Assembly (NCBI GenBank): GCA_027452245.1
Contig: DAIDGW010000029.1
Coordinates: 1 to 64,000 of the forward strand
Origin: Acidobacteriaceae bacterium
Lineage (GTDB): Bacteria; Acidobacteriota; Terriglobia; Terriglobales; Acidobacteriaceae
Direction: 5' to 3'
DNA: 64,000 nt
Positions 1-64,000 of the stretch are shown here, piece by piece (the stretch's first letter is position 1; each line of letters starts with the position of its first letter). A model generated the notes under the pieces. It saw nothing but the letters and a program-made list of their open reading frames with translations, was not told where the DNA came from and made no database searches. Both the position numbers and the translations under genes were made by a program.

Positions 1-9
1 CGGTCGCCT

Positions 10-66
10 TGGTTGTGTGCGCAAGTCACTCCGGCCTACGGCCTACGCGACTTGCGCACACAACCA
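10..66. repeat. Long perfect inverted repeat (hairpin) downstream of ssb
   Basis: Two 18-base arms (10-27 and 49-66) are perfect reverse complements. They flank a 21-base loop that itself contains the repeated word GGCCTAC. The element lies 70 bases past the ssb stop codon. No T-run follows it in the ssb direction, so it is not a classical intrinsic terminator. A REP-like element, a transcript-end stabiliser or a remnant of a mobile repeat are all possible. Confidence 0.65.
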
Positions 67-135
67 GACAATGGATCGGAAGCTCTCAGAGACAGGCCTA
101 CAAAGACAAACTGGACACTCCAACAAAACCACGGA

Positions 136-606
136 TTAGAAGGGAATATCTTCGTCGGTGATGGGGCTGGAGCCGGCAGCCTCGTGTTCGGGGACGCGCT
201 GGTCGAAGTTGTTTCCGCCGGCGGACGCACCGCGGGAACTGCCACCAGACTCTGATCCGCCTTCGCCGCGTCCGCCCAGCAGAACCAGATCGTTGGCCAC
301 GACTTCGGTCATGTATTTTTTCTGGCTCGTCTGCTTGTCTTCCCACGAGCGGGTTTGCAGGCGTCCTTCGATGTAAACCTTGCCGCCCTTTTTCAAGTAT
401 TCTCCGGCAATTTCGGCGAGACGCGACCATAGGACGACGTTGTGCCATTCGGTGCGGTCTTGCCATTCTCCACTCTTGTCTTTGAAGCGCTCGTTCGTGG
501 CCAGGGTAAGCTTTGCCACGGGTGTGCCTTGGGGTGTGTATTTTACTTCCGGATCTTTCCCCAGATTTCCAATCAAAATGACTTTGTTGACGCTTTTTCC
601 TGCCAT
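136..606 (-). CDS. ssb: Single-stranded DNA-binding protein
   Basis: This is the 156-residue SSB that coats single-stranded DNA during replication, repair and recombination. Residues 1-110 form the OB-fold, opening with the family-typical [20 protein letters not shown] and including WHNVVLW and YIEGRL. A Gly/Ser-rich flexible linker follows, then the acidic tip DEDIPF, which docks partner proteins. Length and both ends match the bacterial family. The ATG start is preceded by GAGGAG about 8 bases upstream. It is transcribed alone, after the DUF420 gene on the same strand with a gap of about 135 bases. Confidence 0.97.
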
Positions 607-741
607 CGCAGTGCTCCTCGCAGGGGTTCACTATAACAGAATCGCAGGTGCTAAAAAGGCGCGGCAGGACACAAACTGGGCGGCGGAGTTCCGTTTCGGA
701 AATGCGGCTCATCGCGACAGCAGAGGACAACCAAGCACGAT

Positions 742-1176
742 TCAGGAGTGCGGGAACCAGTGGTAGAGCATGAAGTAGACGACTACCCCGGTGATGGAGA
801 CGTACATCCAGAGCGGCCATGTCCAGCGCGCGACGGCCCGATGCATGCGGTAACGTCCGGCGAGGCCGCGGATCAAAGTCACAATGACCAGAGGCACAAT
901 TATGATTGCCAGCAAGATGTGCGAGATCAGGATGCTGAAGTAAACCGGCCGAATCCAGCCCGTGCCTAAAAAGAGGATGTTGCCGACGTGGTAGTGGAAA
1001 TAAAGATAGCAGCCCAGGAAGAGGCTTGAGGCGATGACGGCGCCGAGCATGCAGGCGCGGTGGGCGAGGATGCGTTTCCTGGAAATGAAGTATCGACCGG
1101 TCAGCAGCAGAGCGGCGCTGGTGCCATTCAGCGTGGCATTCAGAGCTGGGAAATAAGCGTACTGTTCAGCGATCAA
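742..1176 (-). CDS. DUF420 family membrane protein (cytochrome oxidase assembly, CtaM-like)
   Basis: A 144-residue integral membrane protein with four hydrophobic segments. It carries the family hallmarks LPALNATLNGTSA-like near the N-terminus, HR after the first helix, and a C-terminal MYVSITGVVVYFMLYHWFP. DUF420 proteins (YozB/CtaM) are needed for maturation of heme-copper oxidases. The open frame runs far upstream, but the upstream part is a shadow of the permease gene. The likely start is TTG at 1176, whose bases overlap the permease TGA (TTGA), suggesting translational coupling. The neighbouring exporter and heme A synthase fit an oxidase-assembly operon. Confidence 0.85.
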   Translation of the reverse strand: MIAEQYAYFPALNATLNGTSAALLLTGRYFISRKRILAHRACMLGAVIASSLFLGCYLYFHYHVGNILFLGTGWIRPVYFSILISHILLAIIIVPLVIVTLIRGLAGRYRMHRAVARWTWPLWMYVSITGVVVYFMLYHWFPHS

Positions 1177-2003
1177 GCAGCGGGCCTCGTGGTGCGGCGA
1201 TTTGCCATCAGGAAAGCAAGACCAAACATCACCAGCGAGAACAAGACCAAAGTTGCCACCGAAGATGACAAGGGAAAGGTTGTTTCGGTGCCGGGATAAA
1301 GAAGTATGCGGAGGGCATCGATGCCATAAGTCAAAGGATTGATGCGCATCAGCCAGCGAATCCATCCCGAGGCGCCGGACATCGGAAACAGAGCGCCGGA
1401 AACGAGCCAGAGCGGGATGAGGAACAGATTCACGATGCCGTGGAATGCCTGCGAAGAATCGAGCGGCCAGGCGATGGCAAATCCAAGAGCCGTGAGGGCG
1501 AATGAGACGAGAAACACCACCACGAAGACGAGCAGAACCTGCGTCAAGGTTACGTGAATGCCCGCAAAGGGCGCGAACACGAGAAATAACATGCCCTGAA
1601 TGGCGGAGAGAGTTGTGCCTCCGAGGACCTTGCCAAGAACGATCGAAGAGCGGGGAACTGGCGCGACGAGCACGGAGAGCAGGAATCCTTCCTTGCGGTC
1701 TTCGATGACGGACATCATGGTGAAAATCGAAGTGAAGAGCACAATCATGATCAGCGCGCCGGGGTAGAAGTAATCCAGATAGGCATTTTGTCCGGGAGCA
1801 TCGCTGGAGTGGAAGGATGTACCGAAACCCGAGCCGATGACCAGCCAAAAAACCAGCGGGGATGCAAGCACGCCGATGACGCGCGTGGTCTGGCGGTAGA
1901 AGCGCACGATTTCACGCAACCACAAAGTGAAGGCCGGGAGCAGAACTCCCGTGGATACCGGTACGCTCGCCGTACGGCTTAATGCGGTTGTCTGAGTTGC
2001 CAC
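1173..2003 (-). CDS. ABC-2 type transporter permease
   Basis: About 276 residues with six predicted membrane helices and the ABC-2 membrane-domain layout. It has a cytoplasmic IEDRKEGFLLSVLVAPVPRSSIVLGK segment between helices 2 and 3 (the ABC2 signature region) and a late NPLTYGIDALR motif. It would form the channel for the ATPase encoded immediately upstream. The frame is open further upstream, but that part overlaps the ATPase tail. A GTG at 2003, 7 bases after the ATPase stop, gives the expected N-terminus. Substrate unknown. Its position between the heme A synthase and DUF420 genes suggests a role in respiratory-complex biogenesis (inference). Confidence 0.88.
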   Translation of the reverse strand: MATQTTALSRTASVPVSTGVLLPAFTLWLREIVRFYRQTTRVIGVLASPLVFWLVIGSGFGTSFHSSDAPGQNAYLDYFYPGALIMIVLFTSIFTMMSVIEDRKEGFLLSVLVAPVPRSSIVLGKVLGGTTLSAIQGMLFLVFAPFAGIHVTLTQVLLVFVVVFLVSFALTALGFAIAWPLDSSQAFHGIVNLFLIPLWLVSGALFPMSGASGWIRWLMRINPLTYGIDALRILLYPGTETTFPLSSSVATLVLFSLVMFGLAFLMANRRTTRPAA

Positions 2004-2010
2004 TTCAATC

Positions 2011-3042
2011 TCACTTTCGTTTGGACTTCTTCGCGTCGGGGACGGGTTCCTGAGAGTTGTTTTCGGTCCAGAATTTGTGTCCCGTGCGGTGAATGAACAC
2101 GTCTTCGAGGGCCGGTTTGCTGACAGAGATCGCCTGAATTTCGCCGGGGAAAGCTTCCACGACATCGGTTACAAAACGGTGTCCTTCTTTGCGCTCCATG
2201 CGGACCTGATTTTCGATCACGGTAGTCTCAACTCGGAATGTGGTGCGAATGTGGGAGGCGAGGGTCTCGGCGTTCTGTGAAGCTTCTAGCGTGATGACGT
2301 CACCGCCGATTTCGCTCTTCAACTCGGCAGGAGTCCCCAGCGCGACCAGATTCCCCTCGTTCATGATGGCAAGACGATCGCAGCGCTCGGCTTCTTCCAT
2401 CAAATGCGTGGTCACGAGAACCGATACGTGTTCTTCATCCCGCAGGATCTGAAGATATTGCCAGAGGTCGCGGCGGGCGCCGGGATCGAGTCCGGTGGTG
2501 GGTTCGTCCAGCAGCAAAACGCCGGGATGATGGAGCAATCCTTTGGCGAGTTCGATGCGGCGCTGCATGCCGCCGGAGAAGGTTTCCACGCGCTCTTTGG
2601 CGCGATCGGCTAATCCCACGCGCCCCAGGATTTCATCAATGCGCCGACTAAGAGTGCTGCCGCGGAGGCCGTAGAGATGTCCCTGATGCCAGAGATTTTC
2701 GTAGGCAGTGAGTTTGGAATCGACACTCTGCGCCTGAAACACGACGCCGATCCGGCGCCGAAGCTGAGCCGGTTCGCGGGCGACATCGAAGCCCATGAGA
2801 AGGGCGCGCCCTCCTGTCGGGACCATGAGTGTGGAAAGAATACGGAACAGCGTCGTTTTTCCGCTGCCGTTGGGCCCGAGCAATCCGAAAAGCTCCGCGG
2901 GACGAACATCGAATGAGACGCCGTTCAAGGCGGTGCGGCTCTCGTAACGGTGCACGATGTTCTGCACGGAAATTACGGCCGCGCCGGCGACGACGTCAGT
3001 GTCGGGACTGAGATCAGCAAGTGCAGAAATTCTGGAAGACAA
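2011..3042 (-). CDS. ABC transporter ATP-binding protein (DrrA/CcmA type)
   Basis: A 343-residue ATPase subunit. It has Walker A GLLGPNGSGKTT, signature FSGGMQRRIELAKGL, Walker B VLLLDEPTTGLDP and the H-loop TTHLMEEAERCDR. The extra C-terminal domain of about 100 residues is typical of DrrA-like export ATPases. The start is TTG at 3042, preceded by GGGGAG nine bases upstream. It pairs with the ABC-2 permease just downstream and follows heme A synthase with a gap of about 75 bases. It energises an exporter of unknown substrate at the cytoplasmic membrane. Confidence 0.92.
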   Translation of the reverse strand: MSSRISALADLSPDTDVVAGAAVISVQNIVHRYESRTALNGVSFDVRPAELFGLLGPNGSGKTTLFRILSTLMVPTGGRALLMGFDVAREPAQLRRRIGVVFQAQSVDSKLTAYENLWHQGHLYGLRGSTLSRRIDEILGRVGLADRAKERVETFSGGMQRRIELAKGLLHHPGVLLLDEPTTGLDPGARRDLWQYLQILRDEEHVSVLVTTHLMEEAERCDRLAIMNEGNLVALGTPAELKSEIGGDVITLEASQNAETLASHIRTTFRVETTVIENQVRMERKEGHRFVTDVVEAFPGEIQAISVSKPALEDVFIHRTGHKFWTENNSQEPVPDAKKSKRK

Positions 3043-3116
3043 GTGGGCGAACTCCCCGGGAATTAGCTCCTAATAGTTTACGACATTAAGGCAGCAAGAG
3101 TTTGCAGCCAGTCGCA

Positions 3117-4106
3117 TTACGCGACGGATGCATCGCGCTGCGCCTGCGGCACCCGCTCTTCGAAAGCGACCGGAACATGGCGCCATACCTGAATCGCCAA
3201 AACCACAGTCGTGGCCAACAGTAGCGCGCCCACGGCGACGTGAACGACGGTGGAAACGACCATCGGAAGTTCAGGTTGCACCGCGTCTTTGCCCCATTCC
3301 ACTCGGGTCTGAAAAGCGAGGAATCCGAGGCCAAGCTGAGTGATCAACAAAGAAAGCATCAGGATCGCGGGACGGCGGACAGCCTCAATATGCGAATAGA
3401 TCGAGAGAGCGCGGATGGCGGTCCAAGCCAGGACGAAAGAGACCACGACAGCGTTCAGAACGTGGGGCCACCAACTCATGCCATGGTGACGGAACATGGC
3501 TCCGAGCAGCAGTTGCACATACAACACCAAAATCGAAAGCAGGGTCAGAGTGAACAGGGTTGGCTTGCGTCCATCGAATTCGACGCACGGATGTTCTTCA
3601 ATCCACTGGCGACCCGTGAACATGGCCATCACGACGGCGATGCAGAAAAAAGTTTGGGCCACGGCTGCATGGGCCGAGGAGACCGCCGGGGGCAGATAAA
3701 AGAGAACCGTCAACCCGCCGAGAACTCCCTGAACGACGACGGTACCGACGGCCACCAGTCCGAGGATTCGCATCCAGCGGCGCTTGTCGACCTTCCATGT
3801 CCAGATGGCAAGGATGATGGTGAGCAAGCCTGCAACCTGCGCAATCATACGGTGCGTGTGCTCGAATTTAACGCCGCCAACAAGTTTCGGGATTTTGTAC
3901 CAGGAACCGAAGGAAGTTGGCCAGTCGGGAACCGAAAGCCCCGCGTCGTTGCTGGTCACCAGGGCACCGGCAACAATAAGAAGAAAGGTCCAGCACGCGA
4001 GAATGACGGCGAAACGGTGATGCCGTGGATTGTAAGTTGTTTCGATGGCTTTCAGGGTAGTGCTCCCGGAGAGGGGTTGGCGCGACGACCTGCTGCCGTG
4101 CTTCAT
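3117..4106 (-). CDS. ctaA: Heme A synthase (COX15/CtaA family)
   Basis: A membrane enzyme of about 329 residues that oxidises the C8 methyl of heme O to the formyl of heme A for aa3-type oxidases. About eight hydrophobic helices are visible. The conserved heme-ligand histidines appear as EHTHRM, SSAHAA, WWPHVL and TVVHVAVG in the expected order, and the N-terminal signature VTSNDAGLSVPDWP is present. The first ATG lacks a clear ribosome site. A start some 17 codons later, near a GGGAG, is possible. The downstream ABC exporter and DUF420 genes, and the subunit III gene near 34 kb, support an aa3-type terminal oxidase. Confidence 0.93.
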   Translation of the reverse strand: MKHGSRSSRQPLSGSTTLKAIETTYNPRHHRFAVILACWTFLLIVAGALVTSNDAGLSVPDWPTSFGSWYKIPKLVGGVKFEHTHRMIAQVAGLLTIILAIWTWKVDKRRWMRILGLVAVGTVVVQGVLGGLTVLFYLPPAVSSAHAAVAQTFFCIAVVMAMFTGRQWIEEHPCVEFDGRKPTLFTLTLLSILVLYVQLLLGAMFRHHGMSWWPHVLNAVVVSFVLAWTAIRALSIYSHIEAVRRPAILMLSLLITQLGLGFLAFQTRVEWGKDAVQPELPMVVSTVVHVAVGALLLATTVVLAIQVWRHVPVAFEERVPQAQRDASVA

Positions 4107-4169
4107 GGAGCGAGGATTTCGCTCCGCGAAAGGTCATTTTAGCAAAGATGTGGCGCAGCGGAAGAGGGA

Positions 4170-4946
4170 CTAATCTCCGTTCGGGGACTTGAAGGCTTCG
4201 TCGACCGTTTTGTTTTCCTTGGGTGCTAAGGTGATCTGCTGATCCAGTTCACCGAGCTTCTCGTGGACAAATGCAAGCGTGTAGGTACCGGGCGGCAAAC
4301 CGTTGATTTCGTACTTACCGGCAGAGTCAGTGACTGCGAAGAATGGATTGCTAACGACGTTGATATACATCCGCATCCATGGGTGCAGGTTGCACTTCAT
4401 GGGCATCATGATTTCCTGGTTGGCGAAGCGCTGTTGAATTGCAGGGGAAGATGTCGTTTCGGAAATATTCCATTCGCGATTGTGCTTGGGCATCGGATGG
4501 ATATTGTGGGTAGTGGCATCGTCATTCCTGATCTGGATGGTCTGTCCAGTCATGGCGGCGAGAACGTGGGGGTGATAACGGCATCCGCGTTGATCAATGA
4601 TGACCGGAGTCGATGGAGGCATGAAGGTCCGGTTTCCCAAACCATCTTTTATGTACACCAAGACATTGGCCAGGTTTCCGTTGGAAACGACGAGCATCTC
4701 GCCTTGATTGCTACCCGTGCAGGCCGGGTCCTGGCTCATGTCGATCTTTTTTGGTGCGGGCACCGGGCCGTCGAACCTAATAGTTCCGCTGACGCTGGCT
4801 ACGGTTGCTGGATCTATGGGCGTGGACGTAGCCGTCGTGGATGCCTGCCGTTGCGCTGCCGTGTTCGAGGACTGGTTCGTGTTACAGGATGAAATCAGCA
4901 GCAGAACGGGCAGAAGCAGAATTACAAATGAAGGTGTTTTACTCAT
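4170..4946 (-). CDS. Cupredoxin-like lipoprotein with carboxypeptidase-regulatory-like domain
   Basis: 258 residues. It has a lipoprotein signal peptide ending in the lipobox LISSC, a Ser/Thr-rich linker, and a beta-sandwich region with TTHNIHPMPK and MKCNLHPWMRMY. The His, Cys-x-x-His and Met spacing looks like a type 1 copper site of the plastocyanin/azurin fold. A C-terminal carboxypeptidase-regulatory-like domain (GKYEINGLPPGTYTLAFVHE) follows. Probably anchored to a membrane facing the periplasm. It lies between the oxidase-assembly genes and the dehydrogenase gene, so copper or electron transfer is plausible, but its function is not established from sequence. Confidence 0.8.
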   Translation of the reverse strand: MSKTPSFVILLLPVLLLISSCNTNQSSNTAAQRQASTTATSTPIDPATVASVSGTIRFDGPVPAPKKIDMSQDPACTGSNQGEMLVVSNGNLANVLVYIKDGLGNRTFMPPSTPVIIDQRGCRYHPHVLAAMTGQTIQIRNDDATTHNIHPMPKHNREWNISETTSSPAIQQRFANQEIMMPMKCNLHPWMRMYINVVSNPFFAVTDSAGKYEINGLPPGTYTLAFVHEKLGELDQQITLAPKENKTVDEAFKSPNGD

Positions 4947-4972
4947 GACCTCAAGGGCTCCCCAAAACTCAG

Positions 4973-6001
4973 CTAAGACACAGCAACCCCGGTCTTTTCT
5001 TTCTCCATTTCTTCGATGACCGCATCAGCGAATTCTGAGGTTCCGGCGAGGCCTCCGACGTCACGAGTGAGCTTGTCTCTGTGGCGATAGACGCGCTCAA
5101 GTGCATTGCGGATCTGCGTGGATGATTCGTGTTCGCCGAGATGACGCACCATCAGCAATGCAGACCGGAGCAATGCGGTAGGGTTCGCCAGATTCTTTCC
5201 TGCAATGTCGGGAGCCGATCCGTGAACAGCTTCGAAGATGGCGCATTCATCGCCGAGATTGGCGCTGGGCACAAATCCGAGGCCGCCAACGAATGCGGCG
5301 CAAAGATCGGAGATGATGTCGCCATAGAGATTTTCCATGACCAGAATGTCGTATTGATAGGGATTCATTACTAACTGCATGCAGGTATTGTCGACGATGT
5401 GCTCGCCATACGTAACGTCGGGGAAGTCCTTTGAGATGTTTCGGCAGCAGCGCAGAAAGAGGCCATCAGAAAGCTTCATGATATTGGCTTTGTGAATGGC
5501 ATGAACTTTCTTCCTCTTATTCTTGCGCGCGTATTCAAAGGCGAATTTCGCGATACGGGTGGAGGCTTTCTCGGTGATAATCTTCAGGCTCTCGATAACC
5601 CCGGGGACGACCTCGTGCTCAAGGCCCGAATAGAGGCTTTCGGTGTTCTCGCGGACGATGATCAGATCGACATCCGGATAGCGTGTAGGAATGTGCGGCA
5701 GATTGCGGATGGGCCGGAAATTCGCGTAAAGGTCGAACTTCTTGCGAAGGGCAACGTTGATGCTGGCAAATCCGCCACCGACCGGAGTGGTAACCGGTCC
5801 TTTGAGAGCCACATGGGTACGTTCGATCGATTCGATGACTTCCTTGGGAATATACTCGCCCGATTTCTCGTAGGCTTCTGCACCAACAGCAAATGTTTCC
5901 CACTCGAACTTCACGCCGGTGGCTTCGAGGATGCGGACGGTAGCCTTGGTGACTTCCGGGCCGATGCCGTCGCCGGGAATAAGGGTGACTTTGTGCGCCA
6001 T
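4973..6001 (-). CDS. NAD-dependent isocitrate / 3-isopropylmalate dehydrogenase family protein
   Basis: 342 residues of the decarboxylating dehydrogenase family. It starts KVTLIPGDGIGPEV and contains the substrate loop RENTESLYSGLEHEV, the KANIMK catalytic lysine segment, the metal-binding LYGDIISDLCAAFVGGLG and the nucleotide-binding EAVHGSAPDIAGK. The ENTE signature favours NAD-isocitrate dehydrogenase (TCA cycle) over isopropylmalate dehydrogenase, but homoisocitrate or tartrate dehydrogenase cannot be excluded. The frame extends 31 codons upstream. The ATG at 6001 is chosen because AGGAGA stands about 10 bases before it and the protein then starts as family members do. Confidence 0.92.
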   Translation of the reverse strand: MAHKVTLIPGDGIGPEVTKATVRILEATGVKFEWETFAVGAEAYEKSGEYIPKEVIESIERTHVALKGPVTTPVGGGFASINVALRKKFDLYANFRPIRNLPHIPTRYPDVDLIIVRENTESLYSGLEHEVVPGVIESLKIITEKASTRIAKFAFEYARKNKRKKVHAIHKANIMKLSDGLFLRCCRNISKDFPDVTYGEHIVDNTCMQLVMNPYQYDILVMENLYGDIISDLCAAFVGGLGFVPSANLGDECAIFEAVHGSAPDIAGKNLANPTALLRSALLMVRHLGEHESSTQIRNALERVYRHRDKLTRDVGGLAGTSEFADAVIEEMEKEKTGVAVS

Positions 6002-6106
6002 TTGCGAATCTCGTCTCCTGAAATGTTTTCTCAGTATCCGCGAAACAGAGGTTTCGGCAGGTTGTGAATGGGACGGTACGAACGACCGTCCCACAGAGAG
6101 CTTGTG

Positions 6107-6562
6107 CTATTTGGTTTTGACCAGGTCCTTCAGTTCATTCATGAATTCCTTCACGTCTTTGAAGTCGAGGTAGACGGAAGCGAACCGCACGTAGGCAACT
6201 TTGTCGTAGCGGCGCAGACGGCTCATGATCAACTCACCGATCTCGCTGGTTTTCCGCTCCCGCTCCGGCGAATCGATGACAAACGATTCCGCTTCGTTGA
6301 CGATCTGCTCGAGCTTACCCATGGGAACCGGACGTTTTTCGCAGGCCCGGAGCAATCCATTCAGCACCTTTTGGCGGTCAAATTTCTCGCGACGCCCGTC
6401 TTTCTTGACCACCATGTAAGGAATTTCGTCGATGCGTTCGTAGGTGGTGAAGCGCTTGCCGCATTTCAGACACTCGCGCCGGCGGCGAATCGACTCCGCT
6501 TCCTTGCTTTCGCGAGAGTCCACCACCTTGTCATTAGCAAATCCGCAAAAAGGACATTTCAT
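6107..6562 (-). CDS. nrdR: Transcriptional repressor NrdR
   Basis: Zinc-ribbon plus ATP-cone repressor of ribonucleotide reductase genes. Cys3, Cys6, Cys31 and Cys34 form the ribbon (MKCPFCG and CLKCGKRFTTYE). The ATP-cone VVKKDGRREKFDRQKVLNGL follows. The length of 151 residues is normal. An in-frame TTG 15 bases upstream (6577), preceded by GGGAG, would add MATSA. The ATG at 6562 matches the family start. It senses dATP/ATP to repress NrdR-box promoters. No ribonucleotide reductase gene is visible here. Confidence 0.95.
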   Translation of the reverse strand: MKCPFCGFANDKVVDSRESKEAESIRRRRECLKCGKRFTTYERIDEIPYMVVKKDGRREKFDRQKVLNGLLRACEKRPVPMGKLEQIVNEAESFVIDSPERERKTSEIGELIMSRLRRYDKVAYVRFASVYLDFKDVKEFMNELKDLVKTK

Positions 6563-6777
6563 GGCGCTGGTTGCCAACAGCCAAGTGCACTCCCATAGTT
6601 CAGAGTGCGACTGGACTGGATTGTGGGCAACCTAAAATTGTAACAGTTGAGGACGGAGGCCATTCGAACAGCGGCCAAGAGGTGTCGAGAGCAGCAATTC
6701 CATGATTCGCAGGCTGCGGCTGAATGTCGGTGTTATAAACATCCCAGCCGCGCCGGAGGGTAGCGATTCAGAGCGAA

Positions 6778-7056
6778 TCAGTGCTGGCCGCGATCTTCAT
6801 GATTGTGCCGCCAAGTCCAATATTGCTTCTGCTCGTCTGGAGGCAGTTTGCGGAAGTCACGATTCGGATCATGATGGGTATCGCGCGCCCAGGAACGGTA
6901 ATTGTCTTCTTCCTGATGGTTCCAGACATGGTAGTCGGTATAGTAGGGATCGTAGACACGATAGTAGTGATGGCCCCCGCAGCCAGTCCCAACCATTGAA
7001 CTTCCAAGTGCTAAAGCAAACCACCAGAGGGTGAAAAGCCCCGCAGTTTTGCGCAT
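6778..7056 (-). CDS. Small secreted, Tyr/His-rich protein of unknown function
   Basis: 92 residues. A hydrophobic signal peptide ends near VGTGCGG (possible lipoprotein cysteine). A short hydrophilic tail rich in Tyr, His, Asp and Arg follows (HHYYRVYDPYYTDYH). I do not recognise a domain. Small exported proteins of this composition are common in this kind of genome. It lies alone, with about 215 bases between it and nrdR. A function is not assigned. Confidence 0.6.
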   Translation of the reverse strand: MRKTAGLFTLWWFALALGSSMVGTGCGGHHYYRVYDPYYTDYHVWNHQEEDNYRSWARDTHHDPNRDFRKLPPDEQKQYWTWRHNHEDRGQH

Positions 7057-7233
7057 AAATCCTCCAGATCAAGTTCGTTGCCAGTCTGAAAGGAACCGTT
7101 GCGTGCGGACGCCGGGAAAAGGGAGGGGAGGGCCCGGCGGATCTTTCGAGGAGTGTTTCATTTCATTTCGTTTACTTTTCAAATCGGTCACCTTGTATTA
7201 CACTTCCATTTCGAGATCGTTTGGAGAGTACGT

Positions 7234-8418
7234 TTGGCGAACCCCCTGCTTTCACTGCTGCAGCTGTCCTCGGAGGAAAAGAGTGCGCGCGGTCTTGAAT
7301 ATACTCCCCGGGAAATCGATCAGCAGCCGGAAACCTGGAAAACCACGTACGGGCGGTGCGTAAGCGTCGCACCTCAAACCGAAGAGTTTTTGCGCCGCGC
7401 AGGGTTGGGGAGGGGGACGCCCCCGGTCGTTTATTTATCCGGGGCGGGAACCTCGGACTATGTCGGCCGAGGTCTCGTGCATCTGCTTCGGCGGCAGTGG
7501 AAATGCGACGTGTGGGCGCTGGCATCGACGACGTTATTGACTGACTTTGAAAGCTATCACCAGCCGGGGAAGCCTTACCTTTGGATATCGTTTTCGCGTT
7601 CCGGGCAGAGTCCGGAAGGGGTGGCGCTGCTGCAACAGGCGCTCGATGGCCACGCCAATATTCGTCACATCGTAATCACTTGCAACGAGCAGGGAACCAT
7701 GGCGCGCATCTGCCGCGACAATCCCGAGCGGGCCTGCGCGGTGGTGCTCGACGACGCGACGAACGACCGCGGCTTGGCGATGACCAGTTCCTTCACCAAT
7801 ATGATGATCGCCGGGCAGTGCCTGGGACATTTGAAGTGCCTGCCGCAATATGGTTCGATTCTGGAAGAGATGATCGAGGCGGCAAAGCATTTCCTGCCGG
7901 TGGCTGCCGAGACCGCCGAAGCTATCGCTGACCGGGAGAGTACGCGGGCGTGTTTTGTAGGAACCGGCGCGTTGCGCGCGGTGGCTGAGGAAAGCGCCTT
8001 GAAGCTGGTCGAGCTCACTGGTGGTCACGTGGCTACACTGTCGGAGTCGGCACTGGGCCTGCGCCACGGACCGATGTCGATTCTCGACGGCCCCACGCTG
8101 CTGGTGGCGTTTCTTTCGAGCGATCCGCGGCGGCGGGCTTATGAGCGGGATCTGCTGGAAGAAATCGCGCGCAAACGTCTGGCAATGGTGCGTGCGACGA
8201 TTAGCGTGAAGGGAACCGAGGATCCCGGATCTCTGGTCGACTTTCCTCTTTCGCTCGATCTGCCAACAGATATCGCGGATGACTATCGCGTGCCCGTAGA
8301 CATCATTTTCGGGCAGCTATTGGGGCTCATGTCGTCCGTGAAGTACGGACTGATGCCCGATCGCCCAAGCCCGGGCGGAACCATCACCCGTGTAGTTGCC
8401 CCAATTCGCATCCATTAA
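7234..8418 (+). CDS. SIS-domain sugar isomerase, AgaS-like
   Basis: About 394 residues with two SIS (sugar isomerase) domains. The first contains YLSGAGTSDYVGRGL and SFSRSGQSPEG; the second contains CFVGTGALRAVAEESALKLVELTGG and LGLRHGP. This matches AgaS/GlmS-isomerase-type proteins, which deaminate/isomerise galactosamine- or tagatose-6-phosphate. The open frame is longer, but a TTG at 7234 with GGAGAG seven bases upstream gives the family N-terminus and length. It is monocistronic, with no sugar transporter beside it. A PfkB kinase and DeoR regulator that could belong to the same pathway lie 33 kb away (inference). Confidence 0.85.
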   Translation: MANPLLSLLQLSSEEKSARGLEYTPREIDQQPETWKTTYGRCVSVAPQTEEFLRRAGLGRGTPPVVYLSGAGTSDYVGRGLVHLLRRQWKCDVWALASTTLLTDFESYHQPGKPYLWISFSRSGQSPEGVALLQQALDGHANIRHIVITCNEQGTMARICRDNPERACAVVLDDATNDRGLAMTSSFTNMMIAGQCLGHLKCLPQYGSILEEMIEAAKHFLPVAAETAEAIADRESTRACFVGTGALRAVAEESALKLVELTGGHVATLSESALGLRHGPMSILDGPTLLVAFLSSDPRRRAYERDLLEEIARKRLAMVRATISVKGTEDPGSLVDFPLSLDLPTDIADDYRVPVDIIFGQLLGLMSSVKYGLMPDRPSPGGTITRVVAPIRIH

Positions 8419-8648
8419 CCACAAAAGTTCCCAGACTGAAGAACTAGGCGAGAGGACGAGTCGCCTGCACGATGTTGTCAAACGCCCGATTGCACGTTTC
8501 GCATTGATGTCGCCGATTCTATGAGGCACCATCTCCTGTGCATCTCTGTGCGATACTGACTCTGGTTTGGAGGCTTCTTGACACATCCTGTCTGTGTGCG
8601 GCGGTATGGACGTGTTTGAGCGACCGATTCAGCTATGCAATCTCTTTA

Positions 8649-8738
8649 GCCGGGATGGCGAAATTGGCAGACGCAGCGGACTTAAAATCCGCAGGGCCCA
8701 AAAGGCCTGTGGGGGTTCGATTCCCCCTCCCGGCACCA
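8649..8738 (+). tRNA. tRNA-Leu, anticodon TAA, with encoded CCA
   Basis: A type II tRNA of 87 bases plus encoded CCA. The acceptor arms are GCCGGGA (8649-8655) and TCCCGGC (8728-8734), with discriminator A and CCA at 8736-8738. The D-arm has GGCAGAC. The anticodon stem-loop is GCGGACTTAAAATCCGC with anticodon TAA. A long variable arm follows, then the T-loop GGGTTCGATTCCC. It reads UUA/UUG leucine codons. All stems close by eye. Confidence 0.97.
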
Positions 8739-9040
8739 GCTAATCTGCTGATGTAGTGGTGCTCACGATGCTGGAGAGACGCGTCTACAGTCTTTGCCGA
8801 TGGGTTTGACAGCCAACGTGACCAGTTCGTGACACATTATGACCACGCCTGCATTGTGCTTCCTTTCCTGCCCCAGACTGCAGGGGCCCGTCCTGCATGC
8901 CTTTCTGATTCATGGTTCCTCAACCGATCATTTGCGGCCACGGAAACCTTGTGATCTCAGTCACAAAAGGCGGTTGGAACGCCGTCCGGACTGTGGTAGC
9001 CTTTGGGCTCTGAGCCTCCCCCACACCATTCAATGACAAC
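8739..9040. other. Intergenic region between tRNA-Leu and the ECF sigma gene
   Basis: About 300 bases in which I see no credible gene on either strand. It presumably contains the promoter of the ECF sigma / kinase pair, but I could not recognise a convincing -35/-10 pair. Confidence 0.5.
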
Positions 9041-9631
9041 ATGGTAGGCTCGTCGGACCCTTCGCAGCAGATCACCAGATTGCTCCGCGCCTGGGAGCAG
9101 GGGGACCAGAGTGCGCTCGAACAACTGACGCCGCTGGTCTATGACGAATTGCGCAGTCTGGCGCGCCGCCGAATGTCGCGGGAGAAGGAAGGGCATACGC
9201 TGCAGGCGACGGCCTTGATTCACGAAGTCTACCTGCGATTGGTAGAGTTTCATGATTTCCACTGGAAGGATCGCGCTCATTTTTTCGCAGTCTGCGCCCG
9301 GCTTATGCGACGCATTCTGGTGGACTGCGCACGATCGCGAAATTCCCTGAAGCGCGGTGGGCAAAACGAACGACTGACCCTTGTGGACAGTGCTGTTGCT
9401 TCTCCTGAATACGATATGCAACTGCTGGATCTGGAGTCTGCGCTCGGAAAGCTGGCGCAGATTGATTCCCGAAAAACCAGCATCGTCGAATTACGCTTCT
9501 TCGGTGGGCTGACTGTGGAGGAAACGGCCGAGGTGCTGCAACTGTCGACCGACACGGTGATGCGCGACTGGAGCCTGGCGCGCGGATGGCTGCTTCGCGA
9601 GATGGACCACGGGCAAAGCCATGCTGATTGA
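9041..9631 (+). CDS. ECF-family RNA polymerase sigma factor, kinase-associated
   Basis: 196 residues with sigma-70 region 2 (DELRSLARRRMSREKEGHTLQATALIHEVYLRL) and region 4 (ELRFFGGLTVEETAEVLQLSTDTVMRDWSLARGWL). The HTLQATALIHEVYLRL motif is typical of the ECF subfamily found beside Ser/Thr kinase genes in Acidobacteria and Planctomycetes. The kinase start overlaps its last 11 bases, so the two are translationally coupled. The kinase may control this sigma factor or act in the same signalling route (inference from context; no classical anti-sigma gene is adjacent). Confidence 0.92.
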   Translation: MVGSSDPSQQITRLLRAWEQGDQSALEQLTPLVYDELRSLARRRMSREKEGHTLQATALIHEVYLRLVEFHDFHWKDRAHFFAVCARLMRRILVDCARSRNSLKRGGQNERLTLVDSAVASPEYDMQLLDLESALGKLAQIDSRKTSIVELRFFGGLTVEETAEVLQLSTDTVMRDWSLARGWLLREMDHGQSHAD

Positions 9632-12257
9632 CCGCTGGAGCCGAATCGAACAACTCTACGCCGAGGCCATGGAGCGCGATGCGGCGGAGCGGGCGGCTTT
9701 CCTGGATCGGGCTTGCGTCGGTGATGAGGACTTGCGCGATGAACTCGAATCATTGCTGGCTTATGCGTCGCAGACTGGGAAGTTCATCGACCTGCCTCTT
9801 TTGAACGTTGCTGAAGACATCCTCACATCCGAAGATCGTGAGAATTCGCTCCTTCGGAGCCGGCCTTTAATAGGAGAGAGCCTTGGAGCATACCGTATCG
9901 TCTCCAAGGTCGGTACCGGCGGTATGGGAGAAGTCTTTCGCGCGGTACGCGATGACGACGTGTACCAAAAGAATGTTGCCATCAAGTTGGTAGGTGCAAG
10001 CGTACGCTCGCCTTACTTCATCAACCGCTTCAAAACCGAGCGACAGATTCTGGCCAACCTGGACCACTCCAATATTGCGCGCTTATATGACGGCGGAACA
10101 ACCACCGATGGCATTCCGTACCTCGTCATGGAATACGTGGAAGGCGAACCCGTCACCAGATATTGCAATCGCCGTCGGCTTTCGATTACGGAGCGCCTCA
10201 GACTTTTTCTCCAAGTCTGTTCGGCGGTGCAGTACGCACATCAACATCTGATCATTCATCGCGACATCAAACCCGATAACATCCTGGTCACCTCTGATGG
10301 AGTGGCGAAGTTGATGGATTTCGGCATCGCCAAAATCCTCGATACGGCGGCTGATCCCGATCCGAGCACTCCGACAATTACCTCGCTGCGTGCCTTCACG
10401 CCCGCGTATGCCAGTCCGGAACAGGTTAAAGGGGACGCGATCACAACTGCCAGTGACGTTTACTCGCTTGGGGTGGTGCTCTACGAGATGCTGACACAGC
10501 GCGCACCGTATCGCTTCACAAATCGGAGCGCCCACGAAGTTGCGCGCGCGATCTGCGAAGCAGAGCCCATGAAACCCAGCACAGCCATAACTGTTAGAGA
10601 GAAGTCAACGCGGGAATCAGATGAAATTGAACTCGATGAGGACAAACGCTCACGCGAGAGAACCAGAAAAATGCTCCGCGGAGATTTAGACAACATTCTG
10701 CTCATGGCTCTGCGCAAGGAACCCGGGTCCCGCTATGGTTCGGTTGAGCAATTCAAGGACGATATCCAGCGACACCTAAATCAACAGCCGATTATGGCGC
10801 GCCGCAACACAATACGATATCGCGCATCAAAGTTTGTATCGCGGCATAAAGTGGGGGTTGCTGGGGGAGCGGTTGCCGCCGCATTGCTGACCGTCGGCAT
10901 TTCAGGGGTTTTGTATGAAGCGCATGTGGCGCAACTCGAGCGCGCACGGGCCGAGGCGCGGTTTGATCAGGTACGAAAAATCGCTCACTCCCTGATGTTT
11001 GAAATTCATGACAGCATCCGCGATCTCCCGGGTTCGACCCCCGCAAGAAAGCTGCTGGTCGATGAAGGCTTGCAATACCTCGATGTTCTGGCGAAAGATG
11101 CGGGCGACAATCCAAAACTACAGCGCGAACTGGCCGCAGCCTATGAGCGCATGGGAGACGTGCAGGGATATACGTATCGCTCCAACCTCGGCGATACGGC
11201 GGACGCCATGGAAAGTTATGAAAAAGCGCTGGACTTGAGAGAAATCCTTGCAAGCGCAAATCCTAACGACGCGGTCGCGAAAGAGGAATTGGCAGGCAGC
11301 TATCAAAAGGTGGCGGATTCACTTCGCTCGCGAGGATTGACGGCAGAAGCGCTGACCAGAGCCCAGCAAGCTCTAGTCATTCGCACGAAGTTGGCCGCAG
11401 CGAACCCTAAATCGGAAAGCGCGCGCTACAGTCTGGCAAGCTGTGAGTTGCTCATCGGCGATGTACAGACAGAATTGCCCGACTGGCCAGGGGCGCTGCG
11501 CTCCTTTCAAACCGGGTTCAGCATTTTCCAGTCATTGGCACAGAAACATCCGAACTTGGTGTCGTATCGGCGAATGGTCTCGGTTTCTTTCTCAAAAATC
11601 GGTTTTGTGTACGAAAACACCGGGCGTCTGCCGGACGCTCTGCGGCAATATCGCGCCGCGGCGGTAGTCCTCAAGCCACTCGCTGCGGCTTCGCCATCGA
11701 ATACTCTGCTGCAGCGGAACCTGGCTATTGTCGACCTGGATGTAGGAGACATGCTGGTGAAATTGGGCAACGCAGAGGGGCTGAAGATGTTGCGGCAGGC
11801 GGCGATGGTTTCAGAATTGCTGGCCTCGAAGGATGCAGCCGATAAAAGGTCAGATCGTGATCTGGGCCTGATCTACGGTTCTTTGGCGGATGCCGAGAGC
11901 AAGTTCGGCAGTTCTAAGCGCGCTTTGAAATACTATGAGCAGGCAGTGAAAAGAACCAAAGATCGGGTTTTAGCTGATCCACAGAACGTGGACGGCCAGG
12001 AGTTTCTGGCCGAGGCGTATCAGCATCTGGGTGAGTTCTATGAGTCCATGGGGTCTCGCGTGCATCTTGAGAAATCCCGTGCTGCGCTGTGCCAGAGAGC
12101 CCGTCAGAATCTGCAAAACGGACTCAATGTCTGGCTCAATATAAAAGAGCCGATCTCGAATCGTGGAAAGCAGGATCTAGCCGAACTGCATCGTGACCTT
12201 GCGGACTGTGACTCGCACTTGCAAAAAGCCACGCATCCAGACCATGCCCATATATAG
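9621..12257 (+). CDS. Transmembrane Ser/Thr protein kinase with TPR sensor region
   Basis: 878 residues. An N-terminal helical segment of about 85 residues is followed by a PknB-type kinase domain (about 91-380). That domain has the glycine loop VGTGGMGEVFRAV, catalytic Lys122 in VAIK, HRDIKPDN at 213-220, DFG at 233-235 and ASPEQ. A single membrane helix follows near 411-435. The C-terminal half consists of tetratricopeptide-like repeats that probably face the periplasm and bind proteins or peptides. All catalytic residues are present, so an active kinase is expected. It overlaps the upstream ECF sigma gene, which suggests one signalling module. Confidence 0.95.
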   Translation: MLIDRWSRIEQLYAEAMERDAAERAAFLDRACVGDEDLRDELESLLAYASQTGKFIDLPLLNVAEDILTSEDRENSLLRSRPLIGESLGAYRIVSKVGTGGMGEVFRAVRDDDVYQKNVAIKLVGASVRSPYFINRFKTERQILANLDHSNIARLYDGGTTTDGIPYLVMEYVEGEPVTRYCNRRRLSITERLRLFLQVCSAVQYAHQHLIIHRDIKPDNILVTSDGVAKLMDFGIAKILDTAADPDPSTPTITSLRAFTPAYASPEQVKGDAITTASDVYSLGVVLYEMLTQRAPYRFTNRSAHEVARAICEAEPMKPSTAITVREKSTRESDEIELDEDKRSRERTRKMLRGDLDNILLMALRKEPGSRYGSVEQFKDDIQRHLNQQPIMARRNTIRYRASKFVSRHKVGVAGGAVAAALLTVGISGVLYEAHVAQLERARAEARFDQVRKIAHSLMFEIHDSIRDLPGSTPARKLLVDEGLQYLDVLAKDAGDNPKLQRELAAAYERMGDVQGYTYRSNLGDTADAMESYEKALDLREILASANPNDAVAKEELAGSYQKVADSLRSRGLTAEALTRAQQALVIRTKLAAANPKSESARYSLASCELLIGDVQTELPDWPGALRSFQTGFSIFQSLAQKHPNLVSYRRMVSVSFSKIGFVYENTGRLPDALRQYRAAAVVLKPLAAASPSNTLLQRNLAIVDLDVGDMLVKLGNAEGLKMLRQAAMVSELLASKDAADKRSDRDLGLIYGSLADAESKFGSSKRALKYYEQAVKRTKDRVLADPQNVDGQEFLAEAYQHLGEFYESMGSRVHLEKSRAALCQRARQNLQNGLNVWLNIKEPISNRGKQDLAELHRDLADCDSHLQKATHPDHAHI

Positions 12258-12444
12258 TAGCCCATCTCGTCAGATGCGCGATTCCGGAAAGATCTGCCTT
12301 GAGAATATCCGGAATCATTCTGAAAGCGGTCGGGATGGATCATTCAATGTTATCTCTGTCCAGGTGTACAGATCGCCCTATAATCCCAGTACATCAAAGG
12401 ACGCCCCAGGATGTAGAACTCAAACCGTGTCAGAGCGTCAATCC

Positions 12445-13032
12445 ATGAATAGAACTAATCCCAAAGTTGATGACGTTTTGCGGAGAGCTACAAAGTGGCA
12501 GCAGGAATTTGAGAGCTTGCGGGCGGTCGTGCTTGATTGTCAGCTGGTCGAGGAATTGAAGTGGCATCAGCCGTGCTACACGCTTGAAGGCAAAAACATT
12601 GTGTTGATCCACGGATTCAAAGAATACTGTGCGCTCTTATTTTTCAAAGGCGCGTTGTTAAACGATCCCAAGCACATTCTGGTCCAACAGACCGAGAACG
12701 TGCAGGCCGGACGTCAGATTCGATTCACGAATGTTCGGGAAATCATCAAGATGAAACCCGTCCTGAAGGCCTATATTCAGGAGGCCATCGCGGTAGAAAA
12801 ATCCGGATTGAAAGTAAAACTAAAGAAAACTTCCGAATTCACGGTTCCCGAAGAATTTCAAAATAAGCTGAACGAAATCCCTGGCTTGAAACGTGCTTTT
12901 GCTGCGCTGACGCCCGGACGCCAGAGAGGTTATCTCTTTTACTTTTCTCAAGCGAAGCTATCAAAAACACGGCAGGCAAGAGTGGAAAGATGTTTGCCGC
13001 AGATTTTCAACGGAAAGGGAATAGATGACTAG
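12445..13032 (+). CDS. YdeI/OmpD-associated family protein (DUF1801-like)
   Basis: 195 residues. An N-terminal DUF1801-type domain (KVDDVLRRATKWQQEFESLRAVVLDC, then ELKWHQPCYTLEGKNIVLIHGFKEYCALLFFKGALL) is followed by the YdeI C-terminal segment (ALTPGRQRGYLFYFSQAKLSKTRQARVERCLPQI). Family members are small cytosolic proteins of poorly defined function linked to peptide resistance and membrane stress. The frame is open upstream; the ATG at 12445 gives the normal family N-terminus. A GTG at 12427 is an alternative. Confidence 0.88.
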   Translation: MNRTNPKVDDVLRRATKWQQEFESLRAVVLDCQLVEELKWHQPCYTLEGKNIVLIHGFKEYCALLFFKGALLNDPKHILVQQTENVQAGRQIRFTNVREIIKMKPVLKAYIQEAIAVEKSGLKVKLKKTSEFTVPEEFQNKLNEIPGLKRAFAALTPGRQRGYLFYFSQAKLSKTRQARVERCLPQIFNGKGIDD

Positions 13033-13165
13033 CGGATTCACCACGAAATACGCTAGCCAAGATTCCCGTGCATTCTACGAAAATCGCCGGAGGCGTCACG
13101 GTCGACCGTGCTACTCAGCAATCACCCGTGCTTGCGTGGTCCAATTTGCCTCAACACTGACCTTC

Positions 13166-14065
13166 TCAACTTTCTGGTGATTTCTCGAGAACTGCAAGTT
13201 CGAGTGTCTGCAGAGTGGCTGGGTCGGCGATCACATCGACGGTGGCAATCTTCCCCCGTATGAGAGAGAAGCGCAGAACTCTCTTCAGCTTGCCCCGCGG
13301 AGCCCAGACAAGTCCTACGGCTCCGTCGACCAGCATGGGCTGAATGAAGCCGGTGAGTAGTCGCGAGAACGCGATGGCGCCCTTGGCCCAGTTTTGCGCT
13401 CCACGAATCTCTCTCGGCTTGCCAGGCTGAGCTGCAGCCTCATCGACGCGGACAATGACGTCTGGATCCAGCACAGCAATGAGCCCTTCAAAATCTCCGT
13501 GCCGCAGGGCGGTCAAAAAGGCATTCACGGCCTGCCGCTGTTCGGTGAGATTCGACTTGGGAACGGCAGGCACTCCTTGCACGCGCCGGCGCGCGCGGCT
13601 GGCCAATTGCCGCGCGGCAGCAGGAGAACGCCCGAGAATGGAGGCAACTTCCTCGAAGGAAACGGCAAACATGTCGTGCAGTACGAAAGCCAGGCGTTCC
13701 GCGGGAGCAAGCCTCTCAAGCACAACCAACACTGCAAGGCCAACCGAGTCGGCCAGTAGCGTCTCCTGCTCGGGGCTGGGTACGCTGCTGGCGATCGGAT
13801 CTGGGGCGTTGTCCTCAAGACCGTCTTCTCGCCGCGATGTGCGCGAGCGCAGCATGTCGAGGCACACTCTCGCCACCACCGTGGTCAGCCAGCCCCGGAA
13901 ATTCTCGATTCTTCCAGCATCGGAACGGCTGAGACGCAGCCATGCTTCCTGTACGGCGTCATCTGCTTCGCTAAGCGAGCCGAGCATGCGATAAGCCACG
14001 CCTCGCAGATGACTGCGATTCTCTTCGAAATGCGAAGCCAGCCGCATTTGGTTTTCTTCTGTCAC
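13166..14065 (-). CDS. ECF41-type RNA polymerase sigma factor with SnoaL-like C-terminal domain
   Basis: About 299 residues. Sigma region 2 (FEENRSHLRGVAYRMLGSLSEADDAVQEAWLRL) and region 4 (VLERLAPAERLAFVLHDMFAVSFEEVASILGRSPAAARQLASRARRRV) are followed by an extension of about 110 residues of the SnoaL/NTF2-like fold. That extension is diagnostic of ECF41 (SigJ-like) factors, where it replaces a separate anti-sigma factor. The DGGGR-like motif of the family is degenerate here (VDEAAAQPGK). The likely start is GTG at 14065 with GAGG upstream; ATG at 14047 is an alternative. It is divergent from the carboxymuconolactone-decarboxylase-like gene, the classical ECF41 partner. Confidence 0.93.
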   Translation of the reverse strand: MTEENQMRLASHFEENRSHLRGVAYRMLGSLSEADDAVQEAWLRLSRSDAGRIENFRGWLTTVVARVCLDMLRSRTSRREDGLEDNAPDPIASSVPSPEQETLLADSVGLAVLVVLERLAPAERLAFVLHDMFAVSFEEVASILGRSPAAARQLASRARRRVQGVPAVPKSNLTEQRQAVNAFLTALRHGDFEGLIAVLDPDVIVRVDEAAAQPGKPREIRGAQNWAKGAIAFSRLLTGFIQPMLVDGAVGLVWAPRGKLKRVLRFSLIRGKIATVDVIADPATLQTLELAVLEKSPES

Positions 14066-14086
14066 ATTTCCTCGTTGTGTTCCGTC
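14060..14086 (+). promoter_or_regulatory. Predicted ECF41-dependent promoter
   Basis: TGTCACA at 14060-14066, a 16-base spacer, then CGTC at 14083-14086. This matches the -35/-10 pair reported for ECF41 sigma factors. It points toward the partner gene starting at 14138 and overlaps the first codons of the sigma gene on the other strand. The sigma factor would therefore drive its partner. Confidence 0.75.
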
Positions 14087-14137
14087 ACTGTGATGACGAA
14101 TCAAATCCACTTTATGTGACAAGGAGAACCCACAATC

Positions 14138-14632
14138 ATGCAAGCCCGAATGAAAAATCCCGCCATGATCATCCCTGGAGCCCTCCAGGCTCTGCAATCC
14201 TTGGCCAGGTTTCCTGAGCAGGGAGGCGTACCCCGGCGCACGCTGGATCTGGTCCATTTGCGCGTCAGCCAGATTAACGGCTGCAGCGTTTGCGTGGATC
14301 TAAGCTTTCGGAGCGCCTCGAGCAGCATAGATGAGGGCATCTTTGCCGTGTCCGCGTGGCGTGACGCCCCCTATTTCACGGATGCTGAACGTGCGGCACT
14401 GGCTTTGGCGGAATCGGTAACCCGCCTGAGTGACAGGTCCGATCCAGTGCCAGACCATATCTGGGGAGAAGCCGTTCGCCACTACGACGAAAAGGCGCTT
14501 GCCGCCCTCATACTCTGGATCGCGATGACGAATACCTGGAATCGTTTAAACGTCACTACCAGACAGGTGGCGGCCGAATGGTTCAAGTCAGCAGACGCAC
14601 GCGAGTGGGTCGAAGCCCGCGCCTCCCGCTGA
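14138..14632 (+). CDS. Carboxymuconolactone decarboxylase / AhpD-like protein (ECF41 partner)
   Basis: 164 residues with the AhpD-like fold: VHLRVSQINGCSVCVDLSFRSA carries the CxxC redox pair, with a following aspartate where AhpD enzymes have a histidine-containing relay. Then come DAPYFTDAERAALALAESVTRLS and an Asn-rich NTWNRLNV segment. Members act as alkylhydroperoxidase-like thiol reductants or are of unknown role. In ECF41 loci this family is the usual sole target of the sigma factor. The start has AAGGAG nine bases upstream. A hairpin terminator follows. Confidence 0.92.
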   Translation: MQARMKNPAMIIPGALQALQSLARFPEQGGVPRRTLDLVHLRVSQINGCSVCVDLSFRSASSSIDEGIFAVSAWRDAPYFTDAERAALALAESVTRLSDRSDPVPDHIWGEAVRHYDEKALAALILWIAMTNTWNRLNVTTRQVAAEWFKSADAREWVEARASR

Positions 14633-14638
14633 GAAGAG

Positions 14639-14680
14639 GCGCAGTCATCACAAACCATCGGTGACTGCGCTTGATCTATT
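14639..14680 (+). terminator. Hairpin terminator after the CMD-family gene
   Basis: GCGCAGTCA (14639-14647) pairs perfectly with TGACTGCGC (14662-14670) across a 14-base loop. A T-rich stretch (TTGATCTATTTT) follows. It begins 6 bases after the CMD-family stop codon. Confidence 0.6.
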
Positions 14681-14774
14681 TTCCGGGAAACGACGAGGCC
14701 GACTCTTTGTGGTTATTCTGGCGGAGATGATAGAAATTTGTGAGGTCTGAAGAAACGGATCCGTAAGGTGGAAT

Positions 14775-15422
14775 ATGCTCTTTAATTTTTCAGCCATTTC
14801 ATCGAGAGAGCGCTACAAACTTCTGCTGTCTGTAGTGGTCCCGCGCCCTATTGCCTGGGTTGTCAGCCTTGATCTCGACGGTGTTTTAAATGCTGCGCCG
14901 TTTTCTTTCTTTAACGTATTTGCTTCAGATCCGGCGGTCGTCGGTATCGGCGTTGGAAGTTACGATGCTGGCCGCCCGAAGGATACACGCCGTAACATTC
15001 GCGATACTCGCGAATTTGTAGTCAACCTTGTGTCCGAGGAAATGGCGGAGGCAATGAACATTACGGCCATCGAGTTCGAGGCCGGGACCAGCGAACTAGT
15101 TGAGGCCGAGCTCGAAACGATTCCGTCAGTGCACGTAAAGCCGCCTCGTATCGCTGGCGCCCCGGCCGCAATGGAATGCGAATTGATGCAGATCGTCGAC
15201 CTTGGGCCTGAGGCGGGCCTGATCCTTGGTCGGGTACTCGCCTTGCATATCCAAGATGAGTTCGTGATTGATCCGGTCAGAAACTACATCGATACGCCAA
15301 GGTTGAAACTTATCGGCCGCATGCACGCCAGTGGTTGGTACGCGCGAACGTCGGAGCTGTTCCAAATGAGCCGGATTTCTGTGGCAGACTGGGCGCGAAA
15401 GAAGAAAGCCGGGGATATTTAG
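14775..15422 (+). CDS. Flavin reductase-like domain protein
   Basis: 215 residues of the FMN-binding split-barrel (flavin reductase / NtaB-DIM6 type). It opens with VVVPRPIAWVVSLDLDGVLNAAPFSFFNVFASDPAVVGIG and continues with KDTRRNIRDTREFVVNLV, the nucleotide-binding pattern of the family. These proteins reduce or bind flavin for partner monooxygenases. No partner oxygenase is adjacent, so the substrate system is unknown. Transcribed alone and convergent with the cytochrome c gene. Confidence 0.88.
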   Translation: MLFNFSAISSRERYKLLLSVVVPRPIAWVVSLDLDGVLNAAPFSFFNVFASDPAVVGIGVGSYDAGRPKDTRRNIRDTREFVVNLVSEEMAEAMNITAIEFEAGTSELVEAELETIPSVHVKPPRIAGAPAAMECELMQIVDLGPEAGLILGRVLALHIQDEFVIDPVRNYIDTPRLKLIGRMHASGWYARTSELFQMSRISVADWARKKKAGDI

Positions 15423-15460
15423 CTCGACGATGATCATCCTGCGGTGATCCTAAAAACCTA

Positions 15461-15490
15461 AGCGGCGATGCTGTACGAGCCGTCGCCGCT
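15461..15490. terminator. Possible bidirectional terminator hairpin
   Basis: AGCGGCGA (15461-15468) and TCGCCGCT (15483-15490) are perfect complements with a 14-base loop, between two convergent genes. The flanks are only weakly T-rich, so it is a modest candidate. Confidence 0.4.
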
Positions 15491-15524
15491 CTATTCGAAA
15501 CGTGCTTTCCGTTACATCTGCAAT

Positions 15525-16091
15525 CTATTTGTGGGTTGCGGGTGCCGGCGCTACCGGAGCCGGCGCCTTCTCACCGGGCAGAGCCTCCGGAGACGCGAGC
15601 TCATCCTTCACGCTGGCGGGCAATTTGTCTGCGTCTGCTAAGAGAAGGCTCACCTGCCACATTTGGTCTTCCGAAAGTGTTTTTTTGAATCCCGGCATCC
15701 CGGTCAGGCGAATGCCATTCGCCACCTTCCAGTAGGTTTCTCCCGGAGGATCGTCCGTGACGCCCTTTCCTTGCAGCAATTTGGGCGGCTTGGGAAACTC
15801 ACCTTGACCAACATTGGTTTGCGGGCCCGCGGGCATCCCGTGGCAGACGGCGCAATTATCGCGGTACACTTGGGCGCCCGCAGAGTATGTTGCCTCGTTT
15901 CCCTGCATCGGAACGGATTTCGGCATCTCGCGGTCAATCTTGGCGTGAAGCGCTGTGTTCGCCATGAACTTCTCAAATGGCATAGGAGCCGAATACACCG
16001 AGACGGGAGCGAATCCGAACGCGAAATATACGTAGCCGGCGAGCGCTACAATGCACCAGCCGATGATCAATCCCAGAATGAACGTCTTCAA
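15525..16091 (-). CDS. Membrane-anchored c-type cytochrome
   Basis: About 188 residues. One N-terminal membrane helix (FILGLIIGWCIVALAGYVYFAFGFA) is followed by a periplasmic class I cytochrome c domain with a single heme motif CAVCH (Cys80, Cys83, His84), a probable Met ligand in RLTGMPGF, and a Pro/Ala-rich tail. It carries electrons in a respiratory chain. The frame is open further upstream, but a TTG at 16091 with GGAGGG five bases before it is clearly the start. Partner complex not visible. Confidence 0.9.
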   Translation of the reverse strand: MKTFILGLIIGWCIVALAGYVYFAFGFAPVSVYSAPMPFEKFMANTALHAKIDREMPKSVPMQGNEATYSAGAQVYRDNCAVCHGMPAGPQTNVGQGEFPKPPKLLQGKGVTDDPPGETYWKVANGIRLTGMPGFKKTLSEDQMWQVSLLLADADKLPASVKDELASPEALPGEKAPAPVAPAPATHK

Positions 16092-16238
16092 TCGAACCCT
16101 CCGTAGCTGATAGTTGACTGCACACTTCGGGGAAGCTTTGCTTTGAGGGATACTATACACTCCGCACGAATCTGCCGCTGCTCCAACACGTATTCTTCTG
16201 CAGACACATCGCTGCTAAGATTCAGGTATATTTCAGGT

Positions 16239-16838
16239 TCACTTCGTCTGCATGGGAGGCTGTGCCGCAAGAAAATAGCTGTACGTGCCGATATGAAGCG
16301 GAGCCTTTGTAGTCCAGTCATGCTGCATCAGGAACTGCGTAACTTCGGCCTCTGTGAGGCGATGATTCGCGGGTGGACCGGGCGGGGAATCCATGTCAGC
16401 GCGCCAATCTAGCACCGCAAGCAATCCGTTCGGGGATAGGATGCGTGCGCTTTCTTTGAGAGCGGCTTCCCGGTCGTCCAGTTCATGCCAGACATTTGCG
16501 ATTAGCACAAGATCGACCGAAGCCGTAGGCAGGGAAGTCTCGCCGGCGTCGCCTTGCACCAGTTCGATGTTGCGGGGAGCGTCTGGAGTCTCCAGTTTTG
16601 CCCGTAGCAACTTCAGCATCTCGGGCTGAAGGTCAACCGCGTAGACTTTTCCTGCGGGACCGATTGCATGCGCCATCGGAATGGCGAAGTAGCCCGTACC
16701 GGCACCCACATCGGCAATACGCATGCCCGGATGTATAGCTGACGCTCGTAGGACATCGGTGACAGGCAGCCAGGTTTTTCGTTCCGGATCTTCCAGCCTG
16801 TGGGCCTGATGGGCCTTGAAAACACGCTCTCCCCTCAT
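16239..16838 (-). CDS. Class I SAM-dependent methyltransferase
   Basis: About 199 residues. It has SAM-binding motif I IADVGAGTGYFAIPMA, the acidic loop VYAVDLQPEMLKLL, motif II-like DLVLIANVWHELDDREAAL and a post-motif ARILSPNGLLAVLDW. It resembles UbiE/YrrT-type small-molecule methyltransferases. It lacks the three conserved cysteines of arsenite methyltransferase, so ArsM is unlikely despite the ArsR-type regulator at the head of the operon. ATG 16838 is preferred over the longer frame because it starts 4 bases after the extended tiny upstream gene. Substrate unknown. Confidence 0.85.
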   Translation of the reverse strand: MRGERVFKAHQAHRLEDPERKTWLPVTDVLRASAIHPGMRIADVGAGTGYFAIPMAHAIGPAGKVYAVDLQPEMLKLLRAKLETPDAPRNIELVQGDAGETSLPTASVDLVLIANVWHELDDREAALKESARILSPNGLLAVLDWRADMDSPPGPPANHRLTEAEVTQFLMQHDWTTKAPLHIGTYSYFLAAQPPMQTK

Positions 16839-16875
16839 GCGTTCAGCGGTTTTCCTTCTGTGCGGACTGATCTCT

Positions 16876-16892
16876 CCGTCGAGACTCGACAG
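16876..16892 (-). promoter_or_regulatory. SECIS-like hairpin after an in-frame UGA
   Basis: Downstream of the TGA at 16911-16909 the minus strand forms a 7-base-pair stem (CTGTCGA / TCGACGG) closed by the three-base loop GTC. The loop starts 23 bases after the TGA. This fits the published bacterial SECIS model (loop 16-37 bases after UGA, short upper stem, G early in the loop). It is a candidate only. Confidence 0.35.
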
Positions 16893-16908
16893 AACAGGAT
16901 TTTGCGCC

Positions 16909-16998
16909 TCATGTTGGCACCCCAAGCTTCGGTAGAAGCCATTGCGTCAGGCCGATGTAGACCACCAGAAAAAGAACAATCCATACCCAATCGGGCAT
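16909..16998 (-). CDS. Tiny single-helix membrane protein, possible selenoprotein (reads to 16843 if UGA is decoded)
   Basis: 29 codons: MPDWVWIVLFLVVYIG opens one membrane helix and the product ends LLPKLGVPT before a TGA. The start is supported by AAGGAG exactly eight bases upstream, inside the end of the arsR gene. The ATG directly follows the arsR stop. The same frame continues past the TGA as GAKSCSVESRRRDQ... for 21 more codons and stops 4 bases before the methyltransferase ATG. A SECIS-like hairpin sits in the right place. Read through, the protein is 51 residues with a Sec-x4-Cys pair. Function unknown. No selenocysteine machinery is visible in this window. Confidence 0.6.
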   Translation of the reverse strand: MPDWVWIVLFLVVYIGLTQWLLPKLGVPT

Positions 16999-17391
16999 TC
17001 AGTGGACTCCTTGTATGGAACTCGTTCGCGAACGCCGATGGCGTCCATTTGGTCCCGTCAATTTGCGCGAGCGTCCCTCATTTGCGTATTTTTGCACGTG
17101 TGCCGCATGACGTGCCGTGCTTCGACATACTAAATCGCACAACTTGAACACAACCGGATCGGTGATGCTATAGATAATGTTGTTGCCGCAACGATCGCGG
17201 GTGACAAACTCGGCGTCGAAAAGGATTTGAAGATGCTTCGACACGTTAGGTTGAGTTGCGCCCAACTCCGCCACGATCTGGTTTACACTCCTGTCGCCGC
17301 CTTGCAGCGCCTGCAGGATGCGAAGCCGGCAGGGCTCTCCCAGCACCTGAAAGCGGCGCGCGACGAGATCGATGATGTTTTCGTGGATCAC
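16999..17391 (-). CDS. ArsR-family winged-helix transcriptional regulator
   Basis: 130 residues. The ArsR/SmtB helix-turn-helix is clear: FQVLGEPCRLRILQALQGGDRSVNQIVAELGATQPNVSKHLQILFDAEFVTRDRCGNNIIYSI. Cysteines at the dimer-interface end (KLCDLVCRS) could bind metal or a thiol-reactive ligand, but the canonical ELCVCDL arsenic site is absent. An unusual basic C-terminal tail of about 25 residues follows the core. It heads an operon with the tiny membrane protein and a methyltransferase, and is divergent from the ECF sigma gene. A palindromic site between them is probably its operator. Confidence 0.9.
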   Translation of the reverse strand: MIHENIIDLVARRFQVLGEPCRLRILQALQGGDRSVNQIVAELGATQPNVSKHLQILFDAEFVTRDRCGNNIIYSITDPVVFKLCDLVCRSTARHAAHVQKYANEGRSRKLTGPNGRHRRSRTSSIQGVH

Positions 17392-17410
17392 GAGAATTGT
17401 TCGGCTTTGA

Positions 17411-17434
17411 CTATATAATTATACGCGCATATAG
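17411..17434. promoter_or_regulatory. Candidate ArsR operator
   Basis: CTATAT (17411-17416) and ATATAG (17429-17434) form an inverted repeat with a 12-base AT-rich spacer, between the divergent arsR and sigma genes. ArsR/SmtB regulators typically bind imperfect ATA-rich palindromes over their own promoter. Confidence 0.45.
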
Positions 17435-17467
17435 AAATCCAAGTACTACACCGCTGGAGTTTTGGCA

Positions 17468-18343
17468 ATGCGTTCTGATCTGGATCAAGCTATCGCACTC
17501 CTGAAGCGCGGAGACGAATCCGCACTGGGCGAAGCCGTCTCGCTTCTGCAGCGCTCCGTATTCGCATTTGGTATGCGGGTTTGCGGCCGCCGCGAGGATG
17601 CCGAAGACACTATGCAGGAGGTCCTGATCAAGGTCCTGCCTTATCTGCCGAAATTCGAGAATTCGAGAGCCCTGGCCACTTGGCTCTATAAGGTGGCGAA
17701 AAACCGCTGTCTGATGAGCCGCCGCAAAAGCAAATTTGCGCCTAAGGAAGAACTCTCGCTCGACGAGTTGATGCCGGACCGGATGGAACTGGAGGCGCTG
17801 GATGCGCCCGAGGAGATCACTCCGGAGCGAGCCGCCATCCGCGGTCAGGAAGGGCAGCGTCTGCGCGATGCCATGCGCAATCTGCCGCCGCATTACCGCA
17901 TCGTTCTCGTTCTCCGCGATATGGAGGGTTTTACCGACGAAGAAGCCGGCGAGATCACTGGATTACGCCCGGGGACGATTCGAGTGCGGTTGCATCGCGC
18001 GCGCCTGTTCGTGCGCCGAGAGTTAGAGAAGACGCATCCGAAAGCCGCGCCCATGACCAGGCTCGCAAAGACAGTGTCAGCTCCGAAAAACGGTCCCTGT
18101 CGCAAAATGTTCGCCGGCCTCTCCGATTATCTGGATGGCCAACTGGACGATTTCTCCTGCGAGGAAATTGAGAACCACCTCAATGCCTGCGAGCCCTGCA
18201 AAAAGTTCCTTCGCAGCCTCGAACTTTCGATCAAGCAATGCCAGCAGTCTGCCCCGGAATGTCCCGACCCTGAGAAGGCAGCGAGGCTCCGCAAACAACT
18301 GCTCTCAACTTTTGGACGGGCGCTTGCTGCAGGCGGCAAGTGA
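17468..18343 (+). CDS. ECF sigma factor with C-terminal zinc-finger anti-sigma domain (fusion)
   Basis: About 291 residues. Sigma region 2 (FAFGMRVCGRREDAEDTMQEVLIKVLPYLPKF) and region 4 (NLPPHYRIVLVLRDMEGFTDEEAGEITGLRPGTIRVRLHRARLFVRREL) are followed after a short linker by a zf-HC2-type segment (CRKMFAGLSDYLDGQLDD then HLNACEPCKKF, the HxxxCxxC zinc motif). The zinc-finger part normally forms a separate anti-sigma protein or its N-terminus; here it is on the same chain. ATG 17468 has GGAG eight bases upstream. Divergent from the arsR operon. Confidence 0.9.
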   Translation: MRSDLDQAIALLKRGDESALGEAVSLLQRSVFAFGMRVCGRREDAEDTMQEVLIKVLPYLPKFENSRALATWLYKVAKNRCLMSRRKSKFAPKEELSLDELMPDRMELEALDAPEEITPERAAIRGQEGQRLRDAMRNLPPHYRIVLVLRDMEGFTDEEAGEITGLRPGTIRVRLHRARLFVRRELEKTHPKAAPMTRLAKTVSAPKNGPCRKMFAGLSDYLDGQLDDFSCEEIENHLNACEPCKKFLRSLELSIKQCQQSAPECPDPEKAARLRKQLLSTFGRALAAGGK

Positions 18344-18460
18344 TATCCTCCCGCAATCTTTTCTCGTGAATACGGCTTCTTCCCGCCATTTTTCGCTGTA
18401 ACAGATCTCCCGTGATTGCGTTTATTTGTGTGGCTTTGATGAGAAGCCAGGGAGAGCCCG

Positions 18461-18928
18461 ATGATTTCAGCGAAAGTGGAATTGACGCAAGCACTCAGCC
18501 AGCAAAGACAATTCGTGGCGCAAACCGGAAGCGAGCATCATCTGCTGTTGGACGATGCCGCTGGCGGCACCGGCCCCAAGCCGGTTGAGCTTCTGGCTGT
18601 CGGCCTCGCGGGATGCACGGCCTTCGATGTGATCACAATCCTCCGCCAAAAATATCACCAGAAAGTGACTGGATACGAAGTACGAGTGGAAGCCGATCAG
18701 GCGGAACGGCCCCCGCAGGTGTTCACAGACGTGCGAATTCATCATGTGATTCGTGGACTGGATATTGACGCCTCTGCCATTGAGCATGCGATCGAGCTTT
18801 CGGAAAAAAAGTATTGCTCCGTGGGCGCGATGCTGCAGAAGACCGCGAATTTTCACACCACATTTGAGATCGCTACCGACAGCACCGAGTGGTTGAGGGC
18901 GACGGCAGCTGCCGAAGCCACAGCCTGA
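18461..18928 (+). CDS. OsmC/Ohr-family peroxiredoxin-like protein
   Basis: 155 residues of the OsmC family. GPKPVELLAVGLAGCTAFDVITILRQKYHQKVTGYEVRVEA carries the first reactive cysteine, and KKYCSVGAMLQKT the second. Members reduce organic hydroperoxides with the Cys pair in the cytosol. The subtype looks like the YhfA/OsmC-like branch rather than Ohr. It stands alone between the sigma gene and the efflux operon. Confidence 0.92.
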   Translation: MISAKVELTQALSQQRQFVAQTGSEHHLLLDDAAGGTGPKPVELLAVGLAGCTAFDVITILRQKYHQKVTGYEVRVEADQAERPPQVFTDVRIHHVIRGLDIDASAIEHAIELSEKKYCSVGAMLQKTANFHTTFEIATDSTEWLRATAAAEATA

Positions 18929-19042
18929 AACGGGAACTCGTGGTCTCGGTAAGTCCGCGGTGACCGGAATCACGGTTCGCTGGGGTTGTACCTGTCAAGA
19001 TGCACAAAGAAACAACTTGTTGTCTGGAATAGGCACAGCACT

Positions 19043-20449
19043 ATGAGTTTTCCAAGTTGCGCATATCGCCTAACTCGCTTCCTGCGGTTGATCCTGGCGC
19101 TACTGTATGTCGGTGGAATAGCCTCGGCGCAAGTATCGCCGACAGCGACCTCGCAAGCATCATCATTGTCACTCGAGCAGGCGGCGAGAATCGCGTTGGA
19201 GAAGAATCCACTGCGCAAGGCCGCATTAGCAGAGACCAAAGTTGGCTCCGCCGGAATCCAGGAAGCCCAGTCCTTCCTGCTGCCGCACATCAGTTTTTCA
19301 GAACTAGCGACCCGGGGAAACGATCCTGTCTACGTGTTCGGCAGCAAATTGCGGCAGCAGCGCTTCACCACTGTTGATTTTGCCCTGAATCAACTGAACA
19401 CGCCCTCGCCCTTTGGCAATTTCACGACTCGGTTCAGTGGAAATTGGAACCTGTTCGATTCCTTCGCTTCGTGGGAGGGGCTCAGCCGCGCAAGAAAGGC
19501 GCAAGTTGCAACTCGCGAGCAACTGGAACGTACGGACCAGGAAATCCTGTTTCGTGTCGTGCAGGCGTATTACGGCGTCTTGCTCGCCAGTCGCCAGGTA
19601 GAGGTGGCCGGGCAATCGCAGAAGACTGCCCAATCAATTCTCGAGAGCACGCAAAATCGATACGACGCGGGCTTCGTCGTCGAGTCCGATCTGCTCAGTG
19701 CGAAGGTTCGTGTCGCCAGCCGGGAGCAGGAATTGATTCGCGCTCGCAACAATTTGGCGCTTGCTCAGGCTCAACTGAACCTTGCGATGGGAGTTGGGGC
19801 CGACGCTCCATATCAGCCAGAAGACACACTCACGGAAAAGAGCCTTGCTGTCGTTGCCCTCCCTGAATTGGAACAGCAAGCCCTTACTACCCGTCCCGAT
19901 CTGAAGAAGATCGAGGCGCAGCAGTCGGCCCAACAATTGAGTGTCGCCATTGCCAAGTCTTCCTTCGGGCCGCGCTTGAATGCCTTTGCCGGATGGGAGC
20001 TCGACAATCCGACTTTCCTGGCCGGCGGGGGAGGAAACAACTGGCTTGCCGGAATCGAACTGCAGATTGATATCTTCCAGGGCGGCGCGAAAAAAGCTGC
20101 TTTGGCCCGCGAGCGCGCCACCGCCGAAAAGATTGCGGCACTGAAGCAGGCGGCCAACGATGCCGTGCGCCTCGAGGTTCGCCAGGCTTACTACGATCAG
20201 GACTCCAGCAGCAAGCAGGTGGCAGTCGCCCATACCGCCATCTCGCAAGCCGAAGAGAGCCTGCGGATCAATCAGAATCGCTATGACGGCGGGCTGCTGA
20301 CGATCACCGATCTCCTCGGTGCAGAAGAAGCGGCACACCATACCCAGGTGGATTATTGGCAGGCCGTCTACCAGTCTTACATCAGCTACGCCAACCTGGA
20401 ATTGGCGAGCGGAACTTTGAACCTGCACTCCCCGGTACTTATGCCATGA
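19043..20449 (+). CDS. TolC-family outer membrane efflux protein
   Basis: About 468 residues. A signal peptide ends around GGIASAQ, then two OEP repeats of the TolC fold follow with long coiled-coil helices (LEQAARIALEKNPLRKAALAETKVG; ALTTRPDLKKIEAQQSAQQLSVAIAKSSFGPRLNAFAGWE). It makes the outer-membrane tunnel of a tripartite pump. The frame is open 19 codons upstream; the ATG at 19043 begins the signal peptide. Its stop codon overlaps the membrane-fusion protein start (ATGA), followed by the RND gene: one operon. Confidence 0.95.
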   Translation: MSFPSCAYRLTRFLRLILALLYVGGIASAQVSPTATSQASSLSLEQAARIALEKNPLRKAALAETKVGSAGIQEAQSFLLPHISFSELATRGNDPVYVFGSKLRQQRFTTVDFALNQLNTPSPFGNFTTRFSGNWNLFDSFASWEGLSRARKAQVATREQLERTDQEILFRVVQAYYGVLLASRQVEVAGQSQKTAQSILESTQNRYDAGFVVESDLLSAKVRVASREQELIRARNNLALAQAQLNLAMGVGADAPYQPEDTLTEKSLAVVALPELEQQALTTRPDLKKIEAQQSAQQLSVAIAKSSFGPRLNAFAGWELDNPTFLAGGGGNNWLAGIELQIDIFQGGAKKAALARERATAEKIAALKQAANDAVRLEVRQAYYDQDSSSKQVAVAHTAISQAEESLRINQNRYDGGLLTITDLLGAEEAAHHTQVDYWQAVYQSYISYANLELASGTLNLHSPVLMP

Positions 20450-21597
20450 ACCTCATTTCTAAATCAGGCACAAATGCGATGAAATTCGGCAACTTAGCCA
20501 GTGGATTGTTTCTCCTTGCTGCATTAGCGGCGTTGAGTGGCTGTTCTAAAGACCAAGCGAGTGCGGCTGCTCCGCCGGAAATCGTCCGCGATGTCGTAGT
20601 GGTTGCTGCGCAAACCGCGGCAATTCCCGACGTGGTGGAAGCGCCGGGTACATTGTGCGCCGCTGAGACCAGCCAGTTGGCTGCGCAGATGATGGGCAAT
20701 ATTGTCGAAATCCGCGTCCATGAGGGCGATCGCGTTCAGCGCGGCCAAGTGTTAGCGGTCCTGGATGAAGCCCAACCCCGCGCCGCACTCCAGCGCGCGA
20801 CCGCGGCCGAGTTGGCGGCGCAGCAGGAACAGGTGGCTGCCGATTCCGACTTCACGCTCGCGGACGCAACCTTCAAGCGGTACCAGGTCCTGTATGACAA
20901 AAAATCAGTCAGCCCGCAGGAGTTCGACGAGATAAAAGCACGGTATCAGGGCGCACAGGCCAGACGCGAGATGGCGCGTTCCGGCGAAGAGCAGGCCAAG
21001 GCAGCTCTGCAGCAGGCTCGTACAGCGCTGGGTTACACGCACATATTGGCTCCCTTCGATGGGGTCGTCACAGAGAAGAAGGCTGACACCGGCACGCTCG
21101 CTTCTCCCGGAATGCCCCTCTTCACGCTGGAGAGCCTGCATAGATTCCGCCTTGAAGTCGGCGTCAATGAGACAGACTTGCACTACGTCCGCATGGGACA
21201 GCAGGTACCCGTGCTCATGGACGCGCTGGCTGACCGCCAATTCACCGGCAAAGTCGCCGAAATCGTTCCGGCCGCCGATCCCGCCAGCCGCAGCTTTCTC
21301 GTGAAAGTTGAGATGCCTCCCGATCCGAGCTTGCGTTCCGGACTCTTCGGGCATGCGCATTTTGCCCGGGGAGAGCGCAGCGCCCTACTGGTGCCGCGCA
21401 CTGCCGTGGTCGAGCGCGGCCAATTGCAGGGAGTTTATGTGCTCGATCAGAACCAGATTGCGGGTCTGCGTTACATCACCCTTGGCAAGCCCTCCACCTC
21501 GGGGGTGGAGGTTTTGGCCGGCTTGCAAGCGGGAGAGACCTTGATCGCGAATCCCGACGGCCGCGAGTTCAGCGGCAAGAAGATTGAGTCCCGCTAG
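20446..21597 (+). CDS. RND efflux periplasmic adaptor (membrane-fusion lipoprotein)
   Basis: About 383 residues. A lipoprotein signal peptide with lipobox LSGC is followed by HlyD/AcrA-type domains: the lipoyl half-motif [21 protein letters not shown], a coiled-coil hairpin rich in Ala/Gln/Arg, the second lipoyl half [26 protein letters not shown], and beta-barrel/membrane-proximal parts. It bridges the RND pump and the TolC tunnel. The ATG overlaps the upstream TolC-family stop. Confidence 0.95.
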
Positions 21598-21610
21598 GAG
21601 CGCAACCATC

Positions 21611-24600
21611 ATGAGTTCCGCAAATCACCAGCTTCCGGCGAAAACTGAACAACATCCGGTTCTGCGTCTGGCCGGGAAGGTCGCGCATGCCTTCATTGAT
21701 TCGAAGTTGACCCCGCTCGTTATTGTTGCCGCGCTTCTGCTGGGAGCGTTTGCCATTCTCCAAACGCCGCGGGAAGAGGAACCGCAGATCGTTGTCCCCA
21801 TGCTCGACGTCTTCGTACAGATGCCGGGTGCTTCTTCGGAGGAAGTCGCGCAGCGCGTCAGCCTGCCCATGGAAAAGTTGCTGCGGGAAGTTCCGGGAGT
21901 GGAATACATCTACTCCATCAGCCATCCCGGACTCAGCATGCTGATTGTCCGCTTCTACGTTGGCACGAAAGAAGAAGACGCCATCATTCAGACGTATAAC
22001 AAGCTCTATTCGAATGCTGACCGCATTCCGCCGGGGGTGTCCCAGCCGGTTATCAAAGTGCGCTCAATCGACAACGTGCCCATCCTGGCGCTCACGTTAT
22101 GGGGTAAGAACTATGACTCCTATCGCCTGCGCCGTATCGCCGGCGAACTGGAAAACTCCCTGAAAAGGCTGAATGACGTCTCCGAGACCACGATCATTGG
22201 GGGCCAGCCGCGGCAAGTCAGGGTCGTGTTGGACACCGAGCGGCTCGCGGGCTATGGGCTGACACCGGGTTCGGTTGTGGGACAACTCCAGGCGGCCAAT
22301 ATACGTGAGCAGGCTGGCAGTTTTGCCCGCGATAATCGCGAATTCCAGGTTGAATCAGGCTTGTTCTTCAGCAATGCCGATGACCTGCGGCAGGTCGTGG
22401 TCGGAGTGCACGCGGGCAAGCCCGTATATCTGCGGGACGTCGCAGAACAAATTCAGGACGGCCCTGCGGAACCGGATGATTATGTCCTCTACGCGAACGC
22501 CAAAGGCACGAACGGGCAGGTCGCGAATACGGAGTATCCGGCGGTCACGATCACGCTGGCGAAGCGAAAGGGAACCAATGCCAGCATTATCGCCGATAAT
22601 GTCCTCGAAAAAGTACAAGCATTACGCGGATATCTGCTGCCTGGCGATCTCAACGTCACCGTAACACGCAACTACGGCGAGACCGCCAAAGATAAGTCGA
22701 ACGAACTGCTGAAACATCTGCTGATCGCCACCCTATCGGTCACGCTGCTGATTGCTCTCGCCTTGGGCTGGCGTGAATCTGGCGTCGTCCTGCTGGCTGT
22801 TCCTGTCACCCTGGCCCTCACGCTGGCGATCTTCTATCTCTTCGGATACACGCTGAACCGCGTCACTCTGTTCGCGTTGATCTTCTCCATCGGCATTCTC
22901 GTCGACGACGCCATTGTGGTTGTCGAAAACATTGTGCGACATTTCCGCCTGCCCTCCAGTCGCGGCAGATCCCTCGTTGATGTCGCCGTCGAAGCCGTCG
23001 ACGAAGTGGGCAACCCCACGATTCTGGCGACCTTCGCCGTGATCGCTGCCATTCTGCCCATGGCCTTTGTGCGCGGATTGATGGGACCGTATATGCGGCC
23101 GATCCCGGTCGGTGCGTCGGCGGCCATGGTTTTCTCTCTGGTCGTGGCCTTCGTCGTTTCGCCTTGGGCGGCACTCCGGCTGCTGAAGCACTATGCGGGC
23201 GAAAACGGTCACGAGCACCACGAAGCAGAGGGGTGGACGACGCGCTTCTACCGCAAGCTCATGAATCCACTGATTCTGAATGCTCGCCGCCGCTGGGCAT
23301 TCTTCGCCAGCGTGGTGGTGCTGTTGCTGGCGGCCATTGCCTTTGTTCCATTGAAGTGGGTGCGGGTAAAGATGCTGCCCTTCGACAATAAGAGCGAATT
23401 TCAGGTGATCATCGACATGCCCGATGGAACTCCCCTGGAACAGACCACGCGGGTAGCGCAGGTTCTGGGCCGCTTCCTGGGGCAGCAGCCCGAAGTCACC
23501 AACTACCAGATCTACGCCGGCACTTCGGGTCCGTACAACTTTAACGGCCTCGTACGCCATTATTTCCTGCGCCACCAGCCGAACCAGGCCGATATCCAGG
23601 TCAACCTGCTTTCGCGCCATGACCGCTCAGCGCAGAGCCATGAAATTGCACGCCGCCTGCGTCCTGAACTCGTGAAGCTGGCTACGCCCTTCGGCGCCCG
23701 CATTAAGGTCGCGGAGGTGCCCCCCGGACCCCCGGTTCTGGAAACTCTCGTGGCCGAAGTCTATGGCCCCGACTACAAAGGACAGATCCAGCTCGCAGCC
23801 CAGATCAAGAAGGTCTTTCAGCAGACACCCGGGGTGGTGGACGTTGACTGGTACGTCGAGGATCCACAGACTAAGTACGACCTGAAAGTAGATCTCGATA
23901 AATCGTCGCTGCATGGAGTCTCTGTCGGCGACGTGACACGAACTCTCCAAATTGGATTGGCAGGTGCCGATGCCGGACTGCTCCACGATCCGCGATCGCG
24001 TGAAGATGTGCCTATCGAGGTCCGCCTCTCGCGGCCCGACCGTTCCGGCATTCAGGACCTCGAGAACCTGAAGTTCCCGACGCCCGCTGGCGGCCAGATC
24101 GCGCTGCAGGAATTGACTGATCTGAATAAAACGACCATCGATACCAGTGTTTACCACAAGAACCTGATGCCGGTTGTCTATGTTACCGGTGATGTTGCCG
24201 GCGAAGAGGAAAGTCCGGTATACGCCATCGGCAAGATGAGCGACGCCATTGACAAGATCAAGCTGCCGGATGGCTACGGCGTCAAGCAGTACAAGGGAAC
24301 CAGCATGCCGGAACGCACCGACCGCTATTCCATGAAATGGGACGGTGAATGGCACATCACCGTAGAAGTTTTCCGGGACCTCGGTCTCGCCTTCGCGGCC
24401 GTCCTCGTTCTCATCTACGTGCTCGTTGTCGGCTGGTTCAAGAGCTTCAAGACGCCTCTGGTGATCATGGCTCCGATTCCGCTTACGCTGGTCGGAATCC
24501 TTCCCGCCCATGCTTTGATGGGGGCGTTCTTCACCGCGACGTCCATGATCGGATTCATCGCCGGCGCGGGCATCATCGTGCGCAATTCCATCATCCTGGT

Positions 24601-24919
24601 GGATTTCATCGAACTGCGGCGAACTCAGGGAATGTCTCTCGAAGACGCGGTCGTCGATGCGGGGGCCGTGCGTTTTCGTCCTATGCTGCTGACCGCAGCC
24701 GCGGTAGTGGTGGGGGCCAGCGTCATCCTGTTCGACCCAATCTTCCAGGGACTCGCACTTTCCTTGATGGCTGGCGAAGTGGCCTCAACTGTGCTCTCGC
24801 GTATGGCCGTGCCGGTTCTCTACTACATGTCAGAGAAAGCTGGAGAGGTGCCGCCTCCGCATTCGCATTCACCAGAAAACATTGCCGAGTGCGAGACTCC
24901 GCAATGTGCAGTTCCGTAA
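21611..24919 (+). CDS. RND-family multidrug/metal efflux transporter (AcrB-like)
   Basis: About 1102 residues with the twelve-helix, two-large-loop layout of RND pumps. The proton-relay aspartate pair is present in TM4 ([21 protein letters not shown]). The first loop starts [33 protein letters not shown]. The second-half [19 protein letters not shown] is present. It lacks the DFG-type charged helix-4 motifs of CzcA heavy-metal pumps, so a hydrophobic-compound exporter is favoured. ATG 21611 is preceded by AGGAG. It is the last gene of the TolC-adaptor-pump operon. A separate regulator is not visible. Confidence 0.95.
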
Positions 24920-24965
24920 ACAACTGCGATTGCCAAAGAACTCTGCAAGTACGAAAGGAGATGCT

Positions 24966-25157
24966 ATGACCGTAGAACGAGGATTGCGCTTGATGGCAGG
25001 AGCTTTCGTCCTTCTCTCATTAGCTCTGGGACATTGGGTCAGTGAGTACTGGTATCTGTTCACCGCCTTTGTCGGGCTGAATCTGTTTCAGTCGGGACTG
25101 ACCAACTGGTGCCCTGCAATGTTTGTGCTGAAGAAGCTGGGATTGCGCACGGCCTGA
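24966..25157 (+). CDS. DUF2892 (YgaP-like) small membrane protein
   Basis: 63 residues with two hydrophobic segments (LMAGAFVLLSLALGHW and YWYLFTAFVGLNLFQSGLTNWCP). The pattern VERGLRLMAG and NWCPAMFVLKKLG is typical of the DUF2892 domain seen alone or attached to rhodanese. The start has AAAGGAG five bases upstream. It follows the RND pump by 46 bases and is probably cotranscribed. Role unknown; a sulfur/thiol-related membrane function is a guess from family fusions. Confidence 0.85.
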   Translation: MTVERGLRLMAGAFVLLSLALGHWVSEYWYLFTAFVGLNLFQSGLTNWCPAMFVLKKLGLRTA

Positions 25158-25222
25158 AAGAAGGTCATTTGAATTCTTTCGCGCCCGTGTGCGCTGGCGT
25201 TCAATATTGATCGGAGGTAGCT

Positions 25223-25426
25223 ATGACAACGAATATGAACGGCATCGATCGGTTCGTACGGATCATTGTTGGCCTGGGCTTGTGCAGCTTGATTTTTGTA
25301 CTCCACAGCAATGCACGTTGGTGGGGATTGATTGGGTTGATTCCGCTGCTGACCTCACTCCTGGGCTATTGTCCGCTTTACCGGCTCGTTGGCATCGGCA
25401 AGAGCTCGGTATCTCAGGCAAAATAA
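25223..25426 (+). CDS. Second DUF2892 (YgaP-like) small membrane protein
   Basis: 67 residues, paralogous in layout to the preceding gene: an N-terminal GIDRFVRIIVGLGLCSLIFVL helix, a second helix WWGLIGLIPLLTSLLGYCP, then a short basic tail. GYCPLYRLVGI matches the conserved CP turn of the family. It has a GGAGGTAGCT ribosome site just before ATG. The two genes are probably one transcript with the efflux operon. Confidence 0.85.
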   Translation: MTTNMNGIDRFVRIIVGLGLCSLIFVLHSNARWWGLIGLIPLLTSLLGYCPLYRLVGIGKSSVSQAK

Positions 25427-25445
25427 CGGCCAGAACACAACCGGC

Positions 25446-26030
25446 TTAGTGCGGCTCGGAACTTCCTTCGCTCGTGCACGAAATACGGTTATCCGTCAGG
25501 CCCAGTTTGCACTCCCGCCGGAATCCATGCGGATCATGTGCTCCGTACCCCCACAGCCGCAAATACAAAGCATTGCCTTCAAGTCGGGACGCCTCGACAA
25601 ATACGTGGTTGTTCCCGCGCAGTGCATCGCGAAAATTTGCCGGAACCATCCGAATCAGCGTCGGCGTGTCAAGAATGAACCCGTCTCGCGACGGATCGGT
25701 AAAGAAAATCAGCACTCGAGACGTCTTCTTGCTTACGTATTCCGTGACGAGTACCGAATCGTTACTCGCCCATGCTACCGCCGCGTTTCCTACATAATCG
25801 AATAGTTTACGTGCGCGGCCGCTGGCAACCTCAAACAACCACAGCGAATGAAATGTACCCACGAAGTCAGGCCCCGACCGGTCCGGATCGATGCTGCGCA
25901 ATGCGTAGTGGCCATCGGGCGAAGTCAGTTCGCCGGCAATGGGAAAAACTACAAACGGATTGGCCAAACTGTTTGAACAGAAAGTGAGACTGAGAAACAC
26001 CACAAACAATGTCGCACGCAAGCAGCGCAT
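25446..26030 (-). CDS. Exported protein of unknown function
   Basis: 194 residues with a clear signal peptide (LRATLFVVFLSLTFCSNSLA). The mature part reads like a beta-propeller fragment (SPDGHYALRSIDPDRSG; LWLFEVASGRARKLFDYVGNAAVAWASNDSVLVTEY), i.e. WD40/TolB-type strands. No enzyme motif is seen. Convergent with the DUF2892 genes. Function not assigned. Confidence 0.7.
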   Translation of the reverse strand: MRCLRATLFVVFLSLTFCSNSLANPFVVFPIAGELTSPDGHYALRSIDPDRSGPDFVGTFHSLWLFEVASGRARKLFDYVGNAAVAWASNDSVLVTEYVSKKTSRVLIFFTDPSRDGFILDTPTLIRMVPANFRDALRGNNHVFVEASRLEGNALYLRLWGYGAHDPHGFRRECKLGLTDNRISCTSEGSSEPH

Positions 26031-26144
26031 CCGGCATACCTCTGCACCCTATCTCACTCGCACGTGCGCGCTCTGGCAGTGAGTCGGATCACATCCGTCG
26101 TTACCCATGTAGCTGCTGAGATAACCGGACGCCCCCGCCTGGCA

Positions 26145-26831
26145 TTACAGCCGCTTCAAGAAGGCATTGGCTTCATCCAGGCGCGGGAACAGCTTTTCCT
26201 CTGCCTGGAATTCGGCCGAATGAACGCATCGTCGGCTTCCGCGCAGCCGTACGGGATGTTTCAAATGCAGCATCTCGTGATAGACGATGTATTCCACCGC
26301 ATACTGCGGTGCTGCTGGGTGATCGAAGATGCGGCTAATAACAATGGCGTTGTGCGCGGGATCGTAATGGCCCAGAATGCGCCGCGTCCGGGTCTGGCTC
26401 CAGCTCATTCGCGGTCGCGCCAATAACCCATGGAAGAATCGGCGGTTTAGATCCTCGAAGATACTGTCGAGATCGTAGCAATGCCCATGCGGAGATCGCA
26501 GCAGCTTCCGGCCGCGCATCTGACGGACCAGGTGCGCCTTGTGCACGATTTCATGGCTGGCAACATATCGGCGGTAGCGCGCCGCCTGTGCCCTGTCGAT
26601 TGGCTTTCGGTACATCTTCGCCAGCAGGATATGTGCGATGGCCCGCAATACGCTTTCTGGTGCTCCCTCTAACAAATCAGAGAGTCGCACCAGCAGCTTG
26701 CCATCACGCAAGCGAATGGTGTTATTCACATTCGCAAATGCGAAAAATTCAATCTTCAACTCTGGAATAACGGCGGAAGGACGAAGTTCCCGCAAGGTTT
26801 GCTGAAAAAGTTCGACGAGTCCACTGCGCAC
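26145..26831 (-). CDS. SprT-like zinc metalloprotease-fold protein
   Basis: 228 residues. A first half resembling a pseudo-repeat (LRAIAHILLAKMYRKPID, SHEIVHKA) precedes the SprT-like segment: RILGHYDPAHNAIVISRIFD, then YIVYHEMLHLKHP with the HExxH zinc motif at His185-His189 and a downstream HSAEFQAEEKLFP that supplies the third ligand. Family members cleave or bind DNA-protein crosslinks in eukaryotes; bacterial roles are unclear. The gene stands alone on its strand, 26 bases from the next secreted-protein gene. Confidence 0.88.
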   Translation of the reverse strand: MRSGLVELFQQTLRELRPSAVIPELKIEFFAFANVNNTIRLRDGKLLVRLSDLLEGAPESVLRAIAHILLAKMYRKPIDRAQAARYRRYVASHEIVHKAHLVRQMRGRKLLRSPHGHCYDLDSIFEDLNRRFFHGLLARPRMSWSQTRTRRILGHYDPAHNAIVISRIFDHPAAPQYAVEYIVYHEMLHLKHPVRLRGSRRCVHSAEFQAEEKLFPRLDEANAFLKRL

Positions 26832-26856
26832 GATGGAGTAAGACTAACAGACCAAC

Positions 26857-27417
26857 TTATTCCGAACTACTGCTGCCCTTCTGGTGTGCGGTCAGCTTCT
26901 TGTGCTTCGCCGCATCTTCCTGGTCGGCAAGCAACTGGCGATGGTCCTTGACCGAGCTATCCACCGTATCGAGAGCGTTGGTCAAAATGAATTGGTACTG
27001 GTTCGACTCCTGGAGCGACACGCCGGCAGCATCCTTCAAGGCTCTCAACTTGGCCTGAAATTCATCGTCGGCTTCAATCACCAGCTTCAGGGGCTTGCGG
27101 ATGTCGTCTCGCCGGTCAATATAGGTATCAAGGTTGTCGTTAAGCTCGTCGTAAATCAAAAGAAAATCATCCAGCAAATCATGTGTCTGCTGGGCTCGGT
27201 CTTTGGTCTTGGGATCACTTCTCATCTGCTCAAGCTTTACCAATCTCTCCCTGGCGAATTGCACATAAAGCGGAATCCGCTGTCCCGGTTCCCAACTCGC
27301 ATCGCGGATCTTATCGATCTCCGGCTGAGTCAGCGGATCGCGTTGTCTTTGGGCCCAAGTCGCCGTCACGAACAGTGTGAGCAGGCAGATGCCGATTCCA
27401 ATATTGCGCAGGTTCAT
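26857..27417 (-). CDS. Exported helical protein of unknown function
   Basis: 186 residues with a signal peptide (IGIGICLLTLFVTATWA) and a mature part that is almost entirely charged helix, likely coiled coil (RDPLTQPEIDKIRDASWEPGQRIPLYVQFARERLVKLEQM; later DDEFQAKLRALKD). Its first four bases overlap the stop of the preceding gene (ATGA), so it is coupled to it. Third gene of a secreted trio that includes a TPR protein. No recognised domain. Confidence 0.75.
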   Translation of the reverse strand: MNLRNIGIGICLLTLFVTATWAQRQRDPLTQPEIDKIRDASWEPGQRIPLYVQFARERLVKLEQMRSDPKTKDRAQQTHDLLDDFLLIYDELNDNLDTYIDRRDDIRKPLKLVIEADDEFQAKLRALKDAAGVSLQESNQYQFILTNALDTVDSSVKDHRQLLADQEDAAKHKKLTAHQKGSSSSE

Positions 27418-27893
27418 TCGTTATCAGCTCTCGCTTTCGGAAACATCGCTCCTAGCAGATCGTCGCGTACACTTTGCAGGCGGTTCAGTGCATTCTGCAG
27501 CGTCGCCTGGTCCTCGTGCGCCACCACGTGTTTCAGGTCGCTGAGTTTCCGCGCCATTCGTCGAATGGCAATCTCAGTCTGCTTTTCGCGCTTGTGCGAC
27601 TGCAGGGAGTAATCCTTCGCCATTTCCGAGAAGGTTACTACATCGCTCAGAGCTGATTGCGCATTTTGAATATCGGCCGCCGCGTAGAGCTTGTCATAGC
27701 TCGCCAACTGGCGTTCAGCAATTTCAATGCAGAGTTGCGGTCGATGCGGGATCTCGGTCGCCATCACGCGCGACTTCAGTTCGGTAATCGTTTGCGCCTG
27801 GGCCAGCAGGGTGTGACTGGGCAAAACGAACATTACGCCGAGCATTGCTGGCAGGAATACCGTTCGCAGGACGGACTTTTGTAATTCGCACAT
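27414..27893 (-). CDS. Exported helical protein of unknown function
   Basis: 159 residues with a signal peptide (TVFLPAMLGVMFVLPSHTLLAQ) and a helical mature part (TITELKSRVMATEIPHRPQLCIEIAERQLASYDKLYAAAD; RRMARKLSDLKHVVAHEDQATLQNAL). Similar in architecture to the next gene downstream, with which it overlaps by 4 bases. It starts 13 bases after the TPR gene. The three form one transcription unit. Function unknown. Confidence 0.75.
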   Translation of the reverse strand: MCELQKSVLRTVFLPAMLGVMFVLPSHTLLAQAQTITELKSRVMATEIPHRPQLCIEIAERQLASYDKLYAAADIQNAQSALSDVVTFSEMAKDYSLQSHKREKQTEIAIRRMARKLSDLKHVVAHEDQATLQNALNRLQSVRDDLLGAMFPKARADNE

Positions 27894-27906
27894 CGCAGAG
27901 CCCCAC

Positions 27907-29295
27907 TTACTTCTTTGGCTCGATCGTAATCAGTCGGTGTTGCGCTTGCCACTCCTGATCAGGGAACTTGCCATCAGCCGTCTTTAGAAACAGATGATAA
28001 TTCAACGCGGCCTGCTTGTAATCACGAAGATGATCAAAGGCTGAAGCCCGCAGAAAATAAGTAATCGGGATTTCCGGCAGAAACTTGGCCCGCACATCCA
28101 GGGCCTTCAAGACCAGGGGATATTCCTTGTTTTCACCGGCCGCGAAAGCAAGATCCCCATAGGCTTCACCCAGATCTGGCTTCAGCTTGACTGCAATCAA
28201 CAACTCCTGCTGCGCTTCGGGATACTTCTTCTCCCGCAAGAGCGTTCTACCGAGCAATTGATGCAAATTGCCGTCATTAGGATGGGCGGAAAGCAGCCGC
28301 CGGTACGCAATTTCGGCCAGGTCGTAATTTCCCGTGGAGGTGTAAACCTCCGCCAGGTCCCTCTGCACCGACATATCGTCCGGAGCGAGTTGGGCTCCCG
28401 CCTTCAACTCATTCATCGCCTCGTCATTCTTGCCTTCCGCGGCCAGAACCCGCCCCAACTGGACGTGAGCCGCCGCATCCTGCGGAATTTTGGCTACCAG
28501 CAACCGTAGATATTGTTCCGCTTCCGGAAAACGGTGACCTCGCATGTAAATATTGGCCAGCCCGGTCAGGGCATCCGCTGACGGATCCAGCGCGTAAGCC
28601 TGTTTGTACTCCTGCTCGGCATCCGCATATTTGTTCTCGTCTTCCAGCAATCGCCCCGCAATGAGGTGCGGTTCGGGATCAGTTGCCACCAGCGCGGATG
28701 CCTGGCGGCAGGCATTCAGCGCATCCTCCGGTTTCGACTTCTGCAGGATTTCCGCCAATGAAAGCCACGCCCGCTCCTGACCCTCGGCAACGTGGGCTGT
28801 GGGCTTCAGTTGGGTAGCCGCCCGCAGATACTGCTCCGCATCTGGCTGCCCCGTCTTCGCAAGCTGCAATCCCAAATTCAGGTTCGGCTCAAACGCACTT
28901 GGTTTCGCAGCCACCGATTTTCGGTAGGCCGCAATCGAATCCTCGGTTTTGCCCAACGCATTGAGCGTGAAACCCAGATCAAACCACGCCGCGTAGTTCG
29001 ACGGTGTGCGATCTACAACTTTTTGCAGCAGCGGCGCAGCTTCGGCGTAGTCCTTCTTTTCAATTAAGGATTCAGCACGAGTCAGATCGGGATCGGGCGG
29101 CTCTTCTTCTTCGATTCGGACATGATGAACCGTACGGTGCGAGCTGGAACTGCCTGTTTTCGATTCTGAATCCTGGCTCGTGGCGGCGGACGGACTCTGT
29201 TGACCCGAATTTTGCCGGATCTCCGTCGTCCGCGCATGCAGCGGCACCCCGACGAGAAGGAAAAGGAAAATCGGAAGATATTTACGACAGTTCAT
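27907..29295 (-). CDS. Exported TPR-repeat protein
   Basis: About 462 residues. A signal peptide (YLPIFLFLLVGVPLHA) and a Ser/Gln-rich linker are followed by about ten tetratricopeptide repeats starting at DLTRAESLIEKKDYAEAAPLLQKVV. It is probably a periplasmic protein-binding scaffold. The ATG at 29295 overlaps the uvrA stop by 14 bases; an earlier ATG (29316) would overlap it more. It heads the trio of exported helical proteins, which suggests a complex of the three (inference). Confidence 0.88.
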   Translation of the reverse strand: MNCRKYLPIFLFLLVGVPLHARTTEIRQNSGQQSPSAATSQDSESKTGSSSSHRTVHHVRIEEEEPPDPDLTRAESLIEKKDYAEAAPLLQKVVDRTPSNYAAWFDLGFTLNALGKTEDSIAAYRKSVAAKPSAFEPNLNLGLQLAKTGQPDAEQYLRAATQLKPTAHVAEGQERAWLSLAEILQKSKPEDALNACRQASALVATDPEPHLIAGRLLEDENKYADAEQEYKQAYALDPSADALTGLANIYMRGHRFPEAEQYLRLLVAKIPQDAAAHVQLGRVLAAEGKNDEAMNELKAGAQLAPDDMSVQRDLAEVYTSTGNYDLAEIAYRRLLSAHPNDGNLHQLLGRTLLREKKYPEAQQELLIAVKLKPDLGEAYGDLAFAAGENKEYPLVLKALDVRAKFLPEIPITYFLRASAFDHLRDYKQAALNYHLFLKTADGKFPDQEWQAQHRLITIEPKK

Positions 29296-32227
29296 GTCGT
29301 GCAGCGCCATTCCCATTCAGGATACGAGCAAGATATTGTCCTGTATAGGATCCCGGCAGCTTGGCGATGCTTTCCGGAGGCCCCGCTCCGACCACTTGCC
29401 CGCCGCGTGCTCCGCCTTCCGGCCCGAGATCAATCACCCAGTCTGCCGTCTTGATGACTTCAAGATTATGCTCGATGACCACAATCGATCCCCCGGCGTC
29501 GATCAGCCGCCGGAAGGCAGCCAGCAGTTTGCTCACATCGTCGAAATGCAACCCGGTCGTGGGTTCGTCAAAAATGTAGAGCAGGCGATTGCCGCTGCGG
29601 GCAGGGCTGCGTCCCGTGCGTAGTGCCTCCCGCGTCGCGGGCTGAAGATGCGCCGCCAGCTTCATGCGCTGGGCTTCGCCCCCGGAAAGTGTTGTTGCCG
29701 ATTGCCCCAGCCGCAGATACCCCAGCCCAACCTCTTCCAGGCTGCGCAGTTTCTCCGTGACTTTTGGCGCTTCCGCAAAGAACTTCAAGGCTTCCTTCAC
29801 CGTGAGGTTCAGCACTTCGTGGATGTTTTTGCCGTGATACCGCACTTCCAGAACCTGCGGCTTGTACCGCGTCCCTTTGCATTCCTCGCAGATCAATTCC
29901 ACATCCGCCAGGAATTGCATTTCGACCGTGACCGTTCCGTCTCCCTGGCAGACCTCGCACCGCCCGCCCGGAATATTGAAAGAAAAATGTCCTGAGGTGA
30001 AGCCGCGCTTTTTGGCCTCGGGAAGGGAAGCAAATAGCTCACGGATCGCGTCGAATGCCTTGATGTACGTTACCGGATTCGATCGCGGCGTACGCCCAAT
30101 CGGAGATTGGTCCACCAGCACAACTTCATCAATGTACTGATCGCCCTCCAGACCAGTCCAGGTCGCATTCACGCCCGACGACGATGCGCCATTGCTCGGT
30201 TGTTTTTTTGCCTGTGCCAAAGCCTGATACAACACCTGGTGCAGCAGTGTTGATTTACCCGAACCCGACACGCCCGTGATCGCCACCAGCATCTTCAAGG
30301 GAATACTGATGTCGATACCCTTCAGGTTATTTGCCCGCGCACCCCGAATTTTGATCTGCTGAGGTCCGGGCTTGCGCCGGGTGGCTGGTGGTTGGATTCG
30401 TAAATCCGAACTCAGATATCTTCCTGTAAGCGACGCTGGATTGTGCCGAATTTCCTCCAGTGTCCCGGCCGCGATCACTCTCCCGCCGTTTTCCCCGGCG
30501 CCTGGGCCAAGGTCGAGAATGCGATCGGCGGCGCTCATGATATCGGGATCGTGCTCAACCACCAGGATCGTATTTCCGAGATTCTTCAAATCCTGAAGGA
30601 TATTGACCAGCTTGTGCGTATCTCGTGTGTGCAGCCCGATGGAAGGTTCATCAAGCACATATAACGTGCCTACCAGGCGCGATCCGAGCGACGTCGCCAG
30701 CTGAATGCGTTGCGCTTCTCCCCCCGAAAGCGTGGATGACAAGCGGTCCAGCGTCAGATATTCAAGTCCTACTTCATTCAGGAAGCGCAGCCGCTCGCGA
30801 ATTTCCTGCAGCAGTTTGTCGGCGATTTCCGCCTCTTCTGCGCTCAGCTGAACCTGGCCGAAAAATTTCGCGGCATCTTCTACCGTCATTGCGCAGACTT
30901 CGCAGATGTTCTTGCCGTTGATCTTCACCTGCCGCGCTTCCAGCCGCAATCGGCTCCCGTGGCAAGCCGGGCAGAGCGAATACCCGCGGTAACGGCTCAG
31001 AAAGACACGTACATGCAACTTGTACTTCTTACGTTCAAGATATTGAAAGAAGCCTCGTACGCCCAGGAAACGTCCGTCGCCGTCGAGGATTCTTTCCCGC
31101 TGATCGGGATCCAGTTCATTCCATGGCACATCCAGGGGAATGCTGGTTTGCTTGGCGTAGCGCTTCAAATCGGCGAACAGCGAGCGGTATTTCGGTTTCG
31201 TCCATGGTTCGATTGGTCCTTCGGCCAAAGTCTTGCTTGGATCCGGAATAACCAGCCCCAGGTCGAAATCAATCGTGTTTCCAAACCCCTGGCATCGCGG
31301 GCAGGCGCCATAAGGATTGTTAAACGAGAACAGGCGTGGCTCGGGCTCTTCGTACTTCAAATTGCAGTTCTTGCACTCAAACCGCTGCGAGAACCGCAAT
31401 TGCTGCTCTGCCCGCCCTTCTTGTGAAGGAATCTCAAAGATTACTTCGCCGGCCTCGCGGTATGCCGTTTCGATCGCGTCTACAATGCGCGACCGATTCT
31501 CCCGAGACACACTCAACCGGTCCACCAGCAGAAACACCGGCTGGCTGAAATTTATGTCGAGCAGCGACTCTGGTGTGGAGAACTCATATATTCGTCCCGC
31601 CTGATAAAGCCGGTTGAACCCAGCCTTGCGCAGATCGAAAAGCCGCGTCTTCAACTGCTCGGAAATCTGTTTCGGGGATGCATCCCCAGACTTTGTCGCT
31701 GAACTGCGCCTCTTACCCTTTGCTTTGGCGTTGTCGGGTGCTGCAGAAGCCTGGTCGCCCAATGGAAACAGCGCCTGCAGGCGAGTCTCAGAACCAAGAG
31801 CCAGGATGTTATCCGCCACCTCGTCGACCGTATCTTTTTTCACCTCCTGCCCGCAGTTCGAGCAGTAAGTTCGTCCCACCCGGGCGAAAAGCAGGCGAAG
31901 ATAATCGAAGATTTCAGTCGCCGTGGCCACCGTCGATCGGGGATTCCGGGTGGTGTTCTTCTGCCGGATTGCGACCGCTGGCGCAATTCCGTCAATGAGA
32001 TCCGCGTCCGGCTTCTCAATTCGCTCCAGGAATTGCCGCGCATATGCCGAAAGCGATTCGACGTACCGCCGCTGCCCCTCGGCATAAATCGTGTCGAAGG
32101 CGAGCGACGATTTGCCTGACCCCGAGACGCCGGTCACCACCGTCAAAGTATTGTGGGGAATCTCAAAATCGATGTTTTTGAGATTGTGAACCCGGGCCCC
32201 GCGTACAACAATGCTTTCCGTGGACAT
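29282..32227 (-). CDS. uvrA: UvrABC excinuclease subunit A
   Basis: 981 residues, the DNA damage-recognition ATPase of nucleotide excision repair. Two ABC cassettes are present: N-terminal Walker [27 protein letters not shown] and signature [16 protein letters not shown]-terminal Walker [16 protein letters not shown] and signature [17 protein letters not shown]. Zinc-finger cysteines ([25 protein letters not shown]...CEECKGTRY) are intact. Length is normal, with no visible lesion. It is followed by an overlapping secreted-TPR gene. Confidence 0.98.
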
Positions 32228-32361
32228 CTGCAGTCAGAGTGCTACCCCGGCAGCCATGATTTGCGAGAGAACTCACCCAAGGGAGTCCGAGACGGCCGCC
32301 GAATCTTTCTATTATAAAGCAGCTCTGTGGAATGACTGCTCCGTCTGCCTGCGCTTCGTGA

Positions 32362-32820
32362 TCAGGGTTGTGCCTTTATCGTTTCGACGTGGATCAGATT
32401 GCTGTGCGGGTCGCGTTTTCCTGTAACTTTCACGGCTTTTCCCATGAAGCGCTTGACCTTAGAGGCATCGTCGATCTCGTAGACATCTTTTGTTACCGCG
32501 TTCTGCAGTACGATTTTTCCGTTCTCCCGTACGATGCGGCCGCTGTATTCCCGCTGTGGCGTTTGCGTTTCGGCTGTAGGCATGGTGGGCTCATTGCCGT
32601 GCCTTGGGATTGCGTTCACGGCGGGCTCCGGAGGTGCCACCGACGGATTTTGCGCTCCCTGAGTGCTGGGAGGAGTCGCTGGCTGAGGGGATGCCGTCGA
32701 TGCTGGTGCCTGGATATTTGTTTGTTGTGCGTTCGACGTCGATGTCAAAACGATCGCGACCCACACCACAAGAGCGGCTGCAATTACCCGAATCATGAAA
32801 TTCCTCGTGAAGTTCTTCAT
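32362..32820 (-). CDS. Exported DUF5818-like protein
   Basis: 152 residues. A signal peptide (VIAAALVVWVAIVLTSTSNAQ), a Pro/Ala/Ser/Gln-rich low-complexity linker of about 60 residues, and a C-terminal small beta-barrel: YSGRIVRENGKIVLQNAVTKDVYEIDDASKVKRFMGKAVKVTGKRD...IHVETIKA. That pattern is the DUF5818 domain, common in acidobacterial secreted proteins. Function unknown. Upstream of uvrA in the same direction, with a gap of 134 bases. Confidence 0.82.
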   Translation of the reverse strand: MKNFTRNFMIRVIAAALVVWVAIVLTSTSNAQQTNIQAPASTASPQPATPPSTQGAQNPSVAPPEPAVNAIPRHGNEPTMPTAETQTPQREYSGRIVRENGKIVLQNAVTKDVYEIDDASKVKRFMGKAVKVTGKRDPHSNLIHVETIKAQP

Positions 32821-33072
32821 GGTCGTACCATCCTGAGGACTCAGGCGTGTGGTGCGGGAAGGGCAGACAAGGTTGTGCAGCTGGCCTTGAATCTACATCT
32901 TTCACATTAATGCCGGGATTCCCAGGAAACCCGTGATTACAGTGTTCACCCGAGTTTCAACAAGCGGAAATTTCGATAAGTTAAATAGACCGCAGGGTAT
33001 GTGCCCCCGGTTTGGGCCTCACGCGTTTCTACTTCGGGTTTGTTCCCAATTTCGTCTCACACTAGTTGAATT

Positions 33073-33615
33073 ATGGCAGTGAATGCACCCGCCGCTTACG
33101 GATTGTTCTCGCAGGAAACTGCGTTGCAGGATGTGGTGCGTGCGCTGAATCAGGCAGGCTTCGCCAATCGCGACATCTGCCTGATGCTCGCCCCAAGTCA
33201 TCCCATCGCCTCGGTGGTCCGCGATGCGACTCTGTTCAATAATGAGCGAGCGGTCAACCGGGCTATTGCTAATACGATCGGATGGCTTTCAGAATTTGGT
33301 GCGGTGCTGATTCCCCGCGTGGGATTCTTCATCCGATCCCAGGCGTACTTTCATGCCCTGGTCGCCTCCGACGAAGCCTCTTCATTCTGCGGCAATGCGT
33401 GTGCCCTGATCGGACTGGGATTTTCCAGAGAAGCGGCAGAAAAATACGCCAGCCACCTCAGCAAACTCGGAGTAATGATTTACGTCTCCTGTTCGGAAGG
33501 CACCGCGACTCGAACCGCCTCAGAGCTGCTGCGCAGCAGCGGAGCGCAGGAATCAGCCACCATCCTGGCTGCCATTCCTTCCGGAAAGAGCACTGGCGTC
33601 GCAGCCGTCGCCTAG
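33073..33615 (+). CDS. General-stress-like (YflT/17M fold) cytosolic protein
   Basis: 180 residues beginning AAYGLFSQETALQDVVRALNQAGFANRDICLMLAP, reminiscent of the general stress protein 17M / YflT domain. The central part is more hydrophobic (IANTIGWLSEFGAVLIPRVGFFI) and the C-terminal half has another alpha/beta segment (GFSREAAEKYASHLSKLGVMIYVSCSEGT). No catalytic motif is evident. Transcribed alone. The domain call is by pattern only. Confidence 0.65.
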   Translation: MAVNAPAAYGLFSQETALQDVVRALNQAGFANRDICLMLAPSHPIASVVRDATLFNNERAVNRAIANTIGWLSEFGAVLIPRVGFFIRSQAYFHALVASDEASSFCGNACALIGLGFSREAAEKYASHLSKLGVMIYVSCSEGTATRTASELLRSSGAQESATILAAIPSGKSTGVAAVA

Positions 33616-33682
33616 ATCCCGATCACACCTAAAATAAAAGGCCCGTTCTCATTTTTTTTCTAATTGCCAGGCGGATTTCGAG

Positions 33683-34417
33683 CTATTTGCCGATGGCCAG
33701 CAGAAAGAACACGTAGACCCAGAGGATCGCCATAAAATGCCAGTACCACGAAGTCACTTCCAGGAGAATGCGTCGCGCTTCGATCGGACGCTTCTTGACC
33801 GTTCCCACTTGCACAAATAATAGGGCGACGATCCCTCCCGCAAGATGCAGTCCGTGAATCGCAGTCAGCAGATAAACGAACGAACTGTACGGATTGGTGT
33901 TCAGGTAGAACCCGCCATGCTGCAACTGCCTCCATGCCATCCATTGGCCTAGCAGGAAACCAAACCCGAGTACGACCGTCGCTCCCAGCCAGGGGAAGCT
34001 ACTTTCTTCCTCCAGCGCAATTCCCGGGATTGAGCGTACCGGCGCCAGGGCCGATTGCATTGCGAGATGCCTGCGGGCGCGCTCCATGGTGGAACTGCTG
34101 AGCAACAGCAAAAATGTATTGAATCCAAGCAGAGCCCACGGCAGATTCACCACTCCCCAGGTTCGTACATACTCTGTAGTCGGATTTGTCGGGGTATCAG
34201 CCGCTTTGCGGAAAACGTAGACGCCGGTCAGCGACATGAACATCATCGTGACCGCGACCATCGTGCAGATCAGGCCCAGGCGTGCGCGATGTAAGCGCGC
34301 ACTGTAATTTGGCCCTTGTCCACTGTGCCCTTCGTCCCCGCCTCCTGTTGGCGGGACAGGCGGTTCGCCGCCGTGGCCTGTATGGTCTACCGGGGTGGTG
34401 GGCATTCGCGTTGCCAT
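33683..34417 (-). CDS. ctaE: Cytochrome c oxidase subunit III
   Basis: 244 residues. A hydrophilic His/Gly-rich leader of about 45 residues precedes five hydrophobic helices with subunit III signatures: TWGVVNLPWALLGFNTFLLLLSSSTMERARR, NPYSSFVYLLTAIHGLHLAGGIVALL, TSWYWHFMAILWVYVFFLL. It stabilises heme-copper oxidases. Catalytic subunits I and II are not adjacent; heme A synthase and DUF420 genes lie about 30 kb upstream, so oxidase genes appear dispersed. Confidence 0.9.
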   Translation of the reverse strand: MATRMPTTPVDHTGHGGEPPVPPTGGGDEGHSGQGPNYSARLHRARLGLICTMVAVTMMFMSLTGVYVFRKAADTPTNPTTEYVRTWGVVNLPWALLGFNTFLLLLSSSTMERARRHLAMQSALAPVRSIPGIALEEESSFPWLGATVVLGFGFLLGQWMAWRQLQHGGFYLNTNPYSSFVYLLTAIHGLHLAGGIVALLFVQVGTVKKRPIEARRILLEVTSWYWHFMAILWVYVFFLLAIGK

Positions 34418-34635
34418 TAAAAATTTAGAGCATCAGGTTGCGGTTACAGTTGCCGGATCAGTTCGCTGCGCGCATGTATGACAGGCAGGGAAACGCCGTA
34501 TTGCTGAACAGGTCATCGCCCGGCAGGCATTATGGCTAGTTTTGCTGGTGCTTGTACCAGGAGCAATGGTGTTGGCACTGGACGTTAGCAGTCCTGCTCG
34601 CGCGTGATGCGATTCCCACTCTATCTATAGGCGGT

Positions 34636-35205
34636 CTAAATAGTGCCGATGCGTTGCCACACTCCCGGATAATTTATGACTAACCCCAGATCGTCCACAG
34701 TAATGTCGGCGGCGAAGCCGGTGTTGCTTCCGTAATGATAACTATCTTTTGTCAGCCGCGTGTAACGTTGCGAGAGTGGCTGCACAGCGAGCTCAGGAAA
34801 ATTTACCCAGGCAGCAATCACTGAGGCACTGCTGCCAATTTCCATTGCGAGCCGGCGGATCGGCAGGATGTTGGTGGCTGGAGTCATGGCAAGATCCACA
34901 TCCAGGCATCCGGTCAGCATGGGCAGGTCCTGACCGGAACTCTTCCACTGGCCGCGCACTTCCGAACTGAGACGGAGCGACTTCGTATCACTTCCAATTG
35001 TTCTCTGCACGTCCACGCGGTGGGTCAGCCAATTCTCATCGCAGTGGATTTCATAGTTCGCCGTCACTGGGCGCTGATCCTTCAACACCCCGATGACCGT
35101 GCCCTTCAATAACCAACCTTCGGGTGTCTGCCACAGGGAACAGTAATCGCTGCCATCCAAAACCAGATTCTTCCAGACTACGGTTCGCTTCAGATCATCT
35201 GCCAT
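34636..35205 (-). CDS. Glycolipid-binding-like protein (PF06475 type)
   Basis: About 189 residues of the putative glycolipid-binding family, a beta-barrel: RTVVWKNLVLDGSDYCSLWQTPEGWLLKGTVIGV then ANYEIHCDENWLTHRVDVQRTIGSD, LTGCLDVDLAMTPATNILPIRRL and a late QRYTRL. The frame extends 25 codons upstream; the ATG at 35205 with GGAAAG before it is preferred. Divergent from the thioesterase gene. Substrate unknown. Confidence 0.85.
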   Translation of the reverse strand: MADDLKRTVVWKNLVLDGSDYCSLWQTPEGWLLKGTVIGVLKDQRPVTANYEIHCDENWLTHRVDVQRTIGSDTKSLRLSSEVRGQWKSSGQDLPMLTGCLDVDLAMTPATNILPIRRLAMEIGSSASVIAAWVNFPELAVQPLSQRYTRLTKDSYHYGSNTGFAADITVDDLGLVINYPGVWQRIGTI

Positions 35206-35407
35206 GTTGCGTCTTTCCTGCTCCCATGGTTCTGACGGATCGCCCAGCGACAGCCATCGGCGATTCCCGAGCCCAAACAATTCTGAAACGGATATGTATA
35301 CAGGAATTTACGCCAACGAAGAAAGTTTTGCATGCGCACGCGGACAAAGCCGCACCTGGCTATTTGTCTGCCGCAGCATGGACTGTCCACAGGTTAGAAT
35401 CTTTCCC

Positions 35408-35875
35408 ATGCCTCGCAAGCCCCTTCATGGACACGAAACCAGCTACGCCAAGCTGCAGAAGAATTACTGTTTTGCCTGCGGGACCGCTAATCCCGACGGT
35501 ATGCGCCTGAAGTTCACGCTGGACGAAGAACGCCGCGTCGCTCTCTGCCGCTTCCGTCTCGGCAAACGCTACACCGGACCTCCCGGCCATTGCCACGGCG
35601 GCATCATCGCCACCATTCTCGACGACGCCATGGGCAAGGTAAACAAATTGAACCATGTCGTCGCCCTCACCCGCGAGATGACCGTCGAATATCTCAAGCC
35701 CGTGCCCCTGTACAAACCCCTCCTCGTCGAAGGACACGAAATCGAAATCCGCGGCAAGACCCACGTCAACATGGCGCAGATCGTGAACCAGAGCGGGGAA
35801 GTGCTGGCCCGCAGCAAAGGCATCTTCATCGCCATCGACCCTGAAAAAATGTTCGCCAAGTTCGTAGAGAGATAG
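35408..35875 (+). CDS. Hotdog-fold thioesterase (PaaI/THEM4-like)
   Basis: 155 residues. KNYCFACGTANPDGMRLKF opens the domain; YTGPPGHCHGGIIATILDDAMGKVNK carries the conserved H-G-G-x5-D active-site pattern of the acyl-CoA thioesterase family; LTREMTVEYLKPVPLYKPLLVEGHE follows. It hydrolyses an acyl-CoA of unknown kind. The ATG at 35408 gives the family N-terminus; the longer frame is the shadow of the upstream intergenic part. Confidence 0.9.
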   Translation: MPRKPLHGHETSYAKLQKNYCFACGTANPDGMRLKFTLDEERRVALCRFRLGKRYTGPPGHCHGGIIATILDDAMGKVNKLNHVVALTREMTVEYLKPVPLYKPLLVEGHEIEIRGKTHVNMAQIVNQSGEVLARSKGIFIAIDPEKMFAKFVER

Positions 35876-35982
35876 TTTCACTTCGCCAGCAAGGTTGCCG
35901 CTGGGACAACGAACGGCAACATCATCGGAATCGCCCGGATATTCGAGGCCGTGCACATACCAGCAAAGAAGATCCCAAGGTG

Positions 35983-35997
35983 CTTTACAATGTAAAG
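35983..35997. promoter_or_regulatory. Perfect 15-bp palindrome upstream of creD
   Basis: CTTTACA-A-TGTAAAG is a perfect inverted repeat with a one-base centre, about 86 bases before the creD start. TTTACA within it could serve as a -35 box, with TATATC (36006-36011) 16 bases further as a -10. A repressor or activator bound here would block or aid the polymerase. Regulator unknown. Confidence 0.6.
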
Positions 35998-36083
35998 TAG
36001 TTTGCTATATCATCCAATTTGCTCCCAACGACCTTTGTTTCTTGTGGTAATACGTTCGACTTTATTTGCTGACAGGAGGTGCC

Positions 36084-37451
36084 ATGAATGACGCCGCTCC
36101 TTTTGCCCTTGGCACAATGATCCGGAATAAATGCCGCTCCATGGGGGTGAAACTGCTCGTGGTCAGCTTCCTTGCCGTGCTGATGGCGATTCCGGCCATT
36201 TTCGTGGTGAGCCTGGTGGAAGACCGCACGAACCGAGCCAAAGATGTTACCCAAGAAATCAGCAACCGAAGCGGCGGCCCGCAGACGTTTCTCGGTCCGG
36301 TGCTCACCATCCCTTACACCGTTCCGCCACTCTATAAAGGAGCTCCGGTTACCGGCGGAACTTACGCTGTCTTTCCCGCCAAAGCCGAGGCGCGCGTGAA
36401 ACTCCGCACCGAGGAGCGTCACCGCTCGCTGTTCAAGGTCCCGGTCTATCAGTCGGACGTGCAGTTTGATGCCGCCTTCGACCTGGCAGGCGTTCCCTCA
36501 GTCGCGCCGCCACAAGCGGCGCTCGATTGGTCCCGCGCTTCGATCGTGGTTGGGGCCAGCAATGCGCGTGCCGCATTGGCCGATAGCAGCATCACGATCG
36601 ATGGCAAGTCGCGCGCGCTGATCCCAGCGGAAAACATCGGTGACGCTGCGGATCAGTCCCGCCTGCCCCTGACCTATTTCGCAGCCGGCGGCGGCGAGAG
36701 CGCCAAGCCAAATAGCTCGTTTCGGGTTACAGCAGATCTGCGCTTTTCCGGTGCGCAGCGCGTCGCCGTGCTTCCTTACGGAAAGACCTCTCACGTCACC
36801 ATGGAGGGCGATTGGCCCGATCCCAGTTTTGACGGCGGATTCCTGCCGATCCGGCGGGCGATCTCTGCGCAAGGGTTTACCGCCGAGTGGTTGGTGCCCT
36901 TTATCGCCCGTGGAGTTCGCGCCGAGGGCACGATTCCTATCCTCGCCGCACTCGAAAGCTCCGATGTCGGTGTCTCGTTTGTCGAAGTGGCCGATCCCTA
37001 CCAGTCCGTGAATCGATCTCTCAAGTATGTGCCCCTGTTTGTGGGACTGGTTTTTCTTTCTTACTTCATCTTCGAAGTGACCGCGCAGAAGCGTGTGCAT
37101 CCCGCACAATACGTGCTGGTGGGCGTGGCCCAGATGATCTTTTACCTGCTCCTGCTCTCGCTGGCAGAGCGGATCGGCTTCAATTGGGGATTTCTATTCG
37201 CCGGTGGCGCCACTGTGCTTCTGCTTTCGGCAAATACAAAGTGGATGTTCCGCAGCCTGCTGCAGGGCTTCCGCGCCCTGGCCGTGTTCAGCCTGCTGTA
37301 TCTGTTCATCTACCTGCTGTTGCGCCTCGAAGACAACGCGCTGCTCGTCGGCGCGGTGGCCAGCTTCCTTGCGGTTGCGGCGGTCATGTACTTTACCCGC
37401 AATATCGATTGGTACAGTTCCGTGGTCCCCGGGGCGGAGCAGACCAGTTAG
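36084..37451 (+). CDS. creD: Inner membrane protein CreD family
   Basis: About 455 residues. One N-terminal membrane helix (LLVVSFLAVLMAIPAIFVVSLV), a large periplasmic domain starting VEDRTNRAKDVTQEISNRSGGPQTFLGPVLTIPY (the CreD signature), and a C-terminal cluster of about six helices (YFIFEVTAQKRVHPAQYVLVGVAQMIFYLLLLSLAERIGF). CreD influences envelope stress and beta-lactam response in enterobacteria and Stenotrophomonas; its biochemical action is unknown. Start ATG 36084 follows AGGAGGTGCC. A perfect palindrome stands upstream. No creBC two-component genes are nearby. Confidence 0.92.
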   Translation: MNDAAPFALGTMIRNKCRSMGVKLLVVSFLAVLMAIPAIFVVSLVEDRTNRAKDVTQEISNRSGGPQTFLGPVLTIPYTVPPLYKGAPVTGGTYAVFPAKAEARVKLRTEERHRSLFKVPVYQSDVQFDAAFDLAGVPSVAPPQAALDWSRASIVVGASNARAALADSSITIDGKSRALIPAENIGDAADQSRLPLTYFAAGGGESAKPNSSFRVTADLRFSGAQRVAVLPYGKTSHVTMEGDWPDPSFDGGFLPIRRAISAQGFTAEWLVPFIARGVRAEGTIPILAALESSDVGVSFVEVADPYQSVNRSLKYVPLFVGLVFLSYFIFEVTAQKRVHPAQYVLVGVAQMIFYLLLLSLAERIGFNWGFLFAGGATVLLLSANTKWMFRSLLQGFRALAVFSLLYLFIYLLLRLEDNALLVGAVASFLAVAAVMYFTRNIDWYSSVVPGAEQTS

Positions 37452-37601
37452 GCTGCTCCGGGGTTCCTTAAACCATCCCGCGCGGTTAAAATACTTATAG
37501 GGGCGAAAACCCTCCCGGCATCATCAACCTGAAAGGGTTAGCTGAGAGCTGATGGCAGATCCCAGTCGCTCATTCTTAACGATTCCGAAAAGAGATTCAC
37601 C

Positions 37602-38531
37602 ATGTCGAATAACGGTAATTCCCAGAACGGCAGCACCAGCCTTCGTCTGAAAACCGGTCTTGCGGAAATGCTCAAGGGCGGCGTCATCATGGACGTTACC
37701 AACGCCGAGCAGGCCACCATCGCCGAAAGGGCCGGAGCCGTCGCCGTCATGGCGCTCGAGCGTGTGCCCGCACAGATCCGCGCCGAAGGCGGCGTCGCCC
37801 GTATGGCCTCGCCCAAAAAGATCCGCGAAATCATGGCTGCCGTTTCCATCCCGGTCATGGCCAAGTGCCGCATCGGACATTTCGCCGAAGCGCAAATTTT
37901 GCAGGAGCTCGGCGTCGACTACATTGACGAGTCCGAAGTGCTCACGCCCGCCGACGAAGCCCATCACGTCGACAAGCAGGCGTTCAAGGTTCCATTCGTT
38001 TGCGGAGCCCGCAACCTAGGCGAAGCTCTGCGCCGCATCGCCGAAGGCGCGGCCATGATCCGCACCAAAGGTGAGGCTGGCACCGGAGACGTGGTGCACG
38101 CGGTGAAGCACATCCGCCAGATCGTGCAAGAGATGAAGATCCTCACTGTGCTCAGCGAAGAAGAACTTTACGCCAAGGCGAAAGAGCACCAGGCTCCGTA
38201 CGAATTGATCAAAATGGTCGCGAAAGCAGGGAAGCTGCCCGTGCCGAACTTTTCCGCCGGAGGCATCGCTACTCCCGCCGACGCTTCACTGGTCATGCAA
38301 CTCGGAGCCGAAGCCGTGTTCGTCGGATCGGGAATCTTCATGAAAGATTCGACCAACTTCGCCGATCCGCAGGAAGCGGAGAAACGAGCGCGCGCCATCG
38401 TCAAGGCCGCAACGCACTACAACGATCCCAAGGTACTGCTCGAAGTCAGCGAAGACCTCACCGGAGCGATGAAAGGATTGGCCGTGGCCGCCCTGGACGA
38501 AGCCCACATGCTGCAGACCCGGGGCTGGTAA
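37602..38531 (+). CDS. pdxS: Pyridoxal 5'-phosphate synthase subunit PdxS
   Basis: 309 residues of the PLP synthase lyase subunit (Snz/YaaD family). It makes PLP from ribose-5-phosphate, glyceraldehyde-3-phosphate and ammonia, the last supplied by PdxT. Hallmarks: [43 protein letters not shown], the catalytic [15 protein letters not shown] and [30 protein letters not shown]. The gene ends with a textbook terminator and no pdxT follows, so the glutaminase subunit is encoded elsewhere. A 5' leader of about 100 bases contains short inverted repeats. Confidence 0.97.
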
Positions 38532-38559
38532 AAGCACTTTGTACATCGACAGGTGATTT

Positions 38560-38585
38560 GGGCGGACCCTCGGTCCGCCCTTTTT
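38560..38585 (+). terminator. Rho-independent terminator of pdxS
   Basis: GGGCGGACC (38560-38568) and GGTCCGCCC (38572-38580) form a perfect 9-bp stem with a CTC loop, followed directly by TTTTT. It begins 29 bases after the pdxS stop. Confidence 0.93.
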
Positions 38586-38586
38586 G

Positions 38587-39551
38587 CCACAGAGGATGTT
38601 TCGGGTGGCGCATCTCTATACGCTGCCATTCGCGGCCCGGAGACACAGTCGGCTTCACTGGCCGGGCGTTACCCCGTAATGCCACCATGAAGACTGTTTT
38701 TAGAGAAAAGGTATACCCAGCAAAAAAACAGATATATCCTTTGCAAATTATTGAAATTAAATAATTTGAACCGCATCGATATCGGGAGGTATAGGTAAAA
38801 TCCTGAGCCCTAAGGATTTAGAGGTAAATTCCTCAGTCGCAAGGGGTTAGATTTCCGTTTGGCCGTTTGGAACTCCCGTTTCTGCAGTCGCTGATTCCTT
38901 GCTGCGTAGGGATAGCGCGATATTCGCAAAATCCTGATGTCAATGAGCTTACGAGAACAACATCTTCTCTCGACGGCGATCCGCGGGGGCCGCGCGGCCT
39001 AGGCCAGTACCATCATTGCGAATGAGACTTCCACACACAAGGACATCCGTCACATTGAGATTGTGGAAAAGGTGTGGAAGCAGGACCGGGAGGTTCGCGC
39101 CTGGTGCTGGTTTGTGATTTGTCGTCCCTTACGGAACTCGTTCGGAAGCTGCGATTTTTGCCACGGCTGACGCCTTGGGCTGGTGAATTCCGCCCTTTCG
39201 GGGTTGTCGCAAGGCCAGTGCGCCGGGTGATGTGCCTTCGGCACGGCTTCTTATCACGCCGTTTCTTAATGTTGTGCCGGCGACCCAGCGTTGAAACGCT
39301 GAGCTATTTTCGGAGTTACCCGCCCGGCTTCACGTCGGAAGTTCGATCTCATGGGCACTCTTGAGTGTCGAAGGTTCCAACGCCCCTGTCGGAGCGCCTG
39401 GCGATCGCCATGAGCGAACTACCGAAAGAGAATGGCGGGCGTGCGGCGCGCTATCCTGACTGGCACAGGAACTTGGATTGTCGCAGAGGATTGGTCGTTT
39501 TGGGTCAACCGCGATCTCCAGAGTGCGTTTGCAAACCTTAAGAGGCCAGAA
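38587..39551. other. Gene-free intergenic stretch of about 965 bases
   Basis: I see no credible coding region on either strand. The part near 38700-38800 is AT-rich and unlike its surroundings. The part near 39160-39330 holds degenerate hairpin repeats (separate entry). The remainder shows nothing recognisable. Confidence 0.6.
39161..39330. repeat. Two degenerate hairpin-repeat units (dispersed intergenic type)
   Basis: Unit 1 (39161-39205) has CACGGCTGACGCCTTGGGCT then CCGCCC-TTTC-GGGG. Unit 2 (39282-39330) has CAGCGTTGAAACGCTG, a perfect 7-bp stem at 39286-39301, then AGCTATTTTCGG. Both follow the layout stem, TGA-like loop, stem, GGGCT/GAGCT, AT-rich step, second GC hairpin. This layout resembles intergenic hairpin repeats I associate with acidobacterial genomes. 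No gene overlaps them. Confidence 0.45.
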
Positions 39552-40730
39552 CTAGGCGCAATTCAAACCAGCTTTATTTCCTAAGACTCGGTTGTGCAAA
39601 TACGCCTCCCAGCCTTCCGCGATCACGCCCCAATCGAACATCCTGCGGCAGCGCTCAAAGGCTGCGCGTCCCAGCCGCTTTCGTTCCGTAGAATCGGAAA
39701 GCAGATCCGAGAGCACGCCGGCGTAATGGTCGGTATTTTCAGGATCGATGACGCGTCCGGTATCTCCCACAACCTCGGGAATCCCGCCGCGATTCGAACC
39801 TACCACCGGTGTCGCACAGGCCATGGCTTCGGCATTGACCAAGCCGAACGGTTCCTGAAAAAGCGAAGGGCTGCTGAATAAAGTGGCTCTTTGAAAATAA
39901 CCGGGCAAGTCGCGGTCGTGATGAATATACCCGGGAAAATCAATGGTTCCGCCGCATTCGTTCTGGATAGACGCAGCCGTCGCACGCACCTCGCGCACGT
40001 AACTTGTTTCCTTATTGACACCGTAGGTGAAGCCGCCGCCAATAGTCAGCTTCGCATCCGGATGCCGCTGGAGAACGCGCTTATACGCCCGCACCAGGTG
40101 CAACGGACCTTTGATTTCGTTAAATACTCCAACAAAGAAAATTGTTTTCGGCTCGCGTATCTCTTCTCTCGGGAAAAATATCTCTGTGTTGGCCCCGTTG
40201 AATATCACCTCGGTTTTGCGCGCGAGCAACGGAGAGAGCCGGCACGATTGTTCTTTCAAGTAGCTGCTGCAGACCGCTAATCCATCCAGTCTCTCCGACA
40301 GCGCGTCGAGCATCTCCTTGTTCCAATGCCCCAGGTGATCATTCTGCAAATGCAAAACGATCAGGCCCGGGTATCCGAGCGATCGAAGGATCTCAACCCA
40401 CTGCGGCCGGTTGTGGATGTGCACCATCTCAAACCGCTGCAAGCGGCTGATCAGGGCGCGCAGCCAGACGTGGTCCTCGTAGCGCCGCATCCCCGGCACT
40501 CGCGACATCAGCGCGCACACGCGCCACCAGTCGCTGGACTGGTGGCGCATGGGGTACGCCTCTTCCGGATGGGTGGGGAATCCAAACACGGTCACATCCA
40601 TGGACTTCGCCAGCCGGTGGTAGACCTCATAGGTCCAGCGCACGAGCGCGCCGCCGTAGTACAGGTTGAACTGCGCCCTTCCCGACAGCAACACCGCGAC
40701 CGATAACTTCGTGTCGTCCGCCATGGGCAA
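39552..40730 (-). CDS. Glycosyltransferase family 4 (group 1) protein
   Basis: 392 residues, GT-B fold. The N-terminal half includes FEMVHIHNRPQWVEIL. The C-terminal glycosyl_transf_1 half includes KTIFFVGVFNEIKGPLHLVRAYKRVLQRHPDAKLTIGGG and the sugar-nucleotide-binding SPSLFQEPFGLVNAEAMACATPVVGSNRGGIPEVV with the E-x7-E motif. It transfers a sugar from a nucleotide donor, probably for envelope polysaccharide. There is no polysaccharide cluster around it. It lies downstream of the PfkB gene with a gap of about 160 bases, possibly cotranscribed. Confidence 0.93.
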   Translation of the reverse strand: MPMADDTKLSVAVLLSGRAQFNLYYGGALVRWTYEVYHRLAKSMDVTVFGFPTHPEEAYPMRHQSSDWWRVCALMSRVPGMRRYEDHVWLRALISRLQRFEMVHIHNRPQWVEILRSLGYPGLIVLHLQNDHLGHWNKEMLDALSERLDGLAVCSSYLKEQSCRLSPLLARKTEVIFNGANTEIFFPREEIREPKTIFFVGVFNEIKGPLHLVRAYKRVLQRHPDAKLTIGGGFTYGVNKETSYVREVRATAASIQNECGGTIDFPGYIHHDRDLPGYFQRATLFSSPSLFQEPFGLVNAEAMACATPVVGSNRGGIPEVVGDTGRVIDPENTDHYAGVLSDLLSDSTERKRLGRAAFERCRRMFDWGVIAEGWEAYLHNRVLGNKAGLNCA

Positions 40731-40890
40731 TCCTGATTTCGCCGTGAAGCCGGATTCTGAATGGCTTATTCCGGATTGTCAAAGTTCTTCTGTGGATATG
40801 TGTTTACCCTTGGGCGACATTGGAGGGAACGCTGGTTGCTCCCCTTTGCGTTGCGCAGGATCGAAATTGACAATGACCCTGCGGGACAGG

Positions 40891-41823
40891 TTATTTCCAA
40901 TCGTGGGAGCGGAGGAAGGCTTCGCGGTGGGCTGGGTCGCGGAAGGCTTCGGTGCCGCCAGGACGGGTTGTGGATAAAGCTCCGGTGATATTTCCTGCGG
41001 TGAGGCAGGCGGGGATATCGGCGCCGCGGATGAACTGGGTGAGGAATCCGGCGTCGAAGCTGTCTCCGGCGCCCACGGGATCGACGGCTTCGACGCGCTG
41101 TGCAGGGACGGTGAAGCGTTCGCGGCCTTTTTGCGCCAGCGCGCCGTCGCGCCCGAGCTTGACCACGACCAGCGGAACGACTGCGGAAAGCTTTTCAATT
41201 GCCTGCTCGAGGTTTTCGGCTTGGGCAGCTTTTTTGGCCTCGCGCTCATTGGGAAGAAAAACGTCGACATGGGGCAGAACGTCTTGCAAGCCGCCTCCCC
41301 ATGCGTCTTCGGGGTCATCGTTTGTGTCGAGAGAGATGGTAAGTCCCTCTTGCTTGAGGTATTGAAAAAGTTCTTTCACGCGGGGGCGGAGGTCGCGTTG
41401 CAGATAGAAAGACGAAAAATGAAAGTGGCGGGAGCCGGCGAGGTAATCGAGGTCGAGATCGTGCCAGCAGAGTTCAGCGATGGTTCCGGAGTAGGTGAGG
41501 ATGTTGCGCCAGGTGAGACGCGGGAGAATGACAGTAAGTCCAGTCTGGCTGGGAACTTTGCGGACGCGGGAGACGTCGACGCCAGCTTGCCGCAGGCGAT
41601 CGAGGGCGATCTGGCCAAACTGGTCGTCGCCGATGCGGGATTGGAATCCGACACGATTGCCGAGCGTGGCGAGATTGTGGGCCACGATGGCGGAGGATGA
41701 TCCGAGGGTGAGCATCATGCCGGTGGCGAGCAGTTCGCGTTCAGGCGGGAGGATCTCGGGGAGTCCGTAGAGGATGAGGTCGAGGTTGAGTTCGCCGGCG
41801 ATGGTGATGTCGAAAGTCTTCAT
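40891..41823 (-). CDS. PfkB-family carbohydrate kinase
   Basis: 310 residues, ribokinase fold. The N-terminal signature GSSSAIVAHNLATLGNRVGFQSRIGDDQFG and the C-terminal VEAVDPVGAGDSFDAGFLTQF with the catalytic Asp in GAGDSF are intact. It phosphorylates a sugar or nucleoside of unknown identity. It follows the DeoR-type regulator by 39 bases on the same strand, so the regulator probably controls it. Confidence 0.93.
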   Translation of the reverse strand: MKTFDITIAGELNLDLILYGLPEILPPERELLATGMMLTLGSSSAIVAHNLATLGNRVGFQSRIGDDQFGQIALDRLRQAGVDVSRVRKVPSQTGLTVILPRLTWRNILTYSGTIAELCWHDLDLDYLAGSRHFHFSSFYLQRDLRPRVKELFQYLKQEGLTISLDTNDDPEDAWGGGLQDVLPHVDVFLPNEREAKKAAQAENLEQAIEKLSAVVPLVVVKLGRDGALAQKGRERFTVPAQRVEAVDPVGAGDSFDAGFLTQFIRGADIPACLTAGNITGALSTTRPGGTEAFRDPAHREAFLRSHDWK

Positions 41824-41862
41824 AGAGCAGTTGCCCGCGGTCAGGGAATCAGTGGGCGATGG

Positions 41863-42624
41863 TCAGACCAAGGTGACTTCGATGCCGGCCTGTTTCAGGT
41901 TGCGGAGGTCGGACTTGGCGATGCCGCGATCGGTAATGACTTCGTGGATGGCGGAAGGGGGTGCGATCTGGGAGAGGCTGCGGCGCCCGAATTTGCTGGA
42001 GTCGCAGACGGCGAAGGTGTGTTTCGCAATCTCAACCATCACCCGGTTCACTTTCGCTTCCAGCAGGTTCGGAGTGCTCAGGCCGTAATGGGGATCGAAG
42101 CCATCGACGCCGAGAAAGAGCAGGTCGGCGCTCAGGCGGCGCAGAGTTTCTTCGGCGATGGGGCCGACGAGCGAGAACGAATTTTTGCGCAGTGTGCCTC
42201 CGGTGAGAATGACTTCGACGGCGGTGCCGGAAAGCTCAGCGGCGATATTAACAGCGTTGGTGATGATGGTGAGGTTCTGGAACGAGCGCAGAGCGCGGGC
42301 GATCGCGGTGGTGGTGGTTCCTGAGTCGAGGATGATGACCTGTCCTTCTTTCACACGGGAGGCGGCGTTTTCGGCGATGCGCATTTTTTCCTGCGAGTGC
42401 AGCTTCTCTTTTTCGCGCAGGGTGGGATCTTCGAGAGCGCCTTCACGGGCGGGCAGCGCACCTCCGTGGCTGCGGTGCAGGAGTCCCTGGGCGTGAAGGA
42501 GTTCGAGATCTTTGCGGATGGTGACCTGGGATGTGTCGAAATGGGTGGAGAGTTCGGTGACCAGAACTCGTCCCTGGCGATGAAGCAGATCGAGAATGGC
42601 GCGGCGGCGTTCTTCGTTGAGCAC
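41863..42624 (-). CDS. DeoR/GlpR-family transcriptional regulator
   Basis: About 253 residues. A DeoR winged helix (RRRAILDLLHRQGRVLVTELSTHFDTSQVTIRKDLELLHAQGLLHRSHGGAL) is followed by the DeoRC sensor domain (VIILDSGTTTTAIARAL; LTIITNAVNIAAEL; VEVILTGGTLRKNSFSLVGP). It senses a phosphorylated sugar. The open frame begins about 49 codons earlier, but a GTG at 42624 gives the normal family N-terminus. It heads the PfkB kinase gene and is divergent from the PqqD-like gene. Confidence 0.92.
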   Translation of the reverse strand: MLNEERRRAILDLLHRQGRVLVTELSTHFDTSQVTIRKDLELLHAQGLLHRSHGGALPAREGALEDPTLREKEKLHSQEKMRIAENAASRVKEGQVIILDSGTTTTAIARALRSFQNLTIITNAVNIAAELSGTAVEVILTGGTLRKNSFSLVGPIAEETLRRLSADLLFLGVDGFDPHYGLSTPNLLEAKVNRVMVEIAKHTFAVCDSSKFGRRSLSQIAPPSAIHEVITDRGIAKSDLRNLKQAGIEVTLV

Positions 42625-42904
42625 GTCGGTATAGGCGCAAAGTAAAAAAGCGCGTTTTCTTTTTATATCGTTTGGTTTCGTTTGTCCAATGCAAACGCAG
42701 TGAGTGCGGGGCCAGGGCGGCCAGCCGAGAAGGGAATGAGGGGAAGTGCGCGGCGGGCGGTGCTCTCGCAAGTCGTGGATTTAGCAAGATTTGCGAACCA
42801 ACCGCACTGATAACTAAAGCAATACCTCGGACCACAGGAACATTGCTGCAAGCGGTGGCTCTTGCCGTAATCTCAATCGGAGACGAAACCTCTCAAGTTT
42901 CGAG

Positions 42905-43249
42905 ATGGCAATGTTACAAAAATCGGAAAACATTGAATTGCAAATAGATGCGGGAAACTCGTCAGGACTGACCGAAAGTACGCCGGTGGTGCGATCGAAA
43001 GCGGTGGTTGCGCGGGAGATGGGGGGCGAGACGCTAATCATTCCCATCCGCGGCCATGTTGGGGATCTGGCGTCGATCTACAGCTTCAACCATACGGGAT
43101 CGCTGATCTGGAAGTTGTTGCAGCAGCCGAGCACGCCGGGCGAATTGGCGGATAGGGTGGCGCGGGAGTATGGCGTGGAGCGGAATGAGATTAAAGGGGA
43201 CGTGGAGAAATTTGTGGCGGAGATGAAGCAGGCGGGGTTGGTGGAGTAA
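42905..43249 (+). CDS. PqqD-family peptide-binding protein (RiPP recognition element)
   Basis: 114 residues. An N-terminal extension of about 30 residues precedes a PqqD-like winged-helix fold: VVAREMGGETLIIPIRGHVGDLASIYSFNHTGSLIWKLLQQPSTPGELADRVAREYGVERNEIKGDVEKFVAEMKQAGLVE. Such proteins bind the leader of a ribosomal peptide and present it to a radical SAM maturase. A second ATG two codons later (42911) is an alternative start. It is the first gene of the cluster containing the maturase, the precursor, an HPr-kinase-like ATPase and a giant protease. PQQ biosynthesis genes are absent. Confidence 0.9.
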   Translation: MAMLQKSENIELQIDAGNSSGLTESTPVVRSKAVVAREMGGETLIIPIRGHVGDLASIYSFNHTGSLIWKLLQQPSTPGELADRVAREYGVERNEIKGDVEKFVAEMKQAGLVE

Positions 43250-43352
43250 GGAGTTGCCGGACTTCACAGAGAGCGAAATGCGCAGATCCTTCGTCGCGCG
43301 GGATGCTTCTCAGGGTGACAGGGGAAGTGAATAGATTGGCAGAGGCAGGAGC

Positions 43353-44618
43353 ATGGGGCAGATAGCGTACAAAGATTTCAGCGCGGAGATGCATGGGCGG
43401 TTCGCGGAGAAGCGGACGCCGCTGCAGGTGTCGATTGAAGTGACGCGCCGGTGTCCGCTGGAGTGTTTGCACTGCTACAACAACCTGCCGATGGCGGATA
43501 TGGAAGCGAAGCGGCGCGAGTTGACGAAGGAAGAGCATTTCCGGTTGCTGGATGAACTGGCGGAGATGGGGACGTTCTGGGTGCTGTTCACGGGCGGGGA
43601 GATTTTCGCGCGCAAGGATTTTCTGGAGATTTACACGTACGCGAAGCAGAAAGGATTCCTGATTACGCTGTTTACGAACGGCACGATCATGACGGAGGAG
43701 ATTGCGGATTATCTGCGGGAGTGGCCTCCGTTTGCGATAGAGATCACGATGTACGGGCGGACGCGCGAGACGTACGAAGCGCTGACGGCGATTCCCGGTT
43801 CGTATGACCGATGCTTGCGGGGGATCCGGCTGCTGAAAGAGCGCGGCTTGCCGCTGAAGTTGAAGACGGTGGCAACCAGCGTAAACAAGCACGAAGTACT
43901 GGCCATGAAGCAATTCGCGGAAGAAGATCTGGGAGTGGAGTTCAAGGCGGATGCACAGATTAATCCTCGGGTGGATTGCTCGCAAAGTCCGCTAGCGGTG
44001 CGGTTGACGCCGGAAGAGGTCGTCGCGCTGGACATGAGTTCGCCGAAGGTGCGGGCAGAGTACGTGAAGCTGGCGGCGCGCGACCGGGAGAATCCGCCGA
44101 ACCTGTCGCAGGTGGATACGGTGTATTCCTGCGGGGGCGGAATGAATTCGTTTGCGGTGAATGCGTACGGGGAGATCGGCATCTGCGTGATCTCGCAGCA
44201 GGAGACGTTCAGCATCCGCGAGGGCGGAGCGAAGCAGGTATGGGAAAGATCGCTGGCGCACCTGCGGTCGAGGAAGCGTAGGCGTTTGACGAAGTGCCAG
44301 GAGTGCAAGATCCAGTCGTTGTGCGCGATGTGTCCGGCGAATGGCGAACTGGAAAATGGGGACCGGGAAAGCCCGGTGTCATTCTTGTGCGAGGTGGCGC
44401 ACTTGCGGGCATTGGCGGTGGGGGCGGAGGTTCCTGTGCATGGAGAGTGTGAATTCTGCGCCGACGGAGCGAAGCACAAGGAAGTAACGGAGTCGGCGCG
44501 GCGCATCCGGGAAAAAGAAGTAAATGTCGAGAACTGGGTGGGACCGCAGCACATTCTGCCGATCCTGAACAACAACACCGGGGTAACGGGAGGATGCGGG
44601 AGTTGCGGCAATCACTGA
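43353..44618 (+). CDS. Radical SAM / SPASM peptide maturase
   Basis: 421 residues. The radical SAM [4Fe-4S] motif is CPLECLHC (Cys34, Cys38, Cys41). The triose-barrel segment includes GTFWVLFTGGEIFARKDFLEIY. The C-terminal SPASM domain has extra Cys ligands (YSCGGG, GEIGIC, CQECKIQSLCAMC and others). SPASM maturases crosslink Cys or other residues in ribosomal peptides (sactipeptide/ranthipeptide-type chemistry) using auxiliary clusters. The tail reads TGVTGGCGSCGNH, itself core-like. It follows PqqD by 103 bases; the precursor gene starts 14 bases after its stop. Confidence 0.94.
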   Translation: MGQIAYKDFSAEMHGRFAEKRTPLQVSIEVTRRCPLECLHCYNNLPMADMEAKRRELTKEEHFRLLDELAEMGTFWVLFTGGEIFARKDFLEIYTYAKQKGFLITLFTNGTIMTEEIADYLREWPPFAIEITMYGRTRETYEALTAIPGSYDRCLRGIRLLKERGLPLKLKTVATSVNKHEVLAMKQFAEEDLGVEFKADAQINPRVDCSQSPLAVRLTPEEVVALDMSSPKVRAEYVKLAARDRENPPNLSQVDTVYSCGGGMNSFAVNAYGEIGICVISQQETFSIREGGAKQVWERSLAHLRSRKRRRLTKCQECKIQSLCAMCPANGELENGDRESPVSFLCEVAHLRALAVGAEVPVHGECEFCADGAKHKEVTESARRIREKEVNVENWVGPQHILPILNNNTGVTGGCGSCGNH

Positions 44619-44632
44619 GCGGGGTGAGTTTG

Positions 44633-44809
44633 ATGAATGAATTACGGGACAAAGCGGCCGAAAAAAAAGTCTATGAGCCGCCGGAATTGAAGACGATCAG
44701 TTTGCGTCCGGAAGAAGCGGTGCTCGGACATTGCAAGAACTCTTCGGGGGGCGGGCCGACGCCGAATTGCGGAATCCTGCTGGGCGGATGCCAGACGATT
44801 GGTTCGTAG
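44633..44809 (+). CDS. Putative RiPP precursor peptide with three cysteines
   Basis: 58 residues. The leader has KKVYEPPELKTISLRPEEAV, which resembles the YxxPxL leader element bound by PqqD-type proteins. It is followed by a Gly/Ser/Cys core: LGHCKNSSGGGPTPNCGILL then GGCQTIGS (Cys34, Cys46, Cys53). The open frame starts 13 codons earlier inside the maturase tail; the ATG at 44633 has GGGTGAG upstream. Size, position between the maturase and the kinase, and the Cys-rich tail make it the likely substrate. No homologue could be checked. Confidence 0.75.
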   Translation: MNELRDKAAEKKVYEPPELKTISLRPEEAVLGHCKNSSGGGPTPNCGILLGGCQTIGS

Positions 44810-44828
44810 GCGCGCGGCGTGAGGGCGG

Positions 44829-45794
44829 ATGAACGGACTTTGTGCAGAGTCGATCCCGGCCACAGGCTGGAGGATGCGGTGGGTGTTGCGCAATCAGTTG
44901 AGGATCGGCGGCATTACAGTGAGCCTGAATAGCGATCGCGCCAGCGATCTTGAATTTCTGCCGCCACTGGCGGCGTTCCAAATCAAAGCAGTGAAATCCG
45001 ACATCGATATCCAGATTCGCTGGGTGGAGAAGTTAGAACCGGCTTTATCACGGCAAGTATTCGATTCGGGCGCAGTATGGCGATTGTATGAGCATGCAGG
45101 GGAATTGCAGTTTGATTTTTGCGTGCCGATGCTGGGCGAGAGTCCGTATAAGCGCTTGCGGGTAGATGAGAATTTTCGTTCCGCCGAGTTGCTGATGAGC
45201 AAGGAAGCGCTGCAGGGACATGCGGAGGCGGCGGCGCCGATTGCGTATCCGCTGGACGAGTTGCTGATTGCGCACCGGCTGACGCGGGAGCGTGCGATTG
45301 AATTGCACAGCTGCGGAGTGATCGCGCCGGACGGGACGGCGACATTATTTGTGGGACACTCGGGCGCGGGAAAGAGTACGACGGCGCGGTTGTGGAGCGA
45401 GGAGCCGGGGGTGAACATTTTGAGCGATGACCGCGTGATCGTGCGGGAGGAGAGAACGCAGATCGCTCGACTCGCTCGGGATGAGCGAGAGGATTCGATA
45501 CGGATGTATGGGACGCCGTGGCACGGAGACGCGCAGTTCGCGCAGGCGGCGAGCGCGGCGCTGACGAGGATCTGCATACTGGAGCAGGGGCGCGGGAATG
45601 TGCTGACACGACTAGGGCGCGGCGAGGCCGTGGGAGAACTTTTTGCGCGCAGCTTTGTACCGCTTCATCGGCACAAATATGTTGAATCCGCATTGAGTTT
45701 TTTGGAAGACCTGGTTACTTCAGTTCCGTGCTATCGCTACCGCTTCGAACCCAACCGCGGGGCGGTGGAAACCCTGCTGAACTTCCATGACTGA
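44829..45794 (+). CDS. HPr-kinase-like ATPase
   Basis: 321 residues. The C-terminal half has the Walker A GHSGAGKST (176-184), the acidic pair ILSDDRVIV (Asp200-Asp201) and a conserved ELHSCGV segment before it, matching HprK/P-type kinases that recur in RiPP clusters (peptide Ser/Thr kinases of lasso-type loci, for example). The N-terminal half (about 140 residues) has no recognised domain. It could phosphorylate the precursor or a protein partner. Its stop overlaps the start of the giant protease frame by 8 bases. Confidence 0.85.
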   Translation: MNGLCAESIPATGWRMRWVLRNQLRIGGITVSLNSDRASDLEFLPPLAAFQIKAVKSDIDIQIRWVEKLEPALSRQVFDSGAVWRLYEHAGELQFDFCVPMLGESPYKRLRVDENFRSAELLMSKEALQGHAEAAAPIAYPLDELLIAHRLTRERAIELHSCGVIAPDGTATLFVGHSGAGKSTTARLWSEEPGVNILSDDRVIVREERTQIARLARDEREDSIRMYGTPWHGDAQFAQAASAALTRICILEQGRGNVLTRLGRGEAVGELFARSFVPLHRHKYVESALSFLEDLVTSVPCYRYRFEPNRGAVETLLNFHD

Positions 45795-48700
45795 AAGCCC
45801 GGACTCGCGGCTATTTGCAGACTTCAGCCGCGATTTACTGAGGCGAGGACTGAGCGTGCGATTCCAGGCACGCGGAGCCAGCATGTCGCCGACAATCCGT
45901 GACGGCGAGACGGTCGTGGTTACCCCCGTAATCATGAGGGAATTACAGAAGGGGACTATCGTCTTAACGGAATCTAAGGAAGGTTTTCGACTTCACCGGT
46001 TGGTGATTGCGGACCACCAACAAGACCGGTTCGTGACCCGCGGTGATTGCGGCAAGGAAAACGATCTTCCTGTAAGTCGAGAACAGATTCTAGGAATTGC
46101 CCGGGCCAAGGAAGTACAGATAGGGCGAAAAGTCGTGCGAGCAGAATTCAAAACAATCCATGGTTACGTGCTGCGGGGAGCGGCGCGGGCGCAGAGGATC
46201 GCGCTCAAGTGGCTGCGCCCGACGGGAAAAGGTGCGGGGATGAAGATGCTCATCCTCTTAATGCTTGCAGCGGCGGCAGGCTTGCCGAGCCAGGCGCAGG
46301 TGGCGGTCGATGGCAGCACGAGTACCGCGACGACTATCACGGGACCGAACCCAGTCACATTCAATTTCAACCACACGACGGCGGCGACCGCGAACCGGGT
46401 GCTGATCGTCGGGGTGTCGATCAATCTCACGCAGGGCACGGGCACGGCGGTATCGGGGATTACATACGGCGGGACACCTCTGACGCTGATTGGAGCGCAC
46501 AACGACGCGGGCAGCACGCGGCGGGTGGAGCTGTGGTATCTGCTGGCGCCGGCGAGCGGAACGAAGGCGATTGCGGTTACGGTAAGCAATCCGGCCAACA
46601 CGGCAGTAGGAGTGGTGGCGGGGGCGACGACATTTACTGGTGTGGATCAGACGGTTCCGCTGGGAACGTTTGTTTCGGCGGACGGCGCGGCCGGCACATA
46701 TTCGCAACTGGATGTACCCAGCGTGGTGAACGGGATGATTCTTGACACGCTGGCGATTGATGGAGGAACCGCGGCCACGGTTTCCGGACCGCAGGTGCAG
46801 CAGTGGAACCTGAATACTGGGGCGAATGCAAACCAGGACGCGAGCGGAGTGGCGAGCAGCCGGACGGGCGCTCCGAGCGTTCCGGTATCGGAAGTTTTCA
46901 GCGGGAATACGAATTGGGCCCTGGGAGCGATTTCAGTGAATCCGTCGACGGCCGATATTGCGGTGAGCACGAGCGTGGCGACGGTGCAGGTGGGGAGCAA
47001 TTCGACCTACAACATCACGGTGACGAACAACGGTCCATCAGCGGCGAATAATGTCACGCTGACGGACACGCTGGCGCCGGGAGTGACGTTCGTTTCCGCG
47101 ACGCCGAGCGCGGGAACAACATGCTCGGGAACAGGGCCGCTTAACTGTACATTGCCGAGTTCGCTGGCGAGCGGGGGTACGGCAACGATTTCTGTTGTAG
47201 TAAATGCGGCAACATCGGGAGCGTACTCGAACACGGCAACGGTAACGGACTCGGGGACTCCGCCGGACCCGAACACGGGAAATAACACGTACGTCTCGGT
47301 GGCTACGGTGCAGTCGGTGGCGTGCGGAACTACGTCGCAGGCGGCTCCGGGCGGAACCCTGTCGGGAACGATCAATACATATTATCCGGGGACGGCGAGC
47401 GTCAGCGCGGGAGCGACCTCGATTTCGATTGGAGCGGGGACCGGGGCGGGACAAGCGATTGCGGCGGGCAATCTGCTGCTGGTCATTCAGATGCAGGATG
47501 CCGCGATTAACACTTCCAATAACGTTGCATACGGAAATGGCAGCACGGGGGCGGGATTCACGTCGCTGAATAGTGCAGGGAATTATGAATTTGTCACCGC
47601 CACAAATGCGGTGGGCACGGGCGGGGGCACGCTGAACATTGCGGGATCGGGCAACGGTGGAGGGCTGGTTTTCAATTACACCGCGGCGGCAGCGACCTCG
47701 ACGAAGGGGGCGAGCACGTTTCAAGTGGTGGTGGTGCCGCAGTACACGACTGCAACGCTGAGTTCAGGGCTGACAGCGCAGGCATGGAACGGGTCCACAG
47801 GCGGCGTACTGGCACTGGATGCGTCGGCCACACTGAGCCTGGGTGGCGCGACCGTGGCGGTGGATGGATTGGGATTCCGTGGGGCTGCGGGCATGCAGTT
47901 AACGGGAGCGGGAGGAGGATCTCCCAATGACTTTCTGGCAGCGGCTCCGGGAACCTATGCAGGAAATCCGGAAGCGGGGTTCGATGCTGCCAAGGGTGAA
48001 GGAGTTGCGGGAACGCCGCTGTGGTTGGAATTGGGCGGGACCTATGTGAACAGCAACAGTGACTATCCGAGTGGAGGGGCGGCGGACGGAAGCATGGCGC
48101 GCGGAGCTCCGGGCAATGGCGGCGGCGGCGGCACGGACGCCGACCCGGCAAACAACGACCAGAACTCCGGAGGAGGCGGTGGAGGCAATGGCGGGGCGGG
48201 CGGGTTTGGCGGCGACTCGTGGAGTACCAATCTCAGCACAGGCGGCGAAGGCGGGGGAGCATTTCCGGCGACCATCAATCGCATCTCCATGGGTGGTGGA
48301 GGTGGAGCAGGAACGCGTAACAATTCCGATGGCGACGACCAAGCGAGCAGCGGTTCTGCAGGCGGAGGCATCATCATCATCCGCGCATATGGGCTGAGCG
48401 GAACTGGAACGCTGACAGCAAACGGAGCGGCCGCATACAACAATACGGCAAACGACGGGGGTGGCGGCGGAGGGGCGGGGGGAACCATCGTGGTGCTTTC
48501 CGCAAATGGCGGGGAAGGCGGCCTGACGCTGCAATCGAATGGGGGCAACGGCGGGGACGCCTGGCAAGCGAACCCCTTTACCCTGGGCAAACGTCATGGC
48601 CCCGGCGGCGGCGGCGGTGGCGGAGCAGTTTTTGTTTCCGGAGCGCCAGCCAGCATCAGCGTGAACGGCGGTGTGAATGGGACGACCGAAACTCCGGGAG

Positions 48701-51700
48701 TGCCTTATGGCTCGACTTCCGGCGGACTGGGTGTGAGCGCGACAAACGCGTCGCTGACCTCTACGTCGGGGACCCAGTCGGGCGCCCAGTGCACTCCGGA
48801 CATGACACTGGGAAAGAGCCACGTGGGCAATTTTGTGCGTGGTTCTACCGCCAATTACACGATTCCGGTGCAGAACGTGAGCGCGTATGGCCCCTCGGTG
48901 GGCGTGGTTACGGTGGACGACACGCTGCCGCCGGGGCTGACTCCGAGCAGTGCTACGGGAACGGGGTGGAGTTGCTCGGTGGCATCGCAGACACTGAGTT
49001 GCGTGCGTTCCGACAGTTTGGCCGCGGGCGCTTATTATCCGTCGATCACGGTTACCGCGAATGTGCAGCAGTCGGCGCCATCCAGCGTGACCAATACCGC
49101 GTATGTGTCCGGCGGGGGCGAGGTGAATCTCGTAAATGATAGCGCGACCGATGTGGCGAACGTGATATCGAGCGCGGATCTGAGCATGGCGGAAACGGCG
49201 TCGCCGAATCCGGTGGCGGCGGGCAGCAATATTACATACACGCAAGTTTTGACCAACAACGGTCCCAGCGCCGCGGACAACGCGACGATTGTGGCTCCGG
49301 TGCCGGCGAACACGACATTCGTCTCGATGGCCGCCCCTGCAGGATGGACCTGCCTCGATCCTACAGTCGGATCGATTGGCAACGTGGTTTGCAGCACATC
49401 AAACCTGGCCGCGAGCGCGGGCGTGAACACAGCCAGCTTCTCGATGATGGTCAAGGTAAATGCCAGCGTGGCGAATGGGACGACGATTACGGGAACGGTG
49501 ACGGCGAGTTCCTCCACCAGCGATCCGAACGCGAGCAACAACACAGCGATGGCGAGCACGCTGGTGGGAACGACGACGCAGGCGGAGATGGTAGTCACCA
49601 ACATGGCTTCGCCGAACCCGGTGGTGGCGGGGAGCAACATCACGTACACCCAGGTGGTCACGAACGTTGGCAGTGTGACGGCGACGAGTCCGACATTCAC
49701 GGAAAATATACCGGCAAATACGACGTTTCAATCCATCTCAGTGCCGGGAGGCACGAGTTGTACGACGCCCCCGGTGGGCGGAACGGGAACGATCAGTTGC
49801 ACATCGCCAAATGCTCCTGCGGGAACGAGCGGGACCGTGGTTCTGGTGGTACAAGTGGGGGCGGGAACGGCGAGCGGAACCGTCATCACCGATACCGCAA
49901 CGGTGACGTCCTCGAACCAGGCCTTCGGACCGAATTCGGCAACGGTAACCGATGTCGTGGCGAGCGGAACGCAGGCGGATCTTGCCTTGAGCACGGTGGC
50001 AACGCCGAGTTCGGTGTACGCGGGCAACAACATTACATATACGCAGACGATCACGAATAACGGTCCGGCGACGGCAACGAATGTGAGCTTCACGGAAGCG
50101 ACGCCGGCAAACACCACCTACCAATCGATTTCGACTCCAGCGGGTTGGAGTTGCACGACGCCGGCGGTGGGGGCGACGGGGACGATTACTTGTACAACGA
50201 CGAACCTGGCGGCTTCGGCGTCGGCGAACATGGTCATCACGATGGGAGTGGCTTCATCGGTGGGTAAGGGCCCAACGACTGCCACGTCAACGGTTTCGGA
50301 GACGGGAACCACGGATCCGAATCTCACGAACAACACGACGACCGTGGTGACGGATATTGCTGATCAATGCGCGCTGGTGGTGACCAACAGCGGAAATCCA
50401 AATACGGTGCTGGCTGGAAATAACATCACCTATACGCAAACCGTGATGAACAGCGGTCCGAGTAATTGCGCGAACGTGCAGTTCACGGAGGCGATTCCCG
50501 CACACACGACCTTATCTTCGTTTACGGGAGCGGCCGGCTGGAGTTGTACGACGACGCCTTCGATCAGTTGCACCAATGCGAGCCTGGCGCCTGGTGGAGC
50601 CACTACGTTTACGTTCGTGGCGGCGGTGAACGGCGGCACGGCGTCGGGAACAATCATCACCGACACCGATACGGCGACGACAACTACCACGGGAAGCACG
50701 CTGAATAACTCTGCGACCGTGAACACAACGGTGGGAGCGAATGGAACGGCGGATCTCAGCATCACGGACAGCGGAAGCCCGAATCCGGCGAGCGCTGGCG
50801 GCACAATCACGTTCACACAAGTGGTAGCAAACAACGGGCCATCGAATGCGCGAAGCGTAACCGTGACCGAGACCGTTCCGACGAACACCACCTTCTCTTC
50901 ACTGAGTGCAACGGGAGGCTGGACGTGCCGCGGGACGTCGCCTTACACTTGCACGCTCTTCAACTTCGCGGCGAATGCGACAGCTACGATCACGTTTGTA
51001 GTGACCGTAAGTCCAACGGATACAGCTGCGATTACGGATACAGCCAGTATCGCTTCGCGGTTCACGACCGATCCCAACACCTCGAACAATACGGCGACAG
51101 CGACCGTGCAGGTGGGCGATTCAGCGGACTTGTCGGTCACGATTACGGGAACGCCGGTTCCGGTGGAGGGCGGCGCGAATGTCACTTACACGCAAACGGT
51201 CACGAATGCGGGGCCGAGCACAGCAACGGGAGTAACGTTTGTAGAGTCAACTCCGCCGCATACGACCTTCGTATCGTTAACGCCGGTTCCCGCGGGATGG
51301 ACCTGCACGCTTCCGGCTGTGGGGACGCCTGGAACCATCCGCTGTACGAATCCAAGCCTTGCGACGGGCAACACGAGCTTCCCGCTGGTGCTGAAGGTCA
51401 CGGCAGGCACACCTCCGGGAACGACAATCACGCTGACGGGATCAGTGAGTTCGTCGACGAGCGACCCGAATACGAGCAATAACACCGCCAGTTTCACGGA
51501 CGTAGTAGCTACCAATACGGAAGCCGACCTGGTCGTGACGAACGTGGCAACGCCGACTTCAGTAGCTGCCGGCAGCAACGTGACGTACACGCAAAGCGTC
51601 AAGAACAATGGCCCGGCGGCAGCGGCCAGCGCGACCTTCAGCGAGACGACTCCGCCGAATACGACATTCCAATCTCTTACTGTACCTGCCGGATGGACGT

Positions 51701-54700
51701 GTACGAAGCCCGCAGTGGGAGGAACAGGAACGATCAGTTGTACGGATCCGAGTATGGCGCTGAATGCAACGGCGAACTTCACGGTGGTGCTGCAAGTGAA
51801 TGCGAATACGGCCCCGGGGACGAACATCTCCGAGACGGCGACGGCAACTGCCACAAATATTGTTCCGAACCTGACCACCAACAGTGCGACAGCAACCGTG
51901 GTGGTGGCAAACGCGAACGGCGCAGACGTCGCGATTGTGAAGACGGCATCGCCGAATCCGGTGTTGCAAGGGGATACGCTGACTTACACGCTGGCGGTTA
52001 CGAATAACGGTCCGGCGTCGGCGACGAACGTGACCGTGACGGACAGCCTGCCATCGTATGTGACCTATCTCTCGGCGCAGACAACGACAGGATCATGTTC
52101 GGAGGCGGGTGGAATGGTGACCTGTCTTCTGGGAACGATGGCCAGCGGCGATAACGAAACCGTTACCATCCTGACCACAGCCGGTACACCGGGAACAGTG
52201 TCGAACACGGCGACGGTCACGGCGGACCAGAGCGATCCCAACACGGGTAACAATTCCTCGACGCAGACCGAGACCATTGCTTTCTCCACTGCCGTGCAAC
52301 TGCAGTACTTCGTGGCGCAGGCCGGGAGAGACCAGAGTGGAGCGCAGCACGTGCTGCTGATATGGAAAACGGGAGAAGAGGAGCACAATCTCGGCTTCAA
52401 CGTGTACCGTCAAGTGGGCGAGAACGAAGTGAAAATCAATCCATCATTGGTTGCGGGCTCTGCTCTGCAAATGACGGGTGCGCTGCCGCAGCATATGGGG
52501 AAAACATATACGTGGATTGATGCCAACGCCCTCGTGGCAGGAGCGCAGTACTGGCTGGAGGACGTGAGCGTCGGCGGCGGACGGCAGATGCATGGGCCGA
52601 TTTCGGTACAGGGCAATTTCGCATCGGCCATGGACGCGAAGCCAATGGCTTCGCACACGCTGGCCCAGTTGAATCAGGCGCAGGCTCCGGCGATCAGCGG
52701 AGCGCTGAGCCATCATGTGCAGGCGATGCCGCAACTGAACGCCTCGCAAGCGCAGTTGAAGAAGCAGTTTGAACTGGCCGCGCACCCCGGGGTGAAGATT
52801 CTGGTGAACCGCGAGGGCTGGTACCAGGTGACGCAGCCGCAACTGGTGCAGGCAGGAATGAATCCGAATGTGGATCCGGCGACGCTGCATTTGTATGCGG
52901 AGGCGGTGGAGCAGCCGATCCAGATTGTCGGAGCGACTGCGGGAGCAGGAGGATTCGGGCCCCAGGCCGCGATCCGATTCTACGGGACGGGAATCGATAC
53001 GCCCTACTCGGGGAACCGTGTTTACTGGCTGAACTGGGGAGACGGAAGTGGCGCGCGAATGAGCCGTTTACCGGTTTTGACGGGATCGAACCAGCCCCCG
53101 GAGAATTATCCGGATGCGGTGATCCTGGAACAGCACACGACCTATTTCGGAGCGTTGCTGACCACGAACGGGAACAATTTCTTCGGATCGATCGTAACCT
53201 CGACGCCACTTGACCAGGTTCTGGACGTTCCGCATCTGGACCGGAAAGCGAGCTTCGGCGGGCAACTGGATGTGGCGTTACAAGGGGCCATTAGCGGAAT
53301 GCCGCACGACGTCAGCGTGTCGCTGAACGGGACGAACCTGGGCGACGTAAATTTCACAGGACAGGATGTGGGTAAACTTTCCGTGAGCATTCCCGAGGGA
53401 ATGCTGCAGGAAGGACCGAACACCGTGACGCTAACCGCTCAAGATGGCGATTATGACGTCAGCCTTGTGCAGGCAATCAAGATTTCCTATCCGCACAGGT
53501 TCATGGCCGACGCGGATCAATTGAGGTTTACCGGCTTGCCGGGAGAAGAAGTTCGCATTGGGGGATTCCAGGCGCAACCCGCGGCGGTGGTGGATATCAC
53601 CCTGCCGAATCATCCGGTGATGCTGACGCCTGAGGTGACGCTGAATAACGGCACGTACGAAATGGCGGTACAGATTCCGTGGGGCAACTGGAGCGATGGA
53701 GATTCTCTGCACACGGTGCTGGCCGTGGCCGGCGATCGAATTGGAAGCGTGGTGGCGGTGGTGCCGAATCATCCTTCGCAGTGGCACGCCGAACGGACGG
53801 GCGCGCCGATTGTCATGATCTCGCATGAGAATTTCGTGGGCGCGTTGCCGCCGTTAGTGAAGGCGCACAGGGCACAGGGACAGGAATCGAAGGTTGTGCT
53901 GATCAATGACCTGTACGACGAATATAACTTCGGAGAGCGCAGTCCCTACGTAATCCGGCAGTTCCTGCAGGGGGCAAGCCAGCACTGGCGCGTCAAGCCG
54001 CAATATCTGCTGTTGAACGGACGTGCGTCATTGGATCCGCGCAACTACCTGGGATTTGGGGAACTGGATTTTGTTCCCACCATGATCATTCCAGCTTCGA
54101 CGCTGATGACGGCTTCGGATGACTGGTTCTCGGATTTTTCGAACACAGGAGTGCCGACACTGGCAACCGGACGCCTGCCGGTGAGCACGCTGGATGATGC
54201 AAGCCTGGTGGTGGGGAAAATCGCGGGCTACGAGACATCGTCCAGCACGGGATCGTGGGCTTCGCAGGCAGTCATGGTGGCCGATACCAACGATGCCAGC
54301 GACGATTTCACGGGCTATACGAAGAATGTGCAGGCGCAATTGCCGAAAAGCCTGAAGCCTACGGACATCTTCACGGGAAATGTGGGGGTGAATGTGGCGC
54401 GCCAGCAGATCGTGGCGGATATCAATTCAGGAGCTTTGCTGGTGAATTATTTTGGCCATGGATCGGAAGAACAGTGGTCTGGCTCGGATATTTTCGATGA
54501 CACTGCGGCGAATTCACTGACGAATGGATCCGAGTTGCCGGTGTTTCTAATCATGGATTGTTTGAACGGGTATTTTCAGGATGTATATGCGCAGCCTCTG
54601 GGAGTGACGATTCTGCTGGCCCCGACGGGCGGAGGGGTGGCTGTCCTAGCCTCAAGCGGATTGAATCAGGCGCTGCCGCAGGCGGCGATGGACCAGTACA

Positions 54701-54858
54701 TCGTGCAGGATGCGTTCAGCATGGCGCTCGGCGACGCGATTGTGAAAGCGAAGTCGCAGATCACAGATCCGGGGACCCGTGAAACCTACATCCTGTTTGG
54801 CGACCCGGCGATGAGGATCAAAGGGAGCACGAAGTCGCAGCCGTCTGCCACCCGATAG
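45787..54858 (+). CDS. Giant frame: S24/S26 peptidase-like domain + signal peptide + DUF11 repeats + C25 cysteine protease
   Basis: 3023 codons. Residues 1-151 form an S24/S26 peptidase-like domain (GASMSPTIRDGE with Ser32; FRLHRLV with His70; VTRGDCGKENDLPV). At 152 a Met begins a signal peptide (MLILLMLAAAAGLPSQAQ) with AAAAGG seven bases upstream of the ATG at 46240, so the exported product may be a separate 2872-residue protein. It then has one DUF11 repeat (about 391-503), a Gly-rich region (about 508-1000), nine more DUF11 repeats (about 1005-2158), and a C25 (gingipain-type) domain from about 2670. The likely catalytic His is 2891 (YFGHGSEEQW) and Cys 2925 (IMDCLNGYF). No sorting signal is seen at the end. 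Confidence 0.88.
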   Translation: MTESPDSRLFADFSRDLLRRGLSVRFQARGASMSPTIRDGETVVVTPVIMRELQKGTIVLTESKEGFRLHRLVIADHQQDRFVTRGDCGKENDLPVSREQILGIARAKEVQIGRKVVRAEFKTIHGYVLRGAARAQRIALKWLRPTGKGAGMKMLILLMLAAAAGLPSQAQVAVDGSTSTATTITGPNPVTFNFNHTTAATANRVLIVGVSINLTQGTGTAVSGITYGGTPLTLIGAHNDAGSTRRVELWYLLAPASGTKAIAVTVSNPANTAVGVVAGATTFTGVDQTVPLGTFVSADGAAGTYSQLDVPSVVNGMILDTLAIDGGTAATVSGPQVQQWNLNTGANANQDASGVASSRTGAPSVPVSEVFSGNTNWALGAISVNPSTADIAVSTSVATVQVGSNSTYNITVTNNGPSAANNVTLTDTLAPGVTFVSATPSAGTTCSGTGPLNCTLPSSLASGGTATISVVVNAATSGAYSNTATVTDSGTPPDPNTGNNTYVSVATVQSVACGTTSQAAPGGTLSGTINTYYPGTASVSAGATSISIGAGTGAGQAIAAGNLLLVIQMQDAAINTSNNVAYGNGSTGAGFTSLNSAGNYEFVTATNAVGTGGGTLNIAGSGNGGGLVFNYTAAAATSTKGASTFQVVVVPQYTTATLSSGLTAQAWNGSTGGVLALDASATLSLGGATVAVDGLGFRGAAGMQLTGAGGGSPNDFLAAAPGTYAGNPEAGFDAAKGEGVAGTPLWLELGGTYVNSNSDYPSGGAADGSMARGAPGNGGGGGTDADPANNDQNSGGGGGGNGGAGGFGGDSWSTNLSTGGEGGGAFPATINRISMGGGGGAGTRNNSDGDDQASSGSAGGGIIIIRAYGLSGTGTLTANGAAAYNNTANDGGGGGGAGGTIVVLSANGGEGGLTLQSNGGNGGDAWQANPFTLGKRHGPGGGGGGGAVFVSGAPASISVNGGVNGTTETPGVPYGSTSGGLGVSATNASLTSTSGTQSGAQCTPDMTLGKSHVGNFVRGSTANYTIPVQNVSAYGPSVGVVTVDDTLPPGLTPSSATGTGWSCSVASQTLSCVRSDSLAAGAYYPSITVTANVQQSAPSSVTNTAYVSGGGEVNLVNDSATDVANVISSADLSMAETASPNPVAAGSNITYTQVLTNNGPSAADNATIVAPVPANTTFVSMAAPAGWTCLDPTVGSIGNVVCSTSNLAASAGVNTASFSMMVKVNASVANGTTITGTVTASSSTSDPNASNNTAMASTLVGTTTQAEMVVTNMASPNPVVAGSNITYTQVVTNVGSVTATSPTFTENIPANTTFQSISVPGGTSCTTPPVGGTGTISCTSPNAPAGTSGTVVLVVQVGAGTASGTVITDTATVTSSNQAFGPNSATVTDVVASGTQADLALSTVATPSSVYAGNNITYTQTITNNGPATATNVSFTEATPANTTYQSISTPAGWSCTTPAVGATGTITCTTTNLAASASANMVITMGVASSVGKGPTTATSTVSETGTTDPNLTNNTTTVVTDIADQCALVVTNSGNPNTVLAGNNITYTQTVMNSGPSNCANVQFTEAIPAHTTLSSFTGAAGWSCTTTPSISCTNASLAPGGATTFTFVAAVNGGTASGTIITDTDTATTTTTGSTLNNSATVNTTVGANGTADLSITDSGSPNPASAGGTITFTQVVANNGPSNARSVTVTETVPTNTTFSSLSATGGWTCRGTSPYTCTLFNFAANATATITFVVTVSPTDTAAITDTASIASRFTTDPNTSNNTATATVQVGDSADLSVTITGTPVPVEGGANVTYTQTVTNAGPSTATGVTFVESTPPHTTFVSLTPVPAGWTCTLPAVGTPGTIRCTNPSLATGNTSFPLVLKVTAGTPPGTTITLTGSVSSSTSDPNTSNNTASFTDVVATNTEADLVVTNVATPTSVAAGSNVTYTQSVKNNGPAAAASATFSETTPPNTTFQSLTVPAGWTCTKPAVGGTGTISCTDPSMALNATANFTVVLQVNANTAPGTNISETATATATNIVPNLTTNSATATVVVANANGADVAIVKTASPNPVLQGDTLTYTLAVTNNGPASATNVTVTDSLPSYVTYLSAQTTTGSCSEAGGMVTCLLGTMASGDNETVTILTTAGTPGTVSNTATVTADQSDPNTGNNSSTQTETIAFSTAVQLQYFVAQAGRDQSGAQHVLLIWKTGEEEHNLGFNVYRQVGENEVKINPSLVAGSALQMTGALPQHMGKTYTWIDANALVAGAQYWLEDVSVGGGRQMHGPISVQGNFASAMDAKPMASHTLAQLNQAQAPAISGALSHHVQAMPQLNASQAQLKKQFELAAHPGVKILVNREGWYQVTQPQLVQAGMNPNVDPATLHLYAEAVEQPIQIVGATAGAGGFGPQAAIRFYGTGIDTPYSGNRVYWLNWGDGSGARMSRLPVLTGSNQPPENYPDAVILEQHTTYFGALLTTNGNNFFGSIVTSTPLDQVLDVPHLDRKASFGGQLDVALQGAISGMPHDVSVSLNGTNLGDVNFTGQDVGKLSVSIPEGMLQEGPNTVTLTAQDGDYDVSLVQAIKISYPHRFMADADQLRFTGLPGEEVRIGGFQAQPAAVVDITLPNHPVMLTPEVTLNNGTYEMAVQIPWGNWSDGDSLHTVLAVAGDRIGSVVAVVPNHPSQWHAERTGAPIVMISHENFVGALPPLVKAHRAQGQESKVVLINDLYDEYNFGERSPYVIRQFLQGASQHWRVKPQYLLLNGRASLDPRNYLGFGELDFVPTMIIPASTLMTASDDWFSDFSNTGVPTLATGRLPVSTLDDASLVVGKIAGYETSSSTGSWASQAVMVADTNDASDDFTGYTKNVQAQLPKSLKPTDIFTGNVGVNVARQQIVADINSGALLVNYFGHGSEEQWSGSDIFDDTAANSLTNGSELPVFLIMDCLNGYFQDVYAQPLGVTILLAPTGGGVAVLASSGLNQALPQAAMDQYIVQDAFSMALGDAIVKAKSQITDPGTRETYILFGDPAMRIKGSTKSQPSATR
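48801..52270 (+). repeat. Nine consecutive DUF11 repeats in the giant protein
   Basis: Nine beta-sandwich units of about 125-135 residues each begin with a D/E-hydrophobic start (DLSMAE, EMVVTN, DLALST, CALVVT, DLSITD, DLSVTI, DLVVTN, DVAIVK and the first DMTLGK) and share TYTQ-x-VTNNGPSxA, TTFxSL, GWTC and SDPNxxNNTA. The DNA is also similar between units, e.g. the GGCAGCAAC-ATTACATACACGCA word. A tenth unit lies apart upstream near 46.95 kb. Confidence 0.88.
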
Positions 54859-54949
54859 GGATGATTGGGCCTCGCGGGAGTTGGACTGCCTCACTCTGGG
54901 ATCGCCATACGACAGAACGGATAAGGTATCAAGGCCAAGACCTCCGCGA

Positions 54950-55831
54950 CTATTTCTTTCGTTCCACAAGAAATCGTGCCAACTCTTTTAATGGCTCCGA
55001 ACGGGCGCCAAAGCTCTCCAATTGCTGGAGCGCGCTTCGCACCAGTTCATCAGCCTTCTGCTCCGATTTTGCGATGCCAAACAGCGCTGGATATGTGACT
55101 TTCTCCGAAGCCAGATCCTTGCCTGCGGTCTTGCCCAGTTGTTCGGAGGTCTGGGTCACGTCCAGAATGTCGTCCACGATCTGGAAGGCCAGTCCTACAG
55201 ACTTTCCAAACGCGCGCAGGTGATCGATTTCGCGGTTGCTGGCTCCCGCGTAAAGTCCTCCGCTTACCAGGCTTGCAGTAATCAATGCCGCTGTTTTGGC
55301 TTGATGGATGTACTCGAGCATTCCCGCATCGGGTTTGGTGTGTTCAGCCTCAAGATCCACAACTTGACCGCCGATCATGCCATCCACGGTTCCGGTTCCT
55401 CGAGCAATCTCTTCAATGATCCGAACGCGGGCTTCGGCGGGACATTGCAATCGGGCCAAGACTTCGTACGCCTGGGTCTGCAAAGCGTCGCCGGCCAGAA
55501 TGGCCAGTGCTTCTCCGAAAGCTACATGGCAGGTGGGCCGCCCGCGGCGAAGATCGTCGTTGTCCAACGCCGGCAGATCATCATGGATGAGGGAATAGGT
55601 ATGCAGCATTTCCAGCGCTGCGCCGAGGTCTTCGATGCGGCTGGGAAGCGTGCCTGCCATCATCCGCCCGGCCTCCATGCAAAGAATGGGACGGAGCCGC
55701 TTTCCGCCGGCGAAAATGCTGTGCCGCATAGCCTTATGAATCGACGTGGGATGCTGGTTTGCCGCGGGAATCAGCCGATCTAGCGCGGCATCGGCCAGAC
55801 AACGGCCCTTTTCAAGAGTTTCGTTCAACAT
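54950..55831 (-). CDS. Farnesyl/geranylgeranyl-type prenyl diphosphate synthase
   Basis: 293 residues, all-helical prenyl transferase fold. GGKRLRPILC is followed by the first aspartate-rich motif DDLPALDNDD, the RRGRPTCH pattern, GQVVDLEAE, and the second motif FQIVDDILD. The bacterial DDxxxxD form suggests farnesyl or geranylgeranyl diphosphate synthesis from IPP and DMAPP. The frame runs far upstream; the ATG at 55831 gives the usual N-terminus. Confidence 0.95.
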   Translation of the reverse strand: MLNETLEKGRCLADAALDRLIPAANQHPTSIHKAMRHSIFAGGKRLRPILCMEAGRMMAGTLPSRIEDLGAALEMLHTYSLIHDDLPALDNDDLRRGRPTCHVAFGEALAILAGDALQTQAYEVLARLQCPAEARVRIIEEIARGTGTVDGMIGGQVVDLEAEHTKPDAGMLEYIHQAKTAALITASLVSGGLYAGASNREIDHLRAFGKSVGLAFQIVDDILDVTQTSEQLGKTAGKDLASEKVTYPALFGIAKSEQKADELVRSALQQLESFGARSEPLKELARFLVERKK

Positions 55832-55977
55832 GCGCACCGAGTATAGCAAGCCGCCAGGTGCGTGGAATGTGATCCTGCTGTGGGAAGCCATGGTCGGCAG
55901 CTCTAGACCTGCGTTCAGTGTTGGGGGAATGCTGAGGACGCCCGAGGGGCGTCCTCGGAAACAAAGCAGCTGGGTTT

Positions 55978-56346
55978 TCATGCTGCTGCAGTTTGCGAAT
56001 TCGAGACACTTCGCAACAACGACGTCACGACATCGTGAACATCCCCGGCTGGACAAACGTCGGCGGCCCCGGCATCTAAGGCAGCCATCCACATGTCCTC
56101 ATCCGGAATACGGTGCGTGCAGACGATAGGAACCCCTGGAAACTCCTTGTGCAGGTTCTTAACGTCATTCAGCCGCGCGTACTCGATATCGACCACCACA
56201 GCTTCTGCGCGGGTTTGGGCGATCTTGTCACGCAGTTCAGCCTGAGAAGTGGCCAGGTGTACCTGGTGAAAGTAAGACCTCAGTCCACCTATCAGGGACT
56301 GGGCCAGGTTTGGGTTTTGCTGCAGGATTACTACATTCAGACCCAT
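55978..56346 (-). CDS. Degenerate receiver-domain protein
   Basis: 122 residues with a CheY-like fold: NVVILQQNPNLAQSLIGGLRSYF, AEAVVVDIEYARLNDVKNL, PIVCTHRIPDEDMWMAALDAGAADVCPAGDV. The phospho-acceptor Asp of VVVD is present, but the two acidic residues normally at the end of beta-1 are replaced (LQQN), so it may not take a phosphate (pseudo-receiver). Stand-alone. It lies between the prenyl synthase and xseB genes on the same strand. Partner unknown. Confidence 0.75.
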   Translation of the reverse strand: MGLNVVILQQNPNLAQSLIGGLRSYFHQVHLATSQAELRDKIAQTRAEAVVVDIEYARLNDVKNLHKEFPGVPIVCTHRIPDEDMWMAALDAGAADVCPAGDVHDVVTSLLRSVSNSQTAAA

Positions 56347-56453
56347 AAATCCCCCTGTTGAGGAAACCGCGTTCAGGCGGACTTAAGCTGCGGGGAAGGG
56401 TCTCGGAACCACCACTCCACAGACGTTATTGCTAAGCGGTGAAGAAATCGCGC

Positions 56454-56693
56454 CTACTTCCGGTTCAACGCCTTTTCTTCTGCCGGCTCGAATGGTTCGG
56501 CTTGAAGCTTCCCGTTTTTCTTTAGCAGAATCTCGACTTTTCCTTCCGCCTGCTCCAATTCCTTGCGGCAGGCATTCGAGAGCTGCATGCCTTCTTCGAA
56601 GAGTGTGAGCGATTTCTCTAAAGGGACTTCTCCCTTTTCCAGTTCCTGAACGATGTTCTCCAGCCGCTGGAGACACTCTTCAAATTTTGGCAA
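56454..56693 (-). CDS. xseB: Exodeoxyribonuclease VII small subunit
   Basis: 79 residues. FEECLQRLENIVQELEKGEVPLEKSLTLFEEGMQLSNACRKELEQAEGKVEIL is the complete family pattern. It partners with XseA to degrade single-stranded DNA. xseA is not adjacent in this window. The prenyl synthase gene downstream is the common bacterial neighbour (xseB-ispA order), separated here by the receiver gene. Confidence 0.95.
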   Translation of the reverse strand: MPKFEECLQRLENIVQELEKGEVPLEKSLTLFEEGMQLSNACRKELEQAEGKVEILLKKNGKLQAEPFEPAEEKALNRK

Positions 56694-56803
56694 CGGGGTA
56701 TCGCTCCGTCTCTATTTTAATGCAACGAAAACGCCTACGTGTCTAGTCTTTTTTTGTGAAAAGTTCAGGAACTTTCGAGGCCTTAGTATCAAATGCGGAA
56801 CAC

Positions 56804-58669
56804 CTACAGCGAAGCAGTCGGCCTCGCCGTACCTAAGGCTTCCAGTACATCGACGGCGGAACTATAGCGGCCCATGGGAGCGCTGATCTGGGCCCCCTGC
56901 ACCATGGTCTTCACAGCAATCAGCATTTCTCGTGCAATCGCGACGCCTTCGGCCCGCGCCGCTTCCGGATTTTGCGCCCGCGACATGCGTTCGAGAATCG
57001 CATCCGGTACGGACACCCGCAGCTCATTTTTCATGAATTCGGCATTTCGCACGCTGACCAGCGGCCAGATGCCAGCCACGACCGGAATCCTACAGTGCTC
57101 GATTCGCTTCAAAAAGTTCTCCAGCAGACGCAAATCAAACACCGGTTGGGTCACCGCATAATCCGCTCCGGCTTGCACCTTATATTCAAAGCGGCGAATT
57201 TCCTGATCGAGATCGTTCAACCCGGGATTCGCGCCAACTCCGATGACAAACCCAGTCCCTGCACCGATGGGATTGCCCCCCAGATCCATCCCGCAATTCA
57301 GGTTGTGCACAATGTTCACCAGTCCGATGGCGTCCACGTCAAAGACTGCTGTGGCATCGGGATAGTTTCCCATTTTGGGTGGATCACCGGTTATGCAAAT
57401 CAAATTTCGTATTCCGACGGCCGCCGCACCCAAGAGATCACTTTGAATGCAGAGTACGTTTCGGTCCCGGCAGGTGTAGTGCAGGATCGCATCGATACCC
57501 ACTTCGTTCTGAACCAAAAGCGACAAGGCTTGATTGCTCATGCGTGCGGAGGCGCGTGGACTGTCCGGGATATTGACGGCATCCACCCCAACCGACTTCA
57601 GGAACTTCGCGCCTTCGACTTCCTTGCGGATGTCGGTTCCTTTGGGCGGAACAATCTCCACCATGGTCACGAACTCACTGGTGGCAAGTTTGTGACCGAG
57701 GGCGGAGCGGCTTGCCAACGGTCGCGCCGGAATCGCTTTAGCTGTCGCGTGAGTGGAAATGAGTTGGGCCGAGGCCGTGCGACTCCGGGCCTCGCCAGCA
57801 CGCAGCGCTGATTTCATCGTCCGAATGTGGTCCGGAGTCGTTCCGCAACATCCGCCCACAACGCGCACGCCCGCGGCCACGAACTTTCGGGCATAGCTGG
57901 CCATGTATTCGGGCGAGCAGAGATAAATGTTGCGCCCGTCGACCGAGCGTGGAATTCCTGCATTCGGTTGCGCCGAGAGCGGCAGTGTGGTCAAAGGGCG
58001 CACGCGCTCGATGGTTTCCAGCATCGCCACGGGACCGATGCTGCAGTTGCATCCGATTACGTCGGCTCCCCACTCCGCCAATTTCGGAGCGAAGATCTCG
58101 GGGTCGGACCCGTCCAAACAGTTTCCGTCTTCGTCAATCGTGACCTGGGCGATGATCGGCAGATCACGCCTGACGTCTCGAGCGGCAAGCATCGCCTGAT
58201 GCAACTCTTCCAGATACCCGAATGTTTCCAGGATCAGCAGGTCCACCCCGCCTTCTACCAGCGCCGCAATCTGTTCCTGGAAAGCGTTTCGTGCTTCCTC
58301 GTAGGAAGTTTTGCCCAGTGGTTCGATTCTCGTTCCCAGCGGGCCAACCGAACCTGCCACCCACACATCGAAGCTTTTAGCCGCCTGTCGTGCCAGATCC
58401 GCCCCAGCGAGATTGATGTCCCGAACTTTGTCCGCCAGGCTGTGGCGGCCAAGGCGAAAGGAATTTGCGCCGAAGGTGTTGGTTTCAATGATTTCTGCCC
58501 CGGCCTGCAGGTAGTCGTGGTGGATGGCACGAATCAGGTCGGGTTGCGACAGGTTCAGTTCGTCGTACGAACGATTGATAAAAACACCTTTGCTATAAAG
58601 CAGGGTGCCCATTGCGCCGTCGCACAACAGAGGGGACTGCTGAATTCGACTGAGTAGATCGCCCGGCAT
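56804..58669 (-). CDS. Bifunctional homocysteine S-methyltransferase / methylenetetrahydrofolate reductase
   Basis: 621 residues. The N-terminal half is a homocysteine methyltransferase barrel ([56 protein letters not shown], with the Cys residues that bind zinc). The C-terminal half from about 330 is MTHFR-like (TMVEIVPPKGTDI; LICITGDPPKMGNYPDATAVFDVD; ADYAVTQPVFDLRLLENFLKR). It makes 5-methyl-THF and methylates homocysteine to methionine. This fusion (YitJ type) is known. It is divergent from the lipoprotein gene. Confidence 0.95.
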   Translation of the reverse strand: MPGDLLSRIQQSPLLCDGAMGTLLYSKGVFINRSYDELNLSQPDLIRAIHHDYLQAGAEIIETNTFGANSFRLGRHSLADKVRDINLAGADLARQAAKSFDVWVAGSVGPLGTRIEPLGKTSYEEARNAFQEQIAALVEGGVDLLILETFGYLEELHQAMLAARDVRRDLPIIAQVTIDEDGNCLDGSDPEIFAPKLAEWGADVIGCNCSIGPVAMLETIERVRPLTTLPLSAQPNAGIPRSVDGRNIYLCSPEYMASYARKFVAAGVRVVGGCCGTTPDHIRTMKSALRAGEARSRTASAQLISTHATAKAIPARPLASRSALGHKLATSEFVTMVEIVPPKGTDIRKEVEGAKFLKSVGVDAVNIPDSPRASARMSNQALSLLVQNEVGIDAILHYTCRDRNVLCIQSDLLGAAAVGIRNLICITGDPPKMGNYPDATAVFDVDAIGLVNIVHNLNCGMDLGGNPIGAGTGFVIGVGANPGLNDLDQEIRRFEYKVQAGADYAVTQPVFDLRLLENFLKRIEHCRIPVVAGIWPLVSVRNAEFMKNELRVSVPDAILERMSRAQNPEAARAEGVAIAREMLIAVKTMVQGAQISAPMGRYSSAVDVLEALGTARPTASL

Positions 58670-58769
58670 ATATTGGGTGAGGATACAGGATCATAGCTGA
58701 TTGGTGCAGTGGTTGGTCGCGCAGTCCGTAGATTTTGCGGGGGTGCGATCACACCGCGCGAGACTCTGC

Positions 58770-58775
58770 TATAAT
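58770..58775 (+). promoter_or_regulatory. TATAAT -10 box upstream of the lipoprotein gene
   Basis: A perfect TATAAT 52 bases before the TTG start at 58828. A convincing -35 at the right distance is not visible. Weak support by itself. Confidence 0.35.
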
Positions 58776-58827
58776 TCACGATTTCGCAATTAAATCTACA
58801 TTTTTCAGGAACTTAGGAGCCTCGCGT

Positions 58828-60159
58828 TTGAAGAGAGCCGTACTCCTCCTGTGTGTTATCGGTGTCGTCCTTCTGGATCTGGTCTCGTGCGGGAAAGGTG
58901 CGCCAAACAGCACCAAGAAAACGCATGTCACCGGCAACCCCCAGCGGCTTGCAGCCAGCCAGAGCGTTAGTGGAAATAACGCTTCACCGGGAGTGTATCT
59001 GGTGAACGGGGTTCTCAATTTCAACGTGCCGTTCGACAATCCCATCTCGGAGATCTCCGCTGGAGCGAATCCCACATTTATCCGCCTTTCTCCGAATCTG
59101 AAAAACATGCTGGTGGCGAATCAGCTTGTGGGCAGCCCCTCAGTCCAGATCATCGATACGACCACAGAAGCCAATACGGGGTCGGTTCCCATGCCGGGGT
59201 TAATTTCCGGGATGACTCTGGGCGGTAACACCGCTCTTGGGTATGCTGCCGTACCTTCGGCGCCTGTAATCGGCTATCCTCCGGGCGCAATCGAGATGTT
59301 GAACCTGGCGGCCAGCACAGCGATTACGATCGGAGTCCCCAACGCTCAGAATGTGGTTTCAAACCTTGCCGGTACTCAATTGCTCGTCTTCAGTAGTGAT
59401 TCGGATGCGATCAGCGTGATTTCTCCGCTGAATGCGGTGGGGCCGGTGGATCAAGGATGCGATCTTCCGAATCCCTCTGTTTGTCTGGTCGTTCCCGGAT
59501 TTGATCGTCCAGTTTTCGCCATTCTCAGTGGCAATACCGCTTATGTGCTAAATTGCGGGCCGGAATGTGGAGGCAAGCAGGCCAGCGTCCAGACTCTCAA
59601 TCTGAGTACATTCGCCCTCGGCACGCCGCTGCCATTGGACGGAGCAACTTACGCAGCGCTCAGCGGGACCACATTGTACGTTGCTGGCAATAATCTGACG
59701 GACGATGCCTGCACCGGTGAGACCACTGCCGCCACTCACTGTGGACGCCTCGATGTTGTGGACCTGAACAGCATGACGGTGACTCACCGCGTCGTCATCA
59801 CTGATGGGTATCACGATGTCATGAGCATGGGCCTGGGGGGCGCTCTTTTTGTTGGTTCCTATAACTGCACAGAAATCGGCAACGCGAACAATCCCGTGGG
59901 CGAAGTTCGTGGTTGCCTTACCATCGTAAATACCATTGATCCGAACAACCTGACGGTGGTTGTGCCTCCCGACAGCGGAGATGTCACCGGCCTTCAGGGG
60001 TTGGTTTCGTACTATGAGGAATTCGTCGCGCAAGGCGGAAATCTGCGTGTCTATAGCACACAAACGGACCAGTTGATCATCAGCAATCCGTATCTTACTA
60101 ATGGCACGGTGCTAATCAACGGGCTGGTGTACGACGTTCGTGCGGTTGATTTCTTCTGA
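58828..60159 (+). CDS. Surface lipoprotein, beta-propeller-like, function unknown
   Basis: About 443 residues. A lipoprotein signal peptide (LLLCVIGVVLLDLVSCGKG, lipobox LVSC) precedes a mature part that reads as repeated beta-propeller blades: FIRLSPNLKNMLVANQLVGSPSVQIIDTTTEAN; VVSNLAGTQLLVFSSDSDAISVISPLNAV; LSGNTAYVLNCGPECGGKQASVQTLNL; TTLYVAGNNL; LDVVDLNSMTVTHRVVITDGYHD. It resembles YncE/NHL-type binding proteins. The start is TTG at 58828 with TAGGAG eight bases upstream. Transcribed alone. Confidence 0.8.
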   Translation: MKRAVLLLCVIGVVLLDLVSCGKGAPNSTKKTHVTGNPQRLAASQSVSGNNASPGVYLVNGVLNFNVPFDNPISEISAGANPTFIRLSPNLKNMLVANQLVGSPSVQIIDTTTEANTGSVPMPGLISGMTLGGNTALGYAAVPSAPVIGYPPGAIEMLNLAASTAITIGVPNAQNVVSNLAGTQLLVFSSDSDAISVISPLNAVGPVDQGCDLPNPSVCLVVPGFDRPVFAILSGNTAYVLNCGPECGGKQASVQTLNLSTFALGTPLPLDGATYAALSGTTLYVAGNNLTDDACTGETTAATHCGRLDVVDLNSMTVTHRVVITDGYHDVMSMGLGGALFVGSYNCTEIGNANNPVGEVRGCLTIVNTIDPNNLTVVVPPDSGDVTGLQGLVSYYEEFVAQGGNLRVYSTQTDQLIISNPYLTNGTVLINGLVYDVRAVDFF

Positions 60160-60192
60160 GCGGTCTCAGGCGCCTGATCGAGTCGCCTGCAT

Positions 60193-61215
60193 TCAGGGAT
60201 TGAGCACAACCTTTCCGAACATCTCGCTTTTTTCCATGTACTCGTGCGCCGCGCGTGCTTCTTTCAAGGGAAAGGTCCGGTCGACGACCGGCTTCAGGCG
60301 GCCAGCGAATACGTGGCCCAGAACTTGGTGCAGTTCTCCCATTGTTCCCATGTAGGAGCCAAGCAGACTGAGTTGCCGGGAAAAGAGGAAGCGCAAATCA
60401 ATTCCAACGGTGGGTCCGGTGGTAGCGCCGCAGGTGACCAGCACTCCATTCGGTTTCATCGACCTGAAGCTTTCGTCCCAGGTAGCGGCGCCCACATGTT
60501 CGATCACAATATCGGCCCCCTGCTTATTCGTGATCTTTCTCACTTCATCTGAAATTTTCTGCTTGTAGTGATCGATGACGAAATCCGCTCCCAGTTGGCG
60601 GGCGTGCTGTGATTTCGATTCATTTCCCGCAGTCGTAATCACCCGGCAATGGAACATCTTTCCGATCTGGATGGCGGCGGTGCCCACACCCGAATTCGCG
60701 CCCAGCACCAGCACGGTGTGCCCCGGACGGACCTCCGCCCGGCCGACAAGCATGTGCCACGCCGTCAGAAATACCAGAGGAACGCTGGCTGCCTGATTGA
60801 AATCGAGCGTGTCGGGGATGGCTATGACATTCGCTGGGTGCACGGCAATGAATTCGCAATTGCCGCCATCGACTCCGTTGCCCAGGACGGTGAAATCGCG
60901 GCACTGATTTTGCAGCCCAGCCACACATTTTGAACAACGTCCACAAAAGTGCATGGGTGCAATCAGCACGCGCTGCTGCGCCTTCAACCCCGTGACATAC
61001 TCGCCAACTTCGGCGATCTCTCCCGCGATATCGCTGCCCAAAATATGCGGCAGTTGCACTCCCGGAAGGCCTTTGCGCACCCAAAGATCGAGATGATTCA
61101 TTGCACATGCGCGAATGCGCACCAACACCTGATCTTTGCGCAGCTTCGGATCAGGAACCTCCTCGTACTGAAGAACCTCGGGCCCGCCAAATTGATGAAT
61201 GCGAACAGCCTTCAT
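60193..61215 (-). CDS. Zinc-containing alcohol dehydrogenase family protein
   Basis: 340 residues of the MDR superfamily. GSDIAGEIAEVGEYVTG, the structural-zinc loop CGRCSKCVAGLQNQC, the Rossmann motif VLVLGANSGVGTAAIQIGKMF and a C-terminal LGHVFAGRLKPVVDRTFPL (quinone-reductase-like) are visible. It probably oxidises an alcohol or reduces an enone with NAD(P). Catalytic-zinc ligands appear incomplete (NHLDLW replaces the usual Cys). ATG 61215 with AGAGGA upstream is preferred over the ATG 18 bases earlier. Confidence 0.9.
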   Translation of the reverse strand: MKAVRIHQFGGPEVLQYEEVPDPKLRKDQVLVRIRACAMNHLDLWVRKGLPGVQLPHILGSDIAGEIAEVGEYVTGLKAQQRVLIAPMHFCGRCSKCVAGLQNQCRDFTVLGNGVDGGNCEFIAVHPANVIAIPDTLDFNQAASVPLVFLTAWHMLVGRAEVRPGHTVLVLGANSGVGTAAIQIGKMFHCRVITTAGNESKSQHARQLGADFVIDHYKQKISDEVRKITNKQGADIVIEHVGAATWDESFRSMKPNGVLVTCGATTGPTVGIDLRFLFSRQLSLLGSYMGTMGELHQVLGHVFAGRLKPVVDRTFPLKEARAAHEYMEKSEMFGKVVLNP

Positions 61216-61393
61216 AACCGTTCCTCTTTCCATGTACCAAATTATGATGATCCGAAAGTTAGTCTATTAGGATTTTGAGGAACGTTCGTGGAAAATTCTT
61301 GGCTGGCGGTGTGCAGCGACTACGCGGCAGAAGGATCTTTGGCCTAGAAAAAGCTGGGATGATGTGACCCATTCTTGAAGGTGGCGCAAAGAT

Positions 61394-63841
61394 TTAATGA
61401 GCGGGGTCGAGTTCGAGGCTGTGAGTTTTCGCTGCCTGAACTGCTTGCTCAGAAAAGGGCAAAGTGAATGTCGTGCCGTGATACCACGCGGGCCACTGGT
61501 CCAAGTAGTTTGGACTCAGCAGGTTCCCGCTCTCTCCGGTAACAAGGTTCAGAGTGGATTGATCGAGGTCCGCAAGGTTGGCGGTGAAGCGTTCGGAAGG
61601 ACCGTGATGCCGGGTCACGGCTTTCACCGTGTATCCGCTGCCAGACTGTTCCTGAATGCCGGGGCCGGTCCAGCGGCTGAGCAGAGGAATTCGTCCAAGC
61701 ACCGGATTTTGAATGTCGACGGCATTGAACTTCCCCCAACGCCAGGAAGTCAGATTTTTTGGAGTGCCGGGGGAGGAAACGGCAGTCTCGACAGCGGCAG
61801 TCAGCAGTTCATCGTAATTCGGGTACTTCGCGGGAAGCCACTGAGGTGGATGGTGGAGAAGAACATGCTCCAGCCACACGGAGTGCATCAGCCACTGATA
61901 GGTCTTCCAGTTTAATGTTTCTTGTTGCTTAACCGGATCAGCGGGGGCCGGTCCCAAGAGGGGTTCAAGAATCAGGCGTTGCAGTTGTTGGACCGACACT
62001 TCGGTGATGGTGGGTGCGGCTGAAGAGGCGTCCATCCGCCCGTCCCAATTCCGCAGAATATCGGCGGCCTGTTTCGCGCGCGCAGTCGGATGGGACGCAT
62101 GATCTACGGCATAGACGAAGCGTTCGGCGGCAAACAGATCGGGGTCGGAGTGAATGTCATCCTGCAATTCCAGCATGTCAGCGGGGGCGAATTTCCGGCC
62201 AGATTCCAATACGTGATAAATGCGAGCCGCGCGCCAGGGAGCTTCCCACTCCACACTGATCGAGTACGGATACTTATTGGGCGTAATTCGTGCATTGGCG
62301 GTGGCAATGATCCCGGAAGGCGGGTTGTAGATGGAAGGCAGTTTGTCGAAGGGAATATAGCCGGTCCATTCATGCGCATCATCGATTCCGCTGACTGGCA
62401 GACTGCCGTCGCCGGAGGCGCGAATGGGGACTTTTCCGGTGGCTTGATAACCGATGTTGCCGTCGACGTCGGCATAGACGACGTTCTGGCCGGGGGCGTC
62501 GAGCAGGGAAAAGGCCTTTCGGAATTCGTCCCAGTTCTGCGCCGTGTCAGCATCGAAAAAAGGAATGTGGAGACCGTCGTAGAGGGTCCAGCGTAAGGCT
62601 AAGGGTCTGGCTTCGCCCGGAAACAAATCGGTGACGATCGGGCCGTGACGCGTAATCTTGACGTCAAGGGTGACGTCGGGCTTTCCCTGGACGTGGATAA
62701 CTTCGGTACGGTGCTCGGGCTGAGCCCACCCCTGGGGCGTCTGGTATTCGCCGTTGGCATTGAAATTTTCGATGTAGAGATCGGTGACGGTGGGCCCGAT
62801 ATTGGTAAATCCCCAGGCAATGCGCCGGTTGTGCCCGACGATGACGAAAGGCATGCCCGGCAGGGTCACACCGGCGACATCCAGATTGGGTGCGCGGAGG
62901 TGCGCTTCATACCAGAGGTTGGGCATCTGATGCTGCAGGTGCATGTCGTTCGAGAGAAGCGGCTTGCCGGTGACGGTGTGCTCGCCCGAGACGACCCAGT
63001 CGTTGGAGCCATTGACTGGAACCGCGTCCTGACCGGTGAAGCTGAAAGGTGTGAGGTGATGAGTTACGGAGTTATCCGAGCCTTCCTCATCGTCGGAGTC
63101 GTCGCCGTTATTCGGTTGGCTCAGGTCCTGGCGCATGACAGTGGGAGGACGATCGTGCCAGGAGTGGTTCACGAACAGGTCTGCGGTCATCTGCGGCCCG
63201 AGTTTGGCAAGGATCTTCTCATGCGCGAGGATGTCTTTGCAGTAGTAATAGTTCAGATCCTTGACCATCTGGTTGGCGATGACGACCGAATCGACCGGCG
63301 TCCAAGGCTTGGGCGAGTAACGCAGTACCCTGAACTCGAGCGGAAGACGGTCCTGGTGAGTTTTGATGAAGGCATTGACACCACGGGAGTAATCTTCGAA
63401 GGACGCGCGGTCGCGAGGAGTGGCCAGGAGCAGTGAATGTTCGGCCGCGGCCCGCAGGCCGAGGATGCGCTGCTCGCGGTCAAATTGGAGGGTGTCTTCG
63501 CCGAGAACTTCTGAAAGTTGCCCGGAGGCGACGCGGCGCATGATGTCCATTTCCCAAAGGCGGTCTTGCGCGGTGACATAACCCTGGGCGAAAAAGACAT
63601 CGTCGAGAGAATTGGCTTGGATGGTAGGAACGCCGTGAGCATCGCGGATGACGATTACCGGGCCTGAGAGGCCGGTGACTGAGGTTCTGCCGTCGAGTTG
63701 CGGCAGCGCGGCTTTGGCGATGTGGTAGGCATATCCGGCCACGAGTGCGACGATCAGAAGCAAACCGAGCGCACTATATAAAGAAATGCGCGCTGCCAAG
63801 GAGCGGCGGGAAACCGGAAGGGTTGAAAGGGAAGTGGTCAT
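61394..63841 (-). CDS. Penicillin acylase family protein (Ntn-hydrolase)
   Basis: 815 residues. An N-terminal membrane/signal segment (ISLYSALGLLLIVALVAGYAYHI) is followed by the alpha chain (PVIVIRDAHGVPTIQANSLDDVFFAQGYVTAQDRLWEMDIMRR). An autocleavage site at GSNDWVVSG would place the beta-chain nucleophile at Ser279. The beta chain continues with HLQHQMPNLWYEAHL and PFVIVGHNRRIAWGFTN. It hydrolyses an amide such as an acyl-homoserine lactone, aculeacin or beta-lactam side chain; the actual substrate is not evident. An insert rich in Asp/Ser (GDDSDDEEGSDNS) stands in the spacer before the cleavage site. Single gene. Confidence 0.95.
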   Translation of the reverse strand: MTTSLSTLPVSRRSLAARISLYSALGLLLIVALVAGYAYHIAKAALPQLDGRTSVTGLSGPVIVIRDAHGVPTIQANSLDDVFFAQGYVTAQDRLWEMDIMRRVASGQLSEVLGEDTLQFDREQRILGLRAAAEHSLLLATPRDRASFEDYSRGVNAFIKTHQDRLPLEFRVLRYSPKPWTPVDSVVIANQMVKDLNYYYCKDILAHEKILAKLGPQMTADLFVNHSWHDRPPTVMRQDLSQPNNGDDSDDEEGSDNSVTHHLTPFSFTGQDAVPVNGSNDWVVSGEHTVTGKPLLSNDMHLQHQMPNLWYEAHLRAPNLDVAGVTLPGMPFVIVGHNRRIAWGFTNIGPTVTDLYIENFNANGEYQTPQGWAQPEHRTEVIHVQGKPDVTLDVKITRHGPIVTDLFPGEARPLALRWTLYDGLHIPFFDADTAQNWDEFRKAFSLLDAPGQNVVYADVDGNIGYQATGKVPIRASGDGSLPVSGIDDAHEWTGYIPFDKLPSIYNPPSGIIATANARITPNKYPYSISVEWEAPWRAARIYHVLESGRKFAPADMLELQDDIHSDPDLFAAERFVYAVDHASHPTARAKQAADILRNWDGRMDASSAAPTITEVSVQQLQRLILEPLLGPAPADPVKQQETLNWKTYQWLMHSVWLEHVLLHHPPQWLPAKYPNYDELLTAAVETAVSSPGTPKNLTSWRWGKFNAVDIQNPVLGRIPLLSRWTGPGIQEQSGSGYTVKAVTRHHGPSERFTANLADLDQSTLNLVTGESGNLLSPNYLDQWPAWYHGTTFTLPFSEQAVQAAKTHSLELDPAH

Positions 63842-64000
63842 GGAGAACGTATGATTTTATTCCAAGCGGCAGGAGAGAGGAGAGGACTCGAAAGATTCAG
63901 TATCGTCGCGGTTCCTGGCGAAGTTGAATTTCATTTTCAAGATGCACGGGTGGTATGCTGAGGTTTTGCCGGAAAGTTCCTTAAGCTGGCTGTGTGTGGC

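Follow-up and report, generated by a model that had tools for sequence, protein, structure and literature searches.

The window analysed here, a stretch of 64,000 nucleotides from a soil bacterium, carries a cluster that, judged from its sequence, is a RiPP operon encoding a PqqD-family protein, a radical SAM/SPASM maturase, a precursor peptide, an HPrK-like kinase and an S24/S26 peptidase, and its peptide family is present in many bacterial phyla. Our preferred reading, to which we assign a probability of roughly 0.6, is that the operon makes a crosslinked, C-terminally phosphorylated RiPP and also supplies an exported PorU/gingipain-like enzyme of peptidase family C25. The product itself is probably a small, enzyme-crosslinked and tail-phosphorylated peptide. 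If so, the RiPPs would gain a peptide family that spans many phyla, C-terminal Ser phosphorylation would reach beyond lasso peptides, and a RiPP operon would stand in recurrent partnership with a gingipain/PorU-type enzyme; short synthetic genes would allow direct tests of the kinase, the C-terminal Ser and the leader.

Layout and recurrence of the operon

All five genes, from PqqD to a giant ORF of 3023 aa (45787-54858), lie on the + strand (Table 1). The initial annotation had described six functions in series on one strand, with overlaps of 4-20 bases among the last three genes. The six functions are indeed all found on the + strand, with the S24 and C25 domains sharing one reading frame and a hydrophobic segment between them; of the overlaps named, the only one present is that of 8 bases between the HPrK stop and the start of the giant ORF, and the precursor and HPrK genes are 19 bases apart. 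The sequence AAAAGG stands just upstream of Met151 of the giant ORF, where internal initiation is possible. The S24-C25 fusion occurs in four genomes (the window, L074, L077 and L079), and its presence in three other genomes makes an assembly error an unlikely source. S24 likewise runs on for 408-439 aa in L072 and L073, and in L071 it is split in two frames.

Table 1. Features of the operon and of the giant ORF, with positions in the window
Feature	Position	Strand	Evidence
PqqD-family RRE protein, 114 aa	42905..43249	+	PF05402 62.6 bits
Radical SAM/SPASM maturase, 421 aa	43353..44618	+	PF04055 74.7 bits
Precursor peptide, 58 aa	44633 (ATG)..44809	+	Precursor HMM match 2.9e-18 in window
HPrK-like kinase, 321 aa	44829..45794	+	His, Walker-A Lys, Asp-Asp kept
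S24/S26 signal-peptidase-like domain, residues 1-110 of 3023-aa ORF	45787..46116	+	sigpep_I_arch 34.2 bits
Hydrophobic signal/anchor segment (MKMLILLMLAAAAGLPSQAQ)	46237..46296	+	
DUF11/CARDB-type repeats	46297..52773	+	PF01345 519 bits, 10 stretches
AgmC-N-like Gly-rich region within DUF11/CARDB part	47320-48654		NF047640 106 bits vs cut-off 275
PorU/gingipain-type module	52774..54858	+	C25 catalytic domain at end
C25 catalytic domain	53812-54819	+	PF01364 238 bits; catalytic His and Cys present

Our survey covered 110 maturase loci of many phyla, duplicates removed, 86 with a single radical SAM gene and 24 sorted as multi-radical-SAM. Many of the former end at contig edges, and full flanks were available for 27 and 11 loci of the two sorts, respectively. 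The first call of a RiPP locus, made from PqqD, SPASM and a short peptide, was borne out, with a precursor HMM match next to the maturase in 80 of the 86 single-radical-SAM loci and PqqD near it in 77. The kinase is present in 75 of these often contig-cut loci and the S24 peptidase in 69, the values rising to 26/27 and 24/27 where the flanks are complete. Twenty control stretches of 19.5 kb yielded, all together, one S24 and one radical SAM match, and no PqqD, HPrK, precursor or C25. Considering that the same gene set recurs in many phyla and that the control stretches are nearly empty, the cluster goes beyond chance.

Precursor peptide and its predicted modification

The window precursor combines a YEPPEL leader motif with LRPEEAVLG-H-CK, three Cys and a C-terminal Ser, in agreement with the YxxPxL-type leader and three-Cys tail originally annotated for this 58-residue peptide. 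New relative to that annotation are the conserved C-terminal Ser, the match of the kinase motif and the joining of S24 and C25 in one frame. It matches no Pfam or NCBIfam model, and neither its family nor a link between C25 and RiPPs appears in the titles or abstract openings of the literature matches listed, a scope that mostly left out subscription papers. Members of the family, matched in 107 of the 117 sources searched (duplicates counted), follow a fixed plan, with a Y/W-xxP-x-L leader, a stretch of the form EEAVLx-x-CK, usually three Cys (exactly three in 73 of 101 precursors) and a C-terminal Ser (94/101). That this plan stays so rigid over such distances points to a standing role and not to that of a fast-evolving antibiotic. 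The CK motif is present in 90 of the 101 precursors, and the first conserved Cys nearly always lies in it.

The gene set predicts that the peptide is modified. The PqqD-family protein is expected to bind the precursor leader, and the maturase carries a CxxxCxxC motif (C34, C38, C41) together with another seven conserved Cys and a tail, GGCGSCGNH, at its C terminus; C34, C38, C41, C260, C278, C315, C318, C324, C327 and C346 are invariant in an alignment of 15 maturases. Its SPASM domain falls under the Pfam cut-off (18.3 vs 21.5 bits), and the protein scores far below the cut-offs of AlbA (55.1 against 850 bits), StsB (82.6 against 625) and PapB (50.5 against 340). Despite these scores, its chemistry may be of the ranthipeptide/sactipeptide kind, whose clusters likewise pair a radical SAM/SPASM enzyme with a Cys-containing precursor; the family operon differs from them in its kinase, S24 and C25 partners.

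The kinase resembles HPrK weakly by sequence (HprK_rel_A 20.2 bits, cut-off 200), and its sequence matches in the PDB are weak, with HPr kinases accounting for two of seven at E about 0.7. Its AlphaFold model (pLDDT 92.2) shows a fold of the PEP carboxykinase type, which HPrK also has; PEP carboxykinases fill nearly all of the best 50 structural matches, among which neither Foldseek nor VIA-align places a solved HPr kinase. When the kinases of 95 of the 99 loci with a kinase match were aligned (four short ones were left out), the motif His and Lys were found in all 95, the first Asp in 89 (Glu in 6) and the second in 81 (Glu in 14). Motif and predicted fold agree with the HPrK-like assignment. 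Lasso tail kinases are reported to carry a His-Lys-Asp-Asp motif and to phosphorylate a conserved C-terminal Ser (PMC9266682). Because this motif is kept in the family kinases, C-terminal phosphorylation is the best prediction for them, and the kinase is predicted to act on the C-terminal Ser of the precursor. Counting against this reading, seven of the 101 precursors lack that Ser, and those of L095 and L134 end in Thr, yet their kinases keep the standard motif. In its favour, four Chloroflexota loci with precursors devoid of that Ser all have a kinase with E-D-Q in place of D-D-R; being related, these loci perhaps represent one event.

The S24 domain scores below its cut-offs (Peptidase_S24 19.9 vs 23.3 bits; sigpep_I_arch 34.2 vs 51.85 bits), and its Ser and His are conserved, SMxP and HR being kept at at least 90% in 40 aligned domains. 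A putative cut after VLG, in a pattern that fits 84 of the 101 precursors (position -3 mostly V, L or I; position -1 G or A in 50), would be compatible with a signal-peptidase-like rule.

The C25 protein and its association with the operon

The giant protein belongs to peptidase family C25, with PF01364 far over its cut-off of 23 bits and a catalytic dyad (His562 and Cys596, module numbering) that is invariant in 24 aligned C25 modules. In the predicted model of the module (pLDDT 91.5), the fold is closest to that of PorU, the type IX sortase (latent PorU 6za2 as the best match, E 7.9e-31), and by sequence the module also matches gingipain R (E 3.1e-10). The window protein differs from both in having DUF11 repeats before the C25 module and the S24 fusion; its match to PorU covers profile positions 5-733 of 1095 and goes no further than the catalytic domain, and the PorU model NF033707 gives 208.6 bits, under the threshold of 420.

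The proposal that the C25 protein is linked to the RiPP genes gains support from the survey: in 42 of the 86 single-radical-SAM loci, under the labels of about eight phyla, and in 17 of the 27 with full flanks, the maturase has a C25 gene no more than 14 kb away. The two share a strand in 40 of the 42 (p 4e-10 if the loci are independent), C25 being 25 times downstream and 15 times upstream, and in nine of 14 measured upstream cases its stop comes 23-68 nt ahead of the PqqD match. In the opposite direction, PqqD or HPrK was found in 13 of 38 hand-picked C25 stretches of the host's phylum that were not chosen via the maturase, and in none of 20 controls. The adjacency that the initial annotation made its test is conserved: kinase and S24 mostly accompany the maturase and C25 recurs beside it, although the operon can occur without C25 and many genes of that family lie elsewhere. 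C25 is absent from 10 of the 27 single-radical-SAM loci with full flanks, which counts against the link, and from 23 of the 24 multi-radical-SAM loci (10 of the 11 with full flanks); in the sole exception, L135, one radical SAM gene was probably seen as two matches. With many loci lacking it, C25 is dispensable for production of the peptide. The operon-adjacent C25 domains do not form a clade of their own and are interspersed in the tree with C25 domains that have no such neighbours.

These absences and the scattered tree would fit a C25 gene that merely hitch-hikes because the two sets of genes accumulate in common islands, as would the abundance of C25 genes, carried by 104 of 297 genomes of the phylum; most of those listed lie away from the maturase matches. 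By chance, a C25 gene would be expected within 14 kb in about 0.6-4% of loci (assuming a 4.5 Mb genome with one to six such genes), against the 42/86 observed; strand bias, adjacency, the four fusions and the spread over phyla disfavour it, and we regard independent neighbours as improbable. It is less probable still that the maturase modifies the giant C25 protein itself and that the short ORF is not its substrate. Radical SAM/SPASM proteins that mature large enzymes do exist, the quinohemoprotein amine dehydrogenase maturase being one (its model gives the window maturase 60 against 453 bits), and C25 adjoins the maturase; the short peptide with its rigid leader plan, however, accompanies nearly twice as many loci as C25 does.

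The recurrent adjacency suggests a joint function of peptide and protease, and the C25 protein may process the peptide, be processed itself or serve as its anchor. Considering that proteases are common in RiPP operons, that the dyad is intact and that the gene often stands directly before PqqD or after S24, C25 could be solely the last maturation protease of a genuine RiPP operon, trimming the peptide after its own export while S24 does another job or serves as back-up. We consider this unlikely: S24 occurs in many loci that lack C25, so leader removal is independent of C25; a DUF11 scaffold of several kb is unusual for a trimming protease; and the CK motif is equally common in precursors without C25 (34/38) and with it (36/41), which also speaks against a specificity of C25 for CK. 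Rather doubtful, too, is the notion that the C25 proteins of several phyla are PorU-like sortases outside type IX secretion, attaching the crosslinked, tail-phosphorylated peptide to the envelope or to the DUF11 scaffold, in which case the RiPP would be a built-in surface component and not a secreted antibiotic. A search of the host genome for SprA of the type IX system gave no match, and the control was likewise without a match anywhere.

For the preferred reading, that of a modified peptide with an exported C25 partner, the sequences show the gene set and its conservation, the precursor family, catalytic residues that are kept, a linkage like that of an operon and the fusions of S24 with C25; the chemistry, the order of its steps, the cleavage site, export and the role of C25 we infer as follows. 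PqqD would bind the Y-x-x-P-x-L leader and hand the precursor on to the maturase, a radical SAM/SPASM enzyme that would link one or more conserved Cys to a neighbouring residue. The kinase would phosphorylate the C-terminal Ser, and the S24/S26 peptidase would cut off the leader, perhaps where EEAVLG is conserved. The signal segment behind the S24 domain would direct the export of the C25 protein, which, at or outside the cell surface, would act on the finished peptide, either making a last cut in it or transferring it, in the manner of PorU, to an acceptor on the surface.

Relation to known systems

Lasso peptides have a PqqD-like RRE (B1) and a Y-x-x-P leader, both shared with the family operon, which differs in its radical SAM/SPASM enzyme, S24/S26 peptidase, Cys-rich core and C25 partner. 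The lasso PqqD/B1 models stay under cut-off (NF033536 41.9 against 80 bits, NF033530 37 against 70), and no Pfam match to the Asn-synthetase-like lasso cyclase or the B2 protease was found in the operon and flanking proteins tested. Like lasso clusters with the nucleotidyltransferase PsmN, 41 of the 110 maturase loci contain an NTP_transf_5 gene within 14 kb; this gene and C25 do not exclude each other, both being present in 11 single-radical-SAM loci. With paeninodin/pseudomycoidin-type clusters (PadeK, ThcoK, PsmK), the family has in common the tail-kinase motif and the C-terminal Ser (PMC9266682).

Two further systems share components with the window operon. HPr-rel-A combines HPrK-like and PqqD-like proteins, and its PqqD_rel_X model, like HprK_rel_A, stays under cut-off (16.5 against 35 bits). 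The SynChlorMet cassette joins the HPrK-like ScmC to the radical SAM/SPASM proteins ScmE and ScmF. ScmE is among the best NCBIfam matches of the maturase (96.6 bits), and ScmC matches the kinases of two multi-radical-SAM relatives (36.5 and 57.9 bits), which would suit a variant of that cassette. Against it, all scores lie under the curated cut-offs of 400 bits (ScmE; ScmF 55.1 bits) and 125 bits (ScmC, 13.1 bits for the window kinase), as do those of ten proteins from three multi-radical-SAM relatives, the window has a single radical SAM gene, and its precursor has no NCBIfam match; we find such a variant very unlikely. The family loci collected here come almost only from metagenome-assembled genomes. 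The recurrent genes scored in them include no transporter, which counts against the preferred reading, though in one locus (L093) an ABC-type ORF follows S24.

An operon around a distinct precursor family

The locus is very likely a RiPP operon, and its gingipain/PorU-type peptidase (C25) is likely a functional partner of it, perhaps as a trimming protease or a sortase. The individual components all belong to known kinds; the gene combination and the precursor family were found in none of the literature and database sources searchable here. The ORFs and domains of the initial annotation stood, except that its separate, overlapping S24 and C25 genes form one frame of 3023 codons, and the overlaps of 4–20 bases claimed for the last three genes reduce to a single one of 8 bases. 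An AAAAGG lies 7 bases before Met151 of this S24-C25 ORF, so that in the window either a single fused protein or two products are possible. The flanking genes look unrelated to the operon (upstream, SOR/SNZ, glycosyltransferase, PfkB kinase and DeoR regulator; downstream, polyprenyl synthetase, homocysteine methyltransferase/MTHFR, alcohol dehydrogenase and penicillin amidase).

Features of the window and of two further C25 stretches (L154, L171)
Feature	Positions	Strand	Remark
Maturase C-terminus	44589-44615	plus	GGCGSCGNH
Precursor	44633-44809	plus	MNELRDKAAEKKVYEPPELKTISLRPEEAVLGHCKNSSGGGPTPNCGILLGGCQTIGS
C25 module	52774-54858	plus	last 694 residues
Penicillin amidase-family protein	61394-63841	minus	676 bits; close to window end
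PqqD, L154	8465-8953		distinct type (VYDLxRHKAHCLN), directly beside C25
PqqD, L171	4896-5414		same type and position

The window precursor had no match among Pfam and NCBIfam models. In the 101 precursors (E < 1e-5) from which columns were read, the leader shows a basic pair, then Y (83) or W (18), P (101/101) and mostly L/I/V, followed by L-x-P-E-E-A-V-L, frequently a small residue, C (99) and K (88), with two more Cys beyond C-K in the majority.

Recurrence of the operon

Among 297 genomes of the window's presumed phylum, Acidobacteriota, 40 have a maturase match at E ≤ 1e-50, whereas the sole other genome of the genus and the 19 listed family genomes lack one; the distribution is therefore patchy. 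The closest relative among the matches listed (76%) belongs to an Acidobacteria subdivision 1 (gp1) MAG. Profile HMMs made from relative loci, including the best 80 (L071-L150) of at least 544 relatives from a pattern scan of genome contigs, mapped 115 loci; removal of five with a maturase at least 98% identical to one in another locus left 110, among which related loci are not independent events. Since the profiles derive from those very loci, the counts measure recurrence, not independent discovery. The 86 single-rSAM loci, in which early contig ends are frequent, have hits to PqqD (77 loci), the precursor (80), the kinase (75), S24 (69) and C25 (42); for the 27 whose contigs extend at least 5 kb upstream and 9 kb downstream, the figures are 27, 27, 26, 24 and 17. 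C25 is found in one of the 24 multi-rSAM loci, L135, where one rSAM gene was probably read as two hits; the sorting is rough, the second rSAM hit of L102 and L105 lying ~5-7 kb off.

In seven relatives (L059, L061, L062, L124, L128, L140, L141) at least three rSAM hits accompany a kinase, in most cases together with PqqD and S24, and some of these loci encode several precursors; the L124 contig is labelled Methanomicrobiales. SynChlorMet models stayed below cut-offs in L124, L128 and L140.

The kinase and the precursor C-terminus

PMC9266682 reports that the lasso peptide tail kinase PadeK phosphorylates the C-terminal Ser of a lasso peptide, that this Ser is extremely conserved in lasso clusters with PadeK-type kinases, and that a His-Lys-Asp-Asp motif is common to such kinases. 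Our precursor family resembles phosphorylated lasso peptides in two marks, its leader motif and a Ser at the C-terminus, which ends 94 of 101 complete precursors (E ≤ 1e-4). A kinase hit was obtained in 99 loci, and the operon kinases of 95 of them were aligned, four being too short; His, Lys, Asp and Asp of the motif are kept in 95/95, 95/95, 89/95 and 81/95, every exception being Glu. The kinase model (pLDDT 92.2) has a PEP carboxykinase type fold along its entire length (best Z 13.6, 248 aligned, rmsd 5.0). The precursor tail is likely phosphorylated. Loss of the C-terminal Ser goes together with loss of the kinase D-D-R, which is replaced by E-D-Q, in four loci of Chloroflexota (L108, L109, L110, L118); as they possibly represent one event, this joint loss is a hint rather than proof. 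One of two precursors in L140 lacks the Ser, and its kinase has E-D-R; L095 and L134 combine a C-terminal Thr with an unaltered kinase motif.

Association of C25 with the operon

The C25 module (model pLDDT 91.5) best matches latent PorU 6za2 (E 7.9e-31, TM 0.57 by query length, 789 columns), followed by gingipains R and K. An alignment of 24 such modules shows no variation at the catalytic His and Cys. In 40 of the 42 C25-bearing single-rSAM loci C25 lies on the maturase strand (25 downstream, 15 upstream). Their labels, names deposited for MAGs and individually possibly wrong, include Acidobacteria, Nitrospirae, Myxococcales, Actinomycetota, Anaerolineae and other Chloroflexota, Kiritimatiellia, Verrucomicrobia and Desulfobacterales/Desulfobulbaceae; Planctomycetota enters via L135 alone. 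S24 and C25 are fused in the window, L074, L077 and L079, and in all four the S24 domain is followed by a hydrophobic segment. Such a segment occurs within the first 160 residues of 21 of 24 unfused C25 frames (three from loci removed as duplicates), being absent in L068, L109 and L135.

As a comparison independent of the maturase, 39 C25 stretches of the phylum were hand-picked, mostly the best of the matches listed, and one continuation stretch of genome G096 was added; setting aside two from genomes of known loci (L190, the other end of the probably circular G096 contig, and L170, from G207, its operon cut by the contig end) left 38. PqqD or HPrK was hit in 13 of these versus none of 20 stretches at round positions (Fisher p 0.002), which gave one S24 and one rSAM hit; the 13 include three with a PqqD hit alone (L154, L155, L162; E 3e-6 to 6e-4), 7-8 kb distant. 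Part of the C25 stretches are short, so fewer neighbours are detectable, a bias against the link. In L154 and L171, where rSAM was not detected, C25 adjoins PqqD and NTP_transf_5; the link may thus extend beyond the precursor family, and these sets are possibly another C25-linked peptide system.

Of the 72 catalytic domains placed in a tree, 37 lie beside the precursor family, 12 (including L170 and L190) have other genes of this kind as neighbours, and 23 have none. Counting the 37 and 12 only, labels change 8 times, of which supported branches require at least 5, and are weakly clustered (10/500 shuffles as low). Some of the 23 nest inside (L167 with L037 and L038; L151 with L087), so a single dedicated C25 clade is not present.

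L088 carries a tandem pair of C25 giants after the precursor, kinase and S24 hits being absent within its stretch. Several C25-less loci (L050-L054, L058, L095, L101 and others) have chain-length genes of the Wzz type and NTP_transf_5 in their vicinity, and may thus tie the peptide to exopolysaccharide loci; L101 has an S24-NTP_transf_5 fusion. A CxxC falls within the final 16 residues of 21 of 85 single-rSAM maturases; in three of these (L091, L092, L134) it resembles a SPASM-region CxYC near a shorter end rather than the window-like tail.
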